In this document: piece after piece, positions 1 through 64,000 of the stretch
Numbering within the stretch: the first letter of the stretch is position 1
How the letters are laid out: every line of letters starts with the position of its first letter
Assembly: GCF_901827185.1 (NCBI RefSeq)
Contig: NZ_LR594671.1
Location: forward strand, 3,844,001 to 3,908,000
Reading direction: 5' to 3'
Origin: Variovorax sp. PBL-E5
Lineage (GTDB): Bacteria > Pseudomonadota > Gammaproteobacteria > Burkholderiales > Burkholderiaceae_C
DNA: 64,000 nucleotides
The notes under the pieces: generated by a model
What the model was told of the DNA's origin: nothing
Database searches by the model: none
The model's input: only the letters and a program-made list of their open reading frames with translations
Made by a program: the position numbers and the translations under genes

Positions 1-2
1 AG

Positions 3-842
3 GTGGCGATCGCCGTGGTCGGCGCGATGGAGCCAACGTTGCGGCAGGCCGAGGCGCGGCGCGTCAGGCGCAAGCGGCCAGACAGCCTCCACGCATACGA
101 AATCGTGCTGCAGGCGCAGGCCGACGTCTTCTCGGGCATGCCCGAGCCCTCCACCCGGGCACTGGGGCTGCTCGGTCGCGCGCTGGCGCTCGAGCCGGGC
201 TATGCCCTGGCGCATGCCTATGCCGCGATGTGCTACCACAATCGGTTCCTGCGCGGCGGGCTCGACGAAGCCGACCGCGAGGCCTCGATCGGTCACGCCC
301 GGTCGGCGATGGCGAACGGCCAGGATGACGCGCTCGCGCTGACGTTCGCCGGCTTCTCGATGGGCATGGATGCACACGATCGCGCGGCGGCGTCGGCGGC
401 CTTCGATGCCGCACTCGCGATCAGCCCGTCGAGCGCGCTGACGTACATCCTCGGCAGCGTGGTGTTCGGCTGGTCAGGGCAGGTGCAGCGGGCGATCGAA
501 TGGGGCGAGAAGGGCCTGCGGCTGAGCCCCTTCGATGGCTGGGCCTTCGCAGCCTGGCACTCGATTGTCCTCGGGCAGTTCGCGTCTGGCCGCTTCGATG
601 CGGCTGCCGAAGCCGCGACCCGGGCAATCCAGGCTAACCCGGCGCACAGCATCTCGTACATGCTGCAGGCCGCGGCGCTAGCCGGGCTTGGCAGGATCGA
701 CGACGCGCGCAAAGCCGCTGCCACGGTGATGAACCTGCAGCCGAACTTTCGATACGGGCGGCAGTTCGCGGGCGTGGACTGCGAGCTGGCTCTTGCCGCC
801 GCGTTGGGCGTCGCCCTCGTCGCCGCAGGTTTGCAGGAGTAA
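3..842 (+). CDS. TPR-repeat C-terminal part of a cyclase/CadC-like signalling protein (5'-truncated by window edge)
   Basis: The reading frame is open at the left edge, so only the C-terminal 279 or so residues are visible. They form tandem TPR-like helical pairs (for example ALALEPGYALAHAYAAMCY near residues 55-75, and again near residues 125-160 and 200-240). Such a TPR tail follows adenylate/guanylate cyclase or winged-helix sensor domains in many beta-proteobacterial proteins, and the ending (FAGVDCELALAAALGVAL) resembles that class. The catalytic or DNA-binding half is outside the window, so the exact family is inferred. The first visible codon is GTG at position 3, but it is unlikely to be the true start. 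The gene is followed by about 600 bases without an intact gene. Confidence 0.7.
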   Translation: MAIAVVGAMEPTLRQAEARRVRRKRPDSLHAYEIVLQAQADVFSGMPEPSTRALGLLGRALALEPGYALAHAYAAMCYHNRFLRGGLDEADREASIGHARSAMANGQDDALALTFAGFSMGMDAHDRAAASAAFDAALAISPSSALTYILGSVVFGWSGQVQRAIEWGEKGLRLSPFDGWAFAAWHSIVLGQFASGRFDAAAEAATRAIQANPAHSISYMLQAAALAGLGRIDDARKAAATVMNLQPNFRYGRQFAGVDCELALAAALGVALVAAGLQE

Positions 843-1439
843 GGGACCGGGGGCATGGAAAATGTTCGGCCCCTACGCTGCATCGACCAGTTGAATCCGC
901 CAGCCACAGCCACCCATTCAGTGGGACCCTTGATGCAAACATCTACTAACTACGGCAATTGTTGAAATTATCGATGGCGACCTGGGTTATGAAGGGGTCT
1001 TGCACGACGACCCTGCGAGCCGTTGCAGCCTCGGTTTGGCGGAGACCAAAGCCGTTACCAATGGAGTGCTCCGAGGTGAACCTCAACGAGTCCAAGTACC
1101 CGATGCGAAAGCGTGTCAGCTCGCGTTCTACTTTCGAGAATAGGGGGCATCACTTGGAACCGCATCACGCTATGTTGAACGCCCGCTTCGGAGAAAACTG
1201 TACAGCTGGTTAGGGCCCCAACCGGCTATACGACGCGCTCCACAACGGTCCTTCAGCCACTCAGATCAGAAGCGATCGCAAGCCGCCCATATAGCCCCGG
1301 TGAAGCGGCAAGTCCGGCGCGACACGCCGACCGTGCAGCACAGGGACGCAGGCTACGACGGCTTCGGCCAGTGGCTGCGCGCACTTCGGGACTGGCCGAT
1401 GGCGCAGGGCGCTTTCTGGGCGAGGAAGAACACCGTCGA
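843..1439. other. Gene-poor, lower-GC strip with possible gene remnants
   Basis: About 600 bases contain no convincing intact gene. Base composition between about 930 and 1210 is visibly more AT-rich than in the neighbours. One frame (934-1143, plus strand) is open for 69 codons and reads like protein (includes GDLGYEGVLHDDP and GLAETKAVTNGVL), but it has no ATG or GTG start and no ribosome-binding site, so it looks like the tail of a lost gene. A second short frame (1300-1464, plus strand, GTG start; includes GFGQWLRALRDW) overlaps the pseudogene on the other strand. I could not assign either to a family. Confidence 0.5.
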
Positions 1440-1587
1440 TCACCCTGCCCGCTCGACCCATTGAGCGCGCCAGGCGGGCGCCTCGAAGGGATCCGCAAAG
1501 TACTGAATCTCGCGCGCCACCTCGCCATCGCGGAACTCCCGTCCAATGTCGATCGATCGCGATCCGGATGTCCTGCGCTTCCATCAT
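1440..1587 (-). pseudogene. Internally deleted, frameshifted SnoaL/NTF2-like gene
   Basis: The minus strand starts with a good ribosome-binding site (GGAGG) and ATG ATG, reading [15 protein letters not shown], a typical start for a SnoaL-like (nuclear transport factor 2 fold) protein. Right after this the sequence continues in another frame with REFRDGEVAREIQYFADPF and ends APAWRAQWVERAG-stop, the typical C-terminus of the same family. About 90-100 central residues are missing and the junction is out of frame, so this is a deletion remnant. Its ATGATG overlaps the TGA of the upstream glycosyltransferase, showing that it was the last gene of that operon. Confidence 0.75.
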
Positions 1588-2654
1588 CGACCTCCAATGC
1601 GAGTCTGCTCACCGAGCGCCGCCGCAACGCGCATCGCACTCCCGGCCCAGGTCGGCAGCCGCAAGCGCGCAGTCCACGCGCCCTCGGCGAGTCGCGCGCG
1701 CGATGCAGGATCATCCAGCAAGCGCTGCAACGCCGCCCGCAGCGCGGCCGCATCGCCCGGCGCGACCAGCACGCCCGCATCGGCGGGCACCGTGTCGGGG
1801 ATGGCGCCCGCGGTCGTGCCGAGCACCGGAATTCCGCGCGCCAGTGCCTCGGCCAGCGCCATGCCATAGCCTTCGTGAAAAGAAGGCAGCACGAAGAGAT
1901 CCGAGCCCGCGTAGAGCGGCTGCAGTCCGGCCTCGTCGAGTTCGCCGTGCAGCACGACGCGCCCGCGCAGGCCATGGCGCTCGATGGCCGCATCGACCTC
2001 CCGCGCGCAGGCTGCGTCCATGGTGAGGCTGCCGGCGCAACGCAGGGTCCAGCGCCGGTCCTTCAATCCGGCGAGCGCTTCGACCAGAAGCCGGTGGCCC
2101 TTGCGCGGCGTCACGCTCGCCACGCACAGCAGCGACAGCGCATCGTCGGCGCCCGAGCCGGTCGCAAGCGGTGCCGGATCGGTCCCCGGCTCCGCCACGA
2201 CGATGTGCGATGCGGGCACGTCGAAGCCGGCCAGTGCACGCGCGGTCGATGGGCTGGTGACGATCACGCAGCGGGCGGTCGCGAGCGCGCGTTTCTCGCT
2301 GTCGAACAGTGCGCGTTTCTGCGCTGCAGACAGCCCCGTTTCGAGCGCGAGCGGATGGTGCACCAGCGCGATCCATCGAAGGCGCTGCGCATGCCGTTGC
2401 GCCATCTCCGCCATCGCGCCGAACGCCAGTCCGTCGACCACCACGCAACTGTGATCGGGCAAGGCTTCGACCACGCGCTTCGTCTGCGCGATCGCGTCGG
2501 TCCCCGGCATGGGATAGCCCTCGCCCAGCGAATGCACATCGACCTGCCAGCGCAGCGCGCGAAGCCCCTCGATGATGCGGCGGTCGTAGGAATAGCCGCC
2601 GGTGCGCGTGCCGAGCTCGCCCGGCACGAGAAAGCTGCAGCGCAAGGCCGTCAC
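1584..2654 (-). CDS. Family 4 glycosyltransferase
   Basis: This 356-residue protein has the GT-B layout of family 4 glycosyltransferases. It has an N-terminal acceptor domain starting [18 protein letters not shown], a central [17 protein letters not shown] segment (about residues 180-195) and the donor-binding [20 protein letters not shown] motif (about 265-285) with the conserved E-x7-E pattern. It should transfer a nucleotide-activated sugar; the acceptor is unknown. The start is a GTG at 2654 overlapping the TGA of the upstream PTPS-like gene (GTGA), and its own TGA overlaps the ATGATG of the pseudogene, so the three were one translationally coupled operon. A longer frame reaches further upstream but would overlap the PTPS-like gene and lacks family similarity. 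Confidence 0.85.
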
Positions 2655-3061
2655 GGTCTCGCCGGCAAGGCGCCTTCGTAGGCGGCCCATGCCACATGCG
2701 ATTCGTTGAGCGTCACGCGCAGGCCCGCAAGCCCGCTCGCATGCGGCCCGAGCCGGCCCGCATCGATGCATGCCGCAACGCGATCGAAGATCACGCGCGC
2801 CATGAATTCGGTGGTGGTGTTGCGCCCTGCGAAGGCCGGGTCCTCGTCGAGGTTGCGCAGGTTCAGCTCGCCGAGCACGCTCTTCAGCACCTCGGTCGCC
2901 AGCGCGATGTCGACCACCACGCCGTCGGCATCGAGTTCGGTGCGGCGCAGCTCGAGATCGACCACGTAGGTCGCCCCATGCAGGCGCTGCGCAGGGCCGA
3001 ACACCGCGCCGCGGAAGCTGTGGGCGATCATGAAATGGTCACGGACGTTGACGCTGTACAT
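2651..3061 (-). CDS. Degenerate 6-pyruvoyl-tetrahydropterin synthase / QueD-fold protein
   Basis: The 136-residue length, the N-terminal DHFMIAHSF motif and the C-terminal [13 protein letters not shown] segment place this in the PTPS/6-carboxytetrahydropterin synthase fold. Several residues needed for canonical activity are changed. The family HGH zinc motif is HGA (H28, A30), so one of three zinc ligands is lost. The catalytic Cys position three to four residues before it is Ala24, and the Asp-His of the LDH-x-x-LN motif is Asn67-Leu68. The conserved Glu near the C-terminus is kept. The gene sits between an MDR dehydrogenase and a glycosyltransferase on the same strand. It may bind a pterin-like or sugar-like ligand and act differently from QueD; that is inference. 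Confidence 0.8.
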
Positions 3062-3094
3062 GGGCTGGTTCCAGGCAAGAGAAGTGAGAGAAGT

Positions 3095-4093
<999 letters not shown>

Positions 4094-4132
4094 GCTGCCT
4101 TTTTTCAAGTGCCCGCCTGTCGCGAGCGATCC

Positions 4133-4903
4133 ATGTTGTTCAAGCCACTGGCGACCGATCTTAAGACGACACCCGTCGCGCGGCGGGGCGCGCGGCGCGC
4201 CGCCGCGGCCTGCTTCGTGCTGCTGTGCGTGCTGGCCGGCGGCATGGCGGCGGCCCATGGCGCCAGTCCCTGGTTTCCGCTCAAGGCCGCGGCCGTCTAC
4301 GGGTTGGCGATCGCAGTCCTGCTGCAAGCGCTCGACGCCGATGCGCAACTGGCGCGCTTCGGTCCGGCCAACGGCGTCACGTTGCTGCGCCTGTCGCTGG
4401 TCGCGCTGCTGGCCGCCGTGATCGGCGAACCGGTGGGCGACGCATCGCGCGCGGCCTGGACCGTGGTCGTGATCGCGACAATCGCCGCGCTGCTCGACGC
4501 GGCGGACGGCCCGCTGGCACGCGCCACCGGCATGGCCAGCGCCTTCGGCGCGCGCTTCGACATGGAGACCGATGCGCTGCTGACGCTGGTGCTGTCGCTG
4601 CTGCTCATGCATTTCGGCAAGGTCGGCGCCTGGATCCTCGCGGCCGGGCTGATGCGCTACGCGTTCGTGCTCGCGATGCGCGCCTGGCCCTGGCTGCAGG
4701 CGCCGCTGGCGCCGAGCCTGCGGCGCAAGACGATCTGCGTGGTGCAGATCACGAGCCTGATCGTGTGCCTCGCGCCGATCGTGCCGCGGCCATGGACCAC
4801 GCTCATCGCCGCCGCCAGCCTTGCGCTGCTCGCCGCCTCCTTCGGCGCGGACATCATGCTGCTGGCGCGCCGGCGGCAACCTTGCGCGGTGGGTGGCGCA
4901 TGA
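4133..4903 (+). CDS. CDP-alcohol phosphatidyltransferase family membrane protein
   Basis: A 256-residue integral membrane protein. Its signature D-x2-DG-x2-AR-x8-G-x3-D-x3-D is perfectly kept from Asp122 to Asp147 (DAADGPLAR, then G139, D143 and D147). Enzymes of this class transfer a phosphoalcohol from a CDP-alcohol onto a second alcohol, as in phospholipid or inositol phospholipid synthesis. About six hydrophobic segments are visible. The ATG at 4133 was chosen because it keeps the first membrane segment and lies just outside the divergent gene. The TGA overlaps the ATG of the sulfatase-like gene (ATGA), so the two are coupled. Which alcohol is used cannot be told. Confidence 0.85.
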
Positions 4904-6552
4904 AGGCACGCGAGCGCGAGGCGTCGACGGGCTGGGCCGTCTGGCTGCTGCGCTTCGGCGCCGCCTTTCTCATCCTCAACGGACTTCTGACGCTCGACAA
5001 CCTCGACGGCACGCTGTGGCCGCGGCCGACGCTGCGGCTGTCCTTCGAGCTCTGCATGGCGGTGCTGGTGCTGATGCCGTGGGTCGCGCTGCGCGGCCGG
5101 GCCGGGGCCGGCGTGCTGCGTGCGCTGGCCGCCATCACCACCGTCTGGGCGACCGCGCGCTACCTCGATGTCACCGTGCGCGCGGTGTTCGGCCGGCCGG
5201 TCAATCTCTATTGGGACGGCCGGCATGTGGCGGCGCTGCTTCGGATGGGCGATGTCGCGGGGTGGCAGGCCGGCCTCGGCGCCGTCGCAGCCATCGTCGT
5301 CATCTGGCTCGTGGATGCCGTCGCGCACCGGTGCTGGCAATCGATGGCGCGCACGCTGGCCTGGCCCCCGCCGCGGCCGGCGGTCGGGCTCGCGGGTGTG
5401 CTGCTGCTGGCGAGCTTCGCGGTCCATGGATGGAGCGGGCTCGACACGCGCTGGTTCTTCTCGATCCCGGTCGCGCCGACGATCGCGCGCCAGGCCGCGC
5501 TGCTGACCCGCCAGCTGCTGCCGGGCCAGGTGGCTTCGCAGCTGTCGGCCAGTCCCGCGTTCGAGGCGACCAACCTGGCCAGCCTTCATGGCGCCGACGT
5601 GCTGCTGATCTTTGCCGAGTCCTATGGTGTCTGCACGCTCGACGATCCGCAGCAGGCCGCGCAGCTCGCGCCGGCGCGCGCGCAGTTCGCCGAGGCGCTG
5701 AAGGACGGCGGGCGGCAGGTGGTGTCGGCGCGCTTTCGTTCGCCGACCTATGGCGGCGGCTCGTGGCTCGCGCATGCCGCGCTGCTGAGCGGCGTCGACA
5801 CGCGCGACCCGGGCGACTACGAGCTGCTGCTGTCCACCGACCGGCCGACGCTGGTGCGGCATTTCCGGCAGCACGGGTACCGCACGGTGAACTGGATGCC
5901 CGGCCTGCAGCGCCCCTGGCCCGAAGGCAGCTTCTACGGCTTCGACCGCTACGCCGATGCGAACAACATGGGCTACCGCGGCCCGCCCTTCGGCTACTGG
6001 CATATCCCGGACCAAGCCTCGATGGCACTGCTGCAGGCGCAGGAACTGGCCGTGCCAGCCGGGCAGCGCCCGCCGCGCTTCATCGTGTTCCCGACGCTGG
6101 CCAGCCATGCGCCCTTTCGTCCGCTGGCGCCCTACGTGGCGGATTGGGCGCGGCTGCTGCGCGACGACGCCTACACGTCGGAACAGGCCGCAGAGGCCGA
6201 GGCCGAGCCGGTGTCGTGGCTCGAGCCGGTGCCGGCCTATGTGGCCTCGCTGCGCTACACCTTCCGCTGGCTCGGCGACTACCTCGCGGGCCACGCGCCG
6301 GCGAAGCTCGTGACGATCGTGATCGGCGACCACCAGCCGCTGGCCAGCGTCAGCGGCAAGAATGCGTCGTGGGACGTGCCGGTCCACATCATCAGCGCCG
6401 ACACCGCACTGCTCCAGCGCTTCGAGGCGCTCGGCTTCACGCCGGGGCTGTTGCCGATGCAGCCTGCCACGGCCGGCATGCAGGCGCTCGCGCCGCTGCT
6501 GCTGCGCGCCTTCGACGGCCCGGCGCGCGACCCCGCGAGCGCGGCCGAATAG
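4900..6552 (+). CDS. Membrane-anchored sulfatase-like hydrolase/phosphotransferase
   Basis: This 550-residue protein has about five N-terminal transmembrane segments (to about residue 200) and a periplasmic alkaline-phosphatase-superfamily domain. Metal and active-site landmarks are [12 protein letters not shown] (Glu240), [18 protein letters not shown] (candidate nucleophile Ser288 where relatives usually have Thr), SHAPF (His403) and VIGDHQPL (Asp477-His478). LtaS, MdoB and phosphoethanolamine transferases share this arrangement and move phospho-head groups onto envelope glycans or lipids. It overlaps the CDP-alcohol phosphatidyltransferase gene, so a phospholipid-derived donor made by that partner is plausible. 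A true sulfatase role is less likely because no Cys/Ser-x-Pro-x-Arg maturation motif is seen. Confidence 0.8.
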
Positions 6553-6621
6553 CCGCGTCAGCGCCGCATTCCGCGCAATAGTTCACGCACGCCGCGCGGC
6601 TTCCCTGATAGCCTGTGGTCC

Positions 6622-6849
6622 ATGCGCGCCATCATCCTTCTCGCCAACATCGCCGTGCTGGCCATCGCCTTCTGGCTGGCTTCGTTCACCGGGCTGCTGA
6701 TCGCCGGCGTGCTGTGTTTCGTGCTGATCGCCGCCGTCTTCGCGCTCTCCATGGCCCGGACGGAGGCCCGCGAATCGCGCGACATGCAGCGCGCGATGGG
6801 CCGCAACACGACCTTCCTCGCCGGGCTGTGGAGCCCGCGCAAGCGCTGA
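6622..6849 (+). CDS. Small two-helix inner-membrane protein of unknown function
   Basis: A 75-residue protein beginning MRAIILLANIAVLAIAFW with two closely spaced hydrophobic segments (about residues 3-20 and 24-43) and a charged cytoplasmic tail (MARTEARESRDMQRAMG). The reading frame is compact and has strong GC bias at third positions. It ends 13 bases before the convergent XdhC-family gene. No function can be assigned; it is unlikely to belong to the preceding operon, since 69 bases separate them. Confidence 0.6.
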   Translation: MRAIILLANIAVLAIAFWLASFTGLLIAGVLCFVLIAAVFALSMARTEARESRDMQRAMGRNTTFLAGLWSPRKR

Positions 6850-6862
6850 GCGCGAACCCTTC

Positions 6863-7870
6863 TCAGACTGCGGCCGACTTGGCCACCGCCACATCGGCTT
6901 CCCGCGGCAGCGCGACGCTGTTCTTCACCGCCAGGATCTCGGCCATCACGCTCACCGCGATCTCGGGCGGTGTCTTGCTGCCGATGTAGATGCCGATCGG
7001 GCCGCGCAGGCGCGCCAGCGAGGCCTCGGTCTGCTCGAAGTGCTCGATCATGCGTTCGCGCCGCGCCTCGGCATTGCGGCGCGAGCCGATCGCGCCGACA
7101 TAGAAGGCCTCGCTGTCCAGCGCTTCCAGCAAGGCGAGGTCGTCGAGCTTGGGATCGTGCGTCAGCGCGACCACGCAGGTACGGCGGTCGGGGCGGAAGG
7201 CGGTCACCGCGTCGTCGGGCATTTCGGTGCTCATCGTCACGCCGGGCAGCGACCATGCGGTGCGGTATTCGGCGCGCGGGTCGCACAGGGTGACCGCGAA
7301 GCCGCTGAACTTGGCCATCGTCGCGAGGTATTCGGCCAGCTGGCCGGCGCCGATCAGCAGCATGCGGTATTCGGGCCCGAAGGTGTTGGTCAGTTCCTTG
7401 TCGTCGACGCAGAGTTCGGCCGGCGACGTCGCCTCGGCCAGGCGCACTGCCCCGTCCGCCAGCACCACCGTGCGCTGCATCAGCCGCCCCTGTTCGAGCG
7501 ACGCGACCAGCGTCGCCAGCGATGCCGCATCGGGGTCGTATTCGAGCAGCAGTTCCAGCGTGCCGCCGCAGGGCAGGCCGAAGCGGTGCGCCTCGTCGGC
7601 GGTGATGCCGTACTTGACGAAGGCCGGCGCGCCGGTCGGCATCTCGACTTCGGCGCCGTGGGCACGGCTGTAGCGCGCGATCAGGTCGTCCTCGATGCAG
7701 CCACCCGAGACCGAGCCGACCACGGCGCCGTCGTCGGCCAGCGCCATGATCGAACCGATGGGCCGCGGCGACGAGCCCCAGGTCCGCACCACGGTCGTGA
7801 GCAGTGCGCGGCGGCCGGCCTGCCGCCAGTCGCGCAGGGTGCGCAACACCATCACGTCGAGGTTTTCCAT
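6863..7870 (-). CDS. XdhC/CoxI-family molybdenum cofactor insertion protein
   Basis: A 335-residue protein with the XdhC_CoxI N-terminal domain (GSVSGGCIEDDLIARY, about residues 52-67) and a C-terminal Rossmann domain (MLLIGAGQLAEYLATMA, about 168-184; FYVGAIGSRRNAEARRERM further on). XdhC-type proteins bind molybdopterin, promote its sulfuration and insert it into xanthine-dehydrogenase-family enzymes in the cytoplasm. It is the last gene of the cox operon, starting 5 bases after coxG ends. It presumably matures the large subunit encoded at 11467-13899. Confidence 0.88.
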   Translation of the reverse strand: MENLDVMVLRTLRDWRQAGRRALLTTVVRTWGSSPRPIGSIMALADDGAVVGSVSGGCIEDDLIARYSRAHGAEVEMPTGAPAFVKYGITADEAHRFGLPCGGTLELLLEYDPDAASLATLVASLEQGRLMQRTVVLADGAVRLAEATSPAELCVDDKELTNTFGPEYRMLLIGAGQLAEYLATMAKFSGFAVTLCDPRAEYRTAWSLPGVTMSTEMPDDAVTAFRPDRRTCVVALTHDPKLDDLALLEALDSEAFYVGAIGSRRNAEARRERMIEHFEQTEASLARLRGPIGIYIGSKTPPEIAVSVMAEILAVKNSVALPREADVAVAKSAAV

Positions 7871-7875
7871 GGCGT

Positions 7876-8469
7876 CTATTCCGAGGCTTTGTCGTCCGGC
7901 TTGTCGGCCTTCCTGCCGATGCCCAGCTTCTGCATGAAGCCGGCCACGGCGCCGGTCTTTTCCGCCGCGGGCGCGGCGGCTTGCGCAGTGTCCGCTTCGG
8001 CGGCCGGCGGCGGACCGTAGCGGCTCTGCATCTCGGCCTCGAAGCGCTTGAAGAAATCGTCGGCGGTCGACTTGGCGGCGCCGTCGATCAGGCGCTGGCC
8101 GAGCTGCGCGATCTTGCCGCCGACCTGCGCGTTGACGGTGTAGTCGAGTTCGCAGCCTTCAGCGCCGTCGGCGACCGGCTTGAGCGACACGCTCGACGAA
8201 CCCTTCGCGAAGCCGGCCACGCCGCCCTGCCCTTCGAACGAGAGCCGGTAGCTGTCGGGCGGCGTGATGTCGGCCAGCGTGACCTTGCCGTTGAACTTGG
8301 CCGACACCGGGCCGATCTTGACCGCCAGCGCGACGGTGTACTGGTTGTCGCCGGTGAGCTCGAACTTGTCGCAGCCGGGGATGCATTTGCGCAAGGTCTC
8401 CGGATCGTTGAGCGCTTCCCAGGCCTGCTGCTGCGTGATGCCGAGCCGGCGGTTGCCGAGCATTTCCAT
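7876..8469 (-). CDS. coxG: CoxG-like carbon monoxide dehydrogenase subunit G (SRPBCC fold)
   Basis: A 197-residue protein whose first 145 or so residues match the CoxG/SRPBCC family: MEMLGNRRLGITQQQAWEAL, LRKCIPGCDKFE, then SLKPVADGAEGCELDYTVN and AQVGGKIAQLGQRLIDG. In CO oxidisers CoxG helps recruit or anchor the enzyme to the inner membrane. A variable, charged C-terminal tail (about residues 150-197) follows. It lies between coxE (39 bases upstream) and the XdhC gene (5 bases downstream). Confidence 0.85.
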   Translation of the reverse strand: MEMLGNRRLGITQQQAWEALNDPETLRKCIPGCDKFELTGDNQYTVALAVKIGPVSAKFNGKVTLADITPPDSYRLSFEGQGGVAGFAKGSSSVSLKPVADGAEGCELDYTVNAQVGGKIAQLGQRLIDGAAKSTADDFFKRFEAEMQSRYGPPPAAEADTAQAAAPAAEKTGAVAGFMQKLGIGRKADKPDDKASE

Positions 8470-8508
8470 GATGGTTTCCTTGGTTGATTCGATCAGATGC
8501 CGGCGCCG

Positions 8509-9708
8509 TTATCGACCGGCCCGCATCAAGGCCGCGAGGCTCGCGGCCAGTTGTTCTAAGGCACTGAGATTGTGGACCGCCAGCATCGCATCCGCATGCC
8601 GATGCAACACCGCCGCACCGCGCGCGAGCGGCGCGTAGCCCTCGTACCTCAGCAAGGGGTTGAGCCAGAGAATGCGCCGCGAATGGCGCTTGACCCACAG
8701 CAGCTCGCGCTCCAGCGCGTCGGGCTCGCCGGTGTCGAGGCCGTCGCTGATCACCAGCACCAGCGTGCGGCGGCCCGTGAGCCGGCGCGCATGGCGTTCG
8801 CGCAGTTCGGCGAGCGACGCGCCGAAGCGCGTGCCGCCTGCGAAATCGTCGATGGCCGCGCCGGCCGCGACCAGCATCGCGTCGGTATCGGCGATGCGAA
8901 AAGCCGGCGTCAGGTCGGTCAGGCGGGTGCCGAAGGCGAACACGTCGCGCCGGCCGGAATGCCGCGTCGCCGCATGCAGGAAGGCCAGCAGCAGGCGCGC
9001 GTAGCGCTCCATCGAGCCCGACACGTCGACCAGCACCAGCAAGGGCAGCGGCTGCTTGCGCCGCGCCAGGCGCGGCAGCCGGATCATCTCGCCGCCGGTG
9101 CGTCCGGCCTCGTGCCACACGCCGGGCCAGTGCATGCGCGAATGCGCGCCCGCGTCGCCGGTCACGCGCAGCCGGCGTGCGGGAAGCCGCGGCACCGGCA
9201 GCGCGACATCGCGTGCGAGCCGCTCGACCAGCTGATACTCGGCCGCGCCGAGCGCATTGAAGTCGGCATGGTGCAGCCGCTGGCGGTCGCTCGCCGTCAT
9301 CGCGGCATCGAAGTCGACCTCGCGCTCGTTCTGCACCGGCTGCACCGACGGCCGCGGCGGCGCGAGCGCCTCGCGCACGCGCGGACGGCGCTTCGACGGC
9401 TCGGCCTTGCCTTCGGCACTCGGCAGCATCTGCGCGAGCATCTTGTTGGCGAGTTCGGGGTCGCGGAACCAGGCGTCGAACAGCTCGCGGAACACCAGCC
9501 GGTCTTCCTCGCGGCTGATCATCACCGCCTCCATCGCGGCCGCGAGGTCGGGCCGGTGGTCCACGCCCACCAGCGTGGCGGCCTCGGCCGCCAGCGCGAT
9601 GCGCATCGAGTCGGTGCGCACGCCGGCGCGGCGCAGCGCGCGGCCGAAGCCCATCATGTTGTCGGCCAGCTTGCCCCGGCGGGCGTCACCGAGCTGCTGC
9701 ACGCTCAC
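8509..9708 (-). CDS. coxE: CoxE-like von Willebrand factor A protein
   Basis: A 399-residue VWA-domain protein of the CoxE family. The MIDAS metal site is LVLVDVSGSMERYARL (about residues 225-240), followed by GTRFGASLAELRERH and VLVISDGLDTGEP. CoxE works with the AAA+ ATPase CoxD to build the unusual active site of molybdenum hydroxylases of the CO dehydrogenase type. Its ATG overlaps the coxD stop by 4 bases, which fits stoichiometric expression of the pair. Confidence 0.88.
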   Translation of the reverse strand: MSVQQLGDARRGKLADNMMGFGRALRRAGVRTDSMRIALAAEAATLVGVDHRPDLAAAMEAVMISREEDRLVFRELFDAWFRDPELANKMLAQMLPSAEGKAEPSKRRPRVREALAPPRPSVQPVQNEREVDFDAAMTASDRQRLHHADFNALGAAEYQLVERLARDVALPVPRLPARRLRVTGDAGAHSRMHWPGVWHEAGRTGGEMIRLPRLARRKQPLPLLVLVDVSGSMERYARLLLAFLHAATRHSGRRDVFAFGTRLTDLTPAFRIADTDAMLVAAGAAIDDFAGGTRFGASLAELRERHARRLTGRRTLVLVISDGLDTGEPDALERELLWVKRHSRRILWLNPLLRYEGYAPLARGAAVLHRHADAMLAVHNLSALEQLAASLAALMRAGR

Positions 9709-10634
9709 GGGTTCGTCTCCTCCTCGGGCTTGAGCAGGTCTGAAGCCAGCTCACGCGTCAGCGCGGCCACATCGTCGCGCTGCTTGAAGAGGATGCCGGC
9801 GGTGTCGACCACGATCTCGGGGTCGAGCTCGACGGTGTCGAGCGCGATCAGCGCACGCGCCCATTCGACGCTTTCGGCAATGCCCGGCGCCCGCTGGAAG
9901 GCGTTGACGAAAGGCGCGCTGCGCAGCCGCCCGATGAAGGCCGCGACCTGCTCGGACAACACCGCGCTGGCCTGCGGCACCTGGGCGCGCACGATCGCCA
10001 GCTCGCGCTCGCGCTCCGGGTAGTCGAGCCAGTGGTAGAGGCAGCGCCGCTTGACCGCGTCGTTGAGTTCGCGCGTGCGGTTGCTGGTGAGCAGCGTGAC
10101 CGGCGGCACCAGCGCGCGCACAGTGCCGAGTTCGGGAATGCTGACCTGGTACTCGCCCAGGTATTCGAGCAGGAAGGCCTCGAAGGGCTCGTCGGCGCGA
10201 TCGACCTCGTCGATCAGCAGCACCGCGCCCGGTGCCGGCGCCTGCAGCGCCTGCAGCAGCGGCCGGCGGATCAGGTAGCGCGGCTGGTAGACCTCGGACT
10301 CGACATCGTTCGAGGTGCCGAGTGCCTCGGCCGCGCGCATGTGCAGCAGTTGCGCGGCGTAGTTCCATTCGTAGAGCGCCTCGCGCTGTTCGAGGCCGTC
10401 GTAGCACTGCAGCCGAAGCAGCTCGCGGCCGAGCGCGGCCGACAGCGCCTTGGCCAGTTCGGTCTTGCCGACGCCGGGCTCGCCTTCGAGCAGCAGGGGG
10501 CGCTGGAGCTTGAGTGCGAGGAACACCGCCGTGGCGAGCCGGCGGTCCGCGTAATAGCCGGCGCCCTGAAGCCCTTGCACGACCGCGTCGATGGAAGGGA
10601 AAGGCGAGGCGAGCGCGGGCGTGGTGTCGATCAT
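9705..10634 (-). CDS. coxD: CoxD-like MoxR-family AAA+ ATPase
   Basis: A 309-residue MoxR-type AAA+ ATPase with Walker A GEPGVGKTELAKAL (about residues 56-69), Walker B AVLLIDEVDRADEPFEAFLL (about 140-160) and sensor 1 LLTSNRTRELNDAVKRRC. In Oligotropha CoxD is the chaperone that sulfurates and inserts copper into the CO dehydrogenase site; the form II partner here may use only the chaperone function. It is located directly between coxM and coxE. Confidence 0.9.
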   Translation of the reverse strand: MIDTTPALASPFPSIDAVVQGLQGAGYYADRRLATAVFLALKLQRPLLLEGEPGVGKTELAKALSAALGRELLRLQCYDGLEQREALYEWNYAAQLLHMRAAEALGTSNDVESEVYQPRYLIRRPLLQALQAPAPGAVLLIDEVDRADEPFEAFLLEYLGEYQVSIPELGTVRALVPPVTLLTSNRTRELNDAVKRRCLYHWLDYPERERELAIVRAQVPQASAVLSEQVAAFIGRLRSAPFVNAFQRAPGIAESVEWARALIALDTVELDPEIVVDTAGILFKQRDDVAALTRELASDLLKPEEETNP

Positions 10635-10653
10635 CTCTGCAGCTTAGCGCTCC

Positions 10654-11445
10654 TCAGCCCAGGGCTTTGGCGACGGCTCGCTGCGTCAGCACGCTGATCA
10701 GGTTCGCCCGGTACGCAGCCGACGCATGCAGGTCGGTGTTGAGATCGCTCGCATCGATCTTCACGCCGGCCGCGGACTCGGGCGTGAAGCTCTTGTTCAG
10801 CGCATCCTCGAGGCCCTTGTGCCGGAACACGCCATTGCCCGCGCCGGTGACCGCGACGCGCACGCCGTTGTCGTACTGCGCGAGGAAGATGCCGACCAGT
10901 GGAAAGTTCGAGGCCTTCTGGCGCAGCTTCTCGTACACCGCGCGCTTCGGGATCGGGAAGCGGATCGCGGTGATCAGCTCGCCCTCTTCCAGCGCGGTGG
11001 TGAACAGGCCGAGGAAGAAATCGTCGGCTGCGATCTCGCGCCGGTCGGTGATCACCGTCGCGCCGGTGCCCAGCACCGCGCTCGGATAGCAGGCCGCCGG
11101 ATCGTCGTTGGCGACCGAGCCGCCGAGCGTGCCCATCGCACGCACCTGGCGGTCGCCGATGCGCGACGCGAGGTCGGCCAGTGCCGGAAAGGCCGACTTG
11201 ATCTCCGCGTTGTTCGCGACATCCAGATGCCGCGCCATCGCACCGATCACGAAGCCATTGCCGTCCTTTCGGATGCCGGTGAGTTCCTTGATGCCGCTCA
11301 GGTCGACCAGCTGTTCGGGCGCCGACAGGCGCAGCTTCATCGAGGCCAGCAGGGTCTGGCCGCCGGCCAGCGGCTTGCCGCCCGCGCCGGCCAGCTTGAC
11401 GGCATCGGCCACGGTGGCCGGACGTTCGAGGGTGAAGGGGTACAT
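10654..11445 (-). CDS. coxM: Medium FAD-binding subunit of a CO dehydrogenase-type molybdenum hydroxylase
   Basis: A 263-residue CoxM/CutM-type flavoprotein. FAD-binding motifs are LAGGQTLLASM (about residues 30-40) and AMGTLGGSVANDDPAACYPS (about 100-119), and the C-terminal domain continues through LVGIFLAQY and GVRVAVTGAGNGVFRHKGLE. In the (LMS)2 enzyme it passes electrons from the 2Fe-2S subunit to quinone or another acceptor. Transcribed after coxL with a 21-base gap. Confidence 0.9.
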   Translation of the reverse strand: MYPFTLERPATVADAVKLAGAGGKPLAGGQTLLASMKLRLSAPEQLVDLSGIKELTGIRKDGNGFVIGAMARHLDVANNAEIKSAFPALADLASRIGDRQVRAMGTLGGSVANDDPAACYPSAVLGTGATVITDRREIAADDFFLGLFTTALEEGELITAIRFPIPKRAVYEKLRQKASNFPLVGIFLAQYDNGVRVAVTGAGNGVFRHKGLEDALNKSFTPESAAGVKIDASDLNTDLHASAAYRANLISVLTQRAVAKALG

Positions 11446-11466
11446 GGTGGAATTTCCTTCGGATGT

Positions 11467-13899
11467 TCAGGGAGCCGGACGGCCTTGGGTGCTGGCGGCC
11501 AGCGAGGGCTGCGGCGTCAGGCTCGCGCTGCCCTTCTGCATCGCCTCCCAGACGCGGTGCGGCGAGGCCGGCATGTCGAAGTCCTTGACGCCCAGCGGCG
11601 CCAGCGCATCCAGCACCGCGTTGATCACGGCCGGCGGCGAACCGATGGCGCCCGCCTCGCCGCAGCCCTTGGTGCCGAGCGGGTTGTGCGTGCAGGGCGT
11701 GCACACGGTGTCGAGCTTGAACATCGGGAAGTCCTCGGCGCGAGGCATCGCATAGTCCATGAAGCTGCCGGTGAGCAGCTGGCCGTTCTCGTCGTAGACG
11801 CAGTTCTCCATCAGCGCCTGGCCGATGCCCTGCACCAGCCCGCCATGCACCTGGCCTTCGACGATCATCGGATTGATGATGGTGCCGAAGTCGTCGACCG
11901 CGGTGAAGCGGTCGACCTTGACCTCGCCGGTCTGGCGGTCGATCTCGACCTCGCAGATGTAGGTGCCGCCGGGGAAGGTGAAGTTGGTCGGGTCGTAGAA
12001 CGCGGTCTCGTTCAGGCCCGGCTCCAGTTTGTCGAGCGGGTAGTTGTGCGGCACGTAGGCCGTCAACGCCACCTGGCCGAAGGGGATCTTCTTGTCGGTG
12101 CCCTTGACGGTGAACTCGCCGTTGGCGAACTCGATGTCGGCATCGCTGGCCTCCATCAGATGGGCGGCGATCTTCTTGGCCTTGGTCTCGATCTTGTCGA
12201 GCGCCTTCATGATCGCCGCGCCGCCGACCGAGATCGAGCGCGAACCGTAGGTGCCCATGCCGAAGGGCACGCGGCCGGTGTCGCCATGCACCACGTCGAC
12301 CGCCTCGACGGCGATGCCCAGGCGCGCCGCGACGACCTGCGCGAAGGTGGTCTCGTGGCCCTGGCCATGGCTGTGCGAGCCGGTGAAGACGGTCACGCTG
12401 CCGGTCGGATGGACGCGGATCTCGCCGCATTCGAACAGCCCCGCACGCGCGCCGAGCGCGCCCGCGATGTTCGAGGGCGCGATGCCGCAGGCCTCGATGT
12501 AGCTCGAATAGCCCATGCCGCGCAGCTTGCCCTTGGCCTCGCTGGCGGCCTTGCGCTGCGCGAAGCCGGCGACGTCGGCCAGCGCCTGCGACTTGTTCAT
12601 GCAGGCATGGAAATCGCCCGTGTCGTACTGCAGCGCGACCGGCGTCTGGTAGGGGAAGGCGGTGATGAAGTTGCGCTTGCGGATCTCGTCCTGGCCGAGC
12701 TTCATCTCCCACGCGCAGCGCGACACCAGGCGCTCCAGCAGGTAGGTCGCTTCGGGCCGGCCGGCGCCGCGGTAGGCATCGACCGGCGCGGTGTTGGTGA
12801 ACCAGGCATCGACCTCGACGTAGATCTGCGGCGTGGTGTACTGGCCCGCGAGCAGCGTCGCATAGAGGATGGTCGGCACCGCGGTCGCGAAGGTCGAGAG
12901 GTAGGCGCCGAGGTTGGCGTCGGTGTGCACGCGCAATGCGAGGAACTTGCCATCCTTGTCCATCGCCATCTCGGCGTGGCTCACGTGGTCGCGGCCGTGC
13001 GCATCGGACAGGAAGCACTCGGAGCGCTCGCCCGTCCACTTGATGCTGCGGTTGAGCTGCTTGGCGGCCCAGGTCAGGCACACGTCCTCGGCATAGAGAT
13101 AGATCTTGGAGCCGAAGCCGCCGCCCACGTCGGGCGCGATCACGCGCACCTTGTGCTCGGGCAGGCCGAGCACGAAGGCCGTCATCAACAGGCGCTCGAC
13201 GTGCGGGTTCTGGTTGGCGACATAGAGCACGTACTCCTCGTTTGCCCGGTTGTAGTTGCCGATGGCGACGCGCGCCTCCATCGGGTTCGGGATCAGCCGG
13301 TTGTTGACGAGGTCGAGCTTGGTGACGTGCGCCGCATTGGCGAAGGCCGCATCGACCCCCGCCTTGTCGCCCAGCGTCCACTTGTAGCACTGGTTGTCGG
13401 GCGCCTCGTCGTGGATCGTCACGCCGCTCTGCTTCTTCGCCGCGTCGGCCACGCTGACCAGCGCCGGATGCACGTCGTAGTCGACCACCACCGCCTCGGC
13501 GGCGTTCTTCGCCTGCTCGACCGTCTCGGCCACCACCATCGCGACATGGTCGCCGACATAGCGCACCTTCTTGATCGCAAGGATCGGGTGCATCGGCTCC
13601 TTCATCGGCGTGCCGTCGGGGTTGTTGATCAGCCAGCCGCAGGGCAGCCCGCCCATCTTGCCCTCGATGTCCTTGCCGCTGAAGATGCCGACCACGCCGG
13701 GCATCTTGAGCGCCGCGGCGGTGTCGACCGACTTGATGGTGGCATGCGCGTGCGGCGAGCGCACGAACACGGCGTGGCTCAGGTTGGCGATCGGCACGTC
13801 GTCGGTGTACTGGCCTGCGCCGGTGAGGAAACGGTAGTCTTCCTTGCGCCTGAGAGCCTCGCCGATGTGCGGCAGGCCTGCGAAGTCGGGTGCGCCCAT
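11467..13899 (-). CDS. coxL: Large molybdopterin subunit, form II CO dehydrogenase-like (xanthine dehydrogenase superfamily)
   Basis: An 810-residue molybdenum hydroxylase large subunit. Pterin and active-site motifs include [15 protein letters not shown] (about 258-272), [17 protein letters not shown] (375-391), [13 protein letters not shown] (about 510) and the catalytic glutamate motif [13 protein letters not shown] near residue 755. The loop is AYRGAGR, typical of form II (CoxL-like) enzymes, not the AYxCSFR that carries the Cu-S-Mo cysteine of true CO dehydrogenases. The substrate may therefore be another small molecule or heterocycle, with CO oxidation doubtful. It follows coxS by 10 bases in the order S-L-M-D-E-G-XdhC. 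Confidence 0.9.
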
Positions 13900-13909
13900 G
13901 TCGTGCTCC

Positions 13910-14404
13910 TTATGCCGTGACGGCGGCTTTGGCGGGCGCGGCGGCCATCGCTTCCCCGCCCATCTGGACCGCCTTCACGATGTTCTGGTAGCCGGTGCAG
14001 CGGCACATGTTGCCGTCGAGCAGTTCGCGGATCTCGGTCTCGCTCGACTTCGGATGGTGCGTGCACAGGTCGATGGCACTCATCACCATGCCCGGCGTGC
14101 AGAAGCCGCATTGCAGGCCGTGGCATTCCTTGAAGGCCGCCTGCATCGGGTGCATGGTGCCGTCGGGTTGCGCGACGCCTTCGATGGTGGTGATCTCGGC
14201 GCCGGCCACCTGCGCCACCAGCACGTTGCACGACTTGATCGCGCGGCCGTTGACGTGGACCGTGCAGGCGCCGCACTGCGCGGTGTCGCAGCCGACGTGG
14301 GTGCCGGTGAGATGGAGATGCTCGCGGATCGCGTGCACGAGGAAGGTGTTGGGCGGCAAGTCGACCGTGACCTCGCGCCCGTTGACCGTGAAAGGAACCT
14401 GCAT
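13910..14404 (-). CDS. coxS: Small 2Fe-2S subunit of the molybdenum hydroxylase
   Basis: A 164-residue protein with two [2Fe-2S] clusters. The plant-type cluster uses GCDTAQCGACTVHVNG plus a later Cys (SCNVLV). The helical C-terminal cluster uses LQCGFCTPGMVMSA and NMCRCTGYQNIV. It shuttles electrons from the molybdenum site in CoxL to FAD in CoxM. It is the first gene of the operon; the ATG at 14404 is preceded by a GGAGA ribosome-binding site. The 126-base region upstream is shared with a divergent regulator. Confidence 0.92.
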   Translation of the reverse strand: MQVPFTVNGREVTVDLPPNTFLVHAIREHLHLTGTHVGCDTAQCGACTVHVNGRAIKSCNVLVAQVAGAEITTIEGVAQPDGTMHPMQAAFKECHGLQCGFCTPGMVMSAIDLCTHHPKSSETEIRELLDGNMCRCTGYQNIVKAVQMGGEAMAAAPAKAAVTA

Positions 14405-14473
14405 GTGGCTGTCTCCGTGGGTGGATGGCTGATTCGGCGAATTGAATCTTGGACGCCGGGCAAGAGCACCATC

Positions 14474-14489
14474 CTAGGCAAAACCCTAG
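14474..14489. promoter_or_regulatory. Inverted repeat, candidate operator of the cox operon/regulator divergence
   Basis: CTAGG (14474-14478) and CCTAG (14485-14489) form a dyad with a 6-base CAAAAC spacer, midway between the divergent coxS and GAF-Fis regulator starts. A second weaker dyad, GATTC..GAATC, lies nearer coxS around 14430-14447. No -24/-12 sigma-54 promoter with correct spacing was found. The binding protein is inferred only from position. Confidence 0.35.
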
Positions 14490-14530
14490 ACGCTTGCACG
14501 TTCTCCTTGAAATTCTCAAAATGAAACACG

Positions 14531-15652
14531 ATGACCACTGCCACCGCCTCACCCGTGCCTGAGCGCTCCCTCTCCATCGCGCAGGCACGGCGTGAATGGA
14601 TCGACGGCGAGCCCGCCGCCGGCGCCCGCGCCGCGCGCATCGAACCCTGGCTGGCACGCTCCTGGCAGCGCTGCCTGGCGGCCGGCCACCGGCCCCAGCA
14701 GCGCGTGAGTTTCGACCCGGTCTCGGGCCCCGCGGCCGCGCGCGTGGCCGAGCGCAACCGCGCGCTGGTCTTGGCCGCGCGGCCGGTGCTCGAGCGGCTG
14801 TCGCGCGCGATCGCCGACACCCGCTACTTCGCGATCCTGACCGACGCCGACGGCATCGTGGTCGACGTCGGCGCGCTGCCCGCCGGCCACGATGCGGCGG
14901 CACGCCATGCGCGCGACATCGCGCGCATCGGCGTCGACCTGTCCGAGCGCGCGGTCGGCACCACCGCCATCGGCGCGGCGCTGGCCGAGCACGCGTCCGT
15001 CTGGCTGCACCGCGGCGAGCACTTCTTCGACGACACCGGCATCTACAGCTGCGCCGGCGCGCCGCTCTTCGGTCCGCAGGGCGAATGCATCGGCATGCTC
15101 GACCTGACCGGCGTGCAGGTGGTCGAGCGGCCCGAGCTGCAGCACCTGGCGGCGCTGTCGGCGCGCAGCATCGAGAACGCGCTGGTGCGCGACCATCCCT
15201 GCGAGCTGCTGCTGGGCATCGATTGGCCCGGCTACGCCAGCGGCACCGGCGGCCTGCTGTGCATCGACGCCGACGGCCGCGTGACCGGCGCCAACGCCGC
15301 GGCGCGCCAGATGCTGCACCAGCCGCTGGCGGCCGCCGCGGCCGTGCACTGCAGCGAGCTTTTCGCGCTCTCGCCACAGATACTGTTCGATGCCGCGCGC
15401 CGCGGCGATGCGGTGCTCGAGGTGCCGCTGTGGTCCGGCCTGCGCGTGCAGGCCCGGCCGCAGGCCACCCGGCCGGCGGCGCCGGTCGCGGGCACCGGCC
15501 GGCCGCGCCTGCGCGATGTCGAGGCCGAGCTGATCCGCCGCGCAGTGGACGACGCGCGCGGCAACGTGGCCGAAGCGGCGCGCACGCTCGGCATCAGCCG
15601 CGCCACGGTGTACCGCAAGCTCGCCAGCGGCCGGCGGCATCCGCGCCGCTGA
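14531..15652 (+). CDS. AcoR-like GAF-Fis regulator without an AAA+ domain
   Basis: A 373-residue regulator. It has an AcoR-type N-terminus (LARSWQRCLAAG, about residues 42-53), a GAF domain with FAILTDADGIVVDVG and GVDLSERAVGTTAIGAALAE, and a C-terminal Fis-type helix-turn-helix (NVAEAARTLGISRATVYRKL, about 347-366). The central sigma-54 AAA+ module (GAFTGA motif) of AcoR is missing, so it probably acts as a classical activator or repressor at sigma-70 promoters. It is divergent from coxS and probably controls the cox operon in response to a small ligand or redox signal. Confidence 0.82.
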   Translation: MTTATASPVPERSLSIAQARREWIDGEPAAGARAARIEPWLARSWQRCLAAGHRPQQRVSFDPVSGPAAARVAERNRALVLAARPVLERLSRAIADTRYFAILTDADGIVVDVGALPAGHDAAARHARDIARIGVDLSERAVGTTAIGAALAEHASVWLHRGEHFFDDTGIYSCAGAPLFGPQGECIGMLDLTGVQVVERPELQHLAALSARSIENALVRDHPCELLLGIDWPGYASGTGGLLCIDADGRVTGANAAARQMLHQPLAAAAAVHCSELFALSPQILFDAARRGDAVLEVPLWSGLRVQARPQATRPAAPVAGTGRPRLRDVEAELIRRAVDDARGNVAEAARTLGISRATVYRKLASGRRHPRR

Positions 15653-15666
15653 AGCAGAATCGCGCC

Positions 15667-15996
15667 ATGAACGCACCCTACGAAACGGCGCAACCCTCGC
15701 GTGCCGAGCTCGACGCCCTGCGCGGCCCGACGCTGGTCGAATTCGGCACCAACTGGTGCGGCATCTGCAAGGCGGCGCAGCCGCTGATCGGCGAGGCCCT
15801 GGCAGAGGCGCCGACGCTGCGCCACCTCAAGGTCGAGGACGGCAGCGGCCGGCCGCTGGGCCGCTCGTTCGGCGTCAAGCTCTGGCCGACGCTGATCTTC
15901 CTGCGCGATGGCCGGGAGATCGCACGGCTGGTGCGGCCCGACAGCGCGGCGGCGATCCGCGATCAGCTCGCGCAGCTGGGCGGCGGCGCTGCGTAG
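15667..15996 (+). CDS. Thioredoxin-family protein
   Basis: A 109-residue cytoplasmic thioredoxin-like protein without a signal peptide. The active site is NWCGICKAAQPLI (about residues 30-42), a CGIC variant of CGPC, followed by the cis-Pro motif LWPTLIFLRDG. It likely acts as a disulfide reductase. The ATG lies 14 bases after the stop of the GAF-Fis regulator, so co-transcription is likely; an association with the cox enzyme is possible but not shown. Confidence 0.85.
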   Translation: MNAPYETAQPSRAELDALRGPTLVEFGTNWCGICKAAQPLIGEALAEAPTLRHLKVEDGSGRPLGRSFGVKLWPTLIFLRDGREIARLVRPDSAAAIRDQLAQLGGGAA

Positions 15997-16104
15997 GCCG
16001 CGCGGCGCCATGCCGCAGCGCCAGCAGGTTTGCGCGCCGGTGACTATCATCGCGCGCTCGATCCCGCATCGCGGATCGACACAGCAGCGAACGGAGCCGC
16101 ACCC

Positions 16105-17115
16105 ATGAGCATCCCCACCACCCGCCTCGGCCGCACCGGCCTCACCGTGTCGCGCCTGGCGCTCGGCACCATGACCTTCGGCCTGCAGACGGACGAAGCG
16201 GTGTCGCACCGCATCCTCGACCGCGCGGCCGAGGGCGGCATCAACTTCCTCGACACCGCCGACGTCTATCCGCTCGGCGGCACGGTCGAGACCACCGGCC
16301 GCACCGAGGAGATCATCGGCCGCTGGCTGCGCGCCAAGGGGCCGGGCCGGCGCGGCGACTTCATCGTCGCCACCAAGGCGGTCGGCAAGGTCGGCCACAA
16401 CAGCTGGGACCAGGGCGCGTCGCGCAAGCACCTGCTGGACGCGATCGATGCCTCGCTCGAGCGCCTGCAGACCGACCACGTCGATCTCTACCAGCTGCAC
16501 GGCGACGACCGCGAGACGCCGCTCGACGAAAGCCTCGAGGCGCTCGACACGATCGTGCGCTCGGGGCGCGCGCGCTACATCGGCGTCTCCAACTTCCTGG
16601 CCTACCGGCTGGCGCGCATGATCGGCCGTGCCGAACTGCACAGGCTCACGCGGGTGGTCTCGGTGCAGCCGCGCTACAGCCTGCTGTTCCGCGAGATCGA
16701 GCGCGAGCTGCTGCCGCTCGCGGACGAGGAAGGACTGGGCGTGATCCCCTACAACCCGCTCGCGGGCGGCCTCTTGACCGGCAAGTACAAGCCCGGCGCC
16801 AATCCCGAGGAGAACACGCGCTTCACGCTCGGCACCGCCGGCTCGATGTACCAGAAGCGCTACTGGAACGAGCGCAGCTTCGCGACCGTGACCGCGCTGC
16901 ACAAGCTGGCCGATGAAGCCGGTGTGCCGCTCGCCACCTTGGCGGTCGCCTGGGTGATGGCCAATCCCCTGATCACCGCGCCGCTGCTGGGCGCCAGCCG
17001 GCCCGAGCAGCTGGATGCCACGCTCGCGGCGGCCGCGTACAAGCTCGACGCGGACCTCAAGCAGCGGCTCGACGAGCTGACCGCCGAGTACCGCAAGGGC
17101 GACGCGCCGCGCTGA
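16105..17115 (+). CDS. Aldo/keto reductase
   Basis: A 336-residue (beta/alpha)8 NADPH-dependent aldo/keto reductase. The tetrad is visible as NFLDTADVYPLGG (Asp and Tyr), IVATKA (Lys) and DLYQLHGDD (His). NADPH-binding segments are IPYNPLAGGLLTGKY and TAPLLGASRPEQLD. Members of this subgroup reduce aldehydes and ketones; the physiological substrate cannot be inferred. The start is the ATG at 16105. The GNAT gene follows closely on the same strand. Confidence 0.9.
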   Translation: MSIPTTRLGRTGLTVSRLALGTMTFGLQTDEAVSHRILDRAAEGGINFLDTADVYPLGGTVETTGRTEEIIGRWLRAKGPGRRGDFIVATKAVGKVGHNSWDQGASRKHLLDAIDASLERLQTDHVDLYQLHGDDRETPLDESLEALDTIVRSGRARYIGVSNFLAYRLARMIGRAELHRLTRVVSVQPRYSLLFREIERELLPLADEEGLGVIPYNPLAGGLLTGKYKPGANPEENTRFTLGTAGSMYQKRYWNERSFATVTALHKLADEAGVPLATLAVAWVMANPLITAPLLGASRPEQLDATLAAAAYKLDADLKQRLDELTAEYRKGDAPR

Positions 17116-17135
17116 GCAGGACCGTGACCCGCATC

Positions 17136-17570
17136 ATGAAGATCCGGGCCTTCGCGCCGGAGGACGAAGCCGCGGTCGTCGCGCTGTGGCAGGCCTGCGG
17201 CCTCACGCGCCCGTGGAACGACCCGCATGCCGACATCGCGCGCAAGCTCGGCGAGCAGCCCGAGCTGTTCCGGGTCGGCACGGTGGACGGCGAGCTGATG
17301 GCCACGGCCATGATCGGCTTCGACGGCCACCGCGGCTGGGTCTACTACGTTGCCGTGTCGGCCGCGCACCGCGGGCAGTCGCATGGCCGCGCGCTGATGC
17401 AGGAGGCCGAACGCCTGCTGACCGAGCGCGGCTGCCCCAAGCTGAACCTGCTGGTGCGCTCGTCCAACGAAGGCGTGATCGCGTTCTACCGCCGGCTCGG
17501 CTACGTGCAGGACGAAGCCGTGAGCCTCGGCAAGCGGCTCATCCACGACCAGGCGCCGGACGCGGGCTGA
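17136..17570 (+). CDS. ypeA: YpeA-like GNAT N-acetyltransferase
   Basis: A 144-residue GNAT-family acetyltransferase very like E. coli YpeA. It keeps LTRPWNDPHADIARKL near the N-terminus, FDGHRGWVYYVAVSAAHRG, and the ending YVQDEAVSLGKRLI. The acetyl-CoA loop is HRGQSHGRALMQEAE. I chose the ATG at 17136 (MKIRAFAPEDEA) because it matches the family N-terminus; an in-frame GTG lies 12 bases upstream. The substrate is unknown. Confidence 0.88.
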   Translation: MKIRAFAPEDEAAVVALWQACGLTRPWNDPHADIARKLGEQPELFRVGTVDGELMATAMIGFDGHRGWVYYVAVSAAHRGQSHGRALMQEAERLLTERGCPKLNLLVRSSNEGVIAFYRRLGYVQDEAVSLGKRLIHDQAPDAG

Positions 17571-17585
17571 GCGCCCTGCCGCGCC

Positions 17586-17963
17586 TCAGGCGCCGACCGG
17601 CACCCTGTCCAGGAAGCCGGTGACCGAGCGCAGCCGGCCGGCATCGAGCTCGGCGAAGTCGGTGCCCTCGATCAAATCCTCGGCGCCGCTCGGGCCGAGC
17701 GTCCACGAGAAGCGCAGGTGCTCGCCATGCGCATCGGGCTGGCCCTTGAGCCGGAAGCGAAAGCCCGGGAAGCGCTGCTGCACGCCGCCGACCAGCGTGC
17801 TGATCTGCACACGGCCGCTGGCTTCGGCCATCGGATCGACGTAGCGCGCGTCGTCCGTCCAGTGCGCTTCGAGCAATTGCAGCCGGCGCCCGGCATCGGT
17901 TTCGTTCCACAGGGCGATGTACTGGTCGGCCACGCGGGTGGCATCGGGTGCTGCGGTGTTCAT
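17586..17963 (-). CDS. SnoaL/NTF2-like protein
   Basis: A 125-residue protein of the nuclear transport factor 2 fold, with DQYIALWNETDAGRRLQLL at the N-terminus, HWTDDARYVDPMAEASG and a DFAELDAGRLRSVTGFLD C-terminus. The family includes small ketosteroid-isomerase-like enzymes and orphan proteins; catalytic activity here is not predictable. The start is the ATG at 17963 with an AAAGGAAT ribosome-binding site. It lies 92 bases downstream of chrA on the same strand. Confidence 0.8.
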   Translation of the reverse strand: MNTAAPDATRVADQYIALWNETDAGRRLQLLEAHWTDDARYVDPMAEASGRVQISTLVGGVQQRFPGFRFRLKGQPDAHGEHLRFSWTLGPSGAEDLIEGTDFAELDAGRLRSVTGFLDRVPVGA

Positions 17964-18055
17964 GGTGATTCCTTTCGAGGTTTCGTTCGGCCCGCAACGT
18001 CGCGGGGTGAATGAATGGTCGCGAAAGGAGGGCTTCGGGTCGATGACGCGGGAGG

Positions 18056-19429
18056 TCATGCGGCCGAAGCGGCAGAAAGCCAGGTCGCCAGCAGACCGAC
18101 GGTCGCGCAGGCACCCAGCAGCGGCATCACGCCGACCTTGAAGCGAAAGAGCGCCACCATGGCCGCGACGGCGATGAACGCGGACAGCGTGTCGAAGGGC
18201 CCGCCGAAGCCGCGAGGCCACAGCACGTGCCAGGCGAAGAACAGCGCCAGGTTCAGGATCACGCCGACGACGGCGGCCGTGATCGCCGACAGCGGCGCAG
18301 TGAAGCCGAGCCTGCCATGGGTCGCCTCGATGAGCGGGCCGCCGGCCAGGATGAAAACGAAGGACGGCAGGAAAGTGAAGAAGGTCACCACGGTGGCCGC
18401 CACCGCACCGCCCGCGAACGGGCCGGCGGACCCGGCGGCCTGCTGCAGCCAGCCGCCGACGAAGCCGACGAAGGCCACCACCATGATCAGCGGTCCGGGT
18501 GTCGTCTCGCCAAGCGCCAGGCCATCGATCATCTGCGGGCCGTCGAGCCAGTGATGGTGCTCGACAGCGCCCTGGAACACATAGGGCAGCACCGCATAGG
18601 CGCCACCGAAGGTCAGCATCGCGGCCTTGGTGAAGAACCAGCCCATCTGCGTGAGCGTCCCTTGCAGGCCTTGCGCGGCGACGAGCGCCGCCATCGGCAG
18701 CGCCCACAGGCCGAGCCCGGCGCACAGCACCTTGACCAGGCGGCTGCGCGAAAACAGCGCATGCACCGGCGTGGGCGTGTCGTCGTCGATCAGCGCCGGG
18801 CCGTAGCCCTTCCCCGCGCTGCCGTGTCCGCCACCGAGGGCGAAGACGCCGGGCGCCCGGCGGGCGCCGAAGTGCCCGATCAGGCCCGCCGCGAAGACGA
18901 TCGCCGGGAACGGCGTGTCGAAGGCGAAGATCGCGATGAAGGCGGCCGCGGCAATCCCCCACATCCAGGGATTCTTCAAGGCCCGCGTGCCGATGCGATG
19001 GGCCGCATGCAACACCAGCGCGGTGACGGCAGGCTTGATGCCGTGGAAGATTCCCGCGACCACGGGCACCTGGCCATAGGCCATGTAGATCCACGACAGC
19101 GCGATCAGGATGAACAGCGAGGGCAGCACGAACAGCGCGCCGGCGACGATGCCACCCCGCGTGCGGTGCATCAGCCAGCCGATGTAGGTGGCCAGCTGCT
19201 GCGCCTCGGGGCCGGGCAGCAGCATGCAGTAGTTGAGCGCATGCAGGAAGCGCTTCTCGCTGATCCAGCGCCGGCGCTCCACCAGCTCCGCATGCATGAT
19301 CGCGATCTGGCCGGCCGGGCCGCCGAAGCTGATGAAGCCGAGCTTGAGCCAGAAGCGCAAGGCTTCGAAAAAGCCGACCGCAATCGGCGCGGCGGATTCG
19401 ATCGCTGGCGGTGCGGGAAGAGTTGTCAT
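18056..19429 (-). CDS. chrA: Two-domain chromate transporter family protein
   Basis: A 457-residue membrane protein of the CHR family with two homologous halves. The first half shows LGFISFGGPAGQIAIMHAEL and LPGPEAQQLATYIGW; the second shows AMLTFGGAYAVLPYVFQGAV and LALGETTPGPLIMVVAFVGF. About 12 hydrophobic segments are visible. Long-chain CHR proteins export chromate from the cytoplasm. No chrB-like regulator is adjacent; the upstream neighbour is an unknown protein. Specificity for chromate over sulfate is inferred from family. Confidence 0.88.
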   Translation of the reverse strand: MTTLPAPPAIESAAPIAVGFFEALRFWLKLGFISFGGPAGQIAIMHAELVERRRWISEKRFLHALNYCMLLPGPEAQQLATYIGWLMHRTRGGIVAGALFVLPSLFILIALSWIYMAYGQVPVVAGIFHGIKPAVTALVLHAAHRIGTRALKNPWMWGIAAAAFIAIFAFDTPFPAIVFAAGLIGHFGARRAPGVFALGGGHGSAGKGYGPALIDDDTPTPVHALFSRSRLVKVLCAGLGLWALPMAALVAAQGLQGTLTQMGWFFTKAAMLTFGGAYAVLPYVFQGAVEHHHWLDGPQMIDGLALGETTPGPLIMVVAFVGFVGGWLQQAAGSAGPFAGGAVAATVVTFFTFLPSFVFILAGGPLIEATHGRLGFTAPLSAITAAVVGVILNLALFFAWHVLWPRGFGGPFDTLSAFIAVAAMVALFRFKVGVMPLLGACATVGLLATWLSAASAA

Positions 19430-19490
19430 GGGCGCGCAGGATACGCGCCGCGGATGTCGGTCGACCTGACTCGCGGCCGCCGCCTCGCCT

Positions 19491-20168
19491 TCAGGCCGCG
19501 ATGCGGCTCGAATGCACGAAGCAGGCCGGGTCCAGCTCGCGGAAGCAGACCAGCATCGAGCGCAGCACCGGCGCCTCGCGCGCCTCGGCGCGCCAGTCCG
19601 GCAGCTCGTGGTCCATCTGCGCGCACAGGTCGCTCCAGGCTTCGGCCACGGCGGCCCATCGCGCCACCTCCGGCTCGTGCATGCGCGCGGCCAGGAGCCG
19701 CAGCGGCCGGCGCAGCGCGGGCGCCTGTTCGATCAGCAGGCGGCAGCACCGGAAGCCCTTGGCGTCGTGCGGCAGGTCGAGCGCCGTGCCGCGGTACTGC
19801 GGCGGGCGGATGCCGGTCAGCAGCGCGAACAGCGCCAGGCTCGACGGCCCCTGCTCGCCGGCCACCAGCCAGCGCAGCGAAGGCAGGTCGAGGCGGCGTG
19901 CACAGCGGCCCAGATGAAAGCGGATGCGGCCGATGGCGGCCGGCGTCTCCTGCGCGCGCAGACGATCCAGTGCCTCGGGCCGGCCGATCACCGCCGTCGC
20001 ACCCAGCATGCGCGCCAGGCCGGGATGCAGCAGCTCCGCATCGCCGGCCAGCTTCAGCAGCACCAGGAACTCGGGCAGCGGCATGTGGCCATACACGATC
20101 CTGCACCGCTCGCGCATGAGGATTCGGTAGGCAGGCTGGTTCTCGGCCGGCGTCGGAGGGGAAGCCAC
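19491..20168 (-). CDS. Conserved-looking protein of unknown function
   Basis: A 225-residue soluble protein that I do not recognise. It has a Cys-containing N-terminus (RILMRERCRIVYG), a helical centre and several Trp and Cys residues (WLVAGEQGPSSLALFALL; FRCCRLLIEQ; AVAEAWSDLCAQMDHELPDW). No signal peptide or membrane segment is seen. The reading frame opens at a GTG (20168); an ATG 17 codons inside (20117) is an alternative start. It lies 61 bases upstream of chrA and 69 bases downstream of the LysR gene on the same strand. Confidence 0.6.
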   Translation of the reverse strand: MASPPTPAENQPAYRILMRERCRIVYGHMPLPEFLVLLKLAGDAELLHPGLARMLGATAVIGRPEALDRLRAQETPAAIGRIRFHLGRCARRLDLPSLRWLVAGEQGPSSLALFALLTGIRPPQYRGTALDLPHDAKGFRCCRLLIEQAPALRRPLRLLAARMHEPEVARWAAVAEAWSDLCAQMDHELPDWRAEAREAPVLRSMLVCFRELDPACFVHSSRIAA

Positions 20169-20237
20169 CCTCCTCTATCGGCAGCCGGCCGGCCGGCGAA
20201 CAGGGTCAAGCCGGAAAAAACTTCGCTCGGCGGGCGC

Positions 20238-21164
20238 TCAGCGCGGGTGTTCGAGGGCGCCGATCGGGCGCAGGTGCTGCACCAGCAGCGCCGCGGCCGG
20301 CGAGAGGGCTTCGCCCGTCTTCGTCGCCATCAGCAGCCGGCGCGTGGCCCAGGCGTCCCTGAGCCGCACCACCCTGAGCCCGAGCGCCTTCACCTGCGCC
20401 TCGCAGGCGGCCAGCGGCACCACGCCGATGCCCAGGCCGGCCGCGATCATGTGGCACATGGCATCGAAGCTGCGCACCTGCACGCGCAGCCGCATCGCGA
20501 TGCCGGCCTGCTCGGCCGCGCGCGAGGTCAGCTCCAGCAGCGAGCTGCTGCGGTTCAGGCCGACGAACTCGTGCGCCAGGCATGACTTGAAATCGACGCG
20601 CCGCGAACGCGCGAGCGGATGTCCCTTGGCGCACAGCACGACCAGTTCGTCGGTCTGGAAGGGCACGACGTCGAGACCATAGGCCGGCGTGTTCTCGGCG
20701 AACACGCCGACATCCGCGAGGCCGTCCACCAGCGCGCGCACGGTGTCGCCGCTCAGCTGCTCCTCCACCTCGACGCGGATGTCGGGATGCAGGGCGAGAA
20801 AGGTGGCCAGCGCGGCGGGCAGGAACTCGGTCAATGCCGACATGTTGGCCCACAGCCGCACGTGGCCGCGCACGCCGCTCGCGTAGTCCTTGAGCTCGCT
20901 GCTGAAGTGCTCGAAGCCCTGGAACAGCCGCATCGCATGCTGCATGGCCACGTGGCCGGCGGGCGTGAGCGCGATGCCCTGTGCGCTGCGTTCGAGCAGC
21001 CGCGAGCCGGTGGCGGCCTCGAAATCGGACAGCCGCCGGCTGGCCGCGGACAGGGCCAGGTGGCAGGCCTGCGCGCCCTTGGTGATGCTGCCGGACCGCG
21101 CCACGGCGCAGAACAGCCGCAGGGTGACGAAGTCGACGCGCGCCGGATTGATGGGACTGCTCAT
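20238..21164 (-). CDS. LysR-family transcriptional regulator
   Basis: A 308-residue LTTR. The N-terminal winged helix is FVTLRLFCAVARSGSITKGA and LSAASRRLSDFEAATGSRLL (about residues 11-58), and the C-terminal periplasmic-binding-like effector domain includes DVGVFAENTPAYGLDVVPF and AAGLGIGVVPLAACE. It is divergent from the CaiB-HMG-CoA-lyase operon with a 95-base gap that holds a perfect LysR-type dyad, so it almost certainly controls that operon. The ATG at 21164 gives the standard N-terminal length. Confidence 0.9.
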   Translation of the reverse strand: MSSPINPARVDFVTLRLFCAVARSGSITKGAQACHLALSAASRRLSDFEAATGSRLLERSAQGIALTPAGHVAMQHAMRLFQGFEHFSSELKDYASGVRGHVRLWANMSALTEFLPAALATFLALHPDIRVEVEEQLSGDTVRALVDGLADVGVFAENTPAYGLDVVPFQTDELVVLCAKGHPLARSRRVDFKSCLAHEFVGLNRSSSLLELTSRAAEQAGIAMRLRVQVRSFDAMCHMIAAGLGIGVVPLAACEAQVKALGLRVVRLRDAWATRRLLMATKTGEALSPAAALLVQHLRPIGALEHPR

Positions 21165-21185
21165 CGGGACGATTCTAGACAGGGG

Positions 21186-21202
21186 CTTCGCGTTCTGCGA
21201 AG
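21186..21202. promoter_or_regulatory. LysR-type T-N11-A operator
   Basis: CTTCGC-GTTCT-GCGAAG is a perfect 6-base-arm dyad, and within it T-CGCGTTCTGCG-A is the classical T-N11-A LysR box. It lies in the 95-base gap between the divergent LysR and CaiB-family genes, 57 bases before the CaiB start, where a recognition site for the regulator is expected. Confidence 0.7.
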
Positions 21203-21259
21203 GCCTGCTGCCGGCTCGGCAATTCCGCGCGCGCCGATCCGTTCCTACAGTCCGCTTCC

Positions 21260-22417
21260 ATGAATGCACTCGAAGGACTGAAGGTGCTCGAACTGGGCCA
21301 GCTCATCGCCGGCCCCTTCGCGAGCAAGACGCTGGCCGAGTTCGGCGCCGACGTGATCAAGGTCGAGCCGGCCGGCGTCGGCGACCCGCTGCGCAAGTGG
21401 CGGCTGCTGCGCGACGGCAGCTCGGTGTGGTGGGAGGTGCAGTCGCGCAACAAGCGCTCGGTCTGCCTCGATCTGCGCAGCGCCGAAGGCCAGGAGGCGG
21501 CACGTGCGCTGGCGCTCGAAGCCGACGTGCTGATCGAGAACTTCAAGCCCGGCACGCTGGAAGGCTGGGGCCTCGGCTGGGAGCAGCTGCATGCGCTCAA
21601 CCCGCGGCTGATCATGCTGCGCATCTCGGGCTACGGCCAGACCGGCCCCTACCGCGACAAGCCCGGCTTCGGCGTGCTCGGCGAAGCGATGGGCGGCCTG
21701 CGCCACCTCACCGGCGAGCCGGGCCGCGTGCCGGTGCGCGTGGGCATCTCGCTCGGCGACACGCTGTCCGCGCTGCACGGCGTGATCGGCGTGCTGACCG
21801 CGCTGCACCATCGCACGGCGCATGGCGGCGAAGGCCAGTTCATCGATGTCGCGCTGTACGAATCCGTATTCAACGTGATGGAAAGCCTGCTGCCCGAATA
21901 CGACGCCTTCGGCGCGGTGCGCGAGGCCGCCGGCAGCGCGCTGCCCGGCATCGCGCCGAGCAACGCCTACCGCTGCGGCGACGGTCAGTACGTGCTGGTG
22001 GCCGGCAATGGCGACAGCATCTTCCGGCGGCTGATGCGCGCGATCGGGCGCCCCGACCTCGAGGACGATCCGCGCCTCGCCCACAACGACGGCCGCGTGC
22101 GGCACGTCGAAGCCCTCGATGCCGCCATCGAGGCCTGGACCTGCGAACGCGGCCGCGACGAGGTGCTGGCCGCGCTCGACGCGGCCGGCGTGCCGGTCGG
22201 GCGCATCTACAGCGTCGCCGACATCGCGCGCGACCCGCACTACCAGGCGCGCGGCATGCTCGTCGAGACGCAGACCGCCGACGGCCGCTCGCTCAAGGTG
22301 CCCGGCGTGGTGCCCAAGCTGAGCGCGACGCCCGGACGCATCGCGCACCCGGCCCCGCGCCTGGGCGAACACGACGCCGACCTGCTGCGAGCCGGCTGGC
22401 CCGCACGCGCGTCTTGA
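21260..22417 (+). CDS. CaiB/BaiF family CoA-transferase
   Basis: A 385-residue family III CoA-transferase. It keeps GQLIAGPFASKTLAEFGADV (about residues 13-32), LIENFKPGTLEGWGLGW, the catalytic aspartate region FIDVALYESVFNVMESLL (Asp near 196) and the C-terminal CoA-binding GVPVGRIYSVADIARDP. These enzymes move CoA between carboxylic acids. Encoded first in an operon with an HMG-CoA-lyase-like enzyme, it probably activates a di- or hydroxy-acid that the lyase then cleaves. Confidence 0.9.
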   Translation: MNALEGLKVLELGQLIAGPFASKTLAEFGADVIKVEPAGVGDPLRKWRLLRDGSSVWWEVQSRNKRSVCLDLRSAEGQEAARALALEADVLIENFKPGTLEGWGLGWEQLHALNPRLIMLRISGYGQTGPYRDKPGFGVLGEAMGGLRHLTGEPGRVPVRVGISLGDTLSALHGVIGVLTALHHRTAHGGEGQFIDVALYESVFNVMESLLPEYDAFGAVREAAGSALPGIAPSNAYRCGDGQYVLVAGNGDSIFRRLMRAIGRPDLEDDPRLAHNDGRVRHVEALDAAIEAWTCERGRDEVLAALDAAGVPVGRIYSVADIARDPHYQARGMLVETQTADGRSLKVPGVVPKLSATPGRIAHPAPRLGEHDADLLRAGWPARAS

Positions 22418-22430
22418 AAGGACCCCCGCC

Positions 22431-23414
22431 ATGAATCCCGGCCACGGCACCCGCCTCTTCATCAACGAGGTCGCGACCCGCGACGGCTTCCAGATGGAAA
22501 GCCGCTTCATTCCCACCGACGACAAGGTCGCGCTGATCGACCGGCTGAGCACGCTCGGCTACGCGAAGATCGAAGCCACCTCCTTCACCTCGCCGAAGGC
22601 GATCCCCGCGCTGCGCGACGGCGAGGAAGTGATGAACCGCATCGCACGCCGCCCCGGCGTGGTCTACACCGCGCTGGTGCCCAACCTGCGCGGCGCCGAG
22701 CGCGCCCTCGATGGCCGCGTCGACGAGTTCAACCTCGTGATGTCGGTCAGCGAGACCCACAACCTCGCCAACCTGCGCATGACGCGCACGCAGTCCTTCG
22801 CGCAGCTGGCCGAGGTGATCGCGCTCGCGCGGCGGGCCGCGGTGCCGGTGAACGTGTCGCTGTCCTGCGTCTTCGGCTGCCCGATGGAAGGCGAGGTGCC
22901 GCAGGACGGCGTGTTCGGCTGGATCGACCGCTTCGCGGCGTTGAAGGTGCAGGGCATCACGCTGTGCGACACCACCGGCATGGCCTTTCCGACGCAGGTG
23001 CAGGCGCTCTGCGCCGCCGCGCTGGCGCGCCATCCCGCACTCGGCTTCACGGCCCATTTCCACAACACCCGCGCCATGGGCCTGGTCAACACCGTGGCCG
23101 CGGTGGAAGCCGGCATCCGGCGCCTGGACATGTCGCTCGGCGGCATCGGCGGCTGTCCCTATGCGCCCGGCGCCAGCGGCAATGTCGCGACCGAGGACGT
23201 GGTCCACATGCTGCAGTGCATGGGCTACGACACCGGCATGGACCTCGACGGGCTGATCGGCGCCGCCGCGCAGCTCCAGACGCTGGTGCAGCACGAACTC
23301 TCGAGCCAGCTGCCGCGCGCCGGCCATCGCCTGACGCGGCATGCGCCACCGTCGGAGTTCGCCGACATCGCGGACCGCGCCCATGCGCGCGATGCGCGAG
23401 AGCTTCGTCCATGA
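22431..23414 (+). CDS. Hydroxymethylglutaryl-CoA lyase-like enzyme
   Basis: A 327-residue TIM-barrel enzyme of the DRE-metallolyase family. The N-terminal metal motif is EVATRDGFQMES (RDG), the barrel has GITLCDTTGMAFP and TAHFHNTRAMGLVN, and the glycine-rich catalytic loop with Cys is GGIGGCPYAPGASGNVATED. HMG-CoA lyase itself has RDGLQNE, so the Phe-Gln-Met change suggests a related acyl-CoA substrate such as a citramalyl- or other branched hydroxyacyl-CoA. It follows the CoA-transferase by 13 bases and overlaps the VOC gene (ATGA). Confidence 0.88.
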   Translation: MNPGHGTRLFINEVATRDGFQMESRFIPTDDKVALIDRLSTLGYAKIEATSFTSPKAIPALRDGEEVMNRIARRPGVVYTALVPNLRGAERALDGRVDEFNLVMSVSETHNLANLRMTRTQSFAQLAEVIALARRAAVPVNVSLSCVFGCPMEGEVPQDGVFGWIDRFAALKVQGITLCDTTGMAFPTQVQALCAAALARHPALGFTAHFHNTRAMGLVNTVAAVEAGIRRLDMSLGGIGGCPYAPGASGNVATEDVVHMLQCMGYDTGMDLDGLIGAAAQLQTLVQHELSSQLPRAGHRLTRHAPPSEFADIADRAHARDARELRP

Positions 23415-23791
23415 TCGACCACCTCGACCATCTCGTGCTGACCACCGCCGACGAGGACGCCTGCGTGCGCTTCTACGTCGACGTGCTGGGCATGACGCTG
23501 GAGACCTTCGGCGCCGGACGCAAGGCCTTCCGCTTCGGCAACCAGAAGATCAATCTGCACGTGAAAGGCCGCGAGTTCGAGCCCAAGGCCGAGCATCCGA
23601 CGCCCGGCGCGCTCGACCTCTGCTTCGTCGCAGCCGTGCCCCTCGATGCCGTGATCGCGCGGCTCGCACAGCAGCAGGTTCGCATCGTCGAAGGCCCGGT
23701 CCTGCGCACCGGTGCGACCGCGCGCATCCGCTCGGTCTATGTGCGCGATCCCGACCTGAACCTCATCGAGATCTCGGAGCCGGCGCCCTGA
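23411..23791 (+). CDS. VOC-family (glyoxalase-like) metalloprotein
   Basis: A 126-residue single-domain vicinal-oxygen-chelate protein starting MIDHLDHLVLTTADEDACVR. The candidate metal ligands are His in the first strand, His in INLHVKG and Glu in PDLNLIEIS. Relatives include dioxygenases, epimerases and glyoxalases. The ATG overlaps the lyase stop codon, so it probably assists the same pathway, for instance by racemising or isomerising the CoA substrate; that role is inference. Confidence 0.82.
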   Translation: MIDHLDHLVLTTADEDACVRFYVDVLGMTLETFGAGRKAFRFGNQKINLHVKGREFEPKAEHPTPGALDLCFVAAVPLDAVIARLAQQQVRIVEGPVLRTGATARIRSVYVRDPDLNLIEISEPAP

Positions 23792-23832
23792 ACGGCACCG
23801 GACGGTCCGCCCAACCCAAGCAGGAGACAACC

Positions 23833-24804
23833 ATGAAGCTCGTCCACCACCTCGCACTCGCCGCCGGCGTCGCGCTGGCATCCGCCGCGGCCGCGGGCGC
23901 CGACGCCTATCCCTCGAAGCCGATCACCATGATCGTGCCCACTGCGCCTGCCGGCTCGACCGACATCATGGCGCGCCTGGTGGCCGAGCCGCTGGCGCGC
24001 GCGCTCGGCAAGCCGATCGTGATCGACAACAAGCCGGGCGCCAGCGGCAACATCGGCACCGAGTTCGTCGCCCGTGCGGCACCCGACGGCTACACGCTGC
24101 TGATGCAGTACTCGGGCTACCACGTCGGCAATCCCGCGCTCTATCCGAACCTCAAGTGGAGCCCGACCCACGACTTCGTGCCGATCGCGATGGTGATGCG
24201 CGCACCGCACGTGATCGCCGTCAGCGGCACGCTGCCCGTCAACTCGGTGCAGGACCTGATCGCCTACGGCAAAAAGAAGAAGGGCGGCCTGTTCTTCGCC
24301 TCGTCGGGCAACGGCTCGATCCAGCACATCGCGGGCGAGCTGCTGGCGCGGCAGATCAAGGAGCCGATGACCCATGTGCCCTACAAGGGCTCCGGGCCGG
24401 CGATCAACGACCTGGTCGCGGGCACGGTCGACATGTTCATCACCACGCCGCCGTCCGTGATCGGCTTCCTGCCGAGCGGCAAGCTCAAGGCCCTGGCCTA
24501 TACCGGCGCCCAGCGGCATCCGTCGATGCCCCATGTGCCGACCTCGGCCGAGGCGGGGCTGCCGGGCTACGAGGTCGAGTCGTGGTTCGCCGTGTTCGCG
24601 CCGGCGAAGACGCCGCCGGAGATCGTCGCCAGGCTCACGACCGAGATCCGGAAGATCGTGGAGAGCGAGTCCTTCCGCAAAAAGGTCGACGACCAGGGCG
24701 CGTTCGCGGTCTACATGGATCCGCCGACGCTCGCCAAGTTCGTCGACCAGCAGCTCGCGATGTGGTCGAAGGTCATCAAGGACGCGGACATCAAGCCCGA
24801 TTGA
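23833..24804 (+). CDS. Bug-family tripartite tricarboxylate receptor protein
   Basis: A 323-residue periplasmic protein with a cleavable signal peptide (hydrophobic ALAAGVALASAAAAGADA, about residues 8-25). The TctC/Bug fold follows: YPSKPITMIVPTAPAGSTDI, IVIDNKPGASGNIGTEFVA, then MTHVPYKGSGPAINDLVAG. Such proteins bind carboxylates or other small organics for uptake or sensing. No tctA or tctB gene is near, which is usual for the many orphan Bug proteins of Burkholderiales. It probably binds the substrate of the upstream CoA-transferase pathway. Confidence 0.9.
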   Translation: MKLVHHLALAAGVALASAAAAGADAYPSKPITMIVPTAPAGSTDIMARLVAEPLARALGKPIVIDNKPGASGNIGTEFVARAAPDGYTLLMQYSGYHVGNPALYPNLKWSPTHDFVPIAMVMRAPHVIAVSGTLPVNSVQDLIAYGKKKKGGLFFASSGNGSIQHIAGELLARQIKEPMTHVPYKGSGPAINDLVAGTVDMFITTPPSVIGFLPSGKLKALAYTGAQRHPSMPHVPTSAEAGLPGYEVESWFAVFAPAKTPPEIVARLTTEIRKIVESESFRKKVDDQGAFAVYMDPPTLAKFVDQQLAMWSKVIKDADIKPD

Positions 24805-24893
24805 GCGCGCGCTGCCGGCCGGCGCATCCGGGGTGACGCTGACCCGGTCCAACCTGATTGGCGGCGCGAAGCCGACGACCTCGAGCACCACGC

Positions 24894-25298
24894 TCAGTGC
24901 GCGGCCAGCAGCCGGTACAGCAACAGCAGCGACGCCGCCGCGACCACCAGCACCGTGAGGCCCGCGCCGGCCTGGCGCGGCATCGTCGGGCCAAGCGACC
25001 GGCTCAGGCCCCACGCATTGGCCAGCCGTGCGACCACCAGCGCCGCGCCCAGCGCATGGACGATGCCGCCCGGCGTGCCGGCGACCTCGGCCAGCACGAT
25101 CAGCAGCAGCGCCAACGGCACCTGCTCCGCGAAGTTCACATGGGCCCGGATCGCCTGGCCGAGCTGCGCATTGCCGCCGTCCGCCGCCTGGATGCCGGTC
25201 TTGACGCGGTTCAGGATCACGCGCACGGTCAGCACAGCCGCGAACAGGCCGAAGAGGGCGGCATAGAGCGCCGAGATGGATGGCATGGCGACGGTCAT
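24894..25298 (-). CDS. MAPEG-family membrane protein
   Basis: A 134-residue protein with four hydrophobic segments and the MAPEG signature region: [19 protein letters not shown] (about 21-39), then ANFAEQ-like [26 protein letters not shown] proteins include membrane glutathione transferases; the bacterial YecN-like members are uncharacterised. I chose the ATG at 25298; the frame opens 11 codons earlier. It converges with the Bug gene and is divergent from the chemoreceptor gene. Confidence 0.8.
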
Positions 25299-25411
25299 GG
25301 GGAATCCCTTCGATGGTCGAAGCCCGGACACACGGGTTACTGCAATGACGCGGCAGACGACGCCCGTTCGACAGACGGTCCGGTTTTTTCACGCGCGACG
25401 CGTGCGCGCCC

Positions 25412-25438
25412 TCAAGCTTTCCGGTTTCGTGCCGATAA
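25412..25438 (+). promoter_or_regulatory. Sigma-28 (FliA) promoter
   Basis: TCAAGCTT (25412-25419), an 11-base spacer and GCCGATAA (25431-25438) match the flagellar sigma-28 consensus TAAAGTTT-N11-GCCGATAA, with the -10 perfect and the spacing exact. It is 68 bases upstream of the chemoreceptor ATG, so this receptor belongs to the late flagellar/chemotaxis regulon. Confidence 0.85.
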
Positions 25439-25506
25439 CACCGCCAAGACATCGTCGGTGGGCGGCGTTGTCTGCGGCCCATCGACGACCTGGAATCGGA
25501 ACGATC

Positions 25507-27069
25507 ATGAAGAACTGGAAGATCAGCGTGCGGCTGGGCTGGGGCTTTGCCATCCTGCTGGCGCTGCAGCTCGCCATCGCCGGCATCGGCGTGCGGGAGA
25601 TGGCGAATCTCTCGGATCGCATCCGATTCATCACCGAGATCGGCGATGGCAAGCTGTACGAGCTCAACAAGGTGCAGGCCGCGATCGGCGTGCGCGCCAT
25701 CGCGGCGCGCAACCTGGCACTGCTGACCGATCCGGCCGCGCAGCAGCCCGACATCGCGCTGATCAAGCGCACCCAGGGCGAGATCGACGAGGGGCTGGCA
25801 CAGCTGACCGCGATCATGAAGGAGCCCGCCTCGGCCAGCGACGAGGAACGCCGGATGCTGGAGCAGCTCAAGGCGCTGGAGGCCCAATACCTGGTCATCG
25901 CCAACAACGTGGTCGGGCTCGCCACCACGCAGAAGACCGAGCTGGCGATCCAGGCGCTGACCCGCGACTGCATGCCGATGCTGACCCAGGTGCTCGCGCA
26001 CGTGAACGCCTTCGAGCAGGTGCTGAAGAAAGGCGCCAACGAGAACGCGGCCGGTGCGCAGTCGCTCTACCAGAACGCGAAGTGGATCACGCTGCTGATC
26101 AGCGCCGCATCGCTGGTGATCGGGATCTTCACCGCCTGGCGCCTCACGCGCTCGATCACGCGGCCGCTGGGCGAAGCGGTGCGGGTGGCGCAGCAGGTGG
26201 CCGGCGGCGACCTGAGCGCGCACATCGAGGTCTCCGACACCGCCGAGGTCGGCCAGCTCATGAAGGCGCTCAGGGACATGAACGACAGCCTCGCCAAGGT
26301 GGTCGGCGAGGTGCGCACCGGCACCGACACCATCACGACCGCGTCGAGCGAGATCACCTCGGGCAACCAGAACCTGTCCTCGCGCACCGAGCAGCAGGCG
26401 AGTTCGCTGGAAGAGACCGCGGCATCGATGGAAGAACTCACCTCGACGGTCAAGCAGAACGCCGACAACGCACGCCAGGCCAATCAGCTCGCGGTCTCGG
26501 CCTCCGAGGTCGCGGTCAAGGGCGGCAGCGTGGTGTCGCAAGTGGTCGACACCATGGCCTCGATCCACGCTTCGTCCAAGAAGATCGTCGACATCATCGC
26601 GGTCATCGACGGCATTGCGTTCCAGACCAACATCCTTGCGTTGAACGCAGCGGTCGAAGCCGCACGCGCCGGCGAACAGGGCCGCGGCTTTGCGGTGGTG
26701 GCGGCCGAGGTGCGCAACCCGGCGCAACGCTCGGCGGCCGCGGCCAAGGAAATCAAGACCTTGATCGGCGACTCGGTGGACAAGGTCGATGCGGGCAGCG
26801 CGCTGGTGGGCGAAGCGGGCCGCACGATGGAAGAGATCGTGGACAGCGTCCAGCGCGTGACCGACATCATGGGCGAGATCACGGCAGCCAGCCAGGAACA
26901 GACCTCGGGCATCGAGCAGATCAACCAGGCGATCACGCAGATGGACCAGGCCACGCAGCAGAACGCGGCGCTGGTGGAACAAGCCGCCGCCGCATCCGCC
27001 TCGCTGCAGGAGCAGGCCGGCAGCCTGTCGCAGGTGGTGAGCACCTTCAAGCTCGGCCAGACCTTCTAG
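25507..27069 (+). CDS. Methyl-accepting chemotaxis protein (Tar/Tsr-like)
   Basis: A 520-residue chemoreceptor. It has TM1 (about 11-31), a four-helix periplasmic ligand-binding domain (about 32-190), TM2 ([19 protein letters not shown], about 197-215), HAMP ([20 protein letters not shown]) and a cytoplasmic signalling coiled coil with methylation regions ([20 protein letters not shown]). The hairpin tip is intact except that the conserved Leu of EVRNLAQRS is Pro405 (EVRNPAQRS), next to the CheA/CheW contact surface. The ATG at 25507 follows a sigma-28 promoter. No C-terminal NWETF-type CheR pentapeptide is seen (ends FKLGQTF). Confidence 0.93.
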
Positions 27070-27162
27070 GTGCTTCCAGGCGCGCCGCGCGCACACGGGC
27101 AGCGCTCTACGCCATGCGCAGGTGACGTAGGATCGGGCAGGCGTTTGTCCACTGGAGCCCCC

Positions 27163-28494
27163 ATGCCCTCTTCCACGCCCTCGATCACCGGCCTGCGCGT
27201 GATCCCTGTCGCCGGCCGCGACAGCATGCTGCTGAACCTCAGCGGCGCGCACGGCCCCTTCTTCACGCGCAACCTGCTGATCCTCACCGACAGCGCCGGC
27301 CGCACCGGCGTGGGCGAAGTGCCCGGCGGCGAGAAGATCCGCCAGACCCTCGACGACGCGCGCGAGCTGGTCGTCGGCCAGCCGATCGGCGCCCACCAGC
27401 GCGTGCTGCAGCGGATGCAGCAGAAGTTCGCCGACCGCGATGCCGGCGGCCGCGGCCTGCAGACCTTCGACCTGCGCACCACGATCCATGCCGTCACCGC
27501 GGTCGAATCGGCGCTGCTCGATCTGCTCGGCCAGCACCTGGAGGTGCCGGTGGCCGCGCTGCTCGGCGAAGGCCAGCAGCGCGACGCGGTCGAGATGCTG
27601 GGCTACCTGTTCTTCATCGGCGACCGCGACCGGAGCGAGCTGCCCTATGCGCGCGAACCCGAGGCCGACAACGCCTGGTTCCGGCTGCGGCACGAGAAGG
27701 CGATGACGCCCGACGCCGTGGTGCGCCTGGCCGAGGCCGCACGCGAGCGCTACGGCTTCAACGACTTCAAGCTCAAGGGCGGCGTGCTGCGCGGCGACGA
27801 GGAGATCGAAGCCGTCACCGCGCTGCACGCGCGCTTTCCGCAGGCGCGCGTGACGCTCGACCCGAACGGCGGCTGGCTGCTGAAGGACGCGGTGCGCCTG
27901 ATGCGCGACATGCGCGGCGTGGTCGCCTATGCCGAAGACCCGTGCGGCGCCGAGGACGGCTTCTCGGGCCGCGAGGTGATGGCCGAGTTCCGCCGCGCCA
28001 CCGGCCTGCCGACCGCCACCAACATGATCGCCACCGACTGGCGGCAGATGGCGCATGCGCTGTCGCTGCAATCGGTCGACATCCCGCTGGCCGATCCGCA
28101 CTTCTGGACGATGGCCGGCTCGGTGCGCGTGGCCCAGACCTGCCGCGACTGGGGCCTGACCTGGGGTTCGCATTCCAACAACCACTTCGATGTCTCGCTG
28201 GCCATGTTCACGCAGGTCGGCGCGGCCGCGCCGGGCCGCGTGACCGCCATCGACACGCACTGGATCTGGCAGGACGGCCAGCGCCTCACGAAGGAGCCGC
28301 TTCGCATCGAAGGCGGCCTGGTGCAGGTGCCGAAGAAGCCGGGCCTGGGCGTCGAGCTCGACATGGCCGAGGTCGAGAAGGCGCACCAGCTCTACCGGCA
28401 GCACGGCCTCGGCGCGCGCGACGATGCGGTGGCGATGCAGTGCCTGATCCCGGGCTGGACATTCGATCCCAAGCGCGCGGCCTTCGATCGCTGA
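27163..28494 (+). CDS. gudD: D-glucarate dehydratase
   Basis: A 443-residue enolase-superfamily dehydratase. It matches glucarate dehydratase from the N-terminal [20 protein letters not shown] and [20 protein letters not shown] through the Lys-x-Lys base [16 protein letters not shown], the metal site TLDPNGGW and the His base [15 protein letters not shown]. It converts D-glucarate to 5-dehydro-4-deoxy-D-glucarate in the cytoplasm. It is the first gene of a three-gene operon with an HpcH/HpaI aldolase and a tartronate semialdehyde reductase, which completes the glucarate route to pyruvate and glycerate. Confidence 0.93.
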
Positions 28495-28531
28495 ACGCGG
28501 TGCTCGCGCACCCATCCACCAAGGAGCCACC

Positions 28532-29323
28532 ATGAGAGAAAACCGCCTGCGCACGCTGTGGAAATCGGGCGGCGCCGCCGTCAACGGCTGGCTCGCCATT
28601 GCCAACAGCTTCTCGGCCGAGACGATGGCCCACCAGGGCTGGGACACGCTCACCATCGACCTGCAGCACGGCGTGATCGACTACCCGGCCATGGTCGGCA
28701 TGCTGCAGGCGATCTCGACCACCGACACGGTGCCGGTGGTGCGCGTGCCCTGGCTCGAGCCCGGCATCCTGATGAAGACGCTCGACGCCGGCGCCTACGC
28801 GGTGATCTGCCCGATGGTCAACACCCGCGAGGACGCGCAGAAGCTGGTGGCGTGGACGCACTACGCGCCGCGCGGCACGCGCAGCTTCGGCCCGGTGCGC
28901 GCGCTACTCTACGGCGGCGCGGACTATCCGCAGCAGGCCAACGACACCATCGTCACCTTCGCGATGATCGAGACCGCGCAGGCGCTCGAGAACCTCGACG
29001 ACATCCTCTCGGTCGAAGGGCTGGACGCGATCTATGTCGGCCCGTCGGACCTGTCGCTCGCGCTCGGCTGCAGGCCGGTGTTCGACGACGTCGATCCGAA
29101 GGCGGCCGAGGCCATCGCGCACATCATCGAACGTGCCAAGGCGCACGGCATCGTCGCCGGCATCCACAACGGCACGCCCGAAGGCGCGCTGGCGCGCATC
29201 GCGCAGGGCTTCCAGTTCGTCACCGTGAGTTCCGACGCGCGGCTCATGGCCGCCGGCGCGCAGCAGGTCATGGCGAAGATGCGTGCCGCACCGCCTCCCA
29301 CCGACTCCTCCTCCACCTACTGA
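28532..29323 (+). CDS. garL: HpcH/HpaI-family aldolase, probably 5-dehydro-4-deoxyglucarate aldolase
   Basis: A 263-residue class II pyruvate aldolase with WDTLTIDLQHGVIDYPAMVG (about 35-54, catalytic His in DLQHG), PVVRVPWLEPGILMKTLDAG and YVGPSDLSLALGC metal/phosphate segments. GarL cleaves 5-dehydro-4-deoxy-D-glucarate to pyruvate and tartronate semialdehyde. The assignment rests on its position between gudD and garR; the broad family also includes HpaI. Good ribosome-binding site AAGGAG before the ATG. Confidence 0.85.
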   Translation: MRENRLRTLWKSGGAAVNGWLAIANSFSAETMAHQGWDTLTIDLQHGVIDYPAMVGMLQAISTTDTVPVVRVPWLEPGILMKTLDAGAYAVICPMVNTREDAQKLVAWTHYAPRGTRSFGPVRALLYGGADYPQQANDTIVTFAMIETAQALENLDDILSVEGLDAIYVGPSDLSLALGCRPVFDDVDPKAAEAIAHIIERAKAHGIVAGIHNGTPEGALARIAQGFQFVTVSSDARLMAAGAQQVMAKMRAAPPPTDSSSTY

Positions 29324-29335
29324 AAGGACCTCGCC

Positions 29336-30220
29336 ATGAAGATCGGATTCATCGGCCTCGGCATCATGGGCGCGCCGATGGCGCTGCAACTGGTCAAGGC
29401 CGGCCACCAGCTCCACATCGTCCGGCGCAGCAAGGTGCGTCCCGAGATCGCGGCCGGCAACGCGATCGTCTGCGCGACGGCGCGCGAGGTCGCCGAGCAG
29501 ACCGAGGTCGTGATCCTGATGGTGCCCGACACGCCGGACGTGGCCTCGGTGCTGTTCGACAAGGACGGCGTGGCCGAAGGCCTCTCGGCCGGCAAGACCG
29601 TGATCGACATGAGCAGCATCTCGCCCATCGAGACCAAGGCCTTTGCGAAGAGGATCAATGAGCTCGGCTGCGAGTACCTCGATGCGCCGGTGTCGGGCGG
29701 CGAGGTCGGCGCCAAGGCCGCGAGCCTGACCATCATGGTCGGCGGCACCGAGGCCGCATTCGAGAAGGCACGGCCGCTGTTCGAATCGATGGGCAAGAAC
29801 ATCACGCTCGTCGGCGGCAACGGCGATGGGCAGACGACCAAGGTGGCCAACCAGATCATCGTCGCGCTCAACATCGCGGCGGTCGGCGAGGCGCTGCTGT
29901 TCGCGAGCAAGGCGGGCGCCGATCCGGCCAAGGTGCGGCAGGCGCTGATGGGTGGCTTCGCATCGAGCCGCATCCTCGAAGTGCATGGCGAGCGCATGGT
30001 CAAGCGCACGTTCGCACCGGGCTTTCGCATCGGGCTGCATCAGAAGGATCTCGGGCTCGCGCTGCAGGGTGCGCGCGCACTCGGCGTCGCGCTGCCGCAG
30101 ACGGCCGGCGCGGCGCAATTGATGCAGGCCTGCGCGGCCAACGGCTGGCAGGACCTCGATCACTCGGCGCTGGTGAAGGCGCTGGAGCTGATGGCGGCGC
30201 ACGAGGTCGCGAAGGGCTGA
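29336..30220 (+). CDS. garR: 2-hydroxy-3-oxopropionate (tartronate semialdehyde) reductase
   Basis: A 294-residue beta-hydroxyacid dehydrogenase. Motifs are the Rossmann GFIGLGIMGAPMALQLVKAG (about 3-22), the substrate-binding DAPVSGGEVGAKAASLTIMV (about 119-138) and the catalytic Lys in TTKVANQIIVALN (about 163-175). It reduces tartronate semialdehyde to D-glycerate with NAD(P)H, the last step of the glucarate route encoded by this operon. AAAGGA ribosome-binding site; 12 bases after the aldolase. Confidence 0.92.
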   Translation: MKIGFIGLGIMGAPMALQLVKAGHQLHIVRRSKVRPEIAAGNAIVCATAREVAEQTEVVILMVPDTPDVASVLFDKDGVAEGLSAGKTVIDMSSISPIETKAFAKRINELGCEYLDAPVSGGEVGAKAASLTIMVGGTEAAFEKARPLFESMGKNITLVGGNGDGQTTKVANQIIVALNIAAVGEALLFASKAGADPAKVRQALMGGFASSRILEVHGERMVKRTFAPGFRIGLHQKDLGLALQGARALGVALPQTAGAAQLMQACAANGWQDLDHSALVKALELMAAHEVAKG

Positions 30221-30228
30221 GCCAGGCC

Positions 30229-30245
30229 GTTAAGTGTCCGATAAG
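30229..30245 (+). promoter_or_regulatory. PmrA/QseB-like direct-repeat box upstream of the two-component operon
   Basis: GTTAAG-N5-GATAAG gives two half-sites one DNA turn apart (11 bases), as in PmrA and QseB boxes. A TAGACT -10-like hexamer follows 11 bases later (30257-30262). The same arrangement recurs at 32375, which supports binding by the response regulator encoded immediately downstream and therefore autoregulation. Confidence 0.6.
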
Positions 30246-30328
30246 CGATGAATGCCTAGACTCGCAGGCGTGACGACCCCAACCCCCGATCCCGAACGGG
30301 TGATCGACGCTCGACGCACGGAGCTCGC

Positions 30329-30988
30329 ATGCGGCTGCTGCTGATCGAGGACGACCGCATGATCGGCCGCGCCGTGTCGACCGGGCTGACCCATGCGGGC
30401 TTCGCCGTCGACTGGGTGATCGACGGCCGCGCCGCGGATCTTTCGCTGTCGGTCGGCCTCTACGACATCGCGGTGCTGGACCTTGGCCTCCCCGCGAAGG
30501 ACGGCATGGCGGTGCTGGCCACGCTGCGCGCCGCGGGCAACCGGATGCCGGTCCTGATCGCAACGGCCCGCGATGCGGTGGCCGACCGCATCGCCGGCCT
30601 CAACGCGGGCGCCGACGACTACATCGTCAAGCCCTTCGACCTCGACGAGCTGATCGCGCGCGTGCGCGCCGTGCTGCGCCGCCACGCGGCCGCCGCGTCG
30701 TCGCTGCTGGTGCACGGCAGCCTGGCGCTCGATCCCTTGCGCAAGACGGTCACCTGGCGAGACGCGCCGGTCGCGCTGTCGGCACGCGAGTTCGCATTGC
30801 TGGAAGTGCTGATGCAGCGTCCGGGCGCGGTGCTGTCGCGCAAGAAGCTCGAGGAGTCGATCTACAACTGGAACGACGACCTGGGCAGCAATGCCGTCGA
30901 GGTGCACATCCACCGGCTGCGCAGAAAACTCGGTGCCGACGTGATCCGAAACGTGCGCGGCGTGGGCTACTGCGTCGCCGCCGACTGA
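30329..30988 (+). CDS. OmpR-family response regulator (PmrA/QseB type)
   Basis: A 219-residue response regulator. The receiver domain has the acidic pocket LLIEDDRMIG, the phosphoacceptor Asp in AVLDLGLPAKDGM (about residue 51), Thr in LIATARDA and Lys in YIVKPF. The winged-helix output domain ends with NAVEVHIHRLRRKLGADVIR, typical of PmrA and QseB. The stop is immediately followed by the histidine kinase ATG. Direct-repeat boxes upstream of this gene and of the next transcription units suggest it controls itself and the envelope genes downstream. Confidence 0.92.
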   Translation: MRLLLIEDDRMIGRAVSTGLTHAGFAVDWVIDGRAADLSLSVGLYDIAVLDLGLPAKDGMAVLATLRAAGNRMPVLIATARDAVADRIAGLNAGADDYIVKPFDLDELIARVRAVLRRHAAAASSLLVHGSLALDPLRKTVTWRDAPVALSAREFALLEVLMQRPGAVLSRKKLEESIYNWNDDLGSNAVEVHIHRLRRKLGADVIRNVRGVGYCVAAD

Positions 30989-32341
30989 ATGCCGCCGATG
31001 CGGTCGCTCGAGCGCCATCTGCTGGCCTGGGTGCTCGGCGCGCTCAGCCTCGGCGCCATGCTGCTCGTGCTGGCCTCGTACCTCGTGACGCTCGATGAAA
31101 TGAGCGAGGTCTTCGACGACAACCTGCGTCAGGTCGCACTGGCACTGGCCGACTCGCGCGAAGCCCTGCAGCGCGGCGACGCCGCGCAGCGCCACGCAGC
31201 CCTGCCCAAGGTCTACGAGGAACACGGCGACTTCGACTTCACGACGGCGGTCTGGGATCTTGCGGGGAACCGGCTCTCGATCTCCGGCCCGAATGCGAAC
31301 CTGCCCTTCAGCGCCGCCAGCGGCCTGTCGCGGATCGGCAAGGGCGAGCAGGCCTGGCACGTCTACACGATCGTGAGCGGCGATCGCGTCGTGCAGGCGG
31401 CGCAGCGCGCCTCGTCGCGCCGCCTGCTGGCCGCAGAGGCCGCGTCGAAACTGCTGATTCCCGTGCTGGGGTTGACGCTCCTCATCGGCGGCCTGCTGGT
31501 GGTCGCGCTGCGCCGCGGCCTCCGGCCTCTCGACACCGCGGCCAACGACGTGGCGGTGCGCAGCGCGGTCTCGCTCGACCCGATCGACACCGCGGGTGTG
31601 CCGCTCGAAATCCATCCGCTGATCCGCTCGATCAACGGCCTGATGCAGCGGCTGGCCGAGGCGTTCACCGTGCAGCGCCAGTTCATCGCCGATGCCGCCC
31701 ATGAACTTCGTTCGCCGGTGACGGCGCTGCGCCTGCAGCTGCAACTGCTGGAGCGTGTGCAGGACGAGGCGGGCCGCACTCGTGCCATCGGCGAACTGAA
31801 GCTCGGCGTGGAGCGCACGCAGCGGCTGATCGCGCAGCTCCTGGATCTTTCGCGCGTCGATCCCGACGGCCGCGCGCAGCTGCGGCAGCCGGTGGACCTT
31901 GCGGAGCTGGCACAGGCGGCGGTCGTCAAGCGCAGCGTGGAAGCCGAGCACAAGGGCATCGACCTCGGCGCCGACGCGCCGGCGACAGTCACCATCGACG
32001 CCGATCCCGACCAGCTCGCGGTGCTGCTGGACAACCTGATCGGCAATGCGATCCGCTACACGTCGCCGGGCGGCCGCGTCGACGTGCGCGTGGCCCGGCT
32101 GGAAGGCCGCCCGATGCTGCAGGTGATCGACAACGGGCCCGGCATCGCGGAGGCCGAGCGCGAAAGGGTGCTCGATCGCTTCTATCGCGGCGAGGCGCGG
32201 CAGCGCGACGGCGATGTGCCCGGCAGCGGCCTGGGCCTGGCCATCGTCAGTGCGATCGCGCAGCGCCATGGGGCGCAGCTCAGCCTGCGTGCCGCGGCGC
32301 CGCTCGGCGGGCTCGAGGCCAGAGTCGTCTTCGCGACTTGA
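30989..32341 (+). CDS. Membrane sensor histidine kinase (PmrB/QseC type)
   Basis: A 450-residue sensor kinase. Two transmembrane helices (about 12-32 and 153-174) flank a periplasmic sensor domain of about 120 residues. A HAMP-like linker follows, then the H-box FIADAAHELRSPVTALRLQ (His near 241), the N-box LDNLIGNAIRYTSPGG and the G-boxes IDNGPGIAEAERE and GSGLGLAIVSAIAQRHG. The ATG abuts the response-regulator TGA. The acidic periplasmic residues (DEMSEVFDD) could take part in metal or cationic-peptide sensing, but that is speculative. Confidence 0.92.
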   Translation: MPPMRSLERHLLAWVLGALSLGAMLLVLASYLVTLDEMSEVFDDNLRQVALALADSREALQRGDAAQRHAALPKVYEEHGDFDFTTAVWDLAGNRLSISGPNANLPFSAASGLSRIGKGEQAWHVYTIVSGDRVVQAAQRASSRRLLAAEAASKLLIPVLGLTLLIGGLLVVALRRGLRPLDTAANDVAVRSAVSLDPIDTAGVPLEIHPLIRSINGLMQRLAEAFTVQRQFIADAAHELRSPVTALRLQLQLLERVQDEAGRTRAIGELKLGVERTQRLIAQLLDLSRVDPDGRAQLRQPVDLAELAQAAVVKRSVEAEHKGIDLGADAPATVTIDADPDQLAVLLDNLIGNAIRYTSPGGRVDVRVARLEGRPMLQVIDNGPGIAEAERERVLDRFYRGEARQRDGDVPGSGLGLAIVSAIAQRHGAQLSLRAAAPLGGLEARVVFAT

Positions 32342-32374
32342 CGCACGAGCGCCGCCTGACACACGCGTGAGGGC

Positions 32375-32391
32375 GTTAAGGCTCCGATAAG
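32375..32391 (+). promoter_or_regulatory. Second PmrA/QseB-like direct-repeat box
   Basis: GTTAAG-N5-GATAAG is repeated here with both hexamers identical to the box at 30229, again with an -10-like CAGACT (32403-32408) 11 bases downstream. It precedes the COG4705-like membrane protein gene, which is therefore a probable target of the adjacent response regulator. Confidence 0.65.
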
Positions 32392-32476
32392 CCCCCATCT
32401 GCCAGACTGGACGCCAGCGTCGGACCCGAGGCCCGACAGATCGCGCCGGTCACGGCCATTGCCAGGAAAACCCCCG

Positions 32477-33265
32477 ATGAAAAGAGATGCATCCAGCAAC
32501 ACGCAGCCCGCCGCGGACCGATGGCAGAAGGTGCCGGAAATCACGCTGGCGTTCTGGTTCATCAAGATCATGGCGACGACCCTGGGTGAAACCGGCGGCG
32601 ACGCAGTGACGATGTCGATGAACCTGGGCTACCTCGTGGGGACGATCATCTTCGCGAGTGTCTTCATCGTGGCCGTCGCGGCCCAGATCCGCGTGAAGCG
32701 TTTCCATCCGTACCTCTACTGGGCCGTGATCATCGCGACGACGACGGCGGGAACGACGCTGGCGGATTTCATGGACCGGTCGCTGGGCATCGGCTATGCC
32801 GGCGGATCGTCCATCCTTCTCGCGCTTGTGCTGGCCTCGATCGGGCTCTGGCATCTGACGCTCGGCTCCGTGTCGGTCAAGTCCATCACTTCGCCGGTCG
32901 CGGAGATCTTCTATTGGGTGACGATCATGTTCTCCCAGACGCTGGGCACGGCCCTGGGCGACTGGGCGGCGGACAGCGCCGGCCTGGGCTACGAAGGCGG
33001 AGCCCTTGTCTTCGCTGCAGGGCTCGCGCTCGTGGCGGTCTGCTATTTCCGGACCCGGGTTTCGAGGACCCTGCTCTTCTGGATGGCCTTCATCCTGACC
33101 CGCCCTCTCGGCGCGACGGTCGGCGATCTGCTGGACAAGCCGCTGGCACAAGGCGGCTTCGCATTGAGCCGGTATTCGGCCACGGCCGTGCTCGCCGCCA
33201 TCATTCTCGCGAGCGTCTTCCTCATGACGCGAAGGACCGAAGCATCGCCGGGGAACGGGCGCTGA
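32477..33265 (+). CDS. COG4705-like multi-pass membrane protein
   Basis: A 262-residue membrane protein with about eight hydrophobic segments and internally repeated motifs: FWFIKIMATTLGETGGDAV, IIATTTAGTTLADFMDR, IMFSQTLGTALGDWAADSA and ILTRPLGATVGDLLDKPL. Each repeat pairs a helix with a T-L/x-G-x-x-x-G-D turn. Proteins of this type (COG4705) are uncharacterised and often sit beside two-component systems. The ATG at 32477 has AGGAAAA upstream. The preceding direct-repeat box suggests control by the upstream response regulator. Confidence 0.8.
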   Translation: MKRDASSNTQPAADRWQKVPEITLAFWFIKIMATTLGETGGDAVTMSMNLGYLVGTIIFASVFIVAVAAQIRVKRFHPYLYWAVIIATTTAGTTLADFMDRSLGIGYAGGSSILLALVLASIGLWHLTLGSVSVKSITSPVAEIFYWVTIMFSQTLGTALGDWAADSAGLGYEGGALVFAAGLALVAVCYFRTRVSRTLLFWMAFILTRPLGATVGDLLDKPLAQGGFALSRYSATAVLAAIILASVFLMTRRTEASPGNGR

Positions 33266-33308
33266 CATCCGGGCGATGCAAGCACCCTGCCTTGCAGCTG
33301 ACTCGGGC

Positions 33309-33325
33309 GTTCAGCTTGCTTTCAC
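33309..33325 (+). promoter_or_regulatory. Weaker third direct-repeat box
   Basis: GTTCAG-N5-TTTCAC is a degenerate version of the boxes at 30229 and 32375, with a TAGAGT -10-like hexamer (33336-33341) 10 bases downstream. It lies in the 83-base gap before the small membrane protein gene. Similarity in layout is clear but base matches are fewer. Confidence 0.35.
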
Positions 33326-33348
33326 ACCCGGCTCCTAGAGTCCGGTCC

Positions 33349-33798
33349 ATGCTGACTCTGCGGATCCGTCGCCTCATTGCAAAGCACTGCATGGGGTGGT
33401 GTGTCCTCGGCATCGCGCTCGCGGTGCTGCAGCCTTTCATCGGTGCGCACTTCTGCCAGGACGGCCTGGAGAACGAAGGCGAGTTCTTCATCCGCAGCCC
33501 GAGCACGGCCGCCTTCTTCGAGCCCGACCAGCGCGCAGGCCATCAGGCCGATCGCGAGACCACGCTCTTCGCGTCCTCGGCGGCGAGCATCGACGTGCCG
33601 CATGCGCTGCAGCAGGGCATCGACGGACTGATGGCCCTGGTGCTGCTTCTGCTGCCGCTGACGGTCCTGCTGCTGCGGCCCGGGCAGCGCGTGCGCAGCG
33701 GCCCCGCGCAGCGGGTTCCCAACACCAGCGGCGCCCCGCCGCCCGCGGCGCCCTGGCGCCGCCAGCCGCCGGAGACCGCGCCCCCTTTCGCGACCTGA
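33349..33798 (+). CDS. Small membrane protein of unknown function
   Basis: A 149-residue protein. It has one N-terminal hydrophobic segment (CMGWCVLGIALAVLQPFIGA, about 14-33), a short hydrophilic loop with Cys (HFCQDGLENEGEFF), a second hydrophobic segment (LMALVLLLLPLTVLLLRPG, about 93-111) and a Pro/Arg-rich tail. No family recognised. It lies between the COG4705-like gene and the lipid-modification operon, preceded by a weak direct-repeat box. The long arginine- and proline-rich tail makes the C-terminus less certain as real protein. Confidence 0.55.
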   Translation: MLTLRIRRLIAKHCMGWCVLGIALAVLQPFIGAHFCQDGLENEGEFFIRSPSTAAFFEPDQRAGHQADRETTLFASSAASIDVPHALQQGIDGLMALVLLLLPLTVLLLRPGQRVRSGPAQRVPNTSGAPPPAAPWRRQPPETAPPFAT

Positions 33799-33876
33799 CC
33801 GACGGCGCCGCACGGCGCCGAGGCCCTGCTGCGCGCCGCGCGGCCGGCACCTGTTCATGGCCGGAGATATTTCAAC

Positions 33877-34509
33877 GTGATTCAATTCCTCGACGCGAGA
33901 GCACTCGACCTCGCACTGTTCCCATGGCTGGCCGCGGGCTATCACCCGAGTCCCTGGCTGCTGCCTCTCGTGCCCGCGATCGCCGTCGGCGGACCCTGGC
34001 TCTGCGTGGCAATCATGGGATGGGTCGCCTGGCGCCAGCCTGCGCAACGCGGCTATGTGATGGCCATGCTGGTGGCCTGCGCGGCCGCCGGCGTGGCGGC
34101 GCATGCGATCGCGACGGCGCTCGATCTGCCGCGTCCCTTCATGCTCGGCCTGAGCCCGGCCTACATCGCGCACGGTGCACGCGGATCGATGCCGAGCGCG
34201 CATGCGAGCGTGATGTTCACGATCGCGCTCGCCTTCGCGCTGCGCCCCGGCCTGCGGAACTTCGCCATCGCGAGCGCACTGGCAGCGGTCGTCACGGGAT
34301 GGGCACGCATTTATGTGGGCGTCCATTTTCCGACGGACATCGTGGCCGGGCTGCTGCTGGCCCTCGTCATCGTGGCGCTCTTCGAGATCGTGCGCAGGCT
34401 GTGCCGGCGCTACCTCGGGCCGGTCATCGCGCGCGACGGCCTGCACGTGCGACCGCCGGCCGACGAAGCCGGCGAGCCCGTCGTCCAGAGAGACCGGCGA
34501 CATGCGTGA
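33877..34509 (+). CDS. PAP2-superfamily membrane phosphatase
   Basis: A 210-residue integral membrane phosphatase with the PAP2 triad: LDLPRPF (motif 1, with the usual upstream Lys not obvious), RGSMPSAHASVMFT (motif 2, His) and WARIYVGVHFPTDIVAGLL (motif 3, Arg-x5-His-x3-Asp). It should dephosphorylate a lipid phosphate such as undecaprenyl pyrophosphate or lipid A. The start is GTG at 33877 with GGAG 10 bases upstream. It overlaps the next gene by 8 bases and opens the envelope-modification operon. Confidence 0.87.
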   Translation: MIQFLDARALDLALFPWLAAGYHPSPWLLPLVPAIAVGGPWLCVAIMGWVAWRQPAQRGYVMAMLVACAAAGVAAHAIATALDLPRPFMLGLSPAYIAHGARGSMPSAHASVMFTIALAFALRPGLRNFAIASALAAVVTGWARIYVGVHFPTDIVAGLLLALVIVALFEIVRRLCRRYLGPVIARDGLHVRPPADEAGEPVVQRDRRHA

Positions 34510-35521
34510 TCCCGTGAACACGACCGGCGGCAGGGTCGACATCGCGCGCAGCGAGAAGCCCGCGCACCCGGCGGCGGGCCGCAGCCTGTCCTGCGTGATT
34601 CCCTGCTTCAACGAAGGCGGCAACCTGACCGAGCTGCTCTCGCGGCTCGAAGAACTCCTGTGGCGCACGCACATGGCGTGGGAGATCATCGTGGTCGACG
34701 ACGGCAGCACCGACAACACGGTCGCCGTCGCCGCCGAATGGTGCGAGCTGTCGGGATTCCGGTGCATCTCGCTCTCGCGCAACTTCGGCAAGGAGGCGGC
34801 GATCACGGCCGGCCTGAGCGCGGCGCGCGGCGATGCGGTGGTGGTGCTCGATGGCGACCTGCAGCATTCACCCTTGCTGATCACCACCATGATCGACCAC
34901 TGGCTGGGCGGCGCCGATGTCGTCTATGCGGTGCGCGAGGAACGCACCGACGAAAGCGCGCTCAAGCGTTTCGGCACCGGCCTGTTCTACCGGATGGTGA
35001 ACGACTCCGACCGCTTCGCGCTGCCGAAGGACGCGGGCGACTTCCGCCTGATGGACCGCAAGGTGGTGGACGCGCTGCTGAGCCTGCCGGAGCGCAGCCG
35101 CTTCATGAAGGGCCTCTATGCATGGGTCGGCTTCAAGGCCGTCGCGCTGCCCTATGTCCCGCATCCGCGCAAGGAAGGCGTCAGCAGCTTCAATGCGCTG
35201 CGCCTCTTCAATTTCGCGATCGACGGGCTGACCTCCTTCACCACCTGGCCGCTGCGCATGGTCAGCGTGGTGGGCCTGCTGCTGGCGGTGCCGGCCTTCG
35301 CCTACGGCGCCTACCTGGTCATCGACCACGAGATCAACGGCAACGACGTGTCGGGCTGGACCACCATCGTCGTCAGCCTGATGTTCTTCATCGGCATCCA
35401 GATGATCTCGACCGGCATCGTCGGCGAATACGTGGCCCGCATCTTCGAGGAAGTGAAGGGCCGGCCGCTCTACATCGTCAAGAAGGAACTGGGCCAGGGC
35501 CTGGACGCGGTCCAGCCATGA
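34502..35521 (+). CDS. ArnC/DPM1-like polyprenyl-phosphate glycosyltransferase
   Basis: A 339-residue family 2 glycosyltransferase. The catalytic domain has SCVIPCFNEGGNLTELL, IIVVDDGSTDNT and VVVLDGDLQHSP (DxD-like), and two C-terminal transmembrane helices (about 258-280 and 293-315) precede GIVGEYVARIFEEVKGRPLY, the ArnC/GtrB-type ending. Such enzymes load a sugar onto undecaprenyl phosphate at the inner membrane. Neighbours suggest an amino sugar destined for lipid A, as with FlmF2 (Francisella) or LgmA (Bordetella). It overlaps the ArnT-like gene by 4 bases. Confidence 0.9.
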   Translation: MRDPVNTTGGRVDIARSEKPAHPAAGRSLSCVIPCFNEGGNLTELLSRLEELLWRTHMAWEIIVVDDGSTDNTVAVAAEWCELSGFRCISLSRNFGKEAAITAGLSAARGDAVVVLDGDLQHSPLLITTMIDHWLGGADVVYAVREERTDESALKRFGTGLFYRMVNDSDRFALPKDAGDFRLMDRKVVDALLSLPERSRFMKGLYAWVGFKAVALPYVPHPRKEGVSSFNALRLFNFAIDGLTSFTTWPLRMVSVVGLLLAVPAFAYGAYLVIDHEINGNDVSGWTTIVVSLMFFIGIQMISTGIVGEYVARIFEEVKGRPLYIVKKELGQGLDAVQP

Positions 35522-37101
35522 CCCGGCTCAGCTCCGACACTTCTGCCTGGCGGCAGACCGGCCTGGTCGTGGCCGGCATGTTCCTGTGGCTGGCGGCGAC
35601 CGCCTGGATCCGCCCGCTCACGGCGCCCGACGAAGGCCGCTACGTCGGCGTCGCCTTCGAGATGCTGCGTTCCGGCGACTGGCTGGTGCCGCGGCTCGAC
35701 GGCCTGCCCTTCTTCCACAAGCCGCCGCTGTTCTACTGGATCGGCGCGGCGGCGATGTCCGTGCTCGGCCCCACCGAATGGGCCGGGCGCCTGCCCTCGC
35801 TGATCGGCGCGACGATCGCCGCAGCGGGCCTGTGGCTGTTCCTGCGCCGCTGGGCCGACGAGGCCTGCGCGCGGCTCTCGGCCGTCGTGCTGCTCAGCAT
35901 GCCCTTCTTCTACGTCGGCGCGCAGTTCGCCAACCTGGACATGCTGGTGGCCGGCTGCATCTCGGCCACCGTGCTGCTGGCGGCCGACGCAACGCTGTCG
36001 AAGGAACGCGGCGCGGGCTGGCGACGGGCGCTCGCGGGCGCCTTCCTTTTCGCGGCGCTGGGCGTGCTGGCCAAGGGGCTGATCGGCTTCGTGCTGCCGG
36101 GCCTGGTGTTCGTCGTGTGGTGCGTGGCGACCGGCCGGCCGCCGGCACTGCGGCTGATGGCGTGGCCGCCGGGCTGGGCGCTGTTCGTGCTGCTCGCCGG
36201 CCCGTGGTTCGTCGCGATGCAGATGCGCTATCCGGCCTTCTTCGACTACTTCGTCGTCACGCAGCACTTCCGGCGCTTCGCTGCCTCGGGCTTCAACAAC
36301 GAACACCCGTTCTGGTTCTACCTGCCGGTGATCGCCGGCCTCACGCTGCCCTGGTTCGGCTGGCTCGCGATCGCGCACTGGAAGACGCGCAAGGCCCCGC
36401 CGCCATGGTCCGACGTCGACTGGCTGATGGGCCTCTGGTGCCTGTGCATCGTGGCCTTCTTCTCGCTGCCGCGCTCCAAGCTGATCGGCTACGTGCTGCC
36501 CGCGCTGCCGCCGCTGGCCTGCCTGGTCGCGAGGAGCGCGCTCGCCGCGGTGCGCGGTGCCGCGCGCGGCACGGTCGGCCTGCGCTGGACCACCGGCCTC
36601 GCGGCACTGGCCTGCGGCGCGAGCATCGCGCTGATCGCGGCCTATGGCACGCCGCCGGATGCGAGACTGCCCTTGCCCGCCGGCCAGACGGTGGCGCCGC
36701 ACGACGAGGTCCTGATGCTCGATACCTACGCCTACGACATTCCGTTCTACTGGCGGCTGCAACGCCCGGTCACAGTGTGGGGCGACTGGTCGCCCGCGCT
36801 GCTGGACAGCCGCGACGACTGGCGCAAGGAATTGCACGATGCAGGGCGCTTCGAGCCGGCGCTCGGCGCGCGGCTGCTGACCGGCCGCGGCGCCGCGCAG
36901 ACCTCGCTGTGCCTGTCCGCGCCGACCTGGGTGGTGGGCGCGTCCAATTCGCAGCGCGCGCATCCGTGGCTCGCGAAGCTGCAGCTTGCCGCCTACAACC
37001 CGTGGCTGGCCGTGTGGCGCTTCGCGGGCACCGCGGACGGCAGCGCGCAATGCTTCGAGACGGCTTCGGACGGCGCGATGCCGGCGCCGGCAACGCCATG
37101 A
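35518..37101 (+). CDS. ArnT-like glycosyltransferase (GT83, lipid A sugar transferase family)
   Basis: A 527-residue multi-pass membrane enzyme. The first periplasmic loop carries RPLTAPDEGRYVGVAFEML (about residues 28-46; the Asp-Glu catalytic motif), followed by GDWLVPRLDGLPFFHKPPLF, the hallmark of ArnT/PMT-like transferases. About 11-12 transmembrane helices precede a periplasmic C-terminal domain. ArnT moves a sugar from undecaprenyl phosphate to lipid A phosphates on the periplasmic side. No arnA, arnB or arnD genes are nearby, so the sugar is probably not L-Ara4N. Confidence 0.9.
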   Translation: MTRLSSDTSAWRQTGLVVAGMFLWLAATAWIRPLTAPDEGRYVGVAFEMLRSGDWLVPRLDGLPFFHKPPLFYWIGAAAMSVLGPTEWAGRLPSLIGATIAAAGLWLFLRRWADEACARLSAVVLLSMPFFYVGAQFANLDMLVAGCISATVLLAADATLSKERGAGWRRALAGAFLFAALGVLAKGLIGFVLPGLVFVVWCVATGRPPALRLMAWPPGWALFVLLAGPWFVAMQMRYPAFFDYFVVTQHFRRFAASGFNNEHPFWFYLPVIAGLTLPWFGWLAIAHWKTRKAPPPWSDVDWLMGLWCLCIVAFFSLPRSKLIGYVLPALPPLACLVARSALAAVRGAARGTVGLRWTTGLAALACGASIALIAAYGTPPDARLPLPAGQTVAPHDEVLMLDTYAYDIPFYWRLQRPVTVWGDWSPALLDSRDDWRKELHDAGRFEPALGARLLTGRGAAQTSLCLSAPTWVVGASNSQRAHPWLAKLQLAAYNPWLAVWRFAGTADGSAQCFETASDGAMPAPATP

Positions 37102-37946
37102 CGCTCCCATCGCCGCACGACCGCTACCTCTGCATCTGCGCGGACGACTTCGGCCTGAGCGAAGGCGTCAATGCGGCCATCCTCGATCTGGCCGAGCGCG
37201 GCAGGATCTCCGCGGCCGGCTGCATGGTCCGGCGCCCCGCCTGGGAGACGGGGCGTTCGCGATTGCGCCGCATCGATCGCACGCGGCTCGATGTCGGACT
37301 TCATCTCGATCTGACGCCGCCGCCGCCCGGCGATGCGCGCGAGCCGGGCCTCGCCGCGCTGATCGCCAAGGGCTGGCTCGGCCTGCTGCGGCCCGCAGAG
37401 ATCCGGGCCGAGATCGCGGACCAGCTGTCGCGCTTCGAGGACGGATTCGGCCGCGCGCCGGCCTTCGTGGACGGACACCGGCATGTCCATCAGTTCGCTG
37501 TGGTGCGCGACATGCTCGTCGCCGAGATCGCCAGGCGCTACGGCACCGCCGCGCCATGGATCCGCAGCACCGCGCCGCCCGCGCCGCGCTGGCGAGCCGG
37601 CGCGAAGGCCAATCTCGTGTTCGCGCTCGGCGGCGCCGGGCTGCTCGAACGCGCCGCGCGCCACGGCATTCCGGCCAGCCGCGGGCTGCTCGGCGTCTAC
37701 GGCTTCGATGGCGGCGCGGCCGATTACCGGCAGCGGCTGTGGCAATGGATCGCGGCCTGCCGCAGCGGCGACGTGCTGATGTGCCATCCGGCGCTGGCCG
37801 ATGCGCCCGCCGACCCCATCGCCGCCGCGCGCCGGCATGAGTACGCGGTGCTCGCGGCCACCGTCTTTCCGATGCAGACGCAGGGCGGCGCGGTCTTCCT
37901 CGCGCCGCTCTCGCGTCAGCTGCGTGCGGAGGGCCCGCATGGCTGA
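37098..37946 (+). CDS. YdjC/ChbG-family (NaxD-like) carbohydrate deacetylase
   Basis: A 282-residue YdjC-fold deacetylase. It keeps the metal and catalytic segments CICADDFGLSEGVNAAILDL (Asp-Asp pair, about residues 12-31), RLDVGLHLDLTPPP (His, about 63-76) and FVDGHRHVHQF (His-x-His, about 123-133). NaxD of Francisella, of this family, removes the acetyl group from undecaprenyl-phosphate N-acetylgalactosamine before transfer to lipid A. The gene overlaps the ArnT-like gene by 4 bases, which supports the same role here, although ChbG- and HpnK-type activities are alternatives. Confidence 0.87.
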   Translation: MTLPSPHDRYLCICADDFGLSEGVNAAILDLAERGRISAAGCMVRRPAWETGRSRLRRIDRTRLDVGLHLDLTPPPPGDAREPGLAALIAKGWLGLLRPAEIRAEIADQLSRFEDGFGRAPAFVDGHRHVHQFAVVRDMLVAEIARRYGTAAPWIRSTAPPAPRWRAGAKANLVFALGGAGLLERAARHGIPASRGLLGVYGFDGGAADYRQRLWQWIAACRSGDVLMCHPALADAPADPIAAARRHEYAVLAATVFPMQTQGGAVFLAPLSRQLRAEGPHG

Positions 37947-38562
37947 ACAAGGCGGCGCGACGCCGCTGCTCGTCCTGCGCGGCCTGCGCTCGGTGGCCGG
38001 CGGCCCCTTCGACCTCGAGATCGCGGCCGGCGAATGCGTGGGCCTGCTCGGCAAGTCAGGATCCGGCAAGAGTGCGCTGCTGCGTTCGATCGCCGATCTC
38101 GATCCCGGCGACGGCGAGGTCGAACTCGCCGGCCGGCGCCGCGAAAGCTGGCCCGCGCCGCAGTGGCGCCGGCGTGTCGTCTACCAGGCCGCCGAGCCGG
38201 CCTGGTGGGCCGCCGACGCGGCCGCGCATTTCCATCCCGGCGATGCGGCGCTGCTGCATGCGTTGATGCCGGCACTGGGCCTCGCGCCCGATGTGCTGCG
38301 CACCGAGATCGCGCGGCTGTCGACCGGCGAGCGGCAGCGGCTGGCGCTGATCCGGTCGCTGGCGGCGGCGCCCGAGGTGCTGCTGCTCGACGAGCCGACC
38401 GCATCGCTCGATGCGTCTTCCGCCGCCGCCATGGAAGCGCTGCTGTGCCGGCGTCTCGCGGCCGGCCTCGCGATCCTCATGGTCACGCATTCGACGCAGC
38501 AGGCGCAGCGCATGGGCGGGCGCCTGTTCGAGATGCGCGACGGCGCGCTGCATCCGTCATGA
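37939..38562 (+). CDS. fetA: FetA-like ABC transporter ATPase
   Basis: A 207-residue ABC ATPase with Walker A GLLGKSGSGKSALLRSIADL (about 34-53), signature ARLSTGERQRLALIRSLAA (about 129-147), Walker B EVLLLDEPTASLD and the switch His in LMVTHSTQQA. Its short length and pairing with a FetB-type permease match the FetAB (YbbLM) iron export system of E. coli. The ATG overlaps the deacetylase gene by 8 bases, so it is part of the same transcript, linking metal export to envelope modification. Confidence 0.85.
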   Translation: MAEQGGATPLLVLRGLRSVAGGPFDLEIAAGECVGLLGKSGSGKSALLRSIADLDPGDGEVELAGRRRESWPAPQWRRRVVYQAAEPAWWAADAAAHFHPGDAALLHALMPALGLAPDVLRTEIARLSTGERQRLALIRSLAAAPEVLLLDEPTASLDASSAAAMEALLCRRLAAGLAILMVTHSTQQAQRMGGRLFEMRDGALHPS

Positions 38563-39359
38563 CGCCGATCCATCTCGGCCCCGCCGATCTGGCGCTGGCC
38601 GCGCTGCTGGTGCTGATCGATGCGGCCGCATCGCTGCTGCTGCGGCTGCGCTTCCACCGGCAGCTGCTGTGGGCGAGCGTGCGCATGGTCGTGCAGCTGC
38701 TGTTGGTCGGCTGGGTGCTGCGCTGGGTCTTCGCGGCGGCATCGCCCGCCGCGACGCTGGTCATCGTCGCCCTGATGATCGCGGCGGCCGCGCGCGAAGT
38801 GGCGGCGCGTCCGCCCTGGCGGCTGCAACGCGCGGGCAACTTGCGCATCGGCGCGCTGGTGGTCGGGCTGTCGAGCGTGGCGACGGTGGTGCTGGCGCTG
38901 CTGACCGCCATCCGGCCGCAGCCGTGGTACGACCCGCGCTATGCGATCCCGCTGCTGGGCATCGTGCTCGGCAGCGTGCTCAATTCGGCGAGCCTCGGCC
39001 TCGATGGCTTCTTCGCCGGGCTGGTCGCGAGCCGCGCGGCGATCGAGGCGCAGCTCGCGCTGGGTGCGACGAGCGGGCAGGCGCTGTCGGAGCTGGTCCG
39101 GGCGTCGATCCGGCGCGGCATGATCCCGATCGTCAACCAGATGTCGGCGGCCGGCGTGATCACCCTGCCCGGCACCATGACCGGCCAGCTGCTGGCCGGC
39201 ATGGATCCGGTCGAGGCGGTGAAGTACCAGATCCTGCTGCTGTTCCTGCTCGCCGGCGCCGGCGGACTGGCAGCCGCCGGTGCGGTCTACCTGGGGGCGC
39301 GCTCGGTCACCGACGACCGGCATCGGCTGCGGCTGGACCGGCTCAAACGTTCGGGGTAG
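38559..39359 (+). CDS. fetB: FetB-like ABC transporter permease
   Basis: A 266-residue permease of the UPF0014/FetB family with about seven hydrophobic segments. Conserved parts are LWASVRMVVQLLLVGWVLRW, PLLGIVLGSVLNSASLGLDG, the cytoplasmic coupling loop LALGATSGQALSELVRASIR and the helix MTGQLLAGMDPVEAVKYQI. With FetA it forms an iron exporter that protects against oxidative stress in E. coli. It overlaps fetA by 4 bases (ATGA) and ends the envelope operon. Confidence 0.88.
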   Translation: MTPIHLGPADLALAALLVLIDAAASLLLRLRFHRQLLWASVRMVVQLLLVGWVLRWVFAAASPAATLVIVALMIAAAAREVAARPPWRLQRAGNLRIGALVVGLSSVATVVLALLTAIRPQPWYDPRYAIPLLGIVLGSVLNSASLGLDGFFAGLVASRAAIEAQLALGATSGQALSELVRASIRRGMIPIVNQMSAAGVITLPGTMTGQLLAGMDPVEAVKYQILLLFLLAGAGGLAAAGAVYLGARSVTDDRHRLRLDRLKRSG

Positions 39360-39469
39360 GTCGTTCGTCGAATCCCGCGCCCGGCACGGCTCGCCGAACC
39401 CACCAATGGCCAGTAGCCACCGGTGCGCGCGCTCTGCAGAATTCCCGCTGCGAACTTCGGGAGTCCCTC

Positions 39470-39751
39470 ATGCAACCAGCCATCGAAATCACACAGCGCG
39501 GAGAGAAAGACTTCGTCTCGTGCGTCGGCGTCGGCGACGGGTCGCGACGCTACGAGAGCGAGGGCCTGTGCTCGATCGCCGAATGCCTGCAGGACGCCGC
39601 GGCCGTGCTCGGCGCCGAGTTCAGCTTCGCCACCGTGATCTTCGACCGCATGACGATGGGCAGCTACCCGGTCGCCACCATCGAGCATCGCGCGCTCGAG
39701 GTGGCCGACGAGCTCCTGACCAAGACCTTCGGCCGCCGCACGATGGACTGA
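39470..39751 (+). CDS. Small soluble protein of unknown function
   Basis: A 93-residue protein starting MQPAIEITQRGEKDFVSCVG and ending LLTKTFGRRTMD. The mixed alpha/beta pattern (FSFATVIFDRMTMGSYPVAT) and clean GGGAG ribosome-binding site support a real gene. No family or function recognised. It stands alone between fetB and the hairpin repeat. Confidence 0.6.
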   Translation: MQPAIEITQRGEKDFVSCVGVGDGSRRYESEGLCSIAECLQDAAAVLGAEFSFATVIFDRMTMGSYPVATIEHRALEVADELLTKTFGRRTMD

Positions 39752-39789
39752 GCCGCGCACGCGGTCAGCAGCGAAGCCCCTGTTTTGCT

Positions 39790-39822
39790 CCCTCTCCCTT
39801 TGGGAGAGGGTTGGGGTGAGGG
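39790..39822. repeat. Palindromic intergenic repeat
   Basis: CCCTCTCCC-TTT-GGGAGAGGG is a perfect 9-base-arm hairpin, followed by TTGGGGTGAGGG, the second part of a widespread bacterial intergenic motif (CCCTCTCCC...GGGTGAGGG). It lies downstream of the 93-residue gene. No U-tract follows on either strand, so a canonical intrinsic terminator is unlikely, but it may slow or terminate transcription or stabilise the mRNA end. Confidence 0.7.
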
Positions 39823-39873
39823 CGCCGGGCGCTGGAAACGGGCGTGACGACGCAATGCCGTCACACGATCCGC

Positions 39874-39893
39874 TAAGATGGTAGCGCCTGCAT
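39874..39893 (+). promoter_or_regulatory. Candidate -10 and autoregulatory operator of the LacI-type repressor
   Basis: TAAGAT (39874-39879) is a -10-like hexamer, overlapped by ATGGTAGCGCCTGCAT (39878-39893), a degenerate version of the AGCGCT-centred palindrome found at 41002. The centre lies where transcription should start, so binding would block the repressor's own gene. Only 10 bases separate this from the TTG start codon. Confidence 0.45.
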
Positions 39894-39903
39894 TTCCAAC
39901 CCC

Positions 39904-40935
39904 TTGACCGCCGCCAAGCCCCCCGCCCGCCCCGCCCGCCGCAGCAGCGGCGGCATCACGCTCGACGATGTCTCCAAGCTCGCCGGCGTCTCCGCGATCA
40001 CGGTGTCGCGCGCACTCAATTCGCCGGACCTGGTGTCGCCCAAGACGCGCGAGAAGGTGCGGCTCGCGGTCGAGCGCACCGGCTACGTGCCCAACCTGCT
40101 GGCCGGCGGCCTGGCCTCCAACCGCAGCCGGCTGGTGGCTGCGCTGGTGCCCACCATCGCCGGGCCGGTGTTCCTCGAAACGGTGCAGGCGCTGACCGAG
40201 GCGCTGGCCGAGAAGGGCTACCAGCTCATGCTGGGCCAGAGCGGCTATCACAACTCGCGCGAGGACGCGCTCATCGACGCCATCGTCGGCCGGCGGCCGG
40301 ACGGCATCGTGCTGACCGGCATCATGCGCTCGGCCGAAGGGCGGCGCCGGCTGCTCGCCTCAGGCATTCCGGTGGTCGAGACCTGGGACCTGACGCCCAC
40401 GCCGGTCGACATGCTGGTCGGCTTCTCGCACGAGCAGGTGGGCGCCGCCACGGCGAAATTCCTCCATGGCAAGGGCTATCGCCGGCCTGCGGTGATCAGC
40501 GGCGACGACCATCGCGCGAACCTGCGGCGCAGCGGCTTCGAGCAGTCCTGGCGCGCGCTCGGCGGCAAGCGCATCGAGACCTGCGCGGTGCCTGCGCCGA
40601 CCACGCTCGGCAGCGGCCGCGGCGCCCTCGCCCAGCTGCTGGCGGCCGCGCCGCGCATCGACGTGGTGGCGTGCAGTTCCGATGCACTGGCCCACGGCGT
40701 CATCACCGAGGCGCATGCGCGCGGCCTGCGCGTGCCGCAGGACATCGCGGTGATGGGCTTCGGCGACCTCGGCTTCGCCCAGCATGCCCATCCGGCGATC
40801 AGCACCGTGCGCATCGACGGCACGGCCATCGGGCGGCAGGCGGCGCGCTTCATCGTCGACCGCGCCGAGGGACGGCCCATCGAATCGAAGATCGTCGACC
40901 TGGGCTTCTCGCTGATCGAGCGCGCGAGCACCTGA
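39904..40935 (+). CDS. GntR-like LacI-family repressor of sugar-acid catabolism
   Basis: A 343-residue LacI-family repressor. The N-terminal helix-turn-helix is TLDDVSKLAGVSAITVSRAL (about 20-39) with hinge NLLAGGLASNRSR. The effector domain resembles E. coli GntR (GIPVVETWDLTPTPVDMLVG; VGFSHEQVGAATAKFLH; KIVDLGFSLIERAS). No ATG or GTG start is possible after the in-frame stop at 39874, so the start appears to be TTG at 39904 with no clear Shine-Dalgarno. It probably represses the downstream dehydratase operon through the AGCGCT palindrome and is relieved by a sugar acid. Confidence 0.87.
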   Translation: MTAAKPPARPARRSSGGITLDDVSKLAGVSAITVSRALNSPDLVSPKTREKVRLAVERTGYVPNLLAGGLASNRSRLVAALVPTIAGPVFLETVQALTEALAEKGYQLMLGQSGYHNSREDALIDAIVGRRPDGIVLTGIMRSAEGRRRLLASGIPVVETWDLTPTPVDMLVGFSHEQVGAATAKFLHGKGYRRPAVISGDDHRANLRRSGFEQSWRALGGKRIETCAVPAPTTLGSGRGALAQLLAAAPRIDVVACSSDALAHGVITEAHARGLRVPQDIAVMGFGDLGFAQHAHPAISTVRIDGTAIGRQAARFIVDRAEGRPIESKIVDLGFSLIERAST

Positions 40936-40969
40936 ACCCGCGCGCGGGAATCCACGCACCAATCTCCTG

Positions 40970-40999
40970 TTGACCGTCGCACGGCCTGGCGCTTATGAT
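40970..40999 (+). promoter_or_regulatory. Sigma-70 promoter of the sugar-acid dehydratase operon
   Basis: TTGACC (-35, 40970-40975), an 18-base spacer and TATGAT (-10, 40994-40999) are a strong housekeeping promoter, rare in this GC-rich context. The operator palindrome begins 3 bases downstream, covering the expected start site. The leader to the dehydratase ATG is about 60 bases. Confidence 0.75.
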
Positions 41000-41001
41000 T
41001 G

Positions 41002-41019
41002 AATGACAGCGCTAACATT
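41002..41019. promoter_or_regulatory. GntR/LacI-type operator palindrome
   Basis: AATGACAGCGCTAACATT is centred on AGCGCT, and the flanks agree with the TGTTAGCGCTAACA type bound by GntR-like LacI-family repressors. It lies directly after the -10 of the dehydratase promoter, an ideal repression position. The repressor gene is immediately upstream. Confidence 0.7.
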
Positions 41020-41064
41020 TTCGGATGATCCGCCCCGGCATCCGATGACCACAGAGACACCCCG

Positions 41065-42846
41065 ATGACCGAATCGCCTCCCCCCTCGCCGGCCGCGCGC
41101 CGCAAGCAGCCCGAAGAGCTGCGCTCGCACCGCTGGTACGGCGTGAAGGACCTGCGCAGCTTCGGCCACCGCTCGCGCACCGCGCAGATGGGCTTCTCGC
41201 GCGACGATTACCTCGGCAAGCCGGTGATCGCGATCCTCAACACCTGGAGCGACATGAACTCCTGCCACACGCACTTCCGCCAGCGCGCCGAGGAAGTGAA
41301 GCGCGGCGTCTGGCAGGCCGGCGGCTTTCCGGTGGAGATCCCGGCCATGAGCCTGGGCGAGGCGTTCCAGAAGCCGACCACGATGCTCTACCGCAACCTG
41401 CTCGCGATGGAGGCCGAGGAGCTGCTGCGCTCCTACCCCGCCGACGGCTGCGTGCTGATGGGCGGCTGCGACAAGACCACGCCCGGCCTGGTGATGGGCG
41501 CACTGGCGATGAACCTGCCGACCATCTTCGTGCCCGCCGGGCCGATGCTGCGCGGCGACTACAAGGGCCGGTTCCTCGGCTCCGGCTCCGACACCTGGAA
41601 ATACTGGGCCGAGCTGCGCGCCGGCAACATCAGCGAGCAGGACTGGCAGGACGTGGAAGACGGCATCGCGCGCTCGCCCGGCACCTGCATGACCATGGGC
41701 ACGGCCAGCACCATGACCAGCGCGGCCGAGGTGCTGGGCCTGACGCTGCCGGGCGCCTCGTCGATCCCGGCGCCCGATTCGCGCCATTCGATGATGGCCA
41801 CGCACACCGGCAAACGCATCGTCGACATGGTGTGGGAAGACCTGAAGCCGCTCGACTTCCTCACCGCGGCCTCGTTCGACAACGCGGTCACGGCCGTGCT
41901 CGGCCTCGGCGGCTCGACCAATGCGATCGTCCACCTGATCGCGATGGCGCGCCGCGCCGGCATCGCGCTCGACCTCGCGCGCTTCGACGAACTCGCGCGC
42001 AGCACGCCGGTGCTCGCCAACCTGCGCCCCGGCGGCAAGTACCTGATGGAAGACTTCTTCTATGCCGGCGGCCTGCGCGCCTTCCTGCGCGAGCTCGGCG
42101 AGCTGATCGACGGCAGCCAGCGCACCTGCAACGGCCGCACGCTGGGCGAGAACATCGAGGGCGCCGAGGTCTACAACACCGACGTGATCCGCCCGCGCAG
42201 CGACGCCCTGCTCGAAAGCGGCGGCCTCGCGGTGCTGCATGGCAACCTCGCGCCTTCCGGCGCGGTGATCAAGCCGGCGGCGATGGAGCAGCACCTGCGC
42301 CGCCACACCGGGCCCGCGGTGGTCTTTCGCAACTACGACGATCTGGCCGCGCGCATCGACGACCCCGAGCTGCCCGTCACCAAGGACAGCGTGATCGTGC
42401 TGCAGAGCGCCGGCCCGCAGGGCGCGCCGGGCATGCCCGAGTGGGGCCAGCTGCCGATCCCGCAGAAGCTGCTGAAGGAAGGCGTGCGCGACATGGTGCG
42501 CATCAGCGATGCGCGCATGAGCGGCACCAGCTACGGCGCCTGCGTGCTGCACGTCACGCCCGAGTCGCACGTGGGCGGCCCGCTGGCGCTGGTGCGCGAC
42601 GGCGACCTGGTCACGCTCGACATCGACGCGCGCCGCATCGACATGCAGGTGAGCGACGAGGAGCTCGCACGCCGCCGCGCCGCCTGGCAGAAGCCGATCC
42701 CGAAGTTCAGCCGCGGCTACGGCGTGCTGTACCTGAAGCACGTGCAGCAGGCCGACACCGGCTGCGACTTCGACTTCCTCGCGCCCGACTACGTGGCGGG
42801 CAGCGACGCCGCCGCGCCCGCGGCCAGCGAGCCCGACATCCACTGA
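41065..42846 (+). CDS. IlvD/Edd-family sugar-acid dehydratase, probably L-arabonate dehydratase
   Basis: A 593-residue dehydratase of the IlvD/Edd family. The N-terminus [20 protein letters not shown] and the metal-cluster cysteines in [19 protein letters not shown] and [14 protein letters not shown] place it with L-arabonate and D-xylonate dehydratases, apart from IlvD and Edd. It holds a [2Fe-2S] cluster and removes water from an aldonic acid to give a 2-keto-3-deoxy acid. It is the first gene of an operon with two Bug receptors and an RraA-like protein, under a GntR-like repressor; L-arabonate is the best guess for substrate. Confidence 0.88.
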
Positions 42847-42905
42847 CGCGCGGGGTACCGGCGCCGCACTCAGCCCTTCATTCCAATCACAAGAGCGAGA
42901 CACCC

Positions 42906-43910
42906 ATGAACCCCATTCCCATCGGCCCGACTGCGCTGCAGCGGGTCCTTCGCAGCGCGCTGCCCCTGCTGCTGGCCTGCGCCGCCGCATCCCAGGCCCA
43001 GGGCGCCGAAGGCTTTCCGGTACGGCCGGTCACCTTCGTCGTGCCCTTCCCCGCAGGCGGCGGCACCGACCTCGGCGCGCGCGTGCTGGCGCAGAAGCTG
43101 GGACAGAAGTGGGGCCAGGGCGTGATCGTCGACAACCGCGGCGGCGCGGCCGGCATGGTCGGCTCGGACGTGGTGGCCAAGGCCAGGCCCGACGGCTACA
43201 CGCTGCTGATCGGCAACGTCGGCACGCAGGCCATCAATCCCTCGCTCTACAAGAAGATGACCTTCGACCCGGACCGCGCGTTCACGCCGATCTCGCTGGT
43301 GGCCGAGCTGCCCTTCGCGATGATGGTGAGCCCCAGCCTGCCGGCGAAGACGGTGAAGGAATTCGTCGCGCTCGCGAAGGCATCGCCGGACAAGATCACG
43401 ATGGCCAGCTCGGGCAGCGGCGGCTCGCCGCATCTGACGGGCGAGATCTTTTCCGCCGCCGCCGGCGTGCACCTCACGCACGTGCCCTACAAGGGCGGCA
43501 CGCCCGCGATGACCGACCTGATGGGCGGCCACGTCGACGTGCTCTTCGCCTCGGTGCTGGAGTCGGCGAGCTACATCAAGTCGGGCAAGCTGCGCGGCCT
43601 CGCGGTGACCAGCGCCGAGCGTTCGCCCACGCTGCCCGACCTGCCCACGCTGGCCGAGGCCGGCGTGCCCAACGCGGTATCGGGCTCATGGATCGGCCTG
43701 CTCGCGCCGGCCGGCACGCCGCAGGCGATCGTCGACAAGATCGCGGCCGACGTGAAGACGGTGCTGGCGGTGCCAGCGACGCGGCAAAGCCTGATCGAAC
43801 AGGGCGCCGTTCCGCGCGGCACCAGCCCCGCCGAACTGAAGGCGCAGATCGACGCAGACCGCCTCCGCTACGGCAAGGTGATCCGCGAAAAAAACATCGG
43901 TGTGGACTGA
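42906..43910 (+). CDS. Bug-family tripartite tricarboxylate receptor protein
   Basis: A 334-residue periplasmic binding protein with a Sec signal peptide (LRSALPLLLACAAASQAQGA, about 15-34). The Bug fold follows: FPVRPVTFVVPFPAGGGTDL, VIVDNRGGAAGMVGSDVVA, then LTHVPYKGGTPAMTDLMGG. It should bind an aldonic acid or related carboxylate from the dehydratase pathway. It is followed by a second, divergent Bug gene 25 bases later. Confidence 0.9.
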   Translation: MNPIPIGPTALQRVLRSALPLLLACAAASQAQGAEGFPVRPVTFVVPFPAGGGTDLGARVLAQKLGQKWGQGVIVDNRGGAAGMVGSDVVAKARPDGYTLLIGNVGTQAINPSLYKKMTFDPDRAFTPISLVAELPFAMMVSPSLPAKTVKEFVALAKASPDKITMASSGSGGSPHLTGEIFSAAAGVHLTHVPYKGGTPAMTDLMGGHVDVLFASVLESASYIKSGKLRGLAVTSAERSPTLPDLPTLAEAGVPNAVSGSWIGLLAPAGTPQAIVDKIAADVKTVLAVPATRQSLIEQGAVPRGTSPAELKAQIDADRLRYGKVIREKNIGVD

Positions 43911-43935
43911 GCACCCCTTCAAAGGAAACATTCGC

Positions 43936-44937
43936 ATGCAACCCACGACCACCAGCCGCCGCGCGGCACTCAAGCGCCTCGGCAGCGCCGGCCTCGCCGC
44001 GACGCTGCCACGCATCGGCATGGCCGCCGACGCGGACTGGCCGACGAAACCCATCACCTACGTCGTCCCCTTCACGCCCGGCGGCTCCACCGACGTGATC
44101 GGCCGCGTGATCGCGCAGAAGCTCGCCGTCGCGCTGGGCCAGCCGGTCATCGTCGACAACAAGCCGGGCGCGGCGGGCGCGGTCGGCGCGAGCTACGTCG
44201 CCAAGGCCAAGCCCGACGGCTACACGCTCTTCGGCGGCACGATCAGCACGCACGCGATCAACGCCAGCCTCTACAAGAACCTGCCCTACGACCCGGTGAA
44301 GGACTTCGAGCCGATCTCGCTCGTCGCCTTCCTGCCCAACGTGCTGATCGTCGATCCGAACCTCGGCGTGAACTCGGTGGCCGAGCTGATCGCGCTCCTG
44401 AAGAAGGACCCGGCGAAGCGCACTTTCGCCTCGTCGGGCGCCGGCACTTCGACGCACCTGGCGGGCGAGATGCTGGCCGACATGATCGGCGTCAAGCTGA
44501 CCCACATTCCCTACAAGGGCACGCCGCCCGCGATGCTCGATGTGTCCTCGGGCCAGGTCACTTTCATGTTCGACCAGATCACCGCCGCCCTGCCGCTGGT
44601 GCAGTCCGGCAAGCTCAAGCTGCTGGCCGTGACCAGCGCCAGGCGCATGGCGCTCGCGCCGCAGCTGCCGACGATGCAGGAGGCCGGCGTGCCCGCCTTC
44701 GAGATGGCGTCGTGGCAGGCCGTGTACGCGCCGAAGCATCTGCCCCAGCCGATCGCGCAGCGACTGTCCACCGAGATCAACAAGATCCTGCAGATGCCCG
44801 ACGTGAAGGACCGGCTCACCAACCAGCTCGGCATGGAGGTCGTCGCCGGCTCGCCTGCGCAGCTCGCGGCGCTGATGCAAAAGGAAATTCCACGCTGGGC
44901 CGATTTGGTTCGCAAGTCGGGCGCGACGCCCAACTGA
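43936..44937 (+). CDS. Bug-family receptor protein with a Tat-like signal peptide
   Basis: A 333-residue Bug protein. The N-terminus TTTSRRAALKRLGSAGLAAT carries a twin-arginine motif, unlike the Sec signal of the preceding paralogue, so it is probably exported folded by Tat. The mature part has WPTKPITYVVPFTPGGSTDV, VIVDNKPGAAGAVGASYVAK and LTHIPYKGTPPAMLDVSSGQ. The start at 43936 has an AAAGGAAA ribosome-binding site. Two different receptors in one operon suggest two related ligands. Confidence 0.88.
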   Translation: MQPTTTSRRAALKRLGSAGLAATLPRIGMAADADWPTKPITYVVPFTPGGSTDVIGRVIAQKLAVALGQPVIVDNKPGAAGAVGASYVAKAKPDGYTLFGGTISTHAINASLYKNLPYDPVKDFEPISLVAFLPNVLIVDPNLGVNSVAELIALLKKDPAKRTFASSGAGTSTHLAGEMLADMIGVKLTHIPYKGTPPAMLDVSSGQVTFMFDQITAALPLVQSGKLKLLAVTSARRMALAPQLPTMQEAGVPAFEMASWQAVYAPKHLPQPIAQRLSTEINKILQMPDVKDRLTNQLGMEVVAGSPAQLAALMQKEIPRWADLVRKSGATPN

Positions 44938-44981
44938 GCTCCGGGCCAACCCCCATCACCATCTCATCCATCGCACACACC

Positions 44982-45716
44982 ATGACCGAAACGACTCGCC
45001 CTCCTCTCCCCGACGAAACCCGCGAACTGCTGCGCCATGTCAGCGTCGCCACGCTGTGCACGCAGCTCTTCAAGCGCGGACTGCGCAATGTCTACCTGCA
45101 GGGCGTCGGCCGGCTGACGAAGCCGACGGGCGGCAACCTGGTCGGGCCGGCCTTCACGATGCGCAACATCCCGGCGCGCGAGGACCTCGACCAGATCAGC
45201 GCCTTCGACGATCCGAACCATCCGCAGCGCAAGGGCATCGAGAGCGTGCCGCCCGGCCATGTGCTGGTGATCGATTGCCGCGGCGAGACACGCGTGGCCT
45301 CCGGCGGCCAGATCCTCACCACGCGCCTGAAGGTGCGCGGCGCGGCGGGGCTGGTGTCCGACGGGCCGGTGCGCGACAGCGGACCGATCTCGCAGATGGA
45401 CTTCCCGGTGTACTGCGCCGGCGGCAGCGCGCCGCTCAACCTGATCCACCACCATGCGATCGACCTCGACGTGCCGATCGGCTGCGGCGGCGTGCCGGTC
45501 TATCCGGGCGACGTGATGGTCGGCGACGACGAAGGCGTGGTGGTGATTCCACGGCACCTCGCGGAGGAAGTCGCGCGCGACGCAGCCGAACAGGAAAAGA
45601 TGGAGGCCTTCATCCTCGAGCGCATCGAAGGCGGCGCCAGGCTCGCCGGCACCTACCCGCCGAATGCCGAGACGCGCGCCGCCTACGAGGCCTGGCGCAA
45701 GAACAGCGGACGCTGA
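44982..45716 (+). CDS. RraA-like family protein (aldolase/dehydratase-associated)
   Basis: A 244-residue RraA-fold protein. The conserved segments are LVGPAFTMRNIPAREDLD, GGQILTTRLKVRGAAGLVSD, GPVRDSGPISQMDFPVYCAG (Arg-Asp metal/substrate site) and GGVPVYPGDVMVGDDEGVVV. The fold includes 4-hydroxy-4-methyl-2-oxoglutarate aldolase and RNase E regulators. In a sugar-acid operon, an aldolase or decarboxylase acting on the keto acid is more likely than RNase regulation. It is the last gene of the operon, 44 bases after the second Bug gene. Confidence 0.85.
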   Translation: MTETTRPPLPDETRELLRHVSVATLCTQLFKRGLRNVYLQGVGRLTKPTGGNLVGPAFTMRNIPAREDLDQISAFDDPNHPQRKGIESVPPGHVLVIDCRGETRVASGGQILTTRLKVRGAAGLVSDGPVRDSGPISQMDFPVYCAGGSAPLNLIHHHAIDLDVPIGCGGVPVYPGDVMVGDDEGVVVIPRHLAEEVARDAAEQEKMEAFILERIEGGARLAGTYPPNAETRAAYEAWRKNSGR

Positions 45717-45989
45717 AGCGCCGCCAACCCGGGCAAGCTGAGCTTCGCATCGAGCGACAACGGCGGCGCGCCGCCATGGCACAGCGGGTGGAAGACAAGC
45801 TCTCGGCCTTCTTCGCCGGTCGGCCCCTGGTAAGCGCCGCGTACTGACGCCCAGGCGACAGCCCGGGCCGCGGCGGGCTTCGAAAAATCATCGCGGGAGC
45901 CCGATCCGATCGGCGAAAATCCATCGGACCAGCGACCAGGGAAACACGCGGCACGGTGCCCGATTTCGCCCCACCGTTCGCAGCGAACC

Positions 45990-46553
45990 ATGAGCTTCAC
46001 CCAACTGAGAATCACAGGGCCCGATTCGACCCCCTACGTGCTGGGCGCACCGATGCATCTGTACGAGCGCGACTTCTGCGTCGGCATCATGGACCCGGTC
46101 CCCGTCAGCGCGGGCGGCACCGAGGTCCACATCGAGCACTTCAACATCGCGGCCGACATCCCCGCCCACCAGCGGCGCGAGATCGGCAGGCTGGTGCTGC
46201 TCGAGGTCGTGGCCTTCCTGGTGGAGAACTTCGCCGACGTGCAGGCCGTGAGCCTCGCCCTGAGCCGCGACATCGAGGGCTACAGCGACGGCATGACGCT
46301 CGCGAGCGCGCGCTCCGCGACGCTGCAGAGCATCGGCGCCCGGCACATCATGATCACGCCCAAGCCCGATGCCGCGCATGCGGGCCACTTCGTGGTCGCG
46401 GGGCTGTGGGAATACAACCAGGCCAACCTCGCGGCGCTCATGGCACGCCTGCAGAAGGAACGCGAGGCGTACCGCGAGCGCGACGCGGCCGCGGCGAAGA
46501 CCCGCGCGCCGGGCCTGTTCGCGAAGTGGTGGGCGCCGTCGGGCAGGGCCTGA
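45990..46553 (+). CDS. Soluble protein of unknown function
   Basis: A 187-residue protein starting MSFTQLRITGPDSTPYVLGA. It shows alternating strands and helices (HIEHFNIAADIPAHQRREIG; EVVAFLVENFADVQAVSLAL) and a basic C-terminal tail. No signal peptide or membrane helix. I do not recognise the family. The 273 bases before it hold no gene that I can support. It is transcribed in the same direction as the holin-like gene 53 bases later. Confidence 0.6.
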   Translation: MSFTQLRITGPDSTPYVLGAPMHLYERDFCVGIMDPVPVSAGGTEVHIEHFNIAADIPAHQRREIGRLVLLEVVAFLVENFADVQAVSLALSRDIEGYSDGMTLASARSATLQSIGARHIMITPKPDAAHAGHFVVAGLWEYNQANLAALMARLQKEREAYRERDAAAAKTRAPGLFAKWWAPSGRA

Positions 46554-46606
46554 ACGGGCACCGATATGATGGACCGCATCCCTTTCATCCACCGCGAGTC
46601 CTTCCG

Positions 46607-47008
46607 ATGCTGAACAACCTGGCCCCCTTCCTCCTGCACTGGGCGATCACCGCCCTCTCGCTCTGGATAGCGAGCCACATCTTCAGCGGCCTGCGCTTCG
46701 AGAACACCTCGGCGCTGGTGATCTCCGCGCTGCTGCTCGGTTTCGCGAACGCCATCGTCAAGCCACTGCTGATCGTTCTCACGCTGCCGCTGACCTTCCT
46801 CACCTTCGGCCTGTTCCTGCTGGTGATCAACGCGCTGATGATCCTGCTGGTGTCGGCGCTGGTGCGCGGCTTCCGGGTCTCCGGCTTCTGGACCGCGATG
46901 TTCGCGAGCATCTTCATCTCGCTCTTGAGCGTGGTGCTCGGCGCGCTGCTCGGCGGCAGCGATCCGGCGACGACGATCCAGATGCAGCAGGGCGGGAACT
47001 GGCTTTGA
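46607..47008 (+). CDS. YvlD-like four-helix membrane protein (phage holin 4 superfamily)
   Basis: A 133-residue protein with four hydrophobic helices and the conserved LLLGFANAIVKPLLIVLTLP (about 44-63) and PLTFLTFGLFLLVINALMIL motifs of the YvlD/DUF family annotated as phage holin 4. These are chromosomal membrane proteins of unknown role; there are no phage genes around. ATG at 46607, with GAGTC-like ribosome-binding site. Confidence 0.85.
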   Translation: MLNNLAPFLLHWAITALSLWIASHIFSGLRFENTSALVISALLLGFANAIVKPLLIVLTLPLTFLTFGLFLLVINALMILLVSALVRGFRVSGFWTAMFASIFISLLSVVLGALLGGSDPATTIQMQQGGNWL

Positions 47009-47020
47009 GTCAGCCCGCGG

Positions 47021-48457
47021 CTACCAGGGAAGCGAGTAGGTCTTGCTGTTGGTGAAGCCCTTGATCGCCTCCAGCACGCCTTCCTTGTAGCCCAGGCCCG
47101 AATCCTTGATGCCGCCGAAGGGCGTCAGCTCGAGCCGGTAGCCCGGCACCTCGCGCACGTTGACGCTGCCGACGTGGAGCTCGCGGACGAAGCGCGTGAT
47201 GTGGTCGAGCCGGTTGGTGCACACCGCCGACGACAAGCCGTAGGCCGTGCCGTTGGCGATGCGGATCGCGTCGTCGATGTCCTTGAAACGGATGACCGGC
47301 GACACCGGGCCGAAGGTCTCGTGCCTGACGACCGCCATGCCGGGATCGACGCGGTCGAGCACGGTGGGCGCGTACAGGGCGCCGCGGCGCACGTTGCCGC
47401 ACAGCAGCTTCGCACCGCCGGCGATGGCCTCGTCGACCACCGACTCGAACTGGATCGCGGCCGCCTCGTCGATCACCGTGCCCATGTCCATGTCCGGATC
47501 CATCGGGTCGCCGTACTTCAGCGCCCGGGTCTTCTCGACCAGCAATTCGACGAAGCGGTCGGCCACGGCCTCGTGCACCAGCATGCGCTTGATGGCGGTG
47601 CAGCGCTGGCCCGAATTCCTGTAGGAGCCGCTGGCGGCGAGCATCGCGGCTTCCTCGATGTCGGCGTCGTCCATCACGATGAGGGGGTCGTTGCCGCCCA
47701 GCTCCAGGATCTGCCGCTTGTAGACCGCCTTGCCCGCGATGTACTTGCCGATCGCCACGCCGCCGGTGAAGGTGACGAGGTCGACGTCGGGGCTGGTCAG
47801 CATCTCGTCGGCGATCTCACGCGGATCGCCCGTGAGGACCGACAGCATCTGCGGCGGCAGACCCGCCTCGTACAGGATGTCGGCCAGGATGAAGGCCGTG
47901 AGCGGCGTCTTCTCGCTCGGCTTGAGCACCATGCGGTTGTTGGTCGCGATCGAGGGCGCCACCTTGTGGATCACCTGGTTCAGCGGATGGTTGAAGGGCG
48001 TGATGGCGATGATGGCGCCCAGCAGCGGCTCGCGCATCGTGTAGACCTTGCGGCTCTTGCCGTGGTGCGTGAGGTCGCAGGAGAAGACCTGGCCGTCATC
48101 CACGAGCGCCTGGTTCGCCGCGAACAGCAGCACGTCGGAGGCACGGCCCACTTCATACAGCGAGTCCTTGCGGCACAGCCCCGATTCGAGCGTGATGGTG
48201 CGCGAGATCTCGTCCAGCCGCGAGGCGATGATCTCGCCGGCGCGCATCAGGATCCTGTAGCGCTCGTAGCGCGTCAGCGTGGGCTTGTAGTCGCGGGCGA
48301 TGCGCAAGGCGCGCCGCACGTCGTCCAGCGTGGCCTTGGGCACGGTGGCGATCACTTCGCCGGTGTAGGGGTAGGTGACCTCGATCACCTCGTCGCGCCG
48401 GACGCGCTCGCCGGCAATGCGCAAGGCTTCGTGATGGATGTCGGCTGGCTTCGGCAT
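47021..48457 (-). CDS. phnY: Aldehyde dehydrogenase, phosphonoacetaldehyde dehydrogenase type
   Basis: A 478-residue NAD-dependent aldehyde dehydrogenase. Landmarks are ITPFNHPLNQVIHKVAPSIA and MVLKPSEKTPLTAFILADIL (cofactor site), VTFTGGVAIGKYI, ILELGGNDPLIVMDDADIEE (general-base Glu) and NSGQRCTAIKRMLVHE (catalytic Cys followed by Lys-Arg). The RCTAIKR motif and N-terminal PKPADIHHEALRIAGERVRR resemble PhnY, which oxidises phosphonoacetaldehyde to phosphonoacetate. No phnW, phnA or phnX gene is near, so the function is tentative; glyceraldehyde-3-phosphate-type ALDHs are the alternative. Confidence 0.75.
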   Translation of the reverse strand: MPKPADIHHEALRIAGERVRRDEVIEVTYPYTGEVIATVPKATLDDVRRALRIARDYKPTLTRYERYRILMRAGEIIASRLDEISRTITLESGLCRKDSLYEVGRASDVLLFAANQALVDDGQVFSCDLTHHGKSRKVYTMREPLLGAIIAITPFNHPLNQVIHKVAPSIATNNRMVLKPSEKTPLTAFILADILYEAGLPPQMLSVLTGDPREIADEMLTSPDVDLVTFTGGVAIGKYIAGKAVYKRQILELGGNDPLIVMDDADIEEAAMLAASGSYRNSGQRCTAIKRMLVHEAVADRFVELLVEKTRALKYGDPMDPDMDMGTVIDEAAAIQFESVVDEAIAGGAKLLCGNVRRGALYAPTVLDRVDPGMAVVRHETFGPVSPVIRFKDIDDAIRIANGTAYGLSSAVCTNRLDHITRFVRELHVGSVNVREVPGYRLELTPFGGIKDSGLGYKEGVLEAIKGFTNSKTYSLPW

Positions 48458-48487
48458 GGGCCGGCCTATTGTGACCTTCCGGCCGGA

Positions 48488-49582
48488 CTACCGGGCCTGG
48501 GCGTGCGGCGCCGCGGCCTCGCGGTAGACCAGCGGCACGCGCTTCACGTTGCACAGCAATTCGTAGGCGATGGTCCCGGCCCCGCAGGCCACCGTGTTGA
48601 CCGCCACGCGATCGCCCCACAGTTCGACCTCGCTGCCGACGCCGGCATCCGGCAGCTCGCTCAGGTCGACCGTCATCATGTCCATCGACACGCGGCCCAG
48701 CGTGCGCGTCATGCGCTCGCCGACCCTCACCGGCGTGCCGGTGGGCGCGGTGCGCGGGTAGCCGTCGGCATAGCCCATGGCCACCAGCCCGACACGGGTC
48801 TGCCGGCTGGCCACGAAGGTCGCGCCGTAGCCGAGCACGTCGCCGGCCTGCAGCGTCCGCTCGGCGAAGACCTGGCTCTGGAGGCGCATGACGGGCCGCA
48901 GTGCGTGCGTGTCGTCGGGCACGGGATTCGCGCCGTACAACAGGATGCCAGGGCGCGCCCAGTCCCGGTTGGCCTGCGGCCAGGCCAGCACACCGGCGGA
49001 GTTGCTCAGGCTTCGCTCGCCCGCAAGCCCCGCCGTGGCCTCGTCGAAGCAGGCGATCTGCGCGCGGGTCAGCGCGGCGCCGGGTTCGTCGGCACAGGCG
49101 AAGTGGCTCATCAGCGTAAGCCGTGCGACCTTGCCGCAGCCCCTCAGGCGCGCGTGCACGTCGCGCACCTGGTGCGGCGCAAATCCGGCCCGGCGCATGC
49201 CCGAATCGACCTTGAGCCAGACATTCAGGTCTCGCACGGCGGGCCGTGACTTTTCGATCATCTGCAGTTGCCCGTCATGGTGGACGACGGTCCACAGGCC
49301 GTGCGCCTGCGCGGCCTCGAGTTCCTGCGCCGTGAACACGCCTTCGAGCACGAGCATCGGCGCGCGGATGCCGCCTGCGCGCAAGGCCAGCGCTTCGTCG
49401 AGGAATGCGACGGCGAAACCGTCGGCATGCGCCTCCAACGCCTGCGCGCACCGCAGGGCGCCATGGCCGTAGGCATTGGCCTTGAGCACCGCCAGCACGC
49501 GGCCGCCATGCCGCGCGCGTGCCAGCGCGTGGTTGTGGCGCAGTGCGTCGAGATCGATGAGTGCCCGTGCAGGCCGGCTCAC
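48488..49582 (-). CDS. dadX: Catabolic alanine racemase
   Basis: A 364-residue fold-III PLP enzyme. The PLP lysine lies in [20 protein letters not shown] (about 30-49) and the C-terminal beta domain has [37 protein letters not shown] and [13 protein letters not shown]. It interconverts L- and D-alanine. The GTG start at 49582 overlaps the dadA stop (GTGA), the classical dadA-dadX arrangement in which the racemase feeds D-alanine to the dehydrogenase during alanine catabolism. Confidence 0.9.
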
Positions 49583-50889
49583 GCCGCCGCTCCGGCAGGC
49601 CCCGTTCCGATCCGGCGGCCGGATGGCGACACGCCGTAGCGATCCATCGAGAGACCGTCGGTGCGGATCTCGGGCCGGCGTCCCATCACCTGGTCGGCCA
49701 CCACCTTGGCCGAGCCGCAGGCCATGGTCCAGCCGAGCGTGCCATGGCCGGTGTTGAGGAACAGGTTGCCGTACGGTGTCGCGCCGACGATCGGCGTGCT
49801 GTCGGGCGTCATCGGTCGGAGGCCGGTCCAGAAGCTGGCGCGCGGCAGATCGCCGCAGGGGAACAGGTCGGTGATGACGCGCTCCAGCGTCTCGCGCCGG
49901 CGCGGATTCAGGCGCAGGTCGAAGCCGCCGAGCTCCGCCATGCCGCCGACGCGGATGCGGTCGTCGAAGCGGGTGACGGCGACCTTGTAGGTTTCGTCGA
50001 GCACGGTGGACTGCGGCGCGAGCGACGGATCGCGCAATGGCACGGTCAGCGAATAGCCCTTGACCGGATAGACGGGAATGTCGAGGCCCAGCGGCGACAG
50101 GAAGTCGCGTGAATAGCTGCCGAAGGCGAGCACGTAGCGATCCGCGCGCAGCACCTCGCCCGCCGGGCCGCCCAGGCGCACGCCGGTGATGCGCCCGCCT
50201 TCGGTGATCAGGCCGTCCACCCGCTGGCCGAAGCGCATGTCGACGCCGAGGCCGCGCGCGATGGCGGCCAGCCCTTGCGTGAACAGATGGCAATCGCCGG
50301 TCTCGTCGTTCGGCAGGCGCAGGCCGCCGGCCAGCAGGTCGCCGGTGCGGGCCAGCGCGGGTTCGACCGACGCGAGCTGGCTGCGGTCGAGCAATTGGTA
50401 GGGCACGCCGCATTCCTCCAGCACCGCGACGTCGCGCTGCACGGCATCGAGCTGCGCCTGTGTGCGGAACAGCTGCAAGGTGCCCTGGGTGCGATGCTCG
50501 TAGCGAATGCCGGTCTCGGCGCGCAGGGCGCGCAGGCAGTCGCGGCTGTACTCGGCGACGCGCATCATGCGTTCCTTGTTGACCGCGTAGCGCTCGAGCG
50601 AGCAGTTCTTCAGCATGGACGCCATCCAGCGCAACTGGAACAGGCTGCCATCGGGCCGGATCGACAGCGGCGCGTGCTTCTGGAACATCCACTTCAGCGC
50701 CTTGAGCGGAATGCCGGGCGCAGCCCACGGTGTCGAATAGCCGGGCGACACCTGGCCCGCATTGGCGAAGCTGGTTTCCTGCGCCGGGCCGTCCTGCCGG
50801 TCGAGCAAGGTGACTTCGGCGCCGGCGCGCGCCAGGTAGTAAGCGGTGCTGATGCCGATGACGCCGCCGCCAAGAACGATCACTTTCAT
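49579..50889 (-). CDS. dadA: D-amino acid dehydrogenase small subunit
   Basis: A 436-residue FAD-dependent oxidoreductase starting [20 protein letters not shown] (dinucleotide-binding GxGxxG). Family motifs include [34 protein letters not shown] and [20 protein letters not shown]. It oxidises D-alanine at the inner membrane to pyruvate and ammonia and passes electrons to quinone. I chose the ATG at 50889 because the start must keep the Rossmann motif at the N-terminus. It is divergent from an Lrp-type regulator with 128 bases between. Confidence 0.93.
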
Positions 50890-51017
50890 TGCCGAACCCC
50901 TTCGAAGCCAGAAGGATTCAAGCGTATTCAATAGCGTGCCATAAACTCCGCTGAAATCTCGGCGAAGCGCAGTGCTTCTTGCTGCGAACCCGGCCGAAAG
51001 AGGCCTTCAGGAGTGAA

Positions 51018-51485
51018 ATGACCGAACTCGATCGCACGGACCGCAAGATCCTCGACATCCTGCAGCGCCAGGGACGCATTTCCATGACCGACCTCGCCGA
51101 GCAGATCGGGCTGTCGACCTCGCCCTGCTCGGAGCGCGTGCGGCGCATGGAGCGCGAAGGCGTGATCGCCGGCTACCACGCGCGCATCGATCCGCAGGCC
51201 GTCGGCAAGACGCTGCTGGTCTTCGTGGAGATCACGCTGTCGTCCAAGTCCGGCGACGTGTTCGACAAGGTGAAGAAGGAACTGCTGCACGTGCCGGAGG
51301 TGATGGAATGCCATCTGGTCTCGGGCGGTTTCGACTACCTCATCAAGGCGCGGCTGCGCGCCATGAGCGACTACCGCAACCTGCTCGGCAGCCTGCTGAA
51401 GAAGCTGCCGGTGACGGCCGAGTCGCGCAGCTATGTCGTGATGGAAGAGGTCAAGGAAAGCCTGTACCTGCCGATGGACCGGTGA
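51018..51485 (+). CDS. dadR: Lrp/AsnC-family transcriptional regulator
   Basis: A 155-residue Lrp-type regulator. The helix-turn-helix is TDRKILDILQRQGRISMTDL and LAEQIGLSTSPCSERVRRME (about 5-46), and the C-terminal RAM ligand-binding domain runs VFVEITLSSKSGDVFDKVKK to SGGFDYLIKARLRAMSDY. Divergent from dadA, it is likely the alanine-responsive activator of dadA-dadX. ATG at 51018 with CAGGAG upstream. Confidence 0.88.
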   Translation: MTELDRTDRKILDILQRQGRISMTDLAEQIGLSTSPCSERVRRMEREGVIAGYHARIDPQAVGKTLLVFVEITLSSKSGDVFDKVKKELLHVPEVMECHLVSGGFDYLIKARLRAMSDYRNLLGSLLKKLPVTAESRSYVVMEEVKESLYLPMDR

Positions 51486-51506
51486 GGCGCGCCGGCCGCT
51501 GCGGCA

Positions 51507-52427
51507 TCACGGGCTCGCATTGGGAAAGAACAGCTGCTCGCCACCGATCCTGTAGCTCGCGATGGTCGATTGCCCCGCCGGCGAGATCACCCAGTCGACG
51601 AACTTCTGCGCGCCCGCGCTGTCGAGCCGGGGAAACTTCGCCGGGCTGGGAACCATGACGCCGTACTGGTTGAAGAGCCGCTTGTCGCCTTCCACCAGCA
51701 CCGCGAGATCCTGGCGGTTCCTGAAGCTCAGCCAGGTTCCGCGGTCGGCCAGCACATAAGCGCCGCTCGAAGCCGCGATGTTCAGCGCCGGCCCCATGCC
51801 GCAGCCGCATTCCTTGTAGCCCGCGCCCTTCCTGTCGTTGGGCACCGGCTGCCCCGCGTCGGCCACGCCGGTCTGCATCCACAGGCGGCGCTCGGCGGCG
51901 TCGGTACCGCTCTTGTCGCCGCGCGACACGAAAGGCGCATCCGCGGCGGCGACCTTCTTCAGCGCCGCCACGATGTCCTTGCCCCGGAGCCCGGCGGGAT
52001 CGTTCTTCGGCCCGACCAGCACGAAGTCGTTGTACATGACCGGATAGCGCTTGGCGGCAAAGCCTTCGGCGACGAACTTCTCCTCGGCCGCCGTGTCGTG
52101 CACGAACAGCACGTCGGCATCGCCGCGCCGCGCCATGTCGATCGCCTGGCCGGTGCCGACCGCCACCACCTTGATGTCGATCCCGCTGGCCTGTCTGAAC
52201 GCCGGCAGCAGATGCGCGAACAAGCCGGACTGCTCCGTCGAAGTCGTCGATGCCATCGTAAGAGTCTCAGCCCGCACCGACCAACCGCTCAAAAAAAGTA
52301 CCCCCGCGGCCAGCGAAGCGAAGCCCGTTCGCGAAACACCGCGGAACCGGCTCTGCCGGGCCGCCGGTGTTGCCCCCTGCAAGGGGGTGGGCGGCCACAC
52401 GAAGTGGGCAAGCCTGGGGGTGTTCAT
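51507..52427 (-). CDS. tupA: TupA-like tungstate/molybdate-binding protein with a repeat-derived N-terminus
   Basis: A 306-residue periplasmic oxyanion-binding protein. The ligand motifs LTMASTTSTEQSGLFAHLLP (about 57-76) and VSRGDKSGTDAAERRLWMQ (about 161-179) match TupA. Residues 1-33 are encoded by a dispersed intercistronic repeat (see 52334); the hydrophobic core FASLAAGVLFLSGW of the signal peptide lies just after it. No ATG or GTG in frame exists between the repeat and the mature protein, and the ATG at 52427 has a perfect AAAGGAG site and overlaps the tupC stop (ATGA). The repeat therefore seems to have been co-opted as an extended signal n-region. Confidence 0.82.
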   Translation of the reverse strand: MNTPRLAHFVWPPTPLQGATPAARQSRFRGVSRTGFASLAAGVLFLSGWSVRAETLTMASTTSTEQSGLFAHLLPAFRQASGIDIKVVAVGTGQAIDMARRGDADVLFVHDTAAEEKFVAEGFAAKRYPVMYNDFVLVGPKNDPAGLRGKDIVAALKKVAAADAPFVSRGDKSGTDAAERRLWMQTGVADAGQPVPNDRKGAGYKECGCGMGPALNIAASSGAYVLADRGTWLSFRNRQDLAVLVEGDKRLFNQYGVMVPSPAKFPRLDSAGAQKFVDWVISPAGQSTIASYRIGGEQLFFPNASP

Positions 52428-52430
52428 ATG
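52334..52430 (-). repeat. Structured intercistronic repeat, copy 1 (at tupC-tupA junction)
   Basis: About 91 bases are nearly identical to copy 2 at 59881 (five differences). Outer arms AACACCGCGG and CCGC-C-GGTGTT pair over 10 bases with a one-base bulge, enclosing an inner hairpin CCGGC-TCT-GCCGG; a second hairpin CCCCCT-GCA-AGGGGG follows. This copy starts immediately after the tupC stop codon and runs into the tupA reading frame. Confidence 0.85.
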
Positions 52431-53116
52431 CTTTCTCCTTTGACGAACAAATGGGCTTCATCCGGCAGCCGTCCGTCGAAGAAATCGTGCACCGGCAGAT
52501 CGGCCAGCACCCGCCCCTGCTCCAGATAGATCACACGGCTGGCAAGGCGCTTGACCTGCCCGAGGTTATGGCTCGCGAACACCAGCGTGCGCCCGTGCGC
52601 GGCATCGGCGATCAGCGCTTCGACATCGCGCTTGGCCGTCGGATCGAGGCTGGCCGTCGGCTCGTCGAGCAGGAGCACCTGGGGCTGCAGCGCCCAGGCG
52701 CGCGCGAGCGCCATGCGCTGCTGCTGGCCGCCGGACAGCGTGCGCGCATTGCGCTCGGCCAGCGCGCCGAGGCCGACGCGGCCCAGCGCGGCCATGGCCT
52801 CGCGCTTCGCATGAGGCCACGGCGCGCCGCGCAGCCAGAGCGCGAGCGCGACGTTGTTGCGCACGCTCGTGCGCAGCATGTGCGGCCGCTGGAACAGCAT
52901 GGCCTGCGCGCGGCGCGGCACCCTGCCGATGAACGCGCCGGCCGCATGCGGCACCAGGCCGTGCAGCATGCGCAGCAGGGTGCTCTTGCCGCTGCCGTTG
53001 GCACCGATCAGCGCGACACGCTCGCCCGCGTGGATCGACAAAGTCGCGCCGGACAGCGCCTGGACGCGGCCGAAGCGAACCTCGATGTCGTGCAGGCTGA
53101 AGAGCGGCGGATTCAC
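52424..53116 (-). CDS. tupC: Tungstate/molybdate-type ABC ATPase
   Basis: A 230-residue ABC ATPase with Walker A RVALIGANGSGKSTLLRMLHG (about 36-55), signature LSGGQQQRMALARAWALQP (about 131-149), Walker B VLLLDEPTASLD and switch His in VFASHNLGQV. The start is GTG at 53116, overlapping the tupB stop (GTGA); the stop overlaps the tupA start (ATGA). It powers uptake of tungstate or molybdate with TupB. Confidence 0.88.
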   Translation of the reverse strand: MNPPLFSLHDIEVRFGRVQALSGATLSIHAGERVALIGANGSGKSTLLRMLHGLVPHAAGAFIGRVPRRAQAMLFQRPHMLRTSVRNNVALALWLRGAPWPHAKREAMAALGRVGLGALAERNARTLSGGQQQRMALARAWALQPQVLLLDEPTASLDPTAKRDVEALIADAAHGRTLVFASHNLGQVKRLASRVIYLEQGRVLADLPVHDFFDGRLPDEAHLFVKGESI

Positions 53117-53862
53117 GAAGCCACCTCGATCCCGCGGACCCCGGCCGCCTCGGCCGCGCCGCCGTCGACCCGCTCGCGCCAGCTGCGCAGCGCCGAGATC
53201 GCCAGATTGAGCAGCAGCATCGTGCCGAGCAGCACCAGCCCGAGCGCCAATGCGAGCGGCAGGTCGCCCTTGCTGGTCTCGAGCGCGATGGCGGTGGTCA
53301 TCACCCGCGTGAAGCCGTCGATGTTGCCGCCGACGATCATCACCGCACCCACCTCCGACACGGCACGGCCGAAGGCGGCGATCAGCACCGTGATCAGCGC
53401 ATAGCGTTCGTCCCACACCAGCAGCAGCGCGCGGACGAGCGAGTCGGCGCCCAGCGAGCGCAGCTGCTCGCCATGGGCGCGGTCGGCGTCCTCGATGGTC
53501 TGGCGCGTCAACGCCGTGACCACCGGCAGCACCAGCAGCGTCTGCGCGACCACCATCGCCTTGAAGGAGAACAGCCATCCGAGAAAACCCAGCGGCCCCG
53601 AACGCGACAACAGCAGGTAGATCGCGAGCCCCACCACCACCGAGGGCAATGCGAGCAGCGTGTTGAGCAGCGTCAGCAGCAGCCCGCGTCCCGAGAAGCG
53701 CGCCACCGCGAGCCAGGCCCCCAGCAGCAGGCCGAAGCCGCAGGCCAGCGCGCAGGCGGTGGCGCTGACGGCGAGCGAACGGCCGACGATCGCCAGCAGC
53801 AGCGGATCGCCGGCGACGACCAGGCGGCCCGCCTCGACGGCGCTATCGGCGAAGGCGTTCAT
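53113..53862 (-). CDS. tupB: Tungstate/molybdate-type ABC permease
   Basis: A 249-residue permease with five to six transmembrane helices. The region ALPSVVVGLAIYLLLSRSGP matches TupB, and the EAA-type coupling loop is EDADRAHGEQLRSLGADSLV. It forms a homodimeric channel. The ATG at 53862 begins MNAFADSAVEAGRLVVAGDP. It is the first tup gene, 120 bases after livF ends; its Mo/W import could serve the cox-type molybdenum enzyme encoded elsewhere in this window. Confidence 0.87.
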   Translation of the reverse strand: MNAFADSAVEAGRLVVAGDPLLLAIVGRSLAVSATACALACGFGLLLGAWLAVARFSGRGLLLTLLNTLLALPSVVVGLAIYLLLSRSGPLGFLGWLFSFKAMVVAQTLLVLPVVTALTRQTIEDADRAHGEQLRSLGADSLVRALLLVWDERYALITVLIAAFGRAVSEVGAVMIVGGNIDGFTRVMTTAIALETSKGDLPLALALGLVLLGTMLLLNLAISALRSWRERVDGGAAEAAGVRGIEVAS

Positions 53863-53992
53863 GCGCGCCTTCGGGCGGGAGAGACGGGAAGCCGAGGATG
53901 CGCCGCGGCTCGGGACAAGCCGGGCGGCCGGCATCTGTTCGCAGGTCGCATGGGCCTCAGCATAACGCCCGGCCCGCGACCGGCTGCCTGCC

Positions 53993-54738
<746 letters not shown>

Positions 54739-54742
<4 letters not shown>

Positions 54743-56568
54743 GCGATCGCCTCTTCCATCGGCTCGTCCGCGCCGCCGAGATAGGCATCCAGCACCTTGG
54801 GATCGGCCTGCACCTCGGCCGGCGTGCCCTGTGCGATCACGGCGCCGAACTCCAGCACGGTGATGCGGTCGGCCAGGTTCATGACGAACTCCATGTCGTG
54901 TTCGACGATCAGGATGCCCAGGCCCTCGGCGCGCAATTGGCCGAGCAGCATGGCCAGCGCGCGCTTCTCGAGATGGCGCAGCCCCGCGGCCGGCTCGTCG
55001 AGCAGCAGCACGGCCGGGTGCCCCGCCAGCGCGCGCGCGATCTCGACCACGCGCTGCTGGCCCAGCGACAGCGAGGCCGCGGGCGCATCGGCCACCGCGC
55101 CGAGCCCACAACGATCGAGTTGGCGATGCGCCTGCGCGAGCAATGCGGCTTCTTCCGCACGGTCCAGCCGCAGCATGGAAGCGATCCAGCCGCGCTGTCC
55201 GCGCCGGTGCGCGCCGAGCGCGACGTTCTCGATCACGCGCCGCTGGCCGAGCAGGCGCACGTGCTGGAAGGTGCGGCCCAGGCCCAGTGCGGCAAAGGCG
55301 CGCGAGGGCTGGCCGGTCATGGCCCGGTCCATCAGACGGACCTCGCCGGCGCTCGGGTCGTCGACGCCCGAGATCATGTTGAAGAAGGTGCTCTTGCCGG
55401 CGCCGTTGGGCCCGATCAGCGCATGGATCTCGCCGGCCTTCACGTCCATGCTGACCGCGTCGTTGGCGACCAGCCCGCCGAAGCGCTTGGTGACCGCGTG
55501 CGCCTGCAGCACCACCTGCCCGCGCGGCGGCAATGCGGCCTCGGGCAGCGTCAGCGTGCGGCGCGGAGCGCGCACCGCGTCCGGCCGCAGGAAGCGTGCG
55601 CACAGGCGCGCCAGCGTCGGCCACACGCCGTCGGCGAAGCGCTGCAGCACGAACAGCATCAGCAAGCCGAACACGATGATCTCGAAGTTGCCGCTCGAGC
55701 CGAGCAGCTGCGGCAGGACGTCCTGCAGTTTCTCTTTCAGCAGCGTGATGATCGCCGCGCCGAGCACCGCGCCCCACAGGTGGCCCGCGCCGCCGACCAC
55801 CGCCATGAAGAGGTACTCGATGCCGATGTCGAGGTTGAAGGGCGTCGGGTTGATGAAGCGCTGCATGTGCGCATAGAGCCAGCCCGACACGGCGGCCAGC
55901 AGCGCCGCCAGCACGAACACCTTGATGCGGTAGCGGGCCGTGTCCACACCCATCGACTCGGCCATCACGCGCCCGCCCTTGAGTGCGCGGATGGCCCGGC
56001 CTTCGCGCGAATCGAGCAGGTTGTGCAGCGCCCACAGCGCCAGCAGCAGCACGCCCCAGATCACGAGGCCGAGCGAGCGCGGCGACGCGAAGGACCAGCC
56101 CGCGACCACGATCGCCGGCACGCCCGCGACGCCAGTGTGGCCGCCGAGGAACTCGAGGTTGCCGAACAGGTAGTAGAAGCTCAGGCCCCAGGCCATCGTG
56201 CACAGCGGCAGGTAGTGGCCCGACAGCCGCAGCGTGATGGCGCCCAATCCCCAGGCGACGACGAAGGTCAGCACGATGCCGAACAGCAGGCCGACCCATG
56301 GCAGCGCCGCCGGCCCGAGCAGGCCGGCGATCGCGGCGCTCGCGCCGGGCGAGGTGCAGATCCAGGCCGTCGCATAGGCGCCCGTGCCGACGAAGGCCGC
56401 CTGGCCGAAAGAGGTCATGCCGCCGACGCCGGTCAGCATCACGAGGCCGGCCGCGACCATCGCATAGAGGCCGACGTAGCACAGCACCTGCACCGGGAAG
56501 TCGGGCAGGAAGCCCCACACCGCGGCCAGCAGCACGACGAAGGCGAGCGACAGGTGACGGCGCGTCAT
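54739..56568 (-). CDS. livMG: Fused LivM permease and LivG ATPase
   Basis: A 609-residue single polypeptide. Residues 1 to about 330 are a LivM permease with about eight transmembrane helices (LVMLTGVGGMTSFGQAAFVG; RALKGGRVMAESMGVDTARY). A linker of about 30 residues leads to a LivG ATPase with Walker A IHALIGPNGAGKSTFFNMIS, the TQPSRAFAALGLGRTFQHVR loop, signature LSLGQQRVVEIARALAGHP and EHDMEFVMNLADRITVLEFG. There is no stop codon or internal start near the junction. Its own ATG overlaps the livH stop. Fused LivMG proteins are known from Burkholderiales. Confidence 0.92.
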
Positions 56569-57593
56569 TCCTCGTCCTCCACATGCCGGCTGCGCAGCGA
56601 GCGCCACCACAGCACCGGGATGATGAGCGTGAAGACGAACACCTCCTTGAAGGCGCTGGCCCAGAAGGAGGAGAAGGATTCGAGCTGCCCGACGATCAGC
56701 GCGCCGACCAGCGCCAGCGGATAGCTGCCGAGCCCGCCGACGATCGCGGCGACGAAGCCCTTGAGGCCGATCAGGAAGCCGGTGTCGTAGTAGATCGTGG
56801 TCAGCGGCGCGATCAAGAGGCCCGAGACCGCGCCGATCAGCGCCGCGAGCGCGAAGCTCAGGTCGCCCGAGAGGCCGGTCGGAATGCCCATCAGCCGTGC
56901 GCCGACGCGGTTCATCGCGGTCGCGCGCAAGGCTTTGCCGACGATCGAGCGTTCGAAGAAAAGAAACATCAGCAGCACCAGCACGGCCGTGACGCCGACC
57001 ACCACCAGCGACTGCCCGGTGACCGGGATGCCGCCGATGTCCGTGCGCAGTTCGGAGAAGGCCGGCGTGCGCGAACCCTCGGCGCCGAAGAACAACAAGC
57101 CGAGCCCGACCAGCACGCCATGCAGCGCCACCGACACGATCAACAGCGTGAGCACGGTGGCATCGGCCAGCGGCCGGTAGGCGAGGCGGTAGAGCAGCGG
57201 CCCGAGCGGCATGATCAGCACCAGCGCAGCGACCGATTGCATCAGCAGCGAAGCCGGCCGCAGCCACAGCACCAGCGCGCAGGCCGCCAGCGGCAGCGCC
57301 ACGCACCATGCGAGGGTCGAGGTCCAATCGACCTCGGCGCCGCGCTTCCAGCGCCAGCCTTCCACCGCGAGCGCGGCCGCGGCCAGCACCAGCAGCAGCC
57401 ACAGCGTGGCCGGCACATGGCCGGCCTGCATCGTGGCCACCGACAGCGCACTGAAGGCGACGAACTCCCCTTGCGGGATGAAGATCACCCGGGTCACGGA
57501 GAACACCAGCACCAGCGCCAGCGCCATGAGCCCGTAGATCGCCCCGTTCACGATCCCGTCCTGCCCCAGGATCAGGGCGATCTGGCTGTCCAT
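56565..57593 (-). CDS. livH: LivH-type ABC permease
   Basis: A 342-residue permease with about nine transmembrane helices: ILGQDGIVNGAIYGLMALAL at the start, FSVTRVIFIPQGEFVAFSAL, the coupling helix LRATAMNRVGARLMGIPTGL and LIAPLTTIYYDTGFLIGLKG with FVAAIVGGLGSYPLALVGAL. It forms the channel with the LivM part of the fusion. The ATG overlaps the livK stop. Confidence 0.92.
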   Translation of the reverse strand: MDSQIALILGQDGIVNGAIYGLMALALVLVFSVTRVIFIPQGEFVAFSALSVATMQAGHVPATLWLLLVLAAAALAVEGWRWKRGAEVDWTSTLAWCVALPLAACALVLWLRPASLLMQSVAALVLIMPLGPLLYRLAYRPLADATVLTLLIVSVALHGVLVGLGLLFFGAEGSRTPAFSELRTDIGGIPVTGQSLVVVGVTAVLVLLMFLFFERSIVGKALRATAMNRVGARLMGIPTGLSGDLSFALAALIGAVSGLLIAPLTTIYYDTGFLIGLKGFVAAIVGGLGSYPLALVGALIVGQLESFSSFWASAFKEVFVFTLIIPVLWWRSLRSRHVEDEE

Positions 57594-58738
57594 CAGGGTT
57601 GATATTTCCAGGTGCCGTTCTCGATCTTGACCATCACGCGGGCGCGCTGGTCCAGGCCCAGGTGGTCGGTCGGCGACATCGTGAAGATGCCGTGCGCGCC
57701 GGCCACGTCCTTGACCGATTCGAGCGCATCACGCAGCGCCGCGCGGAACTCCGGCGTGCCCGGCTGCGCCTTCTTGAGCGCGACCGGCACCGCGGCATTC
57801 AGCACCTGGCCGGCATCCCAGACATGGCCGCCGAAGGTGGAGACGCTGCCCTTGCCGTACATATCCTCGTAGGCCTTGACGTAGGCGCTCGCCGATTTCT
57901 TGATCGGGTTCGAATCGGGCAGTTGCGCCGCCACCAGGATCGGGCCGGCTGGCAGGAAGGTACCCTCGACGTCCTTGCCGCCCACGCGCAGGAAGTCGGT
58001 ATTGGCCACGCCGTGCGTCTGGTAGATCGTGCCGGTGTAGCCGCGCTCCTTGAGCGTCTTCTGCGGCAGCGCGGCCGGCGTGCCCGCCCCTGCGATCAGG
58101 ATGGCGTCGGGCTTGGCGGCCATCAGCTTGAGCGCCTGGCCGGTGACCGAGGTGTCGCTGCGGCCATAGCGTTCGTTGGCGACGATCTGCAGCTTCTTCA
58201 GCGCCGCGGACTTGCCGAATTCCTCGTACCAGCCCTCGCCGTAGGCATCGGAGAAGCCGATGAAGCCGACCGTCTTGATGCCGTGCGATGCCATGTGCTC
58301 GGCAATCGCGAGCGACATCATGATGTCGTTCTGCGGCGTCTTGAACACCCATTTGCGCTTGGCATCCATCGGCTCGACGATGCGCGACGAGGCGGCCAGC
58401 GAGATCACGGGCACCTTCGCCTCGGCCACCACGTCGATCATCGCCAGCGCGTTGGGCGTGACGGTCGAACCGATGATCACGTCGACCTTGTTCTCGCTGA
58501 TCAGCTTGCGCGTGTTGGACACCGCGGCCGTGGTGTCGGACCCGTCGTCCAGAACGATGTAGTTCACCTTCTGGCCGCCCATGGTCTTGGGCAGCAGCGC
58601 GATGGTGTTCTTCTCGGGAATGCCGAGCGATGCCGCTGGCCCGGTGGCCGACAGCGTGACGCCGACGTTGACGTCGGCATGCGCCGAAAAGGCCAGCGCA
58701 CACAGGATCGCCGCGCAGACGCGGGAAAGAGATTTCAT
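57593..58738 (-). CDS. livK: LivK-type periplasmic substrate-binding protein
   Basis: A 381-residue type I periplasmic binding protein. The signal peptide is about residues 1-21 (VCAAILCALAFSAHA). The mature part has VNVGVTLSATGPAASLGIPE, LISENKVDVIIGSTVTPNAL and TVGFIGFSDAYGEGWYEEFG. It binds an amino acid or aromatic acid and delivers it to LivH-LivM. It follows paaE by 35 bases on the same strand, so uptake of a phenylacetate-pathway substrate is a reasonable inference. Confidence 0.9.
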   Translation of the reverse strand: MKSLSRVCAAILCALAFSAHADVNVGVTLSATGPAASLGIPEKNTIALLPKTMGGQKVNYIVLDDGSDTTAAVSNTRKLISENKVDVIIGSTVTPNALAMIDVVAEAKVPVISLAASSRIVEPMDAKRKWVFKTPQNDIMMSLAIAEHMASHGIKTVGFIGFSDAYGEGWYEEFGKSAALKKLQIVANERYGRSDTSVTGQALKLMAAKPDAILIAGAGTPAALPQKTLKERGYTGTIYQTHGVANTDFLRVGGKDVEGTFLPAGPILVAAQLPDSNPIKKSASAYVKAYEDMYGKGSVSTFGGHVWDAGQVLNAAVPVALKKAQPGTPEFRAALRDALESVKDVAGAHGIFTMSPTDHLGLDQRARVMVKIENGTWKYQP

Positions 58739-58773
58739 TGTTGGCTCCGAAGGTTGAAGGAAAACGGGCCGGC

Positions 58774-59865
58774 TCAGCGTTCGTCGAAAGACAGCACCAC
58801 GCGCTCCGTCAGCGGATGCGCCTGGCAGGTCAGGATGAAACCGGCCGCGACCTCATTCTTGTCGAGAGCGAAGTTCCGCTCCATCCGCACTTCCCCTTCC
58901 AGGAGCCGCGCGCGGCAGGTGCCGCAGACGCCCGAGGTGCAGGAAAACGGCACCTCCAGCCCGGCAGACGAGGCGGCATCGAGGATGCTCGGCTGCCCCT
59001 TGCTGAACGGGATCTCGCGCCTGAGGCCGTCGCGCACGATGGTGATGCGCGCCGCTTCGGCATCGCCCGGCAGTGCCTCGTGCACCACCGCGCCGACGCC
59101 GCCCGGCCCAGTCGCCGGCTGCGCCACGCCGAAGCGCTCGATGTGGATGCGCTCCTCGGGCACGCCGGCTTCCAGCAGCGCGGCCTCGGCCTCGTCGTTC
59201 ATCTGGAACGGGCCGCAGATGTAGGCATGGTCGATCTCCGCCGCGGGCACGACGCTCTGCAGGAACTGTGCGATCTTCTCGCGGTTCATCACGCCCATGT
59301 TGATCGGCGCATCGGTGTGCTCGTCGGAGAACACGTGCTGCAGCACCAGCCGCGTCATGTAGCGGTTCTTCAGGTCCTCGATCTCTTCCTTGAACATCGT
59401 GGACTGCAATTGCCGGTTGCCGTAGATCAGCGTGAAGCGGCTCCGCGGCTCGCGTGCCAGCACCGTCTTCATGATCGACAGGATCGGCGTGATGCCGCTG
59501 CCGCCCGCGATGCCGACATGGTGGTGCTGCGCGCCGGGCTCGATCGGCACGAAGAAGCGGCCCTGCGGCGCCATCACCTGCAGCGTGTCGCCGGGCTGCA
59601 GCGTGCTGTTGATCCAGTTGGAGAACACGCCGTCGCGCACCTTGCGCACGCCCACGCGCAGTTCGCCGTCGTCGACGCCGGCGCAGATCGAATAGGAACG
59701 GCGCAGGTCCTGGCCATCGATCTGCGTGCGCAGCGTGAGGTACTGGCCCTGCGTGAAGCCGAAGACCTCGCGCAGTGCTTCGGGCACATCGAAGGAGACG
59801 ATGACCGCCTCGGCCGTGTCGGGCTCGATCCTGCGCACGCGCAAGGAATGAAAGTCAGCGCTCAT
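58774..59865 (-). CDS. paaE: Ring-1,2-phenylacetyl-CoA epoxidase reductase subunit PaaE
   Basis: A 363-residue flavo-iron-sulfur reductase. The FAD domain has LRRSYSICAGVDDGELRVGV, the NAD domain GIAGGSGITPILSIMKTVLA, and the C-terminal plant-type [2Fe-2S] domain has FSCTSGVCGTCRARLLEG with a fourth Cys in ILTCQAHP. It passes electrons from NADPH to the PaaA di-iron centre. The ATG at 59865 follows repeat copy 2, whose edge supplies CTGGAAGGA as ribosome-binding site. Confidence 0.94.
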   Translation of the reverse strand: MSADFHSLRVRRIEPDTAEAVIVSFDVPEALREVFGFTQGQYLTLRTQIDGQDLRRSYSICAGVDDGELRVGVRKVRDGVFSNWINSTLQPGDTLQVMAPQGRFFVPIEPGAQHHHVGIAGGSGITPILSIMKTVLAREPRSRFTLIYGNRQLQSTMFKEEIEDLKNRYMTRLVLQHVFSDEHTDAPINMGVMNREKIAQFLQSVVPAAEIDHAYICGPFQMNDEAEAALLEAGVPEERIHIERFGVAQPATGPGGVGAVVHEALPGDAEAARITIVRDGLRREIPFSKGQPSILDAASSAGLEVPFSCTSGVCGTCRARLLEGEVRMERNFALDKNEVAAGFILTCQAHPLTERVVLSFDER

Positions 59866-59880
59866 GTCGAATCCTTCCAG

Positions 59881-59978
59881 AAACGCCGCGGAACCGGCTT
59901 TGCCGGGCCGCTGGCGTTGCCCCCTGCAAGGGGGTTGGCGGCCACACGAAGTGGGCAAGCCTGGGGGTGTTCGTCATA
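59881..59978 (-). repeat. Structured intercistronic repeat, copy 2 (between paaD and paaE)
   Basis: The same element as at 52334. Outer stem AACGCCGCGG with CCGC-T-GGCGTT, inner hairpin CCGGC-TTT-GCCGG, second hairpin CCCCCT-GCA-AGGGGG. Compared with copy 1 the outer stem changes A to G on one arm and T to C on the other, keeping the pair. It fills the gap between the paaD stop and the paaE ribosome-binding site. Confidence 0.85.
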
Positions 59979-60513
59979 TCCGTTTGAAGTGTTCGAAGGG
60001 TTCGCGACATGCGATGCAGCGATACAGCGACTTGCAGGCCGTCGATCCAAAGGCCGACAGACGTTCGGTGTGGGCGCTGCCGCAACGCGGACACGCCACG
60101 GACTCCGCGGGCACGGAGGACCGCCGCACGATGCGGATCGGCACCGCGCCATCGGACGGCCGCGTCGCGCCGGGCGGTGCGATGCCATAGGCCGTGAGCT
60201 TGCGCCGGCCTTCGTCGCTGATCCAGTCGGTGGTCCAGGCCGGCGCGCGGCGCAGGCTCACGCGCGCGGGGCCGAGGCCGGCGGCTTCGATGGCCGCGAG
60301 CACGTCGCGCTCGATCACCTCGGTGGCGGGGCAGCCCGAATAGGTCGGGGTCAGCACGATCTCGAGTCCGTCGTCATCGGGCAGCACATCGCGCACGATG
60401 CCGAGGTCGCAGACCGAGAGCGCGGGGACCTCGGGGTCGAGCACGGTGTCGAGCACGGCCCATGCGCGCGCGACGCGCGGGTCGACGTGCAAGCGTGCGG
60501 GCACTGCGCTCAC
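59974..60513 (-). CDS. paaD: Phenylacetyl-CoA epoxidase assembly protein PaaD
   Basis: A 179-residue protein with an N-terminal DUF59/MIP18-like domain (DTVLDPEVPALSVCDLGIVR; LTPTYSGCPATEVIERDVLA) and a C-terminal zinc-ribbon with two CxxC knuckles (VACPRCGSAH and YRCIACREPFEHFKRI). PaaD helps mature the iron centre of the epoxidase. The start is a GTG at 60513 overlapping the paaC stop (GTGA); the stop is followed at once by repeat copy 2. Confidence 0.92.
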   Translation of the reverse strand: MSAVPARLHVDPRVARAWAVLDTVLDPEVPALSVCDLGIVRDVLPDDDGLEIVLTPTYSGCPATEVIERDVLAAIEAAGLGPARVSLRRAPAWTTDWISDEGRRKLTAYGIAPPGATRPSDGAVPIRIVRRSSVPAESVACPRCGSAHTERLSAFGSTACKSLYRCIACREPFEHFKRI

Positions 60514-61286
60514 CACACGCCTCCCGGGAAGGCGCGCTGCAGATGCTGCATCTCGGCGAGGATGTAGCCCATGTGCTCGCTGTGCACGCCGCGCTTGCCG
60601 GTGCTGCGGAAGGCAGTCTCCTTCGGCGCCACGAGCGTGGCTTCCTCGAGCACGGCATTCATCTCGGCCAGCCAGGGCTCGCGCAGTTCCGACCAGCAAG
60701 GCCCGAGCCCGGCCGCACGGGCTTCCTGCTCGACCGCATCGGACTCGAAGCACTCCGGCACATAGCGCCACAGCTGCTCCAATGCCGCGTCCATGCGCGC
60801 ATGCGATTCGGCTGTGCCGTCGCCCAGGCGCACCACCCAGTCGGCGGAATGCTGCTGGTGGTAGCGCGCCTCCTTCAGCGCCTTGCCGGCGATGGCCGCG
60901 AGCTCTTCGTCGCTCGACGATGCAAGGCGCTCCCACAGCAGCTTGAGCAGCGTCGCGACCATGGTGTTGCGCAGCACGCTGAAGCCGAAATCGCCGCGCG
61001 GCAATTCGACCAGGGTGAGGTTGAAGTAGTCGCGCTCGTCGCGCAGAAAGGCGAGCTGGTCTTCGTCATGCGCACGGCCTTCGAGCTGGCCGGCACGGGT
61101 GAGCAGCGCGCGCGCCTGGCCGACGAGGTCGAGCGCGATGTTGCTCATCGCGATGTCTTCTTCCAGCGCGGGCGCATGGCCGCACCATTCGCCCAGGCGC
61201 TGCGCGAGGATCAGGCAGGTGTCGGCGATGCGCAGCAGGTACTGCACGGCCGCGCTGCGCTCGATGTCGATGGAGGCTACTGGCAT
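60510..61286 (-). CDS. paaC: Phenylacetyl-CoA epoxidase structural subunit PaaC
   Basis: A 258-residue ferritin-like subunit: VQYLLRIADTCLILAQRLGE, DIAMSNIALDLVGQARALLT, ALKEARYHQQHSADWVVRLG and the C-terminal HSEHMGYILAEMQHLQRAFP. It pairs with PaaA but lacks its di-iron site, acting as a scaffold. The ATG at 61286 has AAGGAG, placed at the end of repeat copy 3. Confidence 0.94.
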   Translation of the reverse strand: MPVASIDIERSAAVQYLLRIADTCLILAQRLGEWCGHAPALEEDIAMSNIALDLVGQARALLTRAGQLEGRAHDEDQLAFLRDERDYFNLTLVELPRGDFGFSVLRNTMVATLLKLLWERLASSSDEELAAIAGKALKEARYHQQHSADWVVRLGDGTAESHARMDAALEQLWRYVPECFESDAVEQEARAAGLGPCWSELREPWLAEMNAVLEEATLVAPKETAFRSTGKRGVHSEHMGYILAEMQHLQRAFPGGVW

Positions 61287-61304
61287 GCAAATGGCTCCTT
61301 CCAG

Positions 61305-61400
61305 GAATACCGCGGAACCGGCTTTGCCGGGCCGCTGGTATTGCCCCCTTGAGGGGGGATTCGGCTACGCGAAGCGAGCAAGAAACGGGGGTGGGCCATG
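61305..61400 (-). repeat. Structured intercistronic repeat, copy 3 (between paaB and paaC)
   Basis: The hairpin half is conserved: AATACCGCGG with CCGC-T-GGTATT (outer stem, again with compensating changes), inner CCGGC-TTT-GCCGG, and CCCCCT-TG-AGGGGG. The second half diverges from copies 1 and 2. It begins right after the paaB stop codon and ends at the paaC ribosome-binding site CTGGAAGGAG. Confidence 0.8.
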
Positions 61401-61401
61401 T

Positions 61402-61701
61402 TCACATGTGGTCGACAGACTTGGGCAATGCGTAGAAGGTCGGATGCCGGTAGACCTTGTCTTCCGCCGGATCGAAGTACATGTCCTTGTCGCCCGGATC
61501 GCTGGCGACGATCTGGTCGGAGCGCACCACCCACACGCTCACGCCTTCCTGGCGCCGCGTGTAGACGTCGCGCGCCATCTGCAGCGCCATCTTCGGGTCG
61601 GGCGCATGCAGGCTGCCGCAATGCTTGTGGTCGAGGCCGGCCTTGCTGCGCACGAACACTTCCCACAGCGGCCACTCCTGGTGCTGAACGTCCTGCGTCA
61701 T
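61402..61701 (-). CDS. paaB: Phenylacetyl-CoA epoxidase subunit PaaB
   Basis: A 99-residue subunit starting [20 protein letters not shown], with [20 protein letters not shown] and [20 protein letters not shown]. PaaB bridges PaaAC dimers in the epoxidase complex. The ATG at 61701 overlaps the paaA stop by 4 bases; a longer upstream frame lies inside paaA and is not the gene. Confidence 0.94.
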
Positions 61702-62705
61702 GCGGCTTCCTTCATTGGTTGTTTGCGCGCATGGGCCAGCGCGGCTTCGCGCACCCAGGCGCCCTCTTCCCAGGCCTTCACGCGGGCACCGAGCCGCTCG
61801 CGGTTGCACGGCCCGTCGCCGGCGATCACGCGCCAGAATTCGTCCCAGTCGATCGCGCCGTGGTCGTGCGCCTGGCGCTCCTCGTTCCACTTCAGGTCGG
61901 GGTCGGGCAAGCTCACGCCCAGCACCTTGGCCTGCTCGACCGCGGCATCGATGAACTTCTGCCGCAGGTCGTCGTTGGAGAAGCGCTTGATGCCCCAGCG
62001 CATCGACTGCGCGCTGTTGGGCGATTGTTCGTCGGGCGGCCCGAACATCATCACCGAGGGCCACCACCAGCGGTTCACCGCGTCCTGCACCATCGCCTTC
62101 TGTGCTTCGGTGCCGTGCTGCATCATCGTGAGCAGCGCCTCGTAGCCCTGGCGCTGGTGGAAGCTTTCCTCGCGGCAGATGCGGATCATCGCGCGCGCAT
62201 AGGGCGCATAGGAGCAGCGGCAGATCGGCACCTGGTTCATGATCGCGGCGCCGTCGACCAGCCAGCCGATGGTTCCCATGTCGGCCCAGGTCAGCGTCGG
62301 GTAGTTGAAGATCGAGCTGTACTTGGCCTTGCCCGTGTGCAGTGCGTCGAGCAACTGGTCGCGGCTGGTGCCCAGCGTCTCGGCGGCGGCGTAAAGGTAG
62401 AGGCCGTGGCCGCCCTCGTCCTGCACCTTGGCCAAGAGGATCGCCTTGCGCTTCAAGGTCGGCGCGCGGCTGATCCAGTTGCCTTCGGGCAGCATGCCGA
62501 CGATCTCGGAATGCGCATGCTGGCTGATCTGCCGCACCAGCGTCTTGCGGTAGTGATCGGGCATCCAGTCCTTGGCCTCGATGAAGCTGCCGGCATCGAT
62601 GCGCTCGTCGAAGCGCTGCTCGAGCTGCATCTCCTCGGCGGAACGCACGGCCTTGGGGCCGTCGGCCTTGTCCTTGCCCATGGTGTCCATCGCTTGCGTG
62701 TACAT
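61698..62705 (-). CDS. paaA: Phenylacetyl-CoA epoxidase catalytic subunit PaaA
   Basis: A 335-residue di-iron oxygenase subunit. Key parts are [40 protein letters not shown] (Glu-x-x-His ligands), [20 protein letters not shown] (second Glu-x-x-His) and [20 protein letters not shown]. It makes the ring-1,2-epoxide of phenylacetyl-CoA. It follows the ligase gene by 20 bases, with an AAAGGA ribosome-binding site before the ATG at 62705. Confidence 0.95.
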
Positions 62706-62725
62706 GGCGGTCCTTTCGTGGCAGC

Positions 62726-64000
<1,275 letters not shown>

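Follow-up and report, generated by a model that had tools for sequence, protein, structure and literature searches.

The Beta-proteobacterial Repeat Element (BRE) was described by Hot et al. 2011 (PMC3110155) as a dispersed, usually intergenic and sometimes tandem sequence of about 90 bp (75-91) with a G+C content of 69% (63.7-78.9). It was reported from Bordetella and from Comamonadaceae, with 29 copies in Polaromonas sp. JS666 and 13 in Delftia acidovorans. In the portion of that account used here, BREs show no orientation with the replication fork and no function is assigned to them; in Bordetella one lies beside lexA, toward the convergent neighbour. E. coli REPs located within 15 nt of a stop codon have been reported to cause ribosome stalling and lower translation (PMC12306157). 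REPs tagged with GTAG or CGTC are found chiefly between genes that are co-directional or convergent, near gene 3' ends, and often provide a TAG stop codon (Di Nocera et al. 2013, PMC3733652); the same source mentions untagged REP-like families in Bordetellae, from a 2006 survey. The REP/TnpA-REP (RAYT) system comprises folded DNA hairpins, with a bulge that is required in E. coli, dispersed copies and a chromosomal tyrosine transposase (PMC8266576).

We analysed a window (the whole 64-kb stretch of DNA) in which a preliminary description had placed three copies of an intercistronic stem-loop repeat. Re-reading of the sequence found all three at the positions given there, and each was delimited with a repeat model of 101 positions, flanks included. 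The copies, their hairpins (SL-A, SL-B and SL-C) and the adjacent genes are as follows.

52327..52425, minus strand: copy 1, whole element with short flanks (repeat model R1 match, 103.9 bits)
52390..52414, minus strand: copy 1 SL-A, the stop-proximal hairpin (fold and alignment)
52373..52387, minus strand: copy 1 SL-B, CCCCCT/AGGGGG (sequence and fold)
52335..52371, minus strand: copy 1 SL-C, outer AACACC/GGTGTT, GCGG/CCGC, inner CCGGC/GCCGG (sequence and fold)
59874..59972, minus strand: copy 2, whole element with short flanks (R1 match, 107.6 bits)
59937..59961, minus strand: copy 2 SL-A (sequence and fold)
59920..59934, minus strand: copy 2 SL-B (sequence and fold)
59882..59918, minus strand: copy 2 SL-C, outer AACGCC/GGCGTT (sequence and fold)
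61298..61396, minus strand: copy 3, whole element with short flanks (R1 match, 97.2 bits)
61360..61384, minus strand: copy 3 SL-A, compensatory variant with CGC-GAA-GCG loop region and TTC/GAA outer arm (fold and alignment)
61344..61357, minus strand: copy 3 SL-B (sequence and fold)
61306..61342, minus strand: copy 3 SL-C, outer AATACC/GGTATT (sequence and fold)
51507..52223, minus strand: TupA-like substrate-binding protein, downstream of copy 1 (NF041772, 221 bits, below the cut-off of 400)
52424..53116, minus strand: ABC transporter ATP-binding protein, upstream of copy 1 (gene call; none of the 25 models listed exceeded its cut-off)
58774..59865, minus strand: paaE, downstream of copy 2 (TIGR02160 above cut-off; start by gene call)
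59974..60516, minus strand: paaD, upstream of copy 2 (TIGR02159 above cut-off)
60510..61286, minus strand: paaC, downstream of copy 3 (TIGR02158 above cut-off)
61402..61701, minus strand: paaB, upstream of copy 3 (TIGR02157 above cut-off)
61698..62705, minus strand: gene just upstream of paaB, paaA by gene order only (gene call)

Copy 1 lies between the ABC ATPase gene (stop 52424-52426) and the TupA-like gene, and copies 2 and 3 are within the paa operon, between paaD (stop 59974-59976) and paaE (start 59865) and between paaB (stop 61402-61404) and paaC (start 61286), respectively. The gaps from stop codon to element core are 5, 8 and 14 nt for the three copies, and those from element to next start are 111, 16 and 19 nt. 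The copies had been said to lie on the transcribed strand; they do share the strand of the flanking genes, but this is the minus strand, and the transcript therefore holds the reverse complement, with the hairpins in the order SL-A, SL-B, SL-C. No Rfam family matched at its gathering score in the window, and at E<=1 the sole hit between 52200 and 61500 was weak and unrelated (58333-58446).

The element is a single unit of about 95 nt with three hairpins, ordered along the transcript as stop codon, C-tract, SL-A, SL-B, SL-C and a GAA tail. The three outer stems, the constant GCGG/CCGC and the CCGGC/GCCGG and CCCCCT/AGGGGG hairpins were as first described. That inventory included SL-B and SL-C but overlooked SL-A, which is built around CAC-GAA-GTG, or CGC-GAA-GCG in copy 3 (plus-strand letters), and which also carries compensatory changes.

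The whole genome contained 148 matches among 150 candidates scored, 147 of them on contig C1 and one on the other contigs (20% of the genome); an unbiased 800 kb held 26 copies, in addition to the 3 in the window. The preliminary description missed that the element is dispersed, with about 150 or more copies, and also missed its probable earlier report as BRE (PMC3110155). Mean G+C content was 72.6% (66.7-80.2; 87 full copies). The repeat was found in 41 of 41 congeners, in 43 of 60 genomes of the family (given also as 43 of 60 genera) and, in a second family of the order, in all 6 genomes of the genus of G197, with 2 to 127 copies, some in tandem. Tandem copies were seen in L158, L160, L077 and G197. 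By broad criteria the repeat is REP-like, being high-copy, intergenic, palindromic and near gene 3' ends, and on balance we favour its interpretation as a non-autonomous, untagged, REP-like mobile repeat of the BRE type. The confinement of 147 of the 148 matches to C1 counts against this interpretation, as it is unlike a freely moving element.

Placement followed the genes closely. Within 15 nt after the stop codon of a co-oriented gene began 82 of 100 copies from this genome, far above the expectation for uniform placement, and in other genomes 61 of 73 copies lay within 25 nt of a stop. Both flanking genes ran in the direction of the element in 68 of the 100 copies and against it in 9; the upstream gene was on the opposite strand in 12. 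Intercistronic, post-stop placement on the gene strand, first noted from three copies, thus holds in this genome and in other genera, and the suggested check on gene ends and strand found matches that were not scattered. The stop codons before the 82 copies were TGA 34, TAG 33 and TAA 15 times (646, 129 and 48 for 824 genes), so that TAG and TAA are enriched before the repeat.

Selection on RNA or DNA structure had been the initial reading. We aligned 28 copies from this genome (29 were found and one, truncated, was excluded), in which both-sided changes occurred at 9 of 30 pairs; shuffled alignments gave 4.0 +/- 1.1, and 0 of 500 reached 9. Across genera, both-sided changes occurred at 10 of 20 pairs, above every one of 500 shuffles. 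The covariation check that had been proposed, run here as this shuffle test, accordingly did not come out negative. The count of further pair types among the 28 copies was not above shuffles, 77 of 500 of which reached it. Folding energy (z = -1.0 to -2.4, six strands folded) is weak evidence by itself because the sequence is very G+C rich.

Closely related copies were then informative about constraint. Among full copies from this genome, 90 of 97 had a neighbour within 12 differences. In this nearest-copy comparison 304 differences were counted at 2,464 unpaired positions; at the 5,220 stem positions, 102 changes were single-sided and a further 47 were both-sided and kept Watson-Crick pairs. 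Stems thus diverge less than unpaired bases, and on the strength of this constraint purely neutral decay after insertion was rejected. Together with the both-sided changes, it backs selection on paired structure.

Whether that structure is selected as RNA is a separate matter. A dedicated cis-acting RNA, with hairpins selected in each mRNA as signals for processing and stability, at the 3' end or between cistrons, that set operon ratios, would fit the constrained stems, the predominantly single orientation, the short and narrow stop distance and an orientation that goes with genes and not with the fork. Single-sided stem changes, however, yielded G·U and A·C equally (33:33), whereas tRNAs gave 13:0. 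Given this equality, the covariation does not point specifically to folding of mRNA. The ratio was uneven among stems (SL-C outer 1:15, inner 9:1), and this heterogeneity counts against the mobile-repeat interpretation. Compensatory base changes within a repeat need not imply RNA function, and the G·U versus A·C count provides a cheap additional test of it.

Occupancy of matching junctions among congeners was also patchy. The paaB-paaC junction held the repeat in 2 of 30 congeners and other inserts in 11 of 30, the paaD-paaE junction held the repeat in 3 of 30, and in the relatives L081 and L082 paaD and paaE meet in an ATGA overlap. Of the copies in the first 400 kb of this genome with both flanks mapped, 1 of 9 was common to G067 (5 further copies were unmapped). 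Copies are therefore gained and lost at orthologous sites. The species compared were too diverged for terminal inverted repeats or target duplications to be delimited, a point against a mobile repeat.

Other comparisons suited the cis-acting RNA better. The paaB-paaC copy agrees with that of G062 in 115 of 121 columns, all hairpins being identical, and fourfold sites of paaC agree at 75% of 124. In 10 of 12 pairs of copies behind homologous genes, the element exceeded fourfold sites in likeness by 7 to 28 points, which also counts against a mobile repeat; the other 2 pairs diverge about as fourfold sites do (74.5% versus 74.9%; 74.3% versus 72.7%), against the RNA. Local constraint, conversion or separate arrivals of similar copies could each explain the excess likeness; plain decay would not. 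The same upstream gene recurred across genera, IMP dehydrogenase (guaB) in 4 and CysD in 3, and in L052 a copy lies between guaB and guaA. Weighing these results, in particular the G·U count and the mobile-repeat-like turnover between species, we find the earlier suggestion that the structure acts as RNA not supported, and regard a dedicated cis-acting signal as rather unlikely.

We also considered active targeting, in which the element would enter DNA, or be copied from RNA, at the stops of transcribed genes. Transcription or translation itself would steer insertion to stops and to the gene strand, as by copying from, or entry behind, an mRNA with a terminating ribosome, and a modular post-stop hairpin cassette would be spread through operons of the order. 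Polarity in convergent gaps, which held 20 of the 100 copies, argues for this: the 5' gap was the shorter in 19 of 20 (8.3 expected), and mere tolerance of insertions would predict symmetry. Another palindromic repeat of this sequence followed no such rule (16 hits: 6 same/same, 6 anti/anti and 4 same/anti, with gaps of 10 to 787 nt), a control that consists of this single family, as two of three other patterns had 0 hits and one had 1. Fork direction added nothing. Copies ran with the fork in 85 of 147 cases (p 0.07 versus one half) and genes in 470 of 824 (large stretches) and 241 of 473 (targeted pieces), under the assumption of an origin at 0 and a terminus mid-contig and with a weak G+C skew. 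Orientation therefore tracks the gene rather than the assumed fork, and replication-strand targeting as in IS200/IS605 was rejected. Against transcription- or translation-coupled entry, there is no known enzyme or target motif, all three kinds of stop codon precede the repeat, 12 of 100 copies have their upstream gene on the other strand, and copy A214101 lies inside a gene end and is read through; a stop supplied by the element, together with selection, may be enough. We consider such targeting improbable.

A canonical REP with a GTAG/CGTC tag, mobilised by the RAYT (REP-associated tyrosine transposase) of the genome, would agree with the size of the copy family, with the TAG stop before 33 of 82 copies and with the finding that 38 of 41 congeners each have a single Y1_Tnp match. 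Yet a GTAG or GTGG tag near the 5' end was no commoner (10 of 87 full copies) than in control 20-mers (8 of 102), CGTC occurred in 3 of 87, and the hairpins number three, not one. No repeat lay within 1.5 kb on either side of the Y1-transposase gene at the 11 loci examined (of 38 matches), and the 3 congeners without a Y1_Tnp match (two of them drafts <90% complete) still hold 21 to 64 repeats. This origin is very unlikely. No mobilising enzyme was found for the repeat; this, the copy-free RAYT loci and the repeats in congeners that lack a Y1_Tnp match count against the mobile-repeat interpretation. A transcription terminator is hardly credible: stable hairpins after stop codons and the copies in convergent gaps would suit one, but 68 of 100 copies lie between co-oriented genes, as do the paa copies and the one separating guaB from guaA in L052, and the tail consensus after SL-C (TCNSGAANGG, 77 copies) has no U-run.

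The tail does contribute GGAAGGA immediately before the start codons of paaC and paaE. Among the 83 of 100 copies with a usable tail, Shine-Dalgarno-like tails occurred in 7 of 16 when the next start was no more than 30 nt away, in 14 of 46 when it was farther and in 12 of 21 when the next gene faced the opposite way. They were thus no commoner near starts, and a ribosome-binding-site cassette was rejected as a general role.

For the mobile repeat of BRE type, our best reading is that the hairpins matter mainly for the repeat's own propagation and, as RNA, form a post-stop hairpin block. The element would primarily need its hairpins to be recognised and processed as folded DNA by some enzyme, and source copies would covary for that reason. 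Insertions would persist where their cost is lowest, at stop codons, and certain copies may bring their own stop, TAG and TAA being over-represented. Once inserted and transcribed, the repeat may resemble E. coli REPs that lie 15 nt or less from a stop: it would form a stable barrier behind the terminating ribosome and could thereby alter decay or translation of its gene. Retention for such an effect may apply at some sites, such as paaB-paaC in two species and behind guaB in four genera, and tuning of gene ratios by the repeat is possible.

In this genome the same folded cassette stands at the ends of more than 100 genes. If it influences mRNA decay or the release of ribosomes, the influence would be genome-wide. 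Because placement is post-stop and in the sense orientation, the question of selfish DNA versus gene control in REP-like repeats becomes directly testable, and paaB-paaC and paaD-paaE offer natural filled and empty junctions for such a test.

Like E. coli REPs, the present repeat is palindromic and lies behind genes, but it has three hairpins and mostly one orientation. Its share within 15 nt of a stop (82 of 100) compares with 446 of 4,072 (about 11%) in the RepRanger E. coli REP set and 260 of 496 in an earlier stalling study cited there (PMC12306157). Placement at gene ends is shared with tagged REPs as described in the part of the source used (PMC3733652), whose conserved GTAG tag is missing here. 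Hairpins, dispersed copies and a chromosomal tyrosine transposase recall the REP/RAYT system (PMC8266576), from which the repeat differs in having no tag and no physical link to RAYT in 11 loci. BRE was the one near match in the open-access literature searched, a result that does not imply absence of others from print. At lexA, no R2 matches were found in 30 loci (of 76 found) of family f4, which may not include the Bordetella species reported. The stop-codon and sense-orientation rule and the covariation seen here are absent from the BRE account as far as it was used (PMC3110155). Size, high G+C content, intergenic location, multiple copies, tandem arrangement at some loci and lack of fork orientation are alike in both, a likeness that rests on the published description and not on sequence alignment (PMC3110155); by this comparison of descriptions, the repeat is probably the known Beta-proteobacterial Repeat Element.

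Three copies of a repeat of about 95 nt lie in the window, and a check against the sequence showed that the preliminary description had placed them correctly:

52327..52425, minus strand, first copy of the element
59874..59972, minus strand, second copy of the element
61298..61396, minus strand, third copy of the element

The genes flanking all three are likewise on the minus strand. Two copies are flanked by paaB, paaC, paaD and paaE (NCBIfam models, above cut-off), and the remaining one lies between an ABC-transporter ATPase gene and a downstream gene for a TupA-like binding protein, the TupA-like match being below cut-off; stops and starts were taken from a gene model trained on the same genome. 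In mRNA sense, each copy reads stop codon, a few bases, CCCCC, the hairpins SL-A, SL-B and SL-C, and a tail TCNSGAANGG. The SL-B stem is CCCCC/GGGGG, and SL-C has six outer pairs, GCGG/CCGC and an inner CCGGC/GCCGG. Folding and alignment recovered SL-B and SL-C as first described, together with SL-A, which had been overlooked. Folding energies (z -1.0 to -2.4) were unremarkable given how G+C-rich the sequence is, and no Rfam family matched the three copies.

The compensatory base changes originally claimed for the stems are real, exceeding shuffles both within the genome and across genera. Among 28 copies from this genome, 95.1% of cells were paired and 9 of 30 pairs had both-sided changes; 35 cells were changed on both sides versus 9.9 ± 2.2 in shuffles (0/500 reaching 35), and slid structures gave no more than 10. 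Across genera, 51 distinct sequences had both-sided changes in 10 of 20 pairs, with 87 such cells versus 22.4 ± 3.7 in shuffles (0/500 reaching 87). Further pair types were not above shuffles, being reached by 77/500 for own copies and 315/500 across genera. SL-A differs between subtypes with pairing retained; pair 20-31 is G-C in 15, C-G in 11, U-A in 1 and U-G in 1 of the 28 own copies.

The element recurs as a dispersed repeat: 800 kb of the Variovorax sp. PBL-E5 genome, chosen blind to the element, contained 26 copies, in addition to the three in the window. A covariance model of the whole element (R1), built from 28 of these 29 copies with one truncated copy excluded, gave at least 148 matches in this genome; the true number is probably higher, because these are matches among only 150 candidates scored. 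They comprise 147 on contig C1 and 1 on C3, so that just 1/148 lies outside C1, though C2-C4 hold about 20% of bases. The scan of relatives suggested in the preliminary description found the element widespread: R1 detected it in 41/41 genomes of the genus and 43/60 of the family (one genome per genus), with per-genome copy counts that are lower bounds. R2, a model of SL-B and SL-C, found it in 4/150 genomes of the order (E ≤ 1e-4, stricter filters): ours, a second member of its family, and representatives of two genera in another family, f4. Within the f4 genus that includes G197, 6/6 genomes carried the element, with between 2 and 127 matches each, and some of these matches were arranged in tandem. 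Exact-pattern matches (19 stretches) in named records include Achromobacter sp. Root83, Methylibium, Rubrivivax, Aquabacterium and Caldimonas.

The scanned sequence of this genome held 102 copies in total, 100 of which had predicted genes on both sides. As had been anticipated, the element follows stop codons of co-oriented genes: the preceding gene shared its strand in 88/100 copies, and the preceding stop was within 15 nt of the core in 82/100. Gene arrangements were same/same in 68, same/anti (convergent) in 20, anti/anti in 9 and anti/same in 3. Regions fetched through model matches supplied 73 of the 102; 24 of the remaining 29 (26 unselected and 3 from the window) were same/same, with 2 same/anti and 3 anti/anti. 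If copies were placed uniformly in the same gaps, 21.0 of the 67 in co-oriented gaps would fall within 15 nt of the stop, versus 63 observed, and 8.3 of the 20 in convergent gaps, versus 19 observed. In other genomes (74 chosen loci, 25 of the same genus and 21 found by R2 given an estimated 30-nt correction), the upstream gene was callable in 73; 68 were co-oriented and 61 within 25 nt of the stop. An unrelated, nearly symmetric control repeat, CCCTCTCCC...GGGAGAGGG, with 16 matches in the same sequence, divided into 6 same/same and 6 anti/anti, the other 4 being same/anti, and its gaps ranged from 10 to 787 nt. Of the element's copies, 85/147 ran in the direction of the assumed replication fork, as did 470/824 and 241/473 genes.

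Stops before the element were TGA 34, TAG 33 and TAA 15 of 82, versus TGA 646, TAG 129 and TAA 48 of 824 genes (one unreadable); therefore the element or selection alters stop codons. One filled/empty pair (A67324) had TAG at the filled site and TGA at its empty counterpart. At A214101 the element replaces the gene end, and the reading frame continues through it.

Orthologous sites differed in occupancy. Between paaB and paaC, the element was present in 2 of 30 congeners (own and G062), the two genes were 2 to 30 nt apart in 17, and 11 had different inserts, 103 to 384 nt long; this junction is hot, or safe, for palindromic repeats. The other inserts are of at least three palindromic kinds (L086, L090, L099, L101; L087, L096; L088, L092, L098, L104, L106). 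Between paaD and paaE, 3 of 30 congeners carried the element (own, G098 and G086), the two copies in G086 facing opposite ways (L109 760-981); in the relatives L081 and L082 these genes overlap by ATGA. Comparison with genome G067 showed 1/9 own copies with both flanks mapped to be common to both (14 tried), and 1/3 G067 copies (5 tried); a further site, A328307, had a short element-like remnant. Recurring upstream genes were IMP dehydrogenase in 4 genera and CysD in 3 (named by NCBIfam in one and two, respectively, and otherwise by BLASTP). At guaB loci of the genus, the element occurred at 1/30 examined, with another identified by coordinates in G094, outside the 30.

The paaB-paaC copies of our genome and G062 have identical hairpins and agree in 115/121 columns, with differences confined to the ends, whereas fourfold sites agree at 75.0% of the 124 in paaC and at 78.6% of the 42 in paaB. 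Of 12 such pairs, 10 showed agreement in the element 7 to 28 points above that at fourfold sites, and two were about level (74.5% vs 74.9%; 74.3% vs 72.7%). This likeness alone does not prove local constraint, because unrelated copies resemble one another too.

Several copies (A211169, L221, L171, L174, L215 from our genome, and L082 2284-2386) have the usual SL-A and SL-B with a different third hairpin, around GCCGCTT, and the 3' module looks exchangeable. A sister repeat, CCCCCACGCT...CACTGCGTGTGG...GCTGCCCCC (varied), lies just behind guaB in L312, L317, L318, L326 and L337, with yet another third hairpin and also near the stop codon. Many congeners (L309, L311, L313, L316 and others) have a small gene right behind guaB, preceded by a TCTGGCC-rich region; its product presumably resembles a Phd-type antitoxin. 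In A113201 and one other own copy the shared tail reaches almost as far as the start codon (CTGGAATGGAGCAATTGC), as though a ribosome-binding site had travelled with the element.

If selection acted on the RNA of one strand, most single-sided departures from pairing would be expected to give G·U, with A·C uncommon. The 97 full own copies, out of 104 aligned, contained 2,699 Watson-Crick cells; G·U and A·C occurred 33 times each, and 41 cells were of other types. Cruder all-row G·U:A·C counts were 40:35 for own copies, 25:20 for rows mainly from other genomes and 13:13 for set A4, and seven distinct tRNAs from the loci gave 13 G·U but no A·C (element vs tRNA, Fisher p 0.0004, with cells not independent). 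By stem, G·U and A·C numbered 1 and 15 in the SL-C outer stem, 9 and 1 in its inner stem, and 10 and 4 in SL-B (full own copies). As G·U is not favoured over A·C, folding of mRNA does not seem to account for the stem changes by itself. Such strand symmetry would result from a need for pairing in DNA or from joint change of both arms, and an RNA role may be compatible with it.

The element is most likely a non-autonomous mobile repeat of the REP or BRE kind, with mobility deduced from site occupancy rather than from a captured event. The constraint on pairing, of about the same strength for either strand, probably reflects a requirement for folded DNA when the element spreads. No mobilising enzyme was found; the candidate considered, a Y1 transposase, had a single match per genome in 38/41 congeners, and no element copy lay within 1.5 kb of it at 11 loci examined. 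Its placement may reflect survival where damage is smallest, supply of stop codons, selection for an effect on the mRNA of the upstream gene, or targeted insertion. Tolerance by itself fails to explain the polarity in convergent gaps, where 19/20 copies keep to their own upstream stop. E. coli REPs within 15 nt of a stop are reported, in the available text of PMC12306157, to stall ribosomes, and by analogy of geometry this element could do the same.

In the literature searched, including the available text of PMC3110155 and PMC3733652, we found neither the sense-oriented post-stop rule nor the covariation for this element. Di Nocera et al. 2013 (PMC3733652, available text) describe REPs near gene 3' ends supplying TAG; the element differs from GTAG-tagged REPs in having no GTAG tag (10/87 copies vs 8/102 controls). 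Its length, base composition and host range agree with those of the Beta-proteobacterial Repeat Element (BRE; Hot et al. 2011), as portrayed in the available text of PMC3110155, as do its tandem occurrence and its lack of orientation with the fork, and, compared by description rather than sequence, it is probably a BRE.
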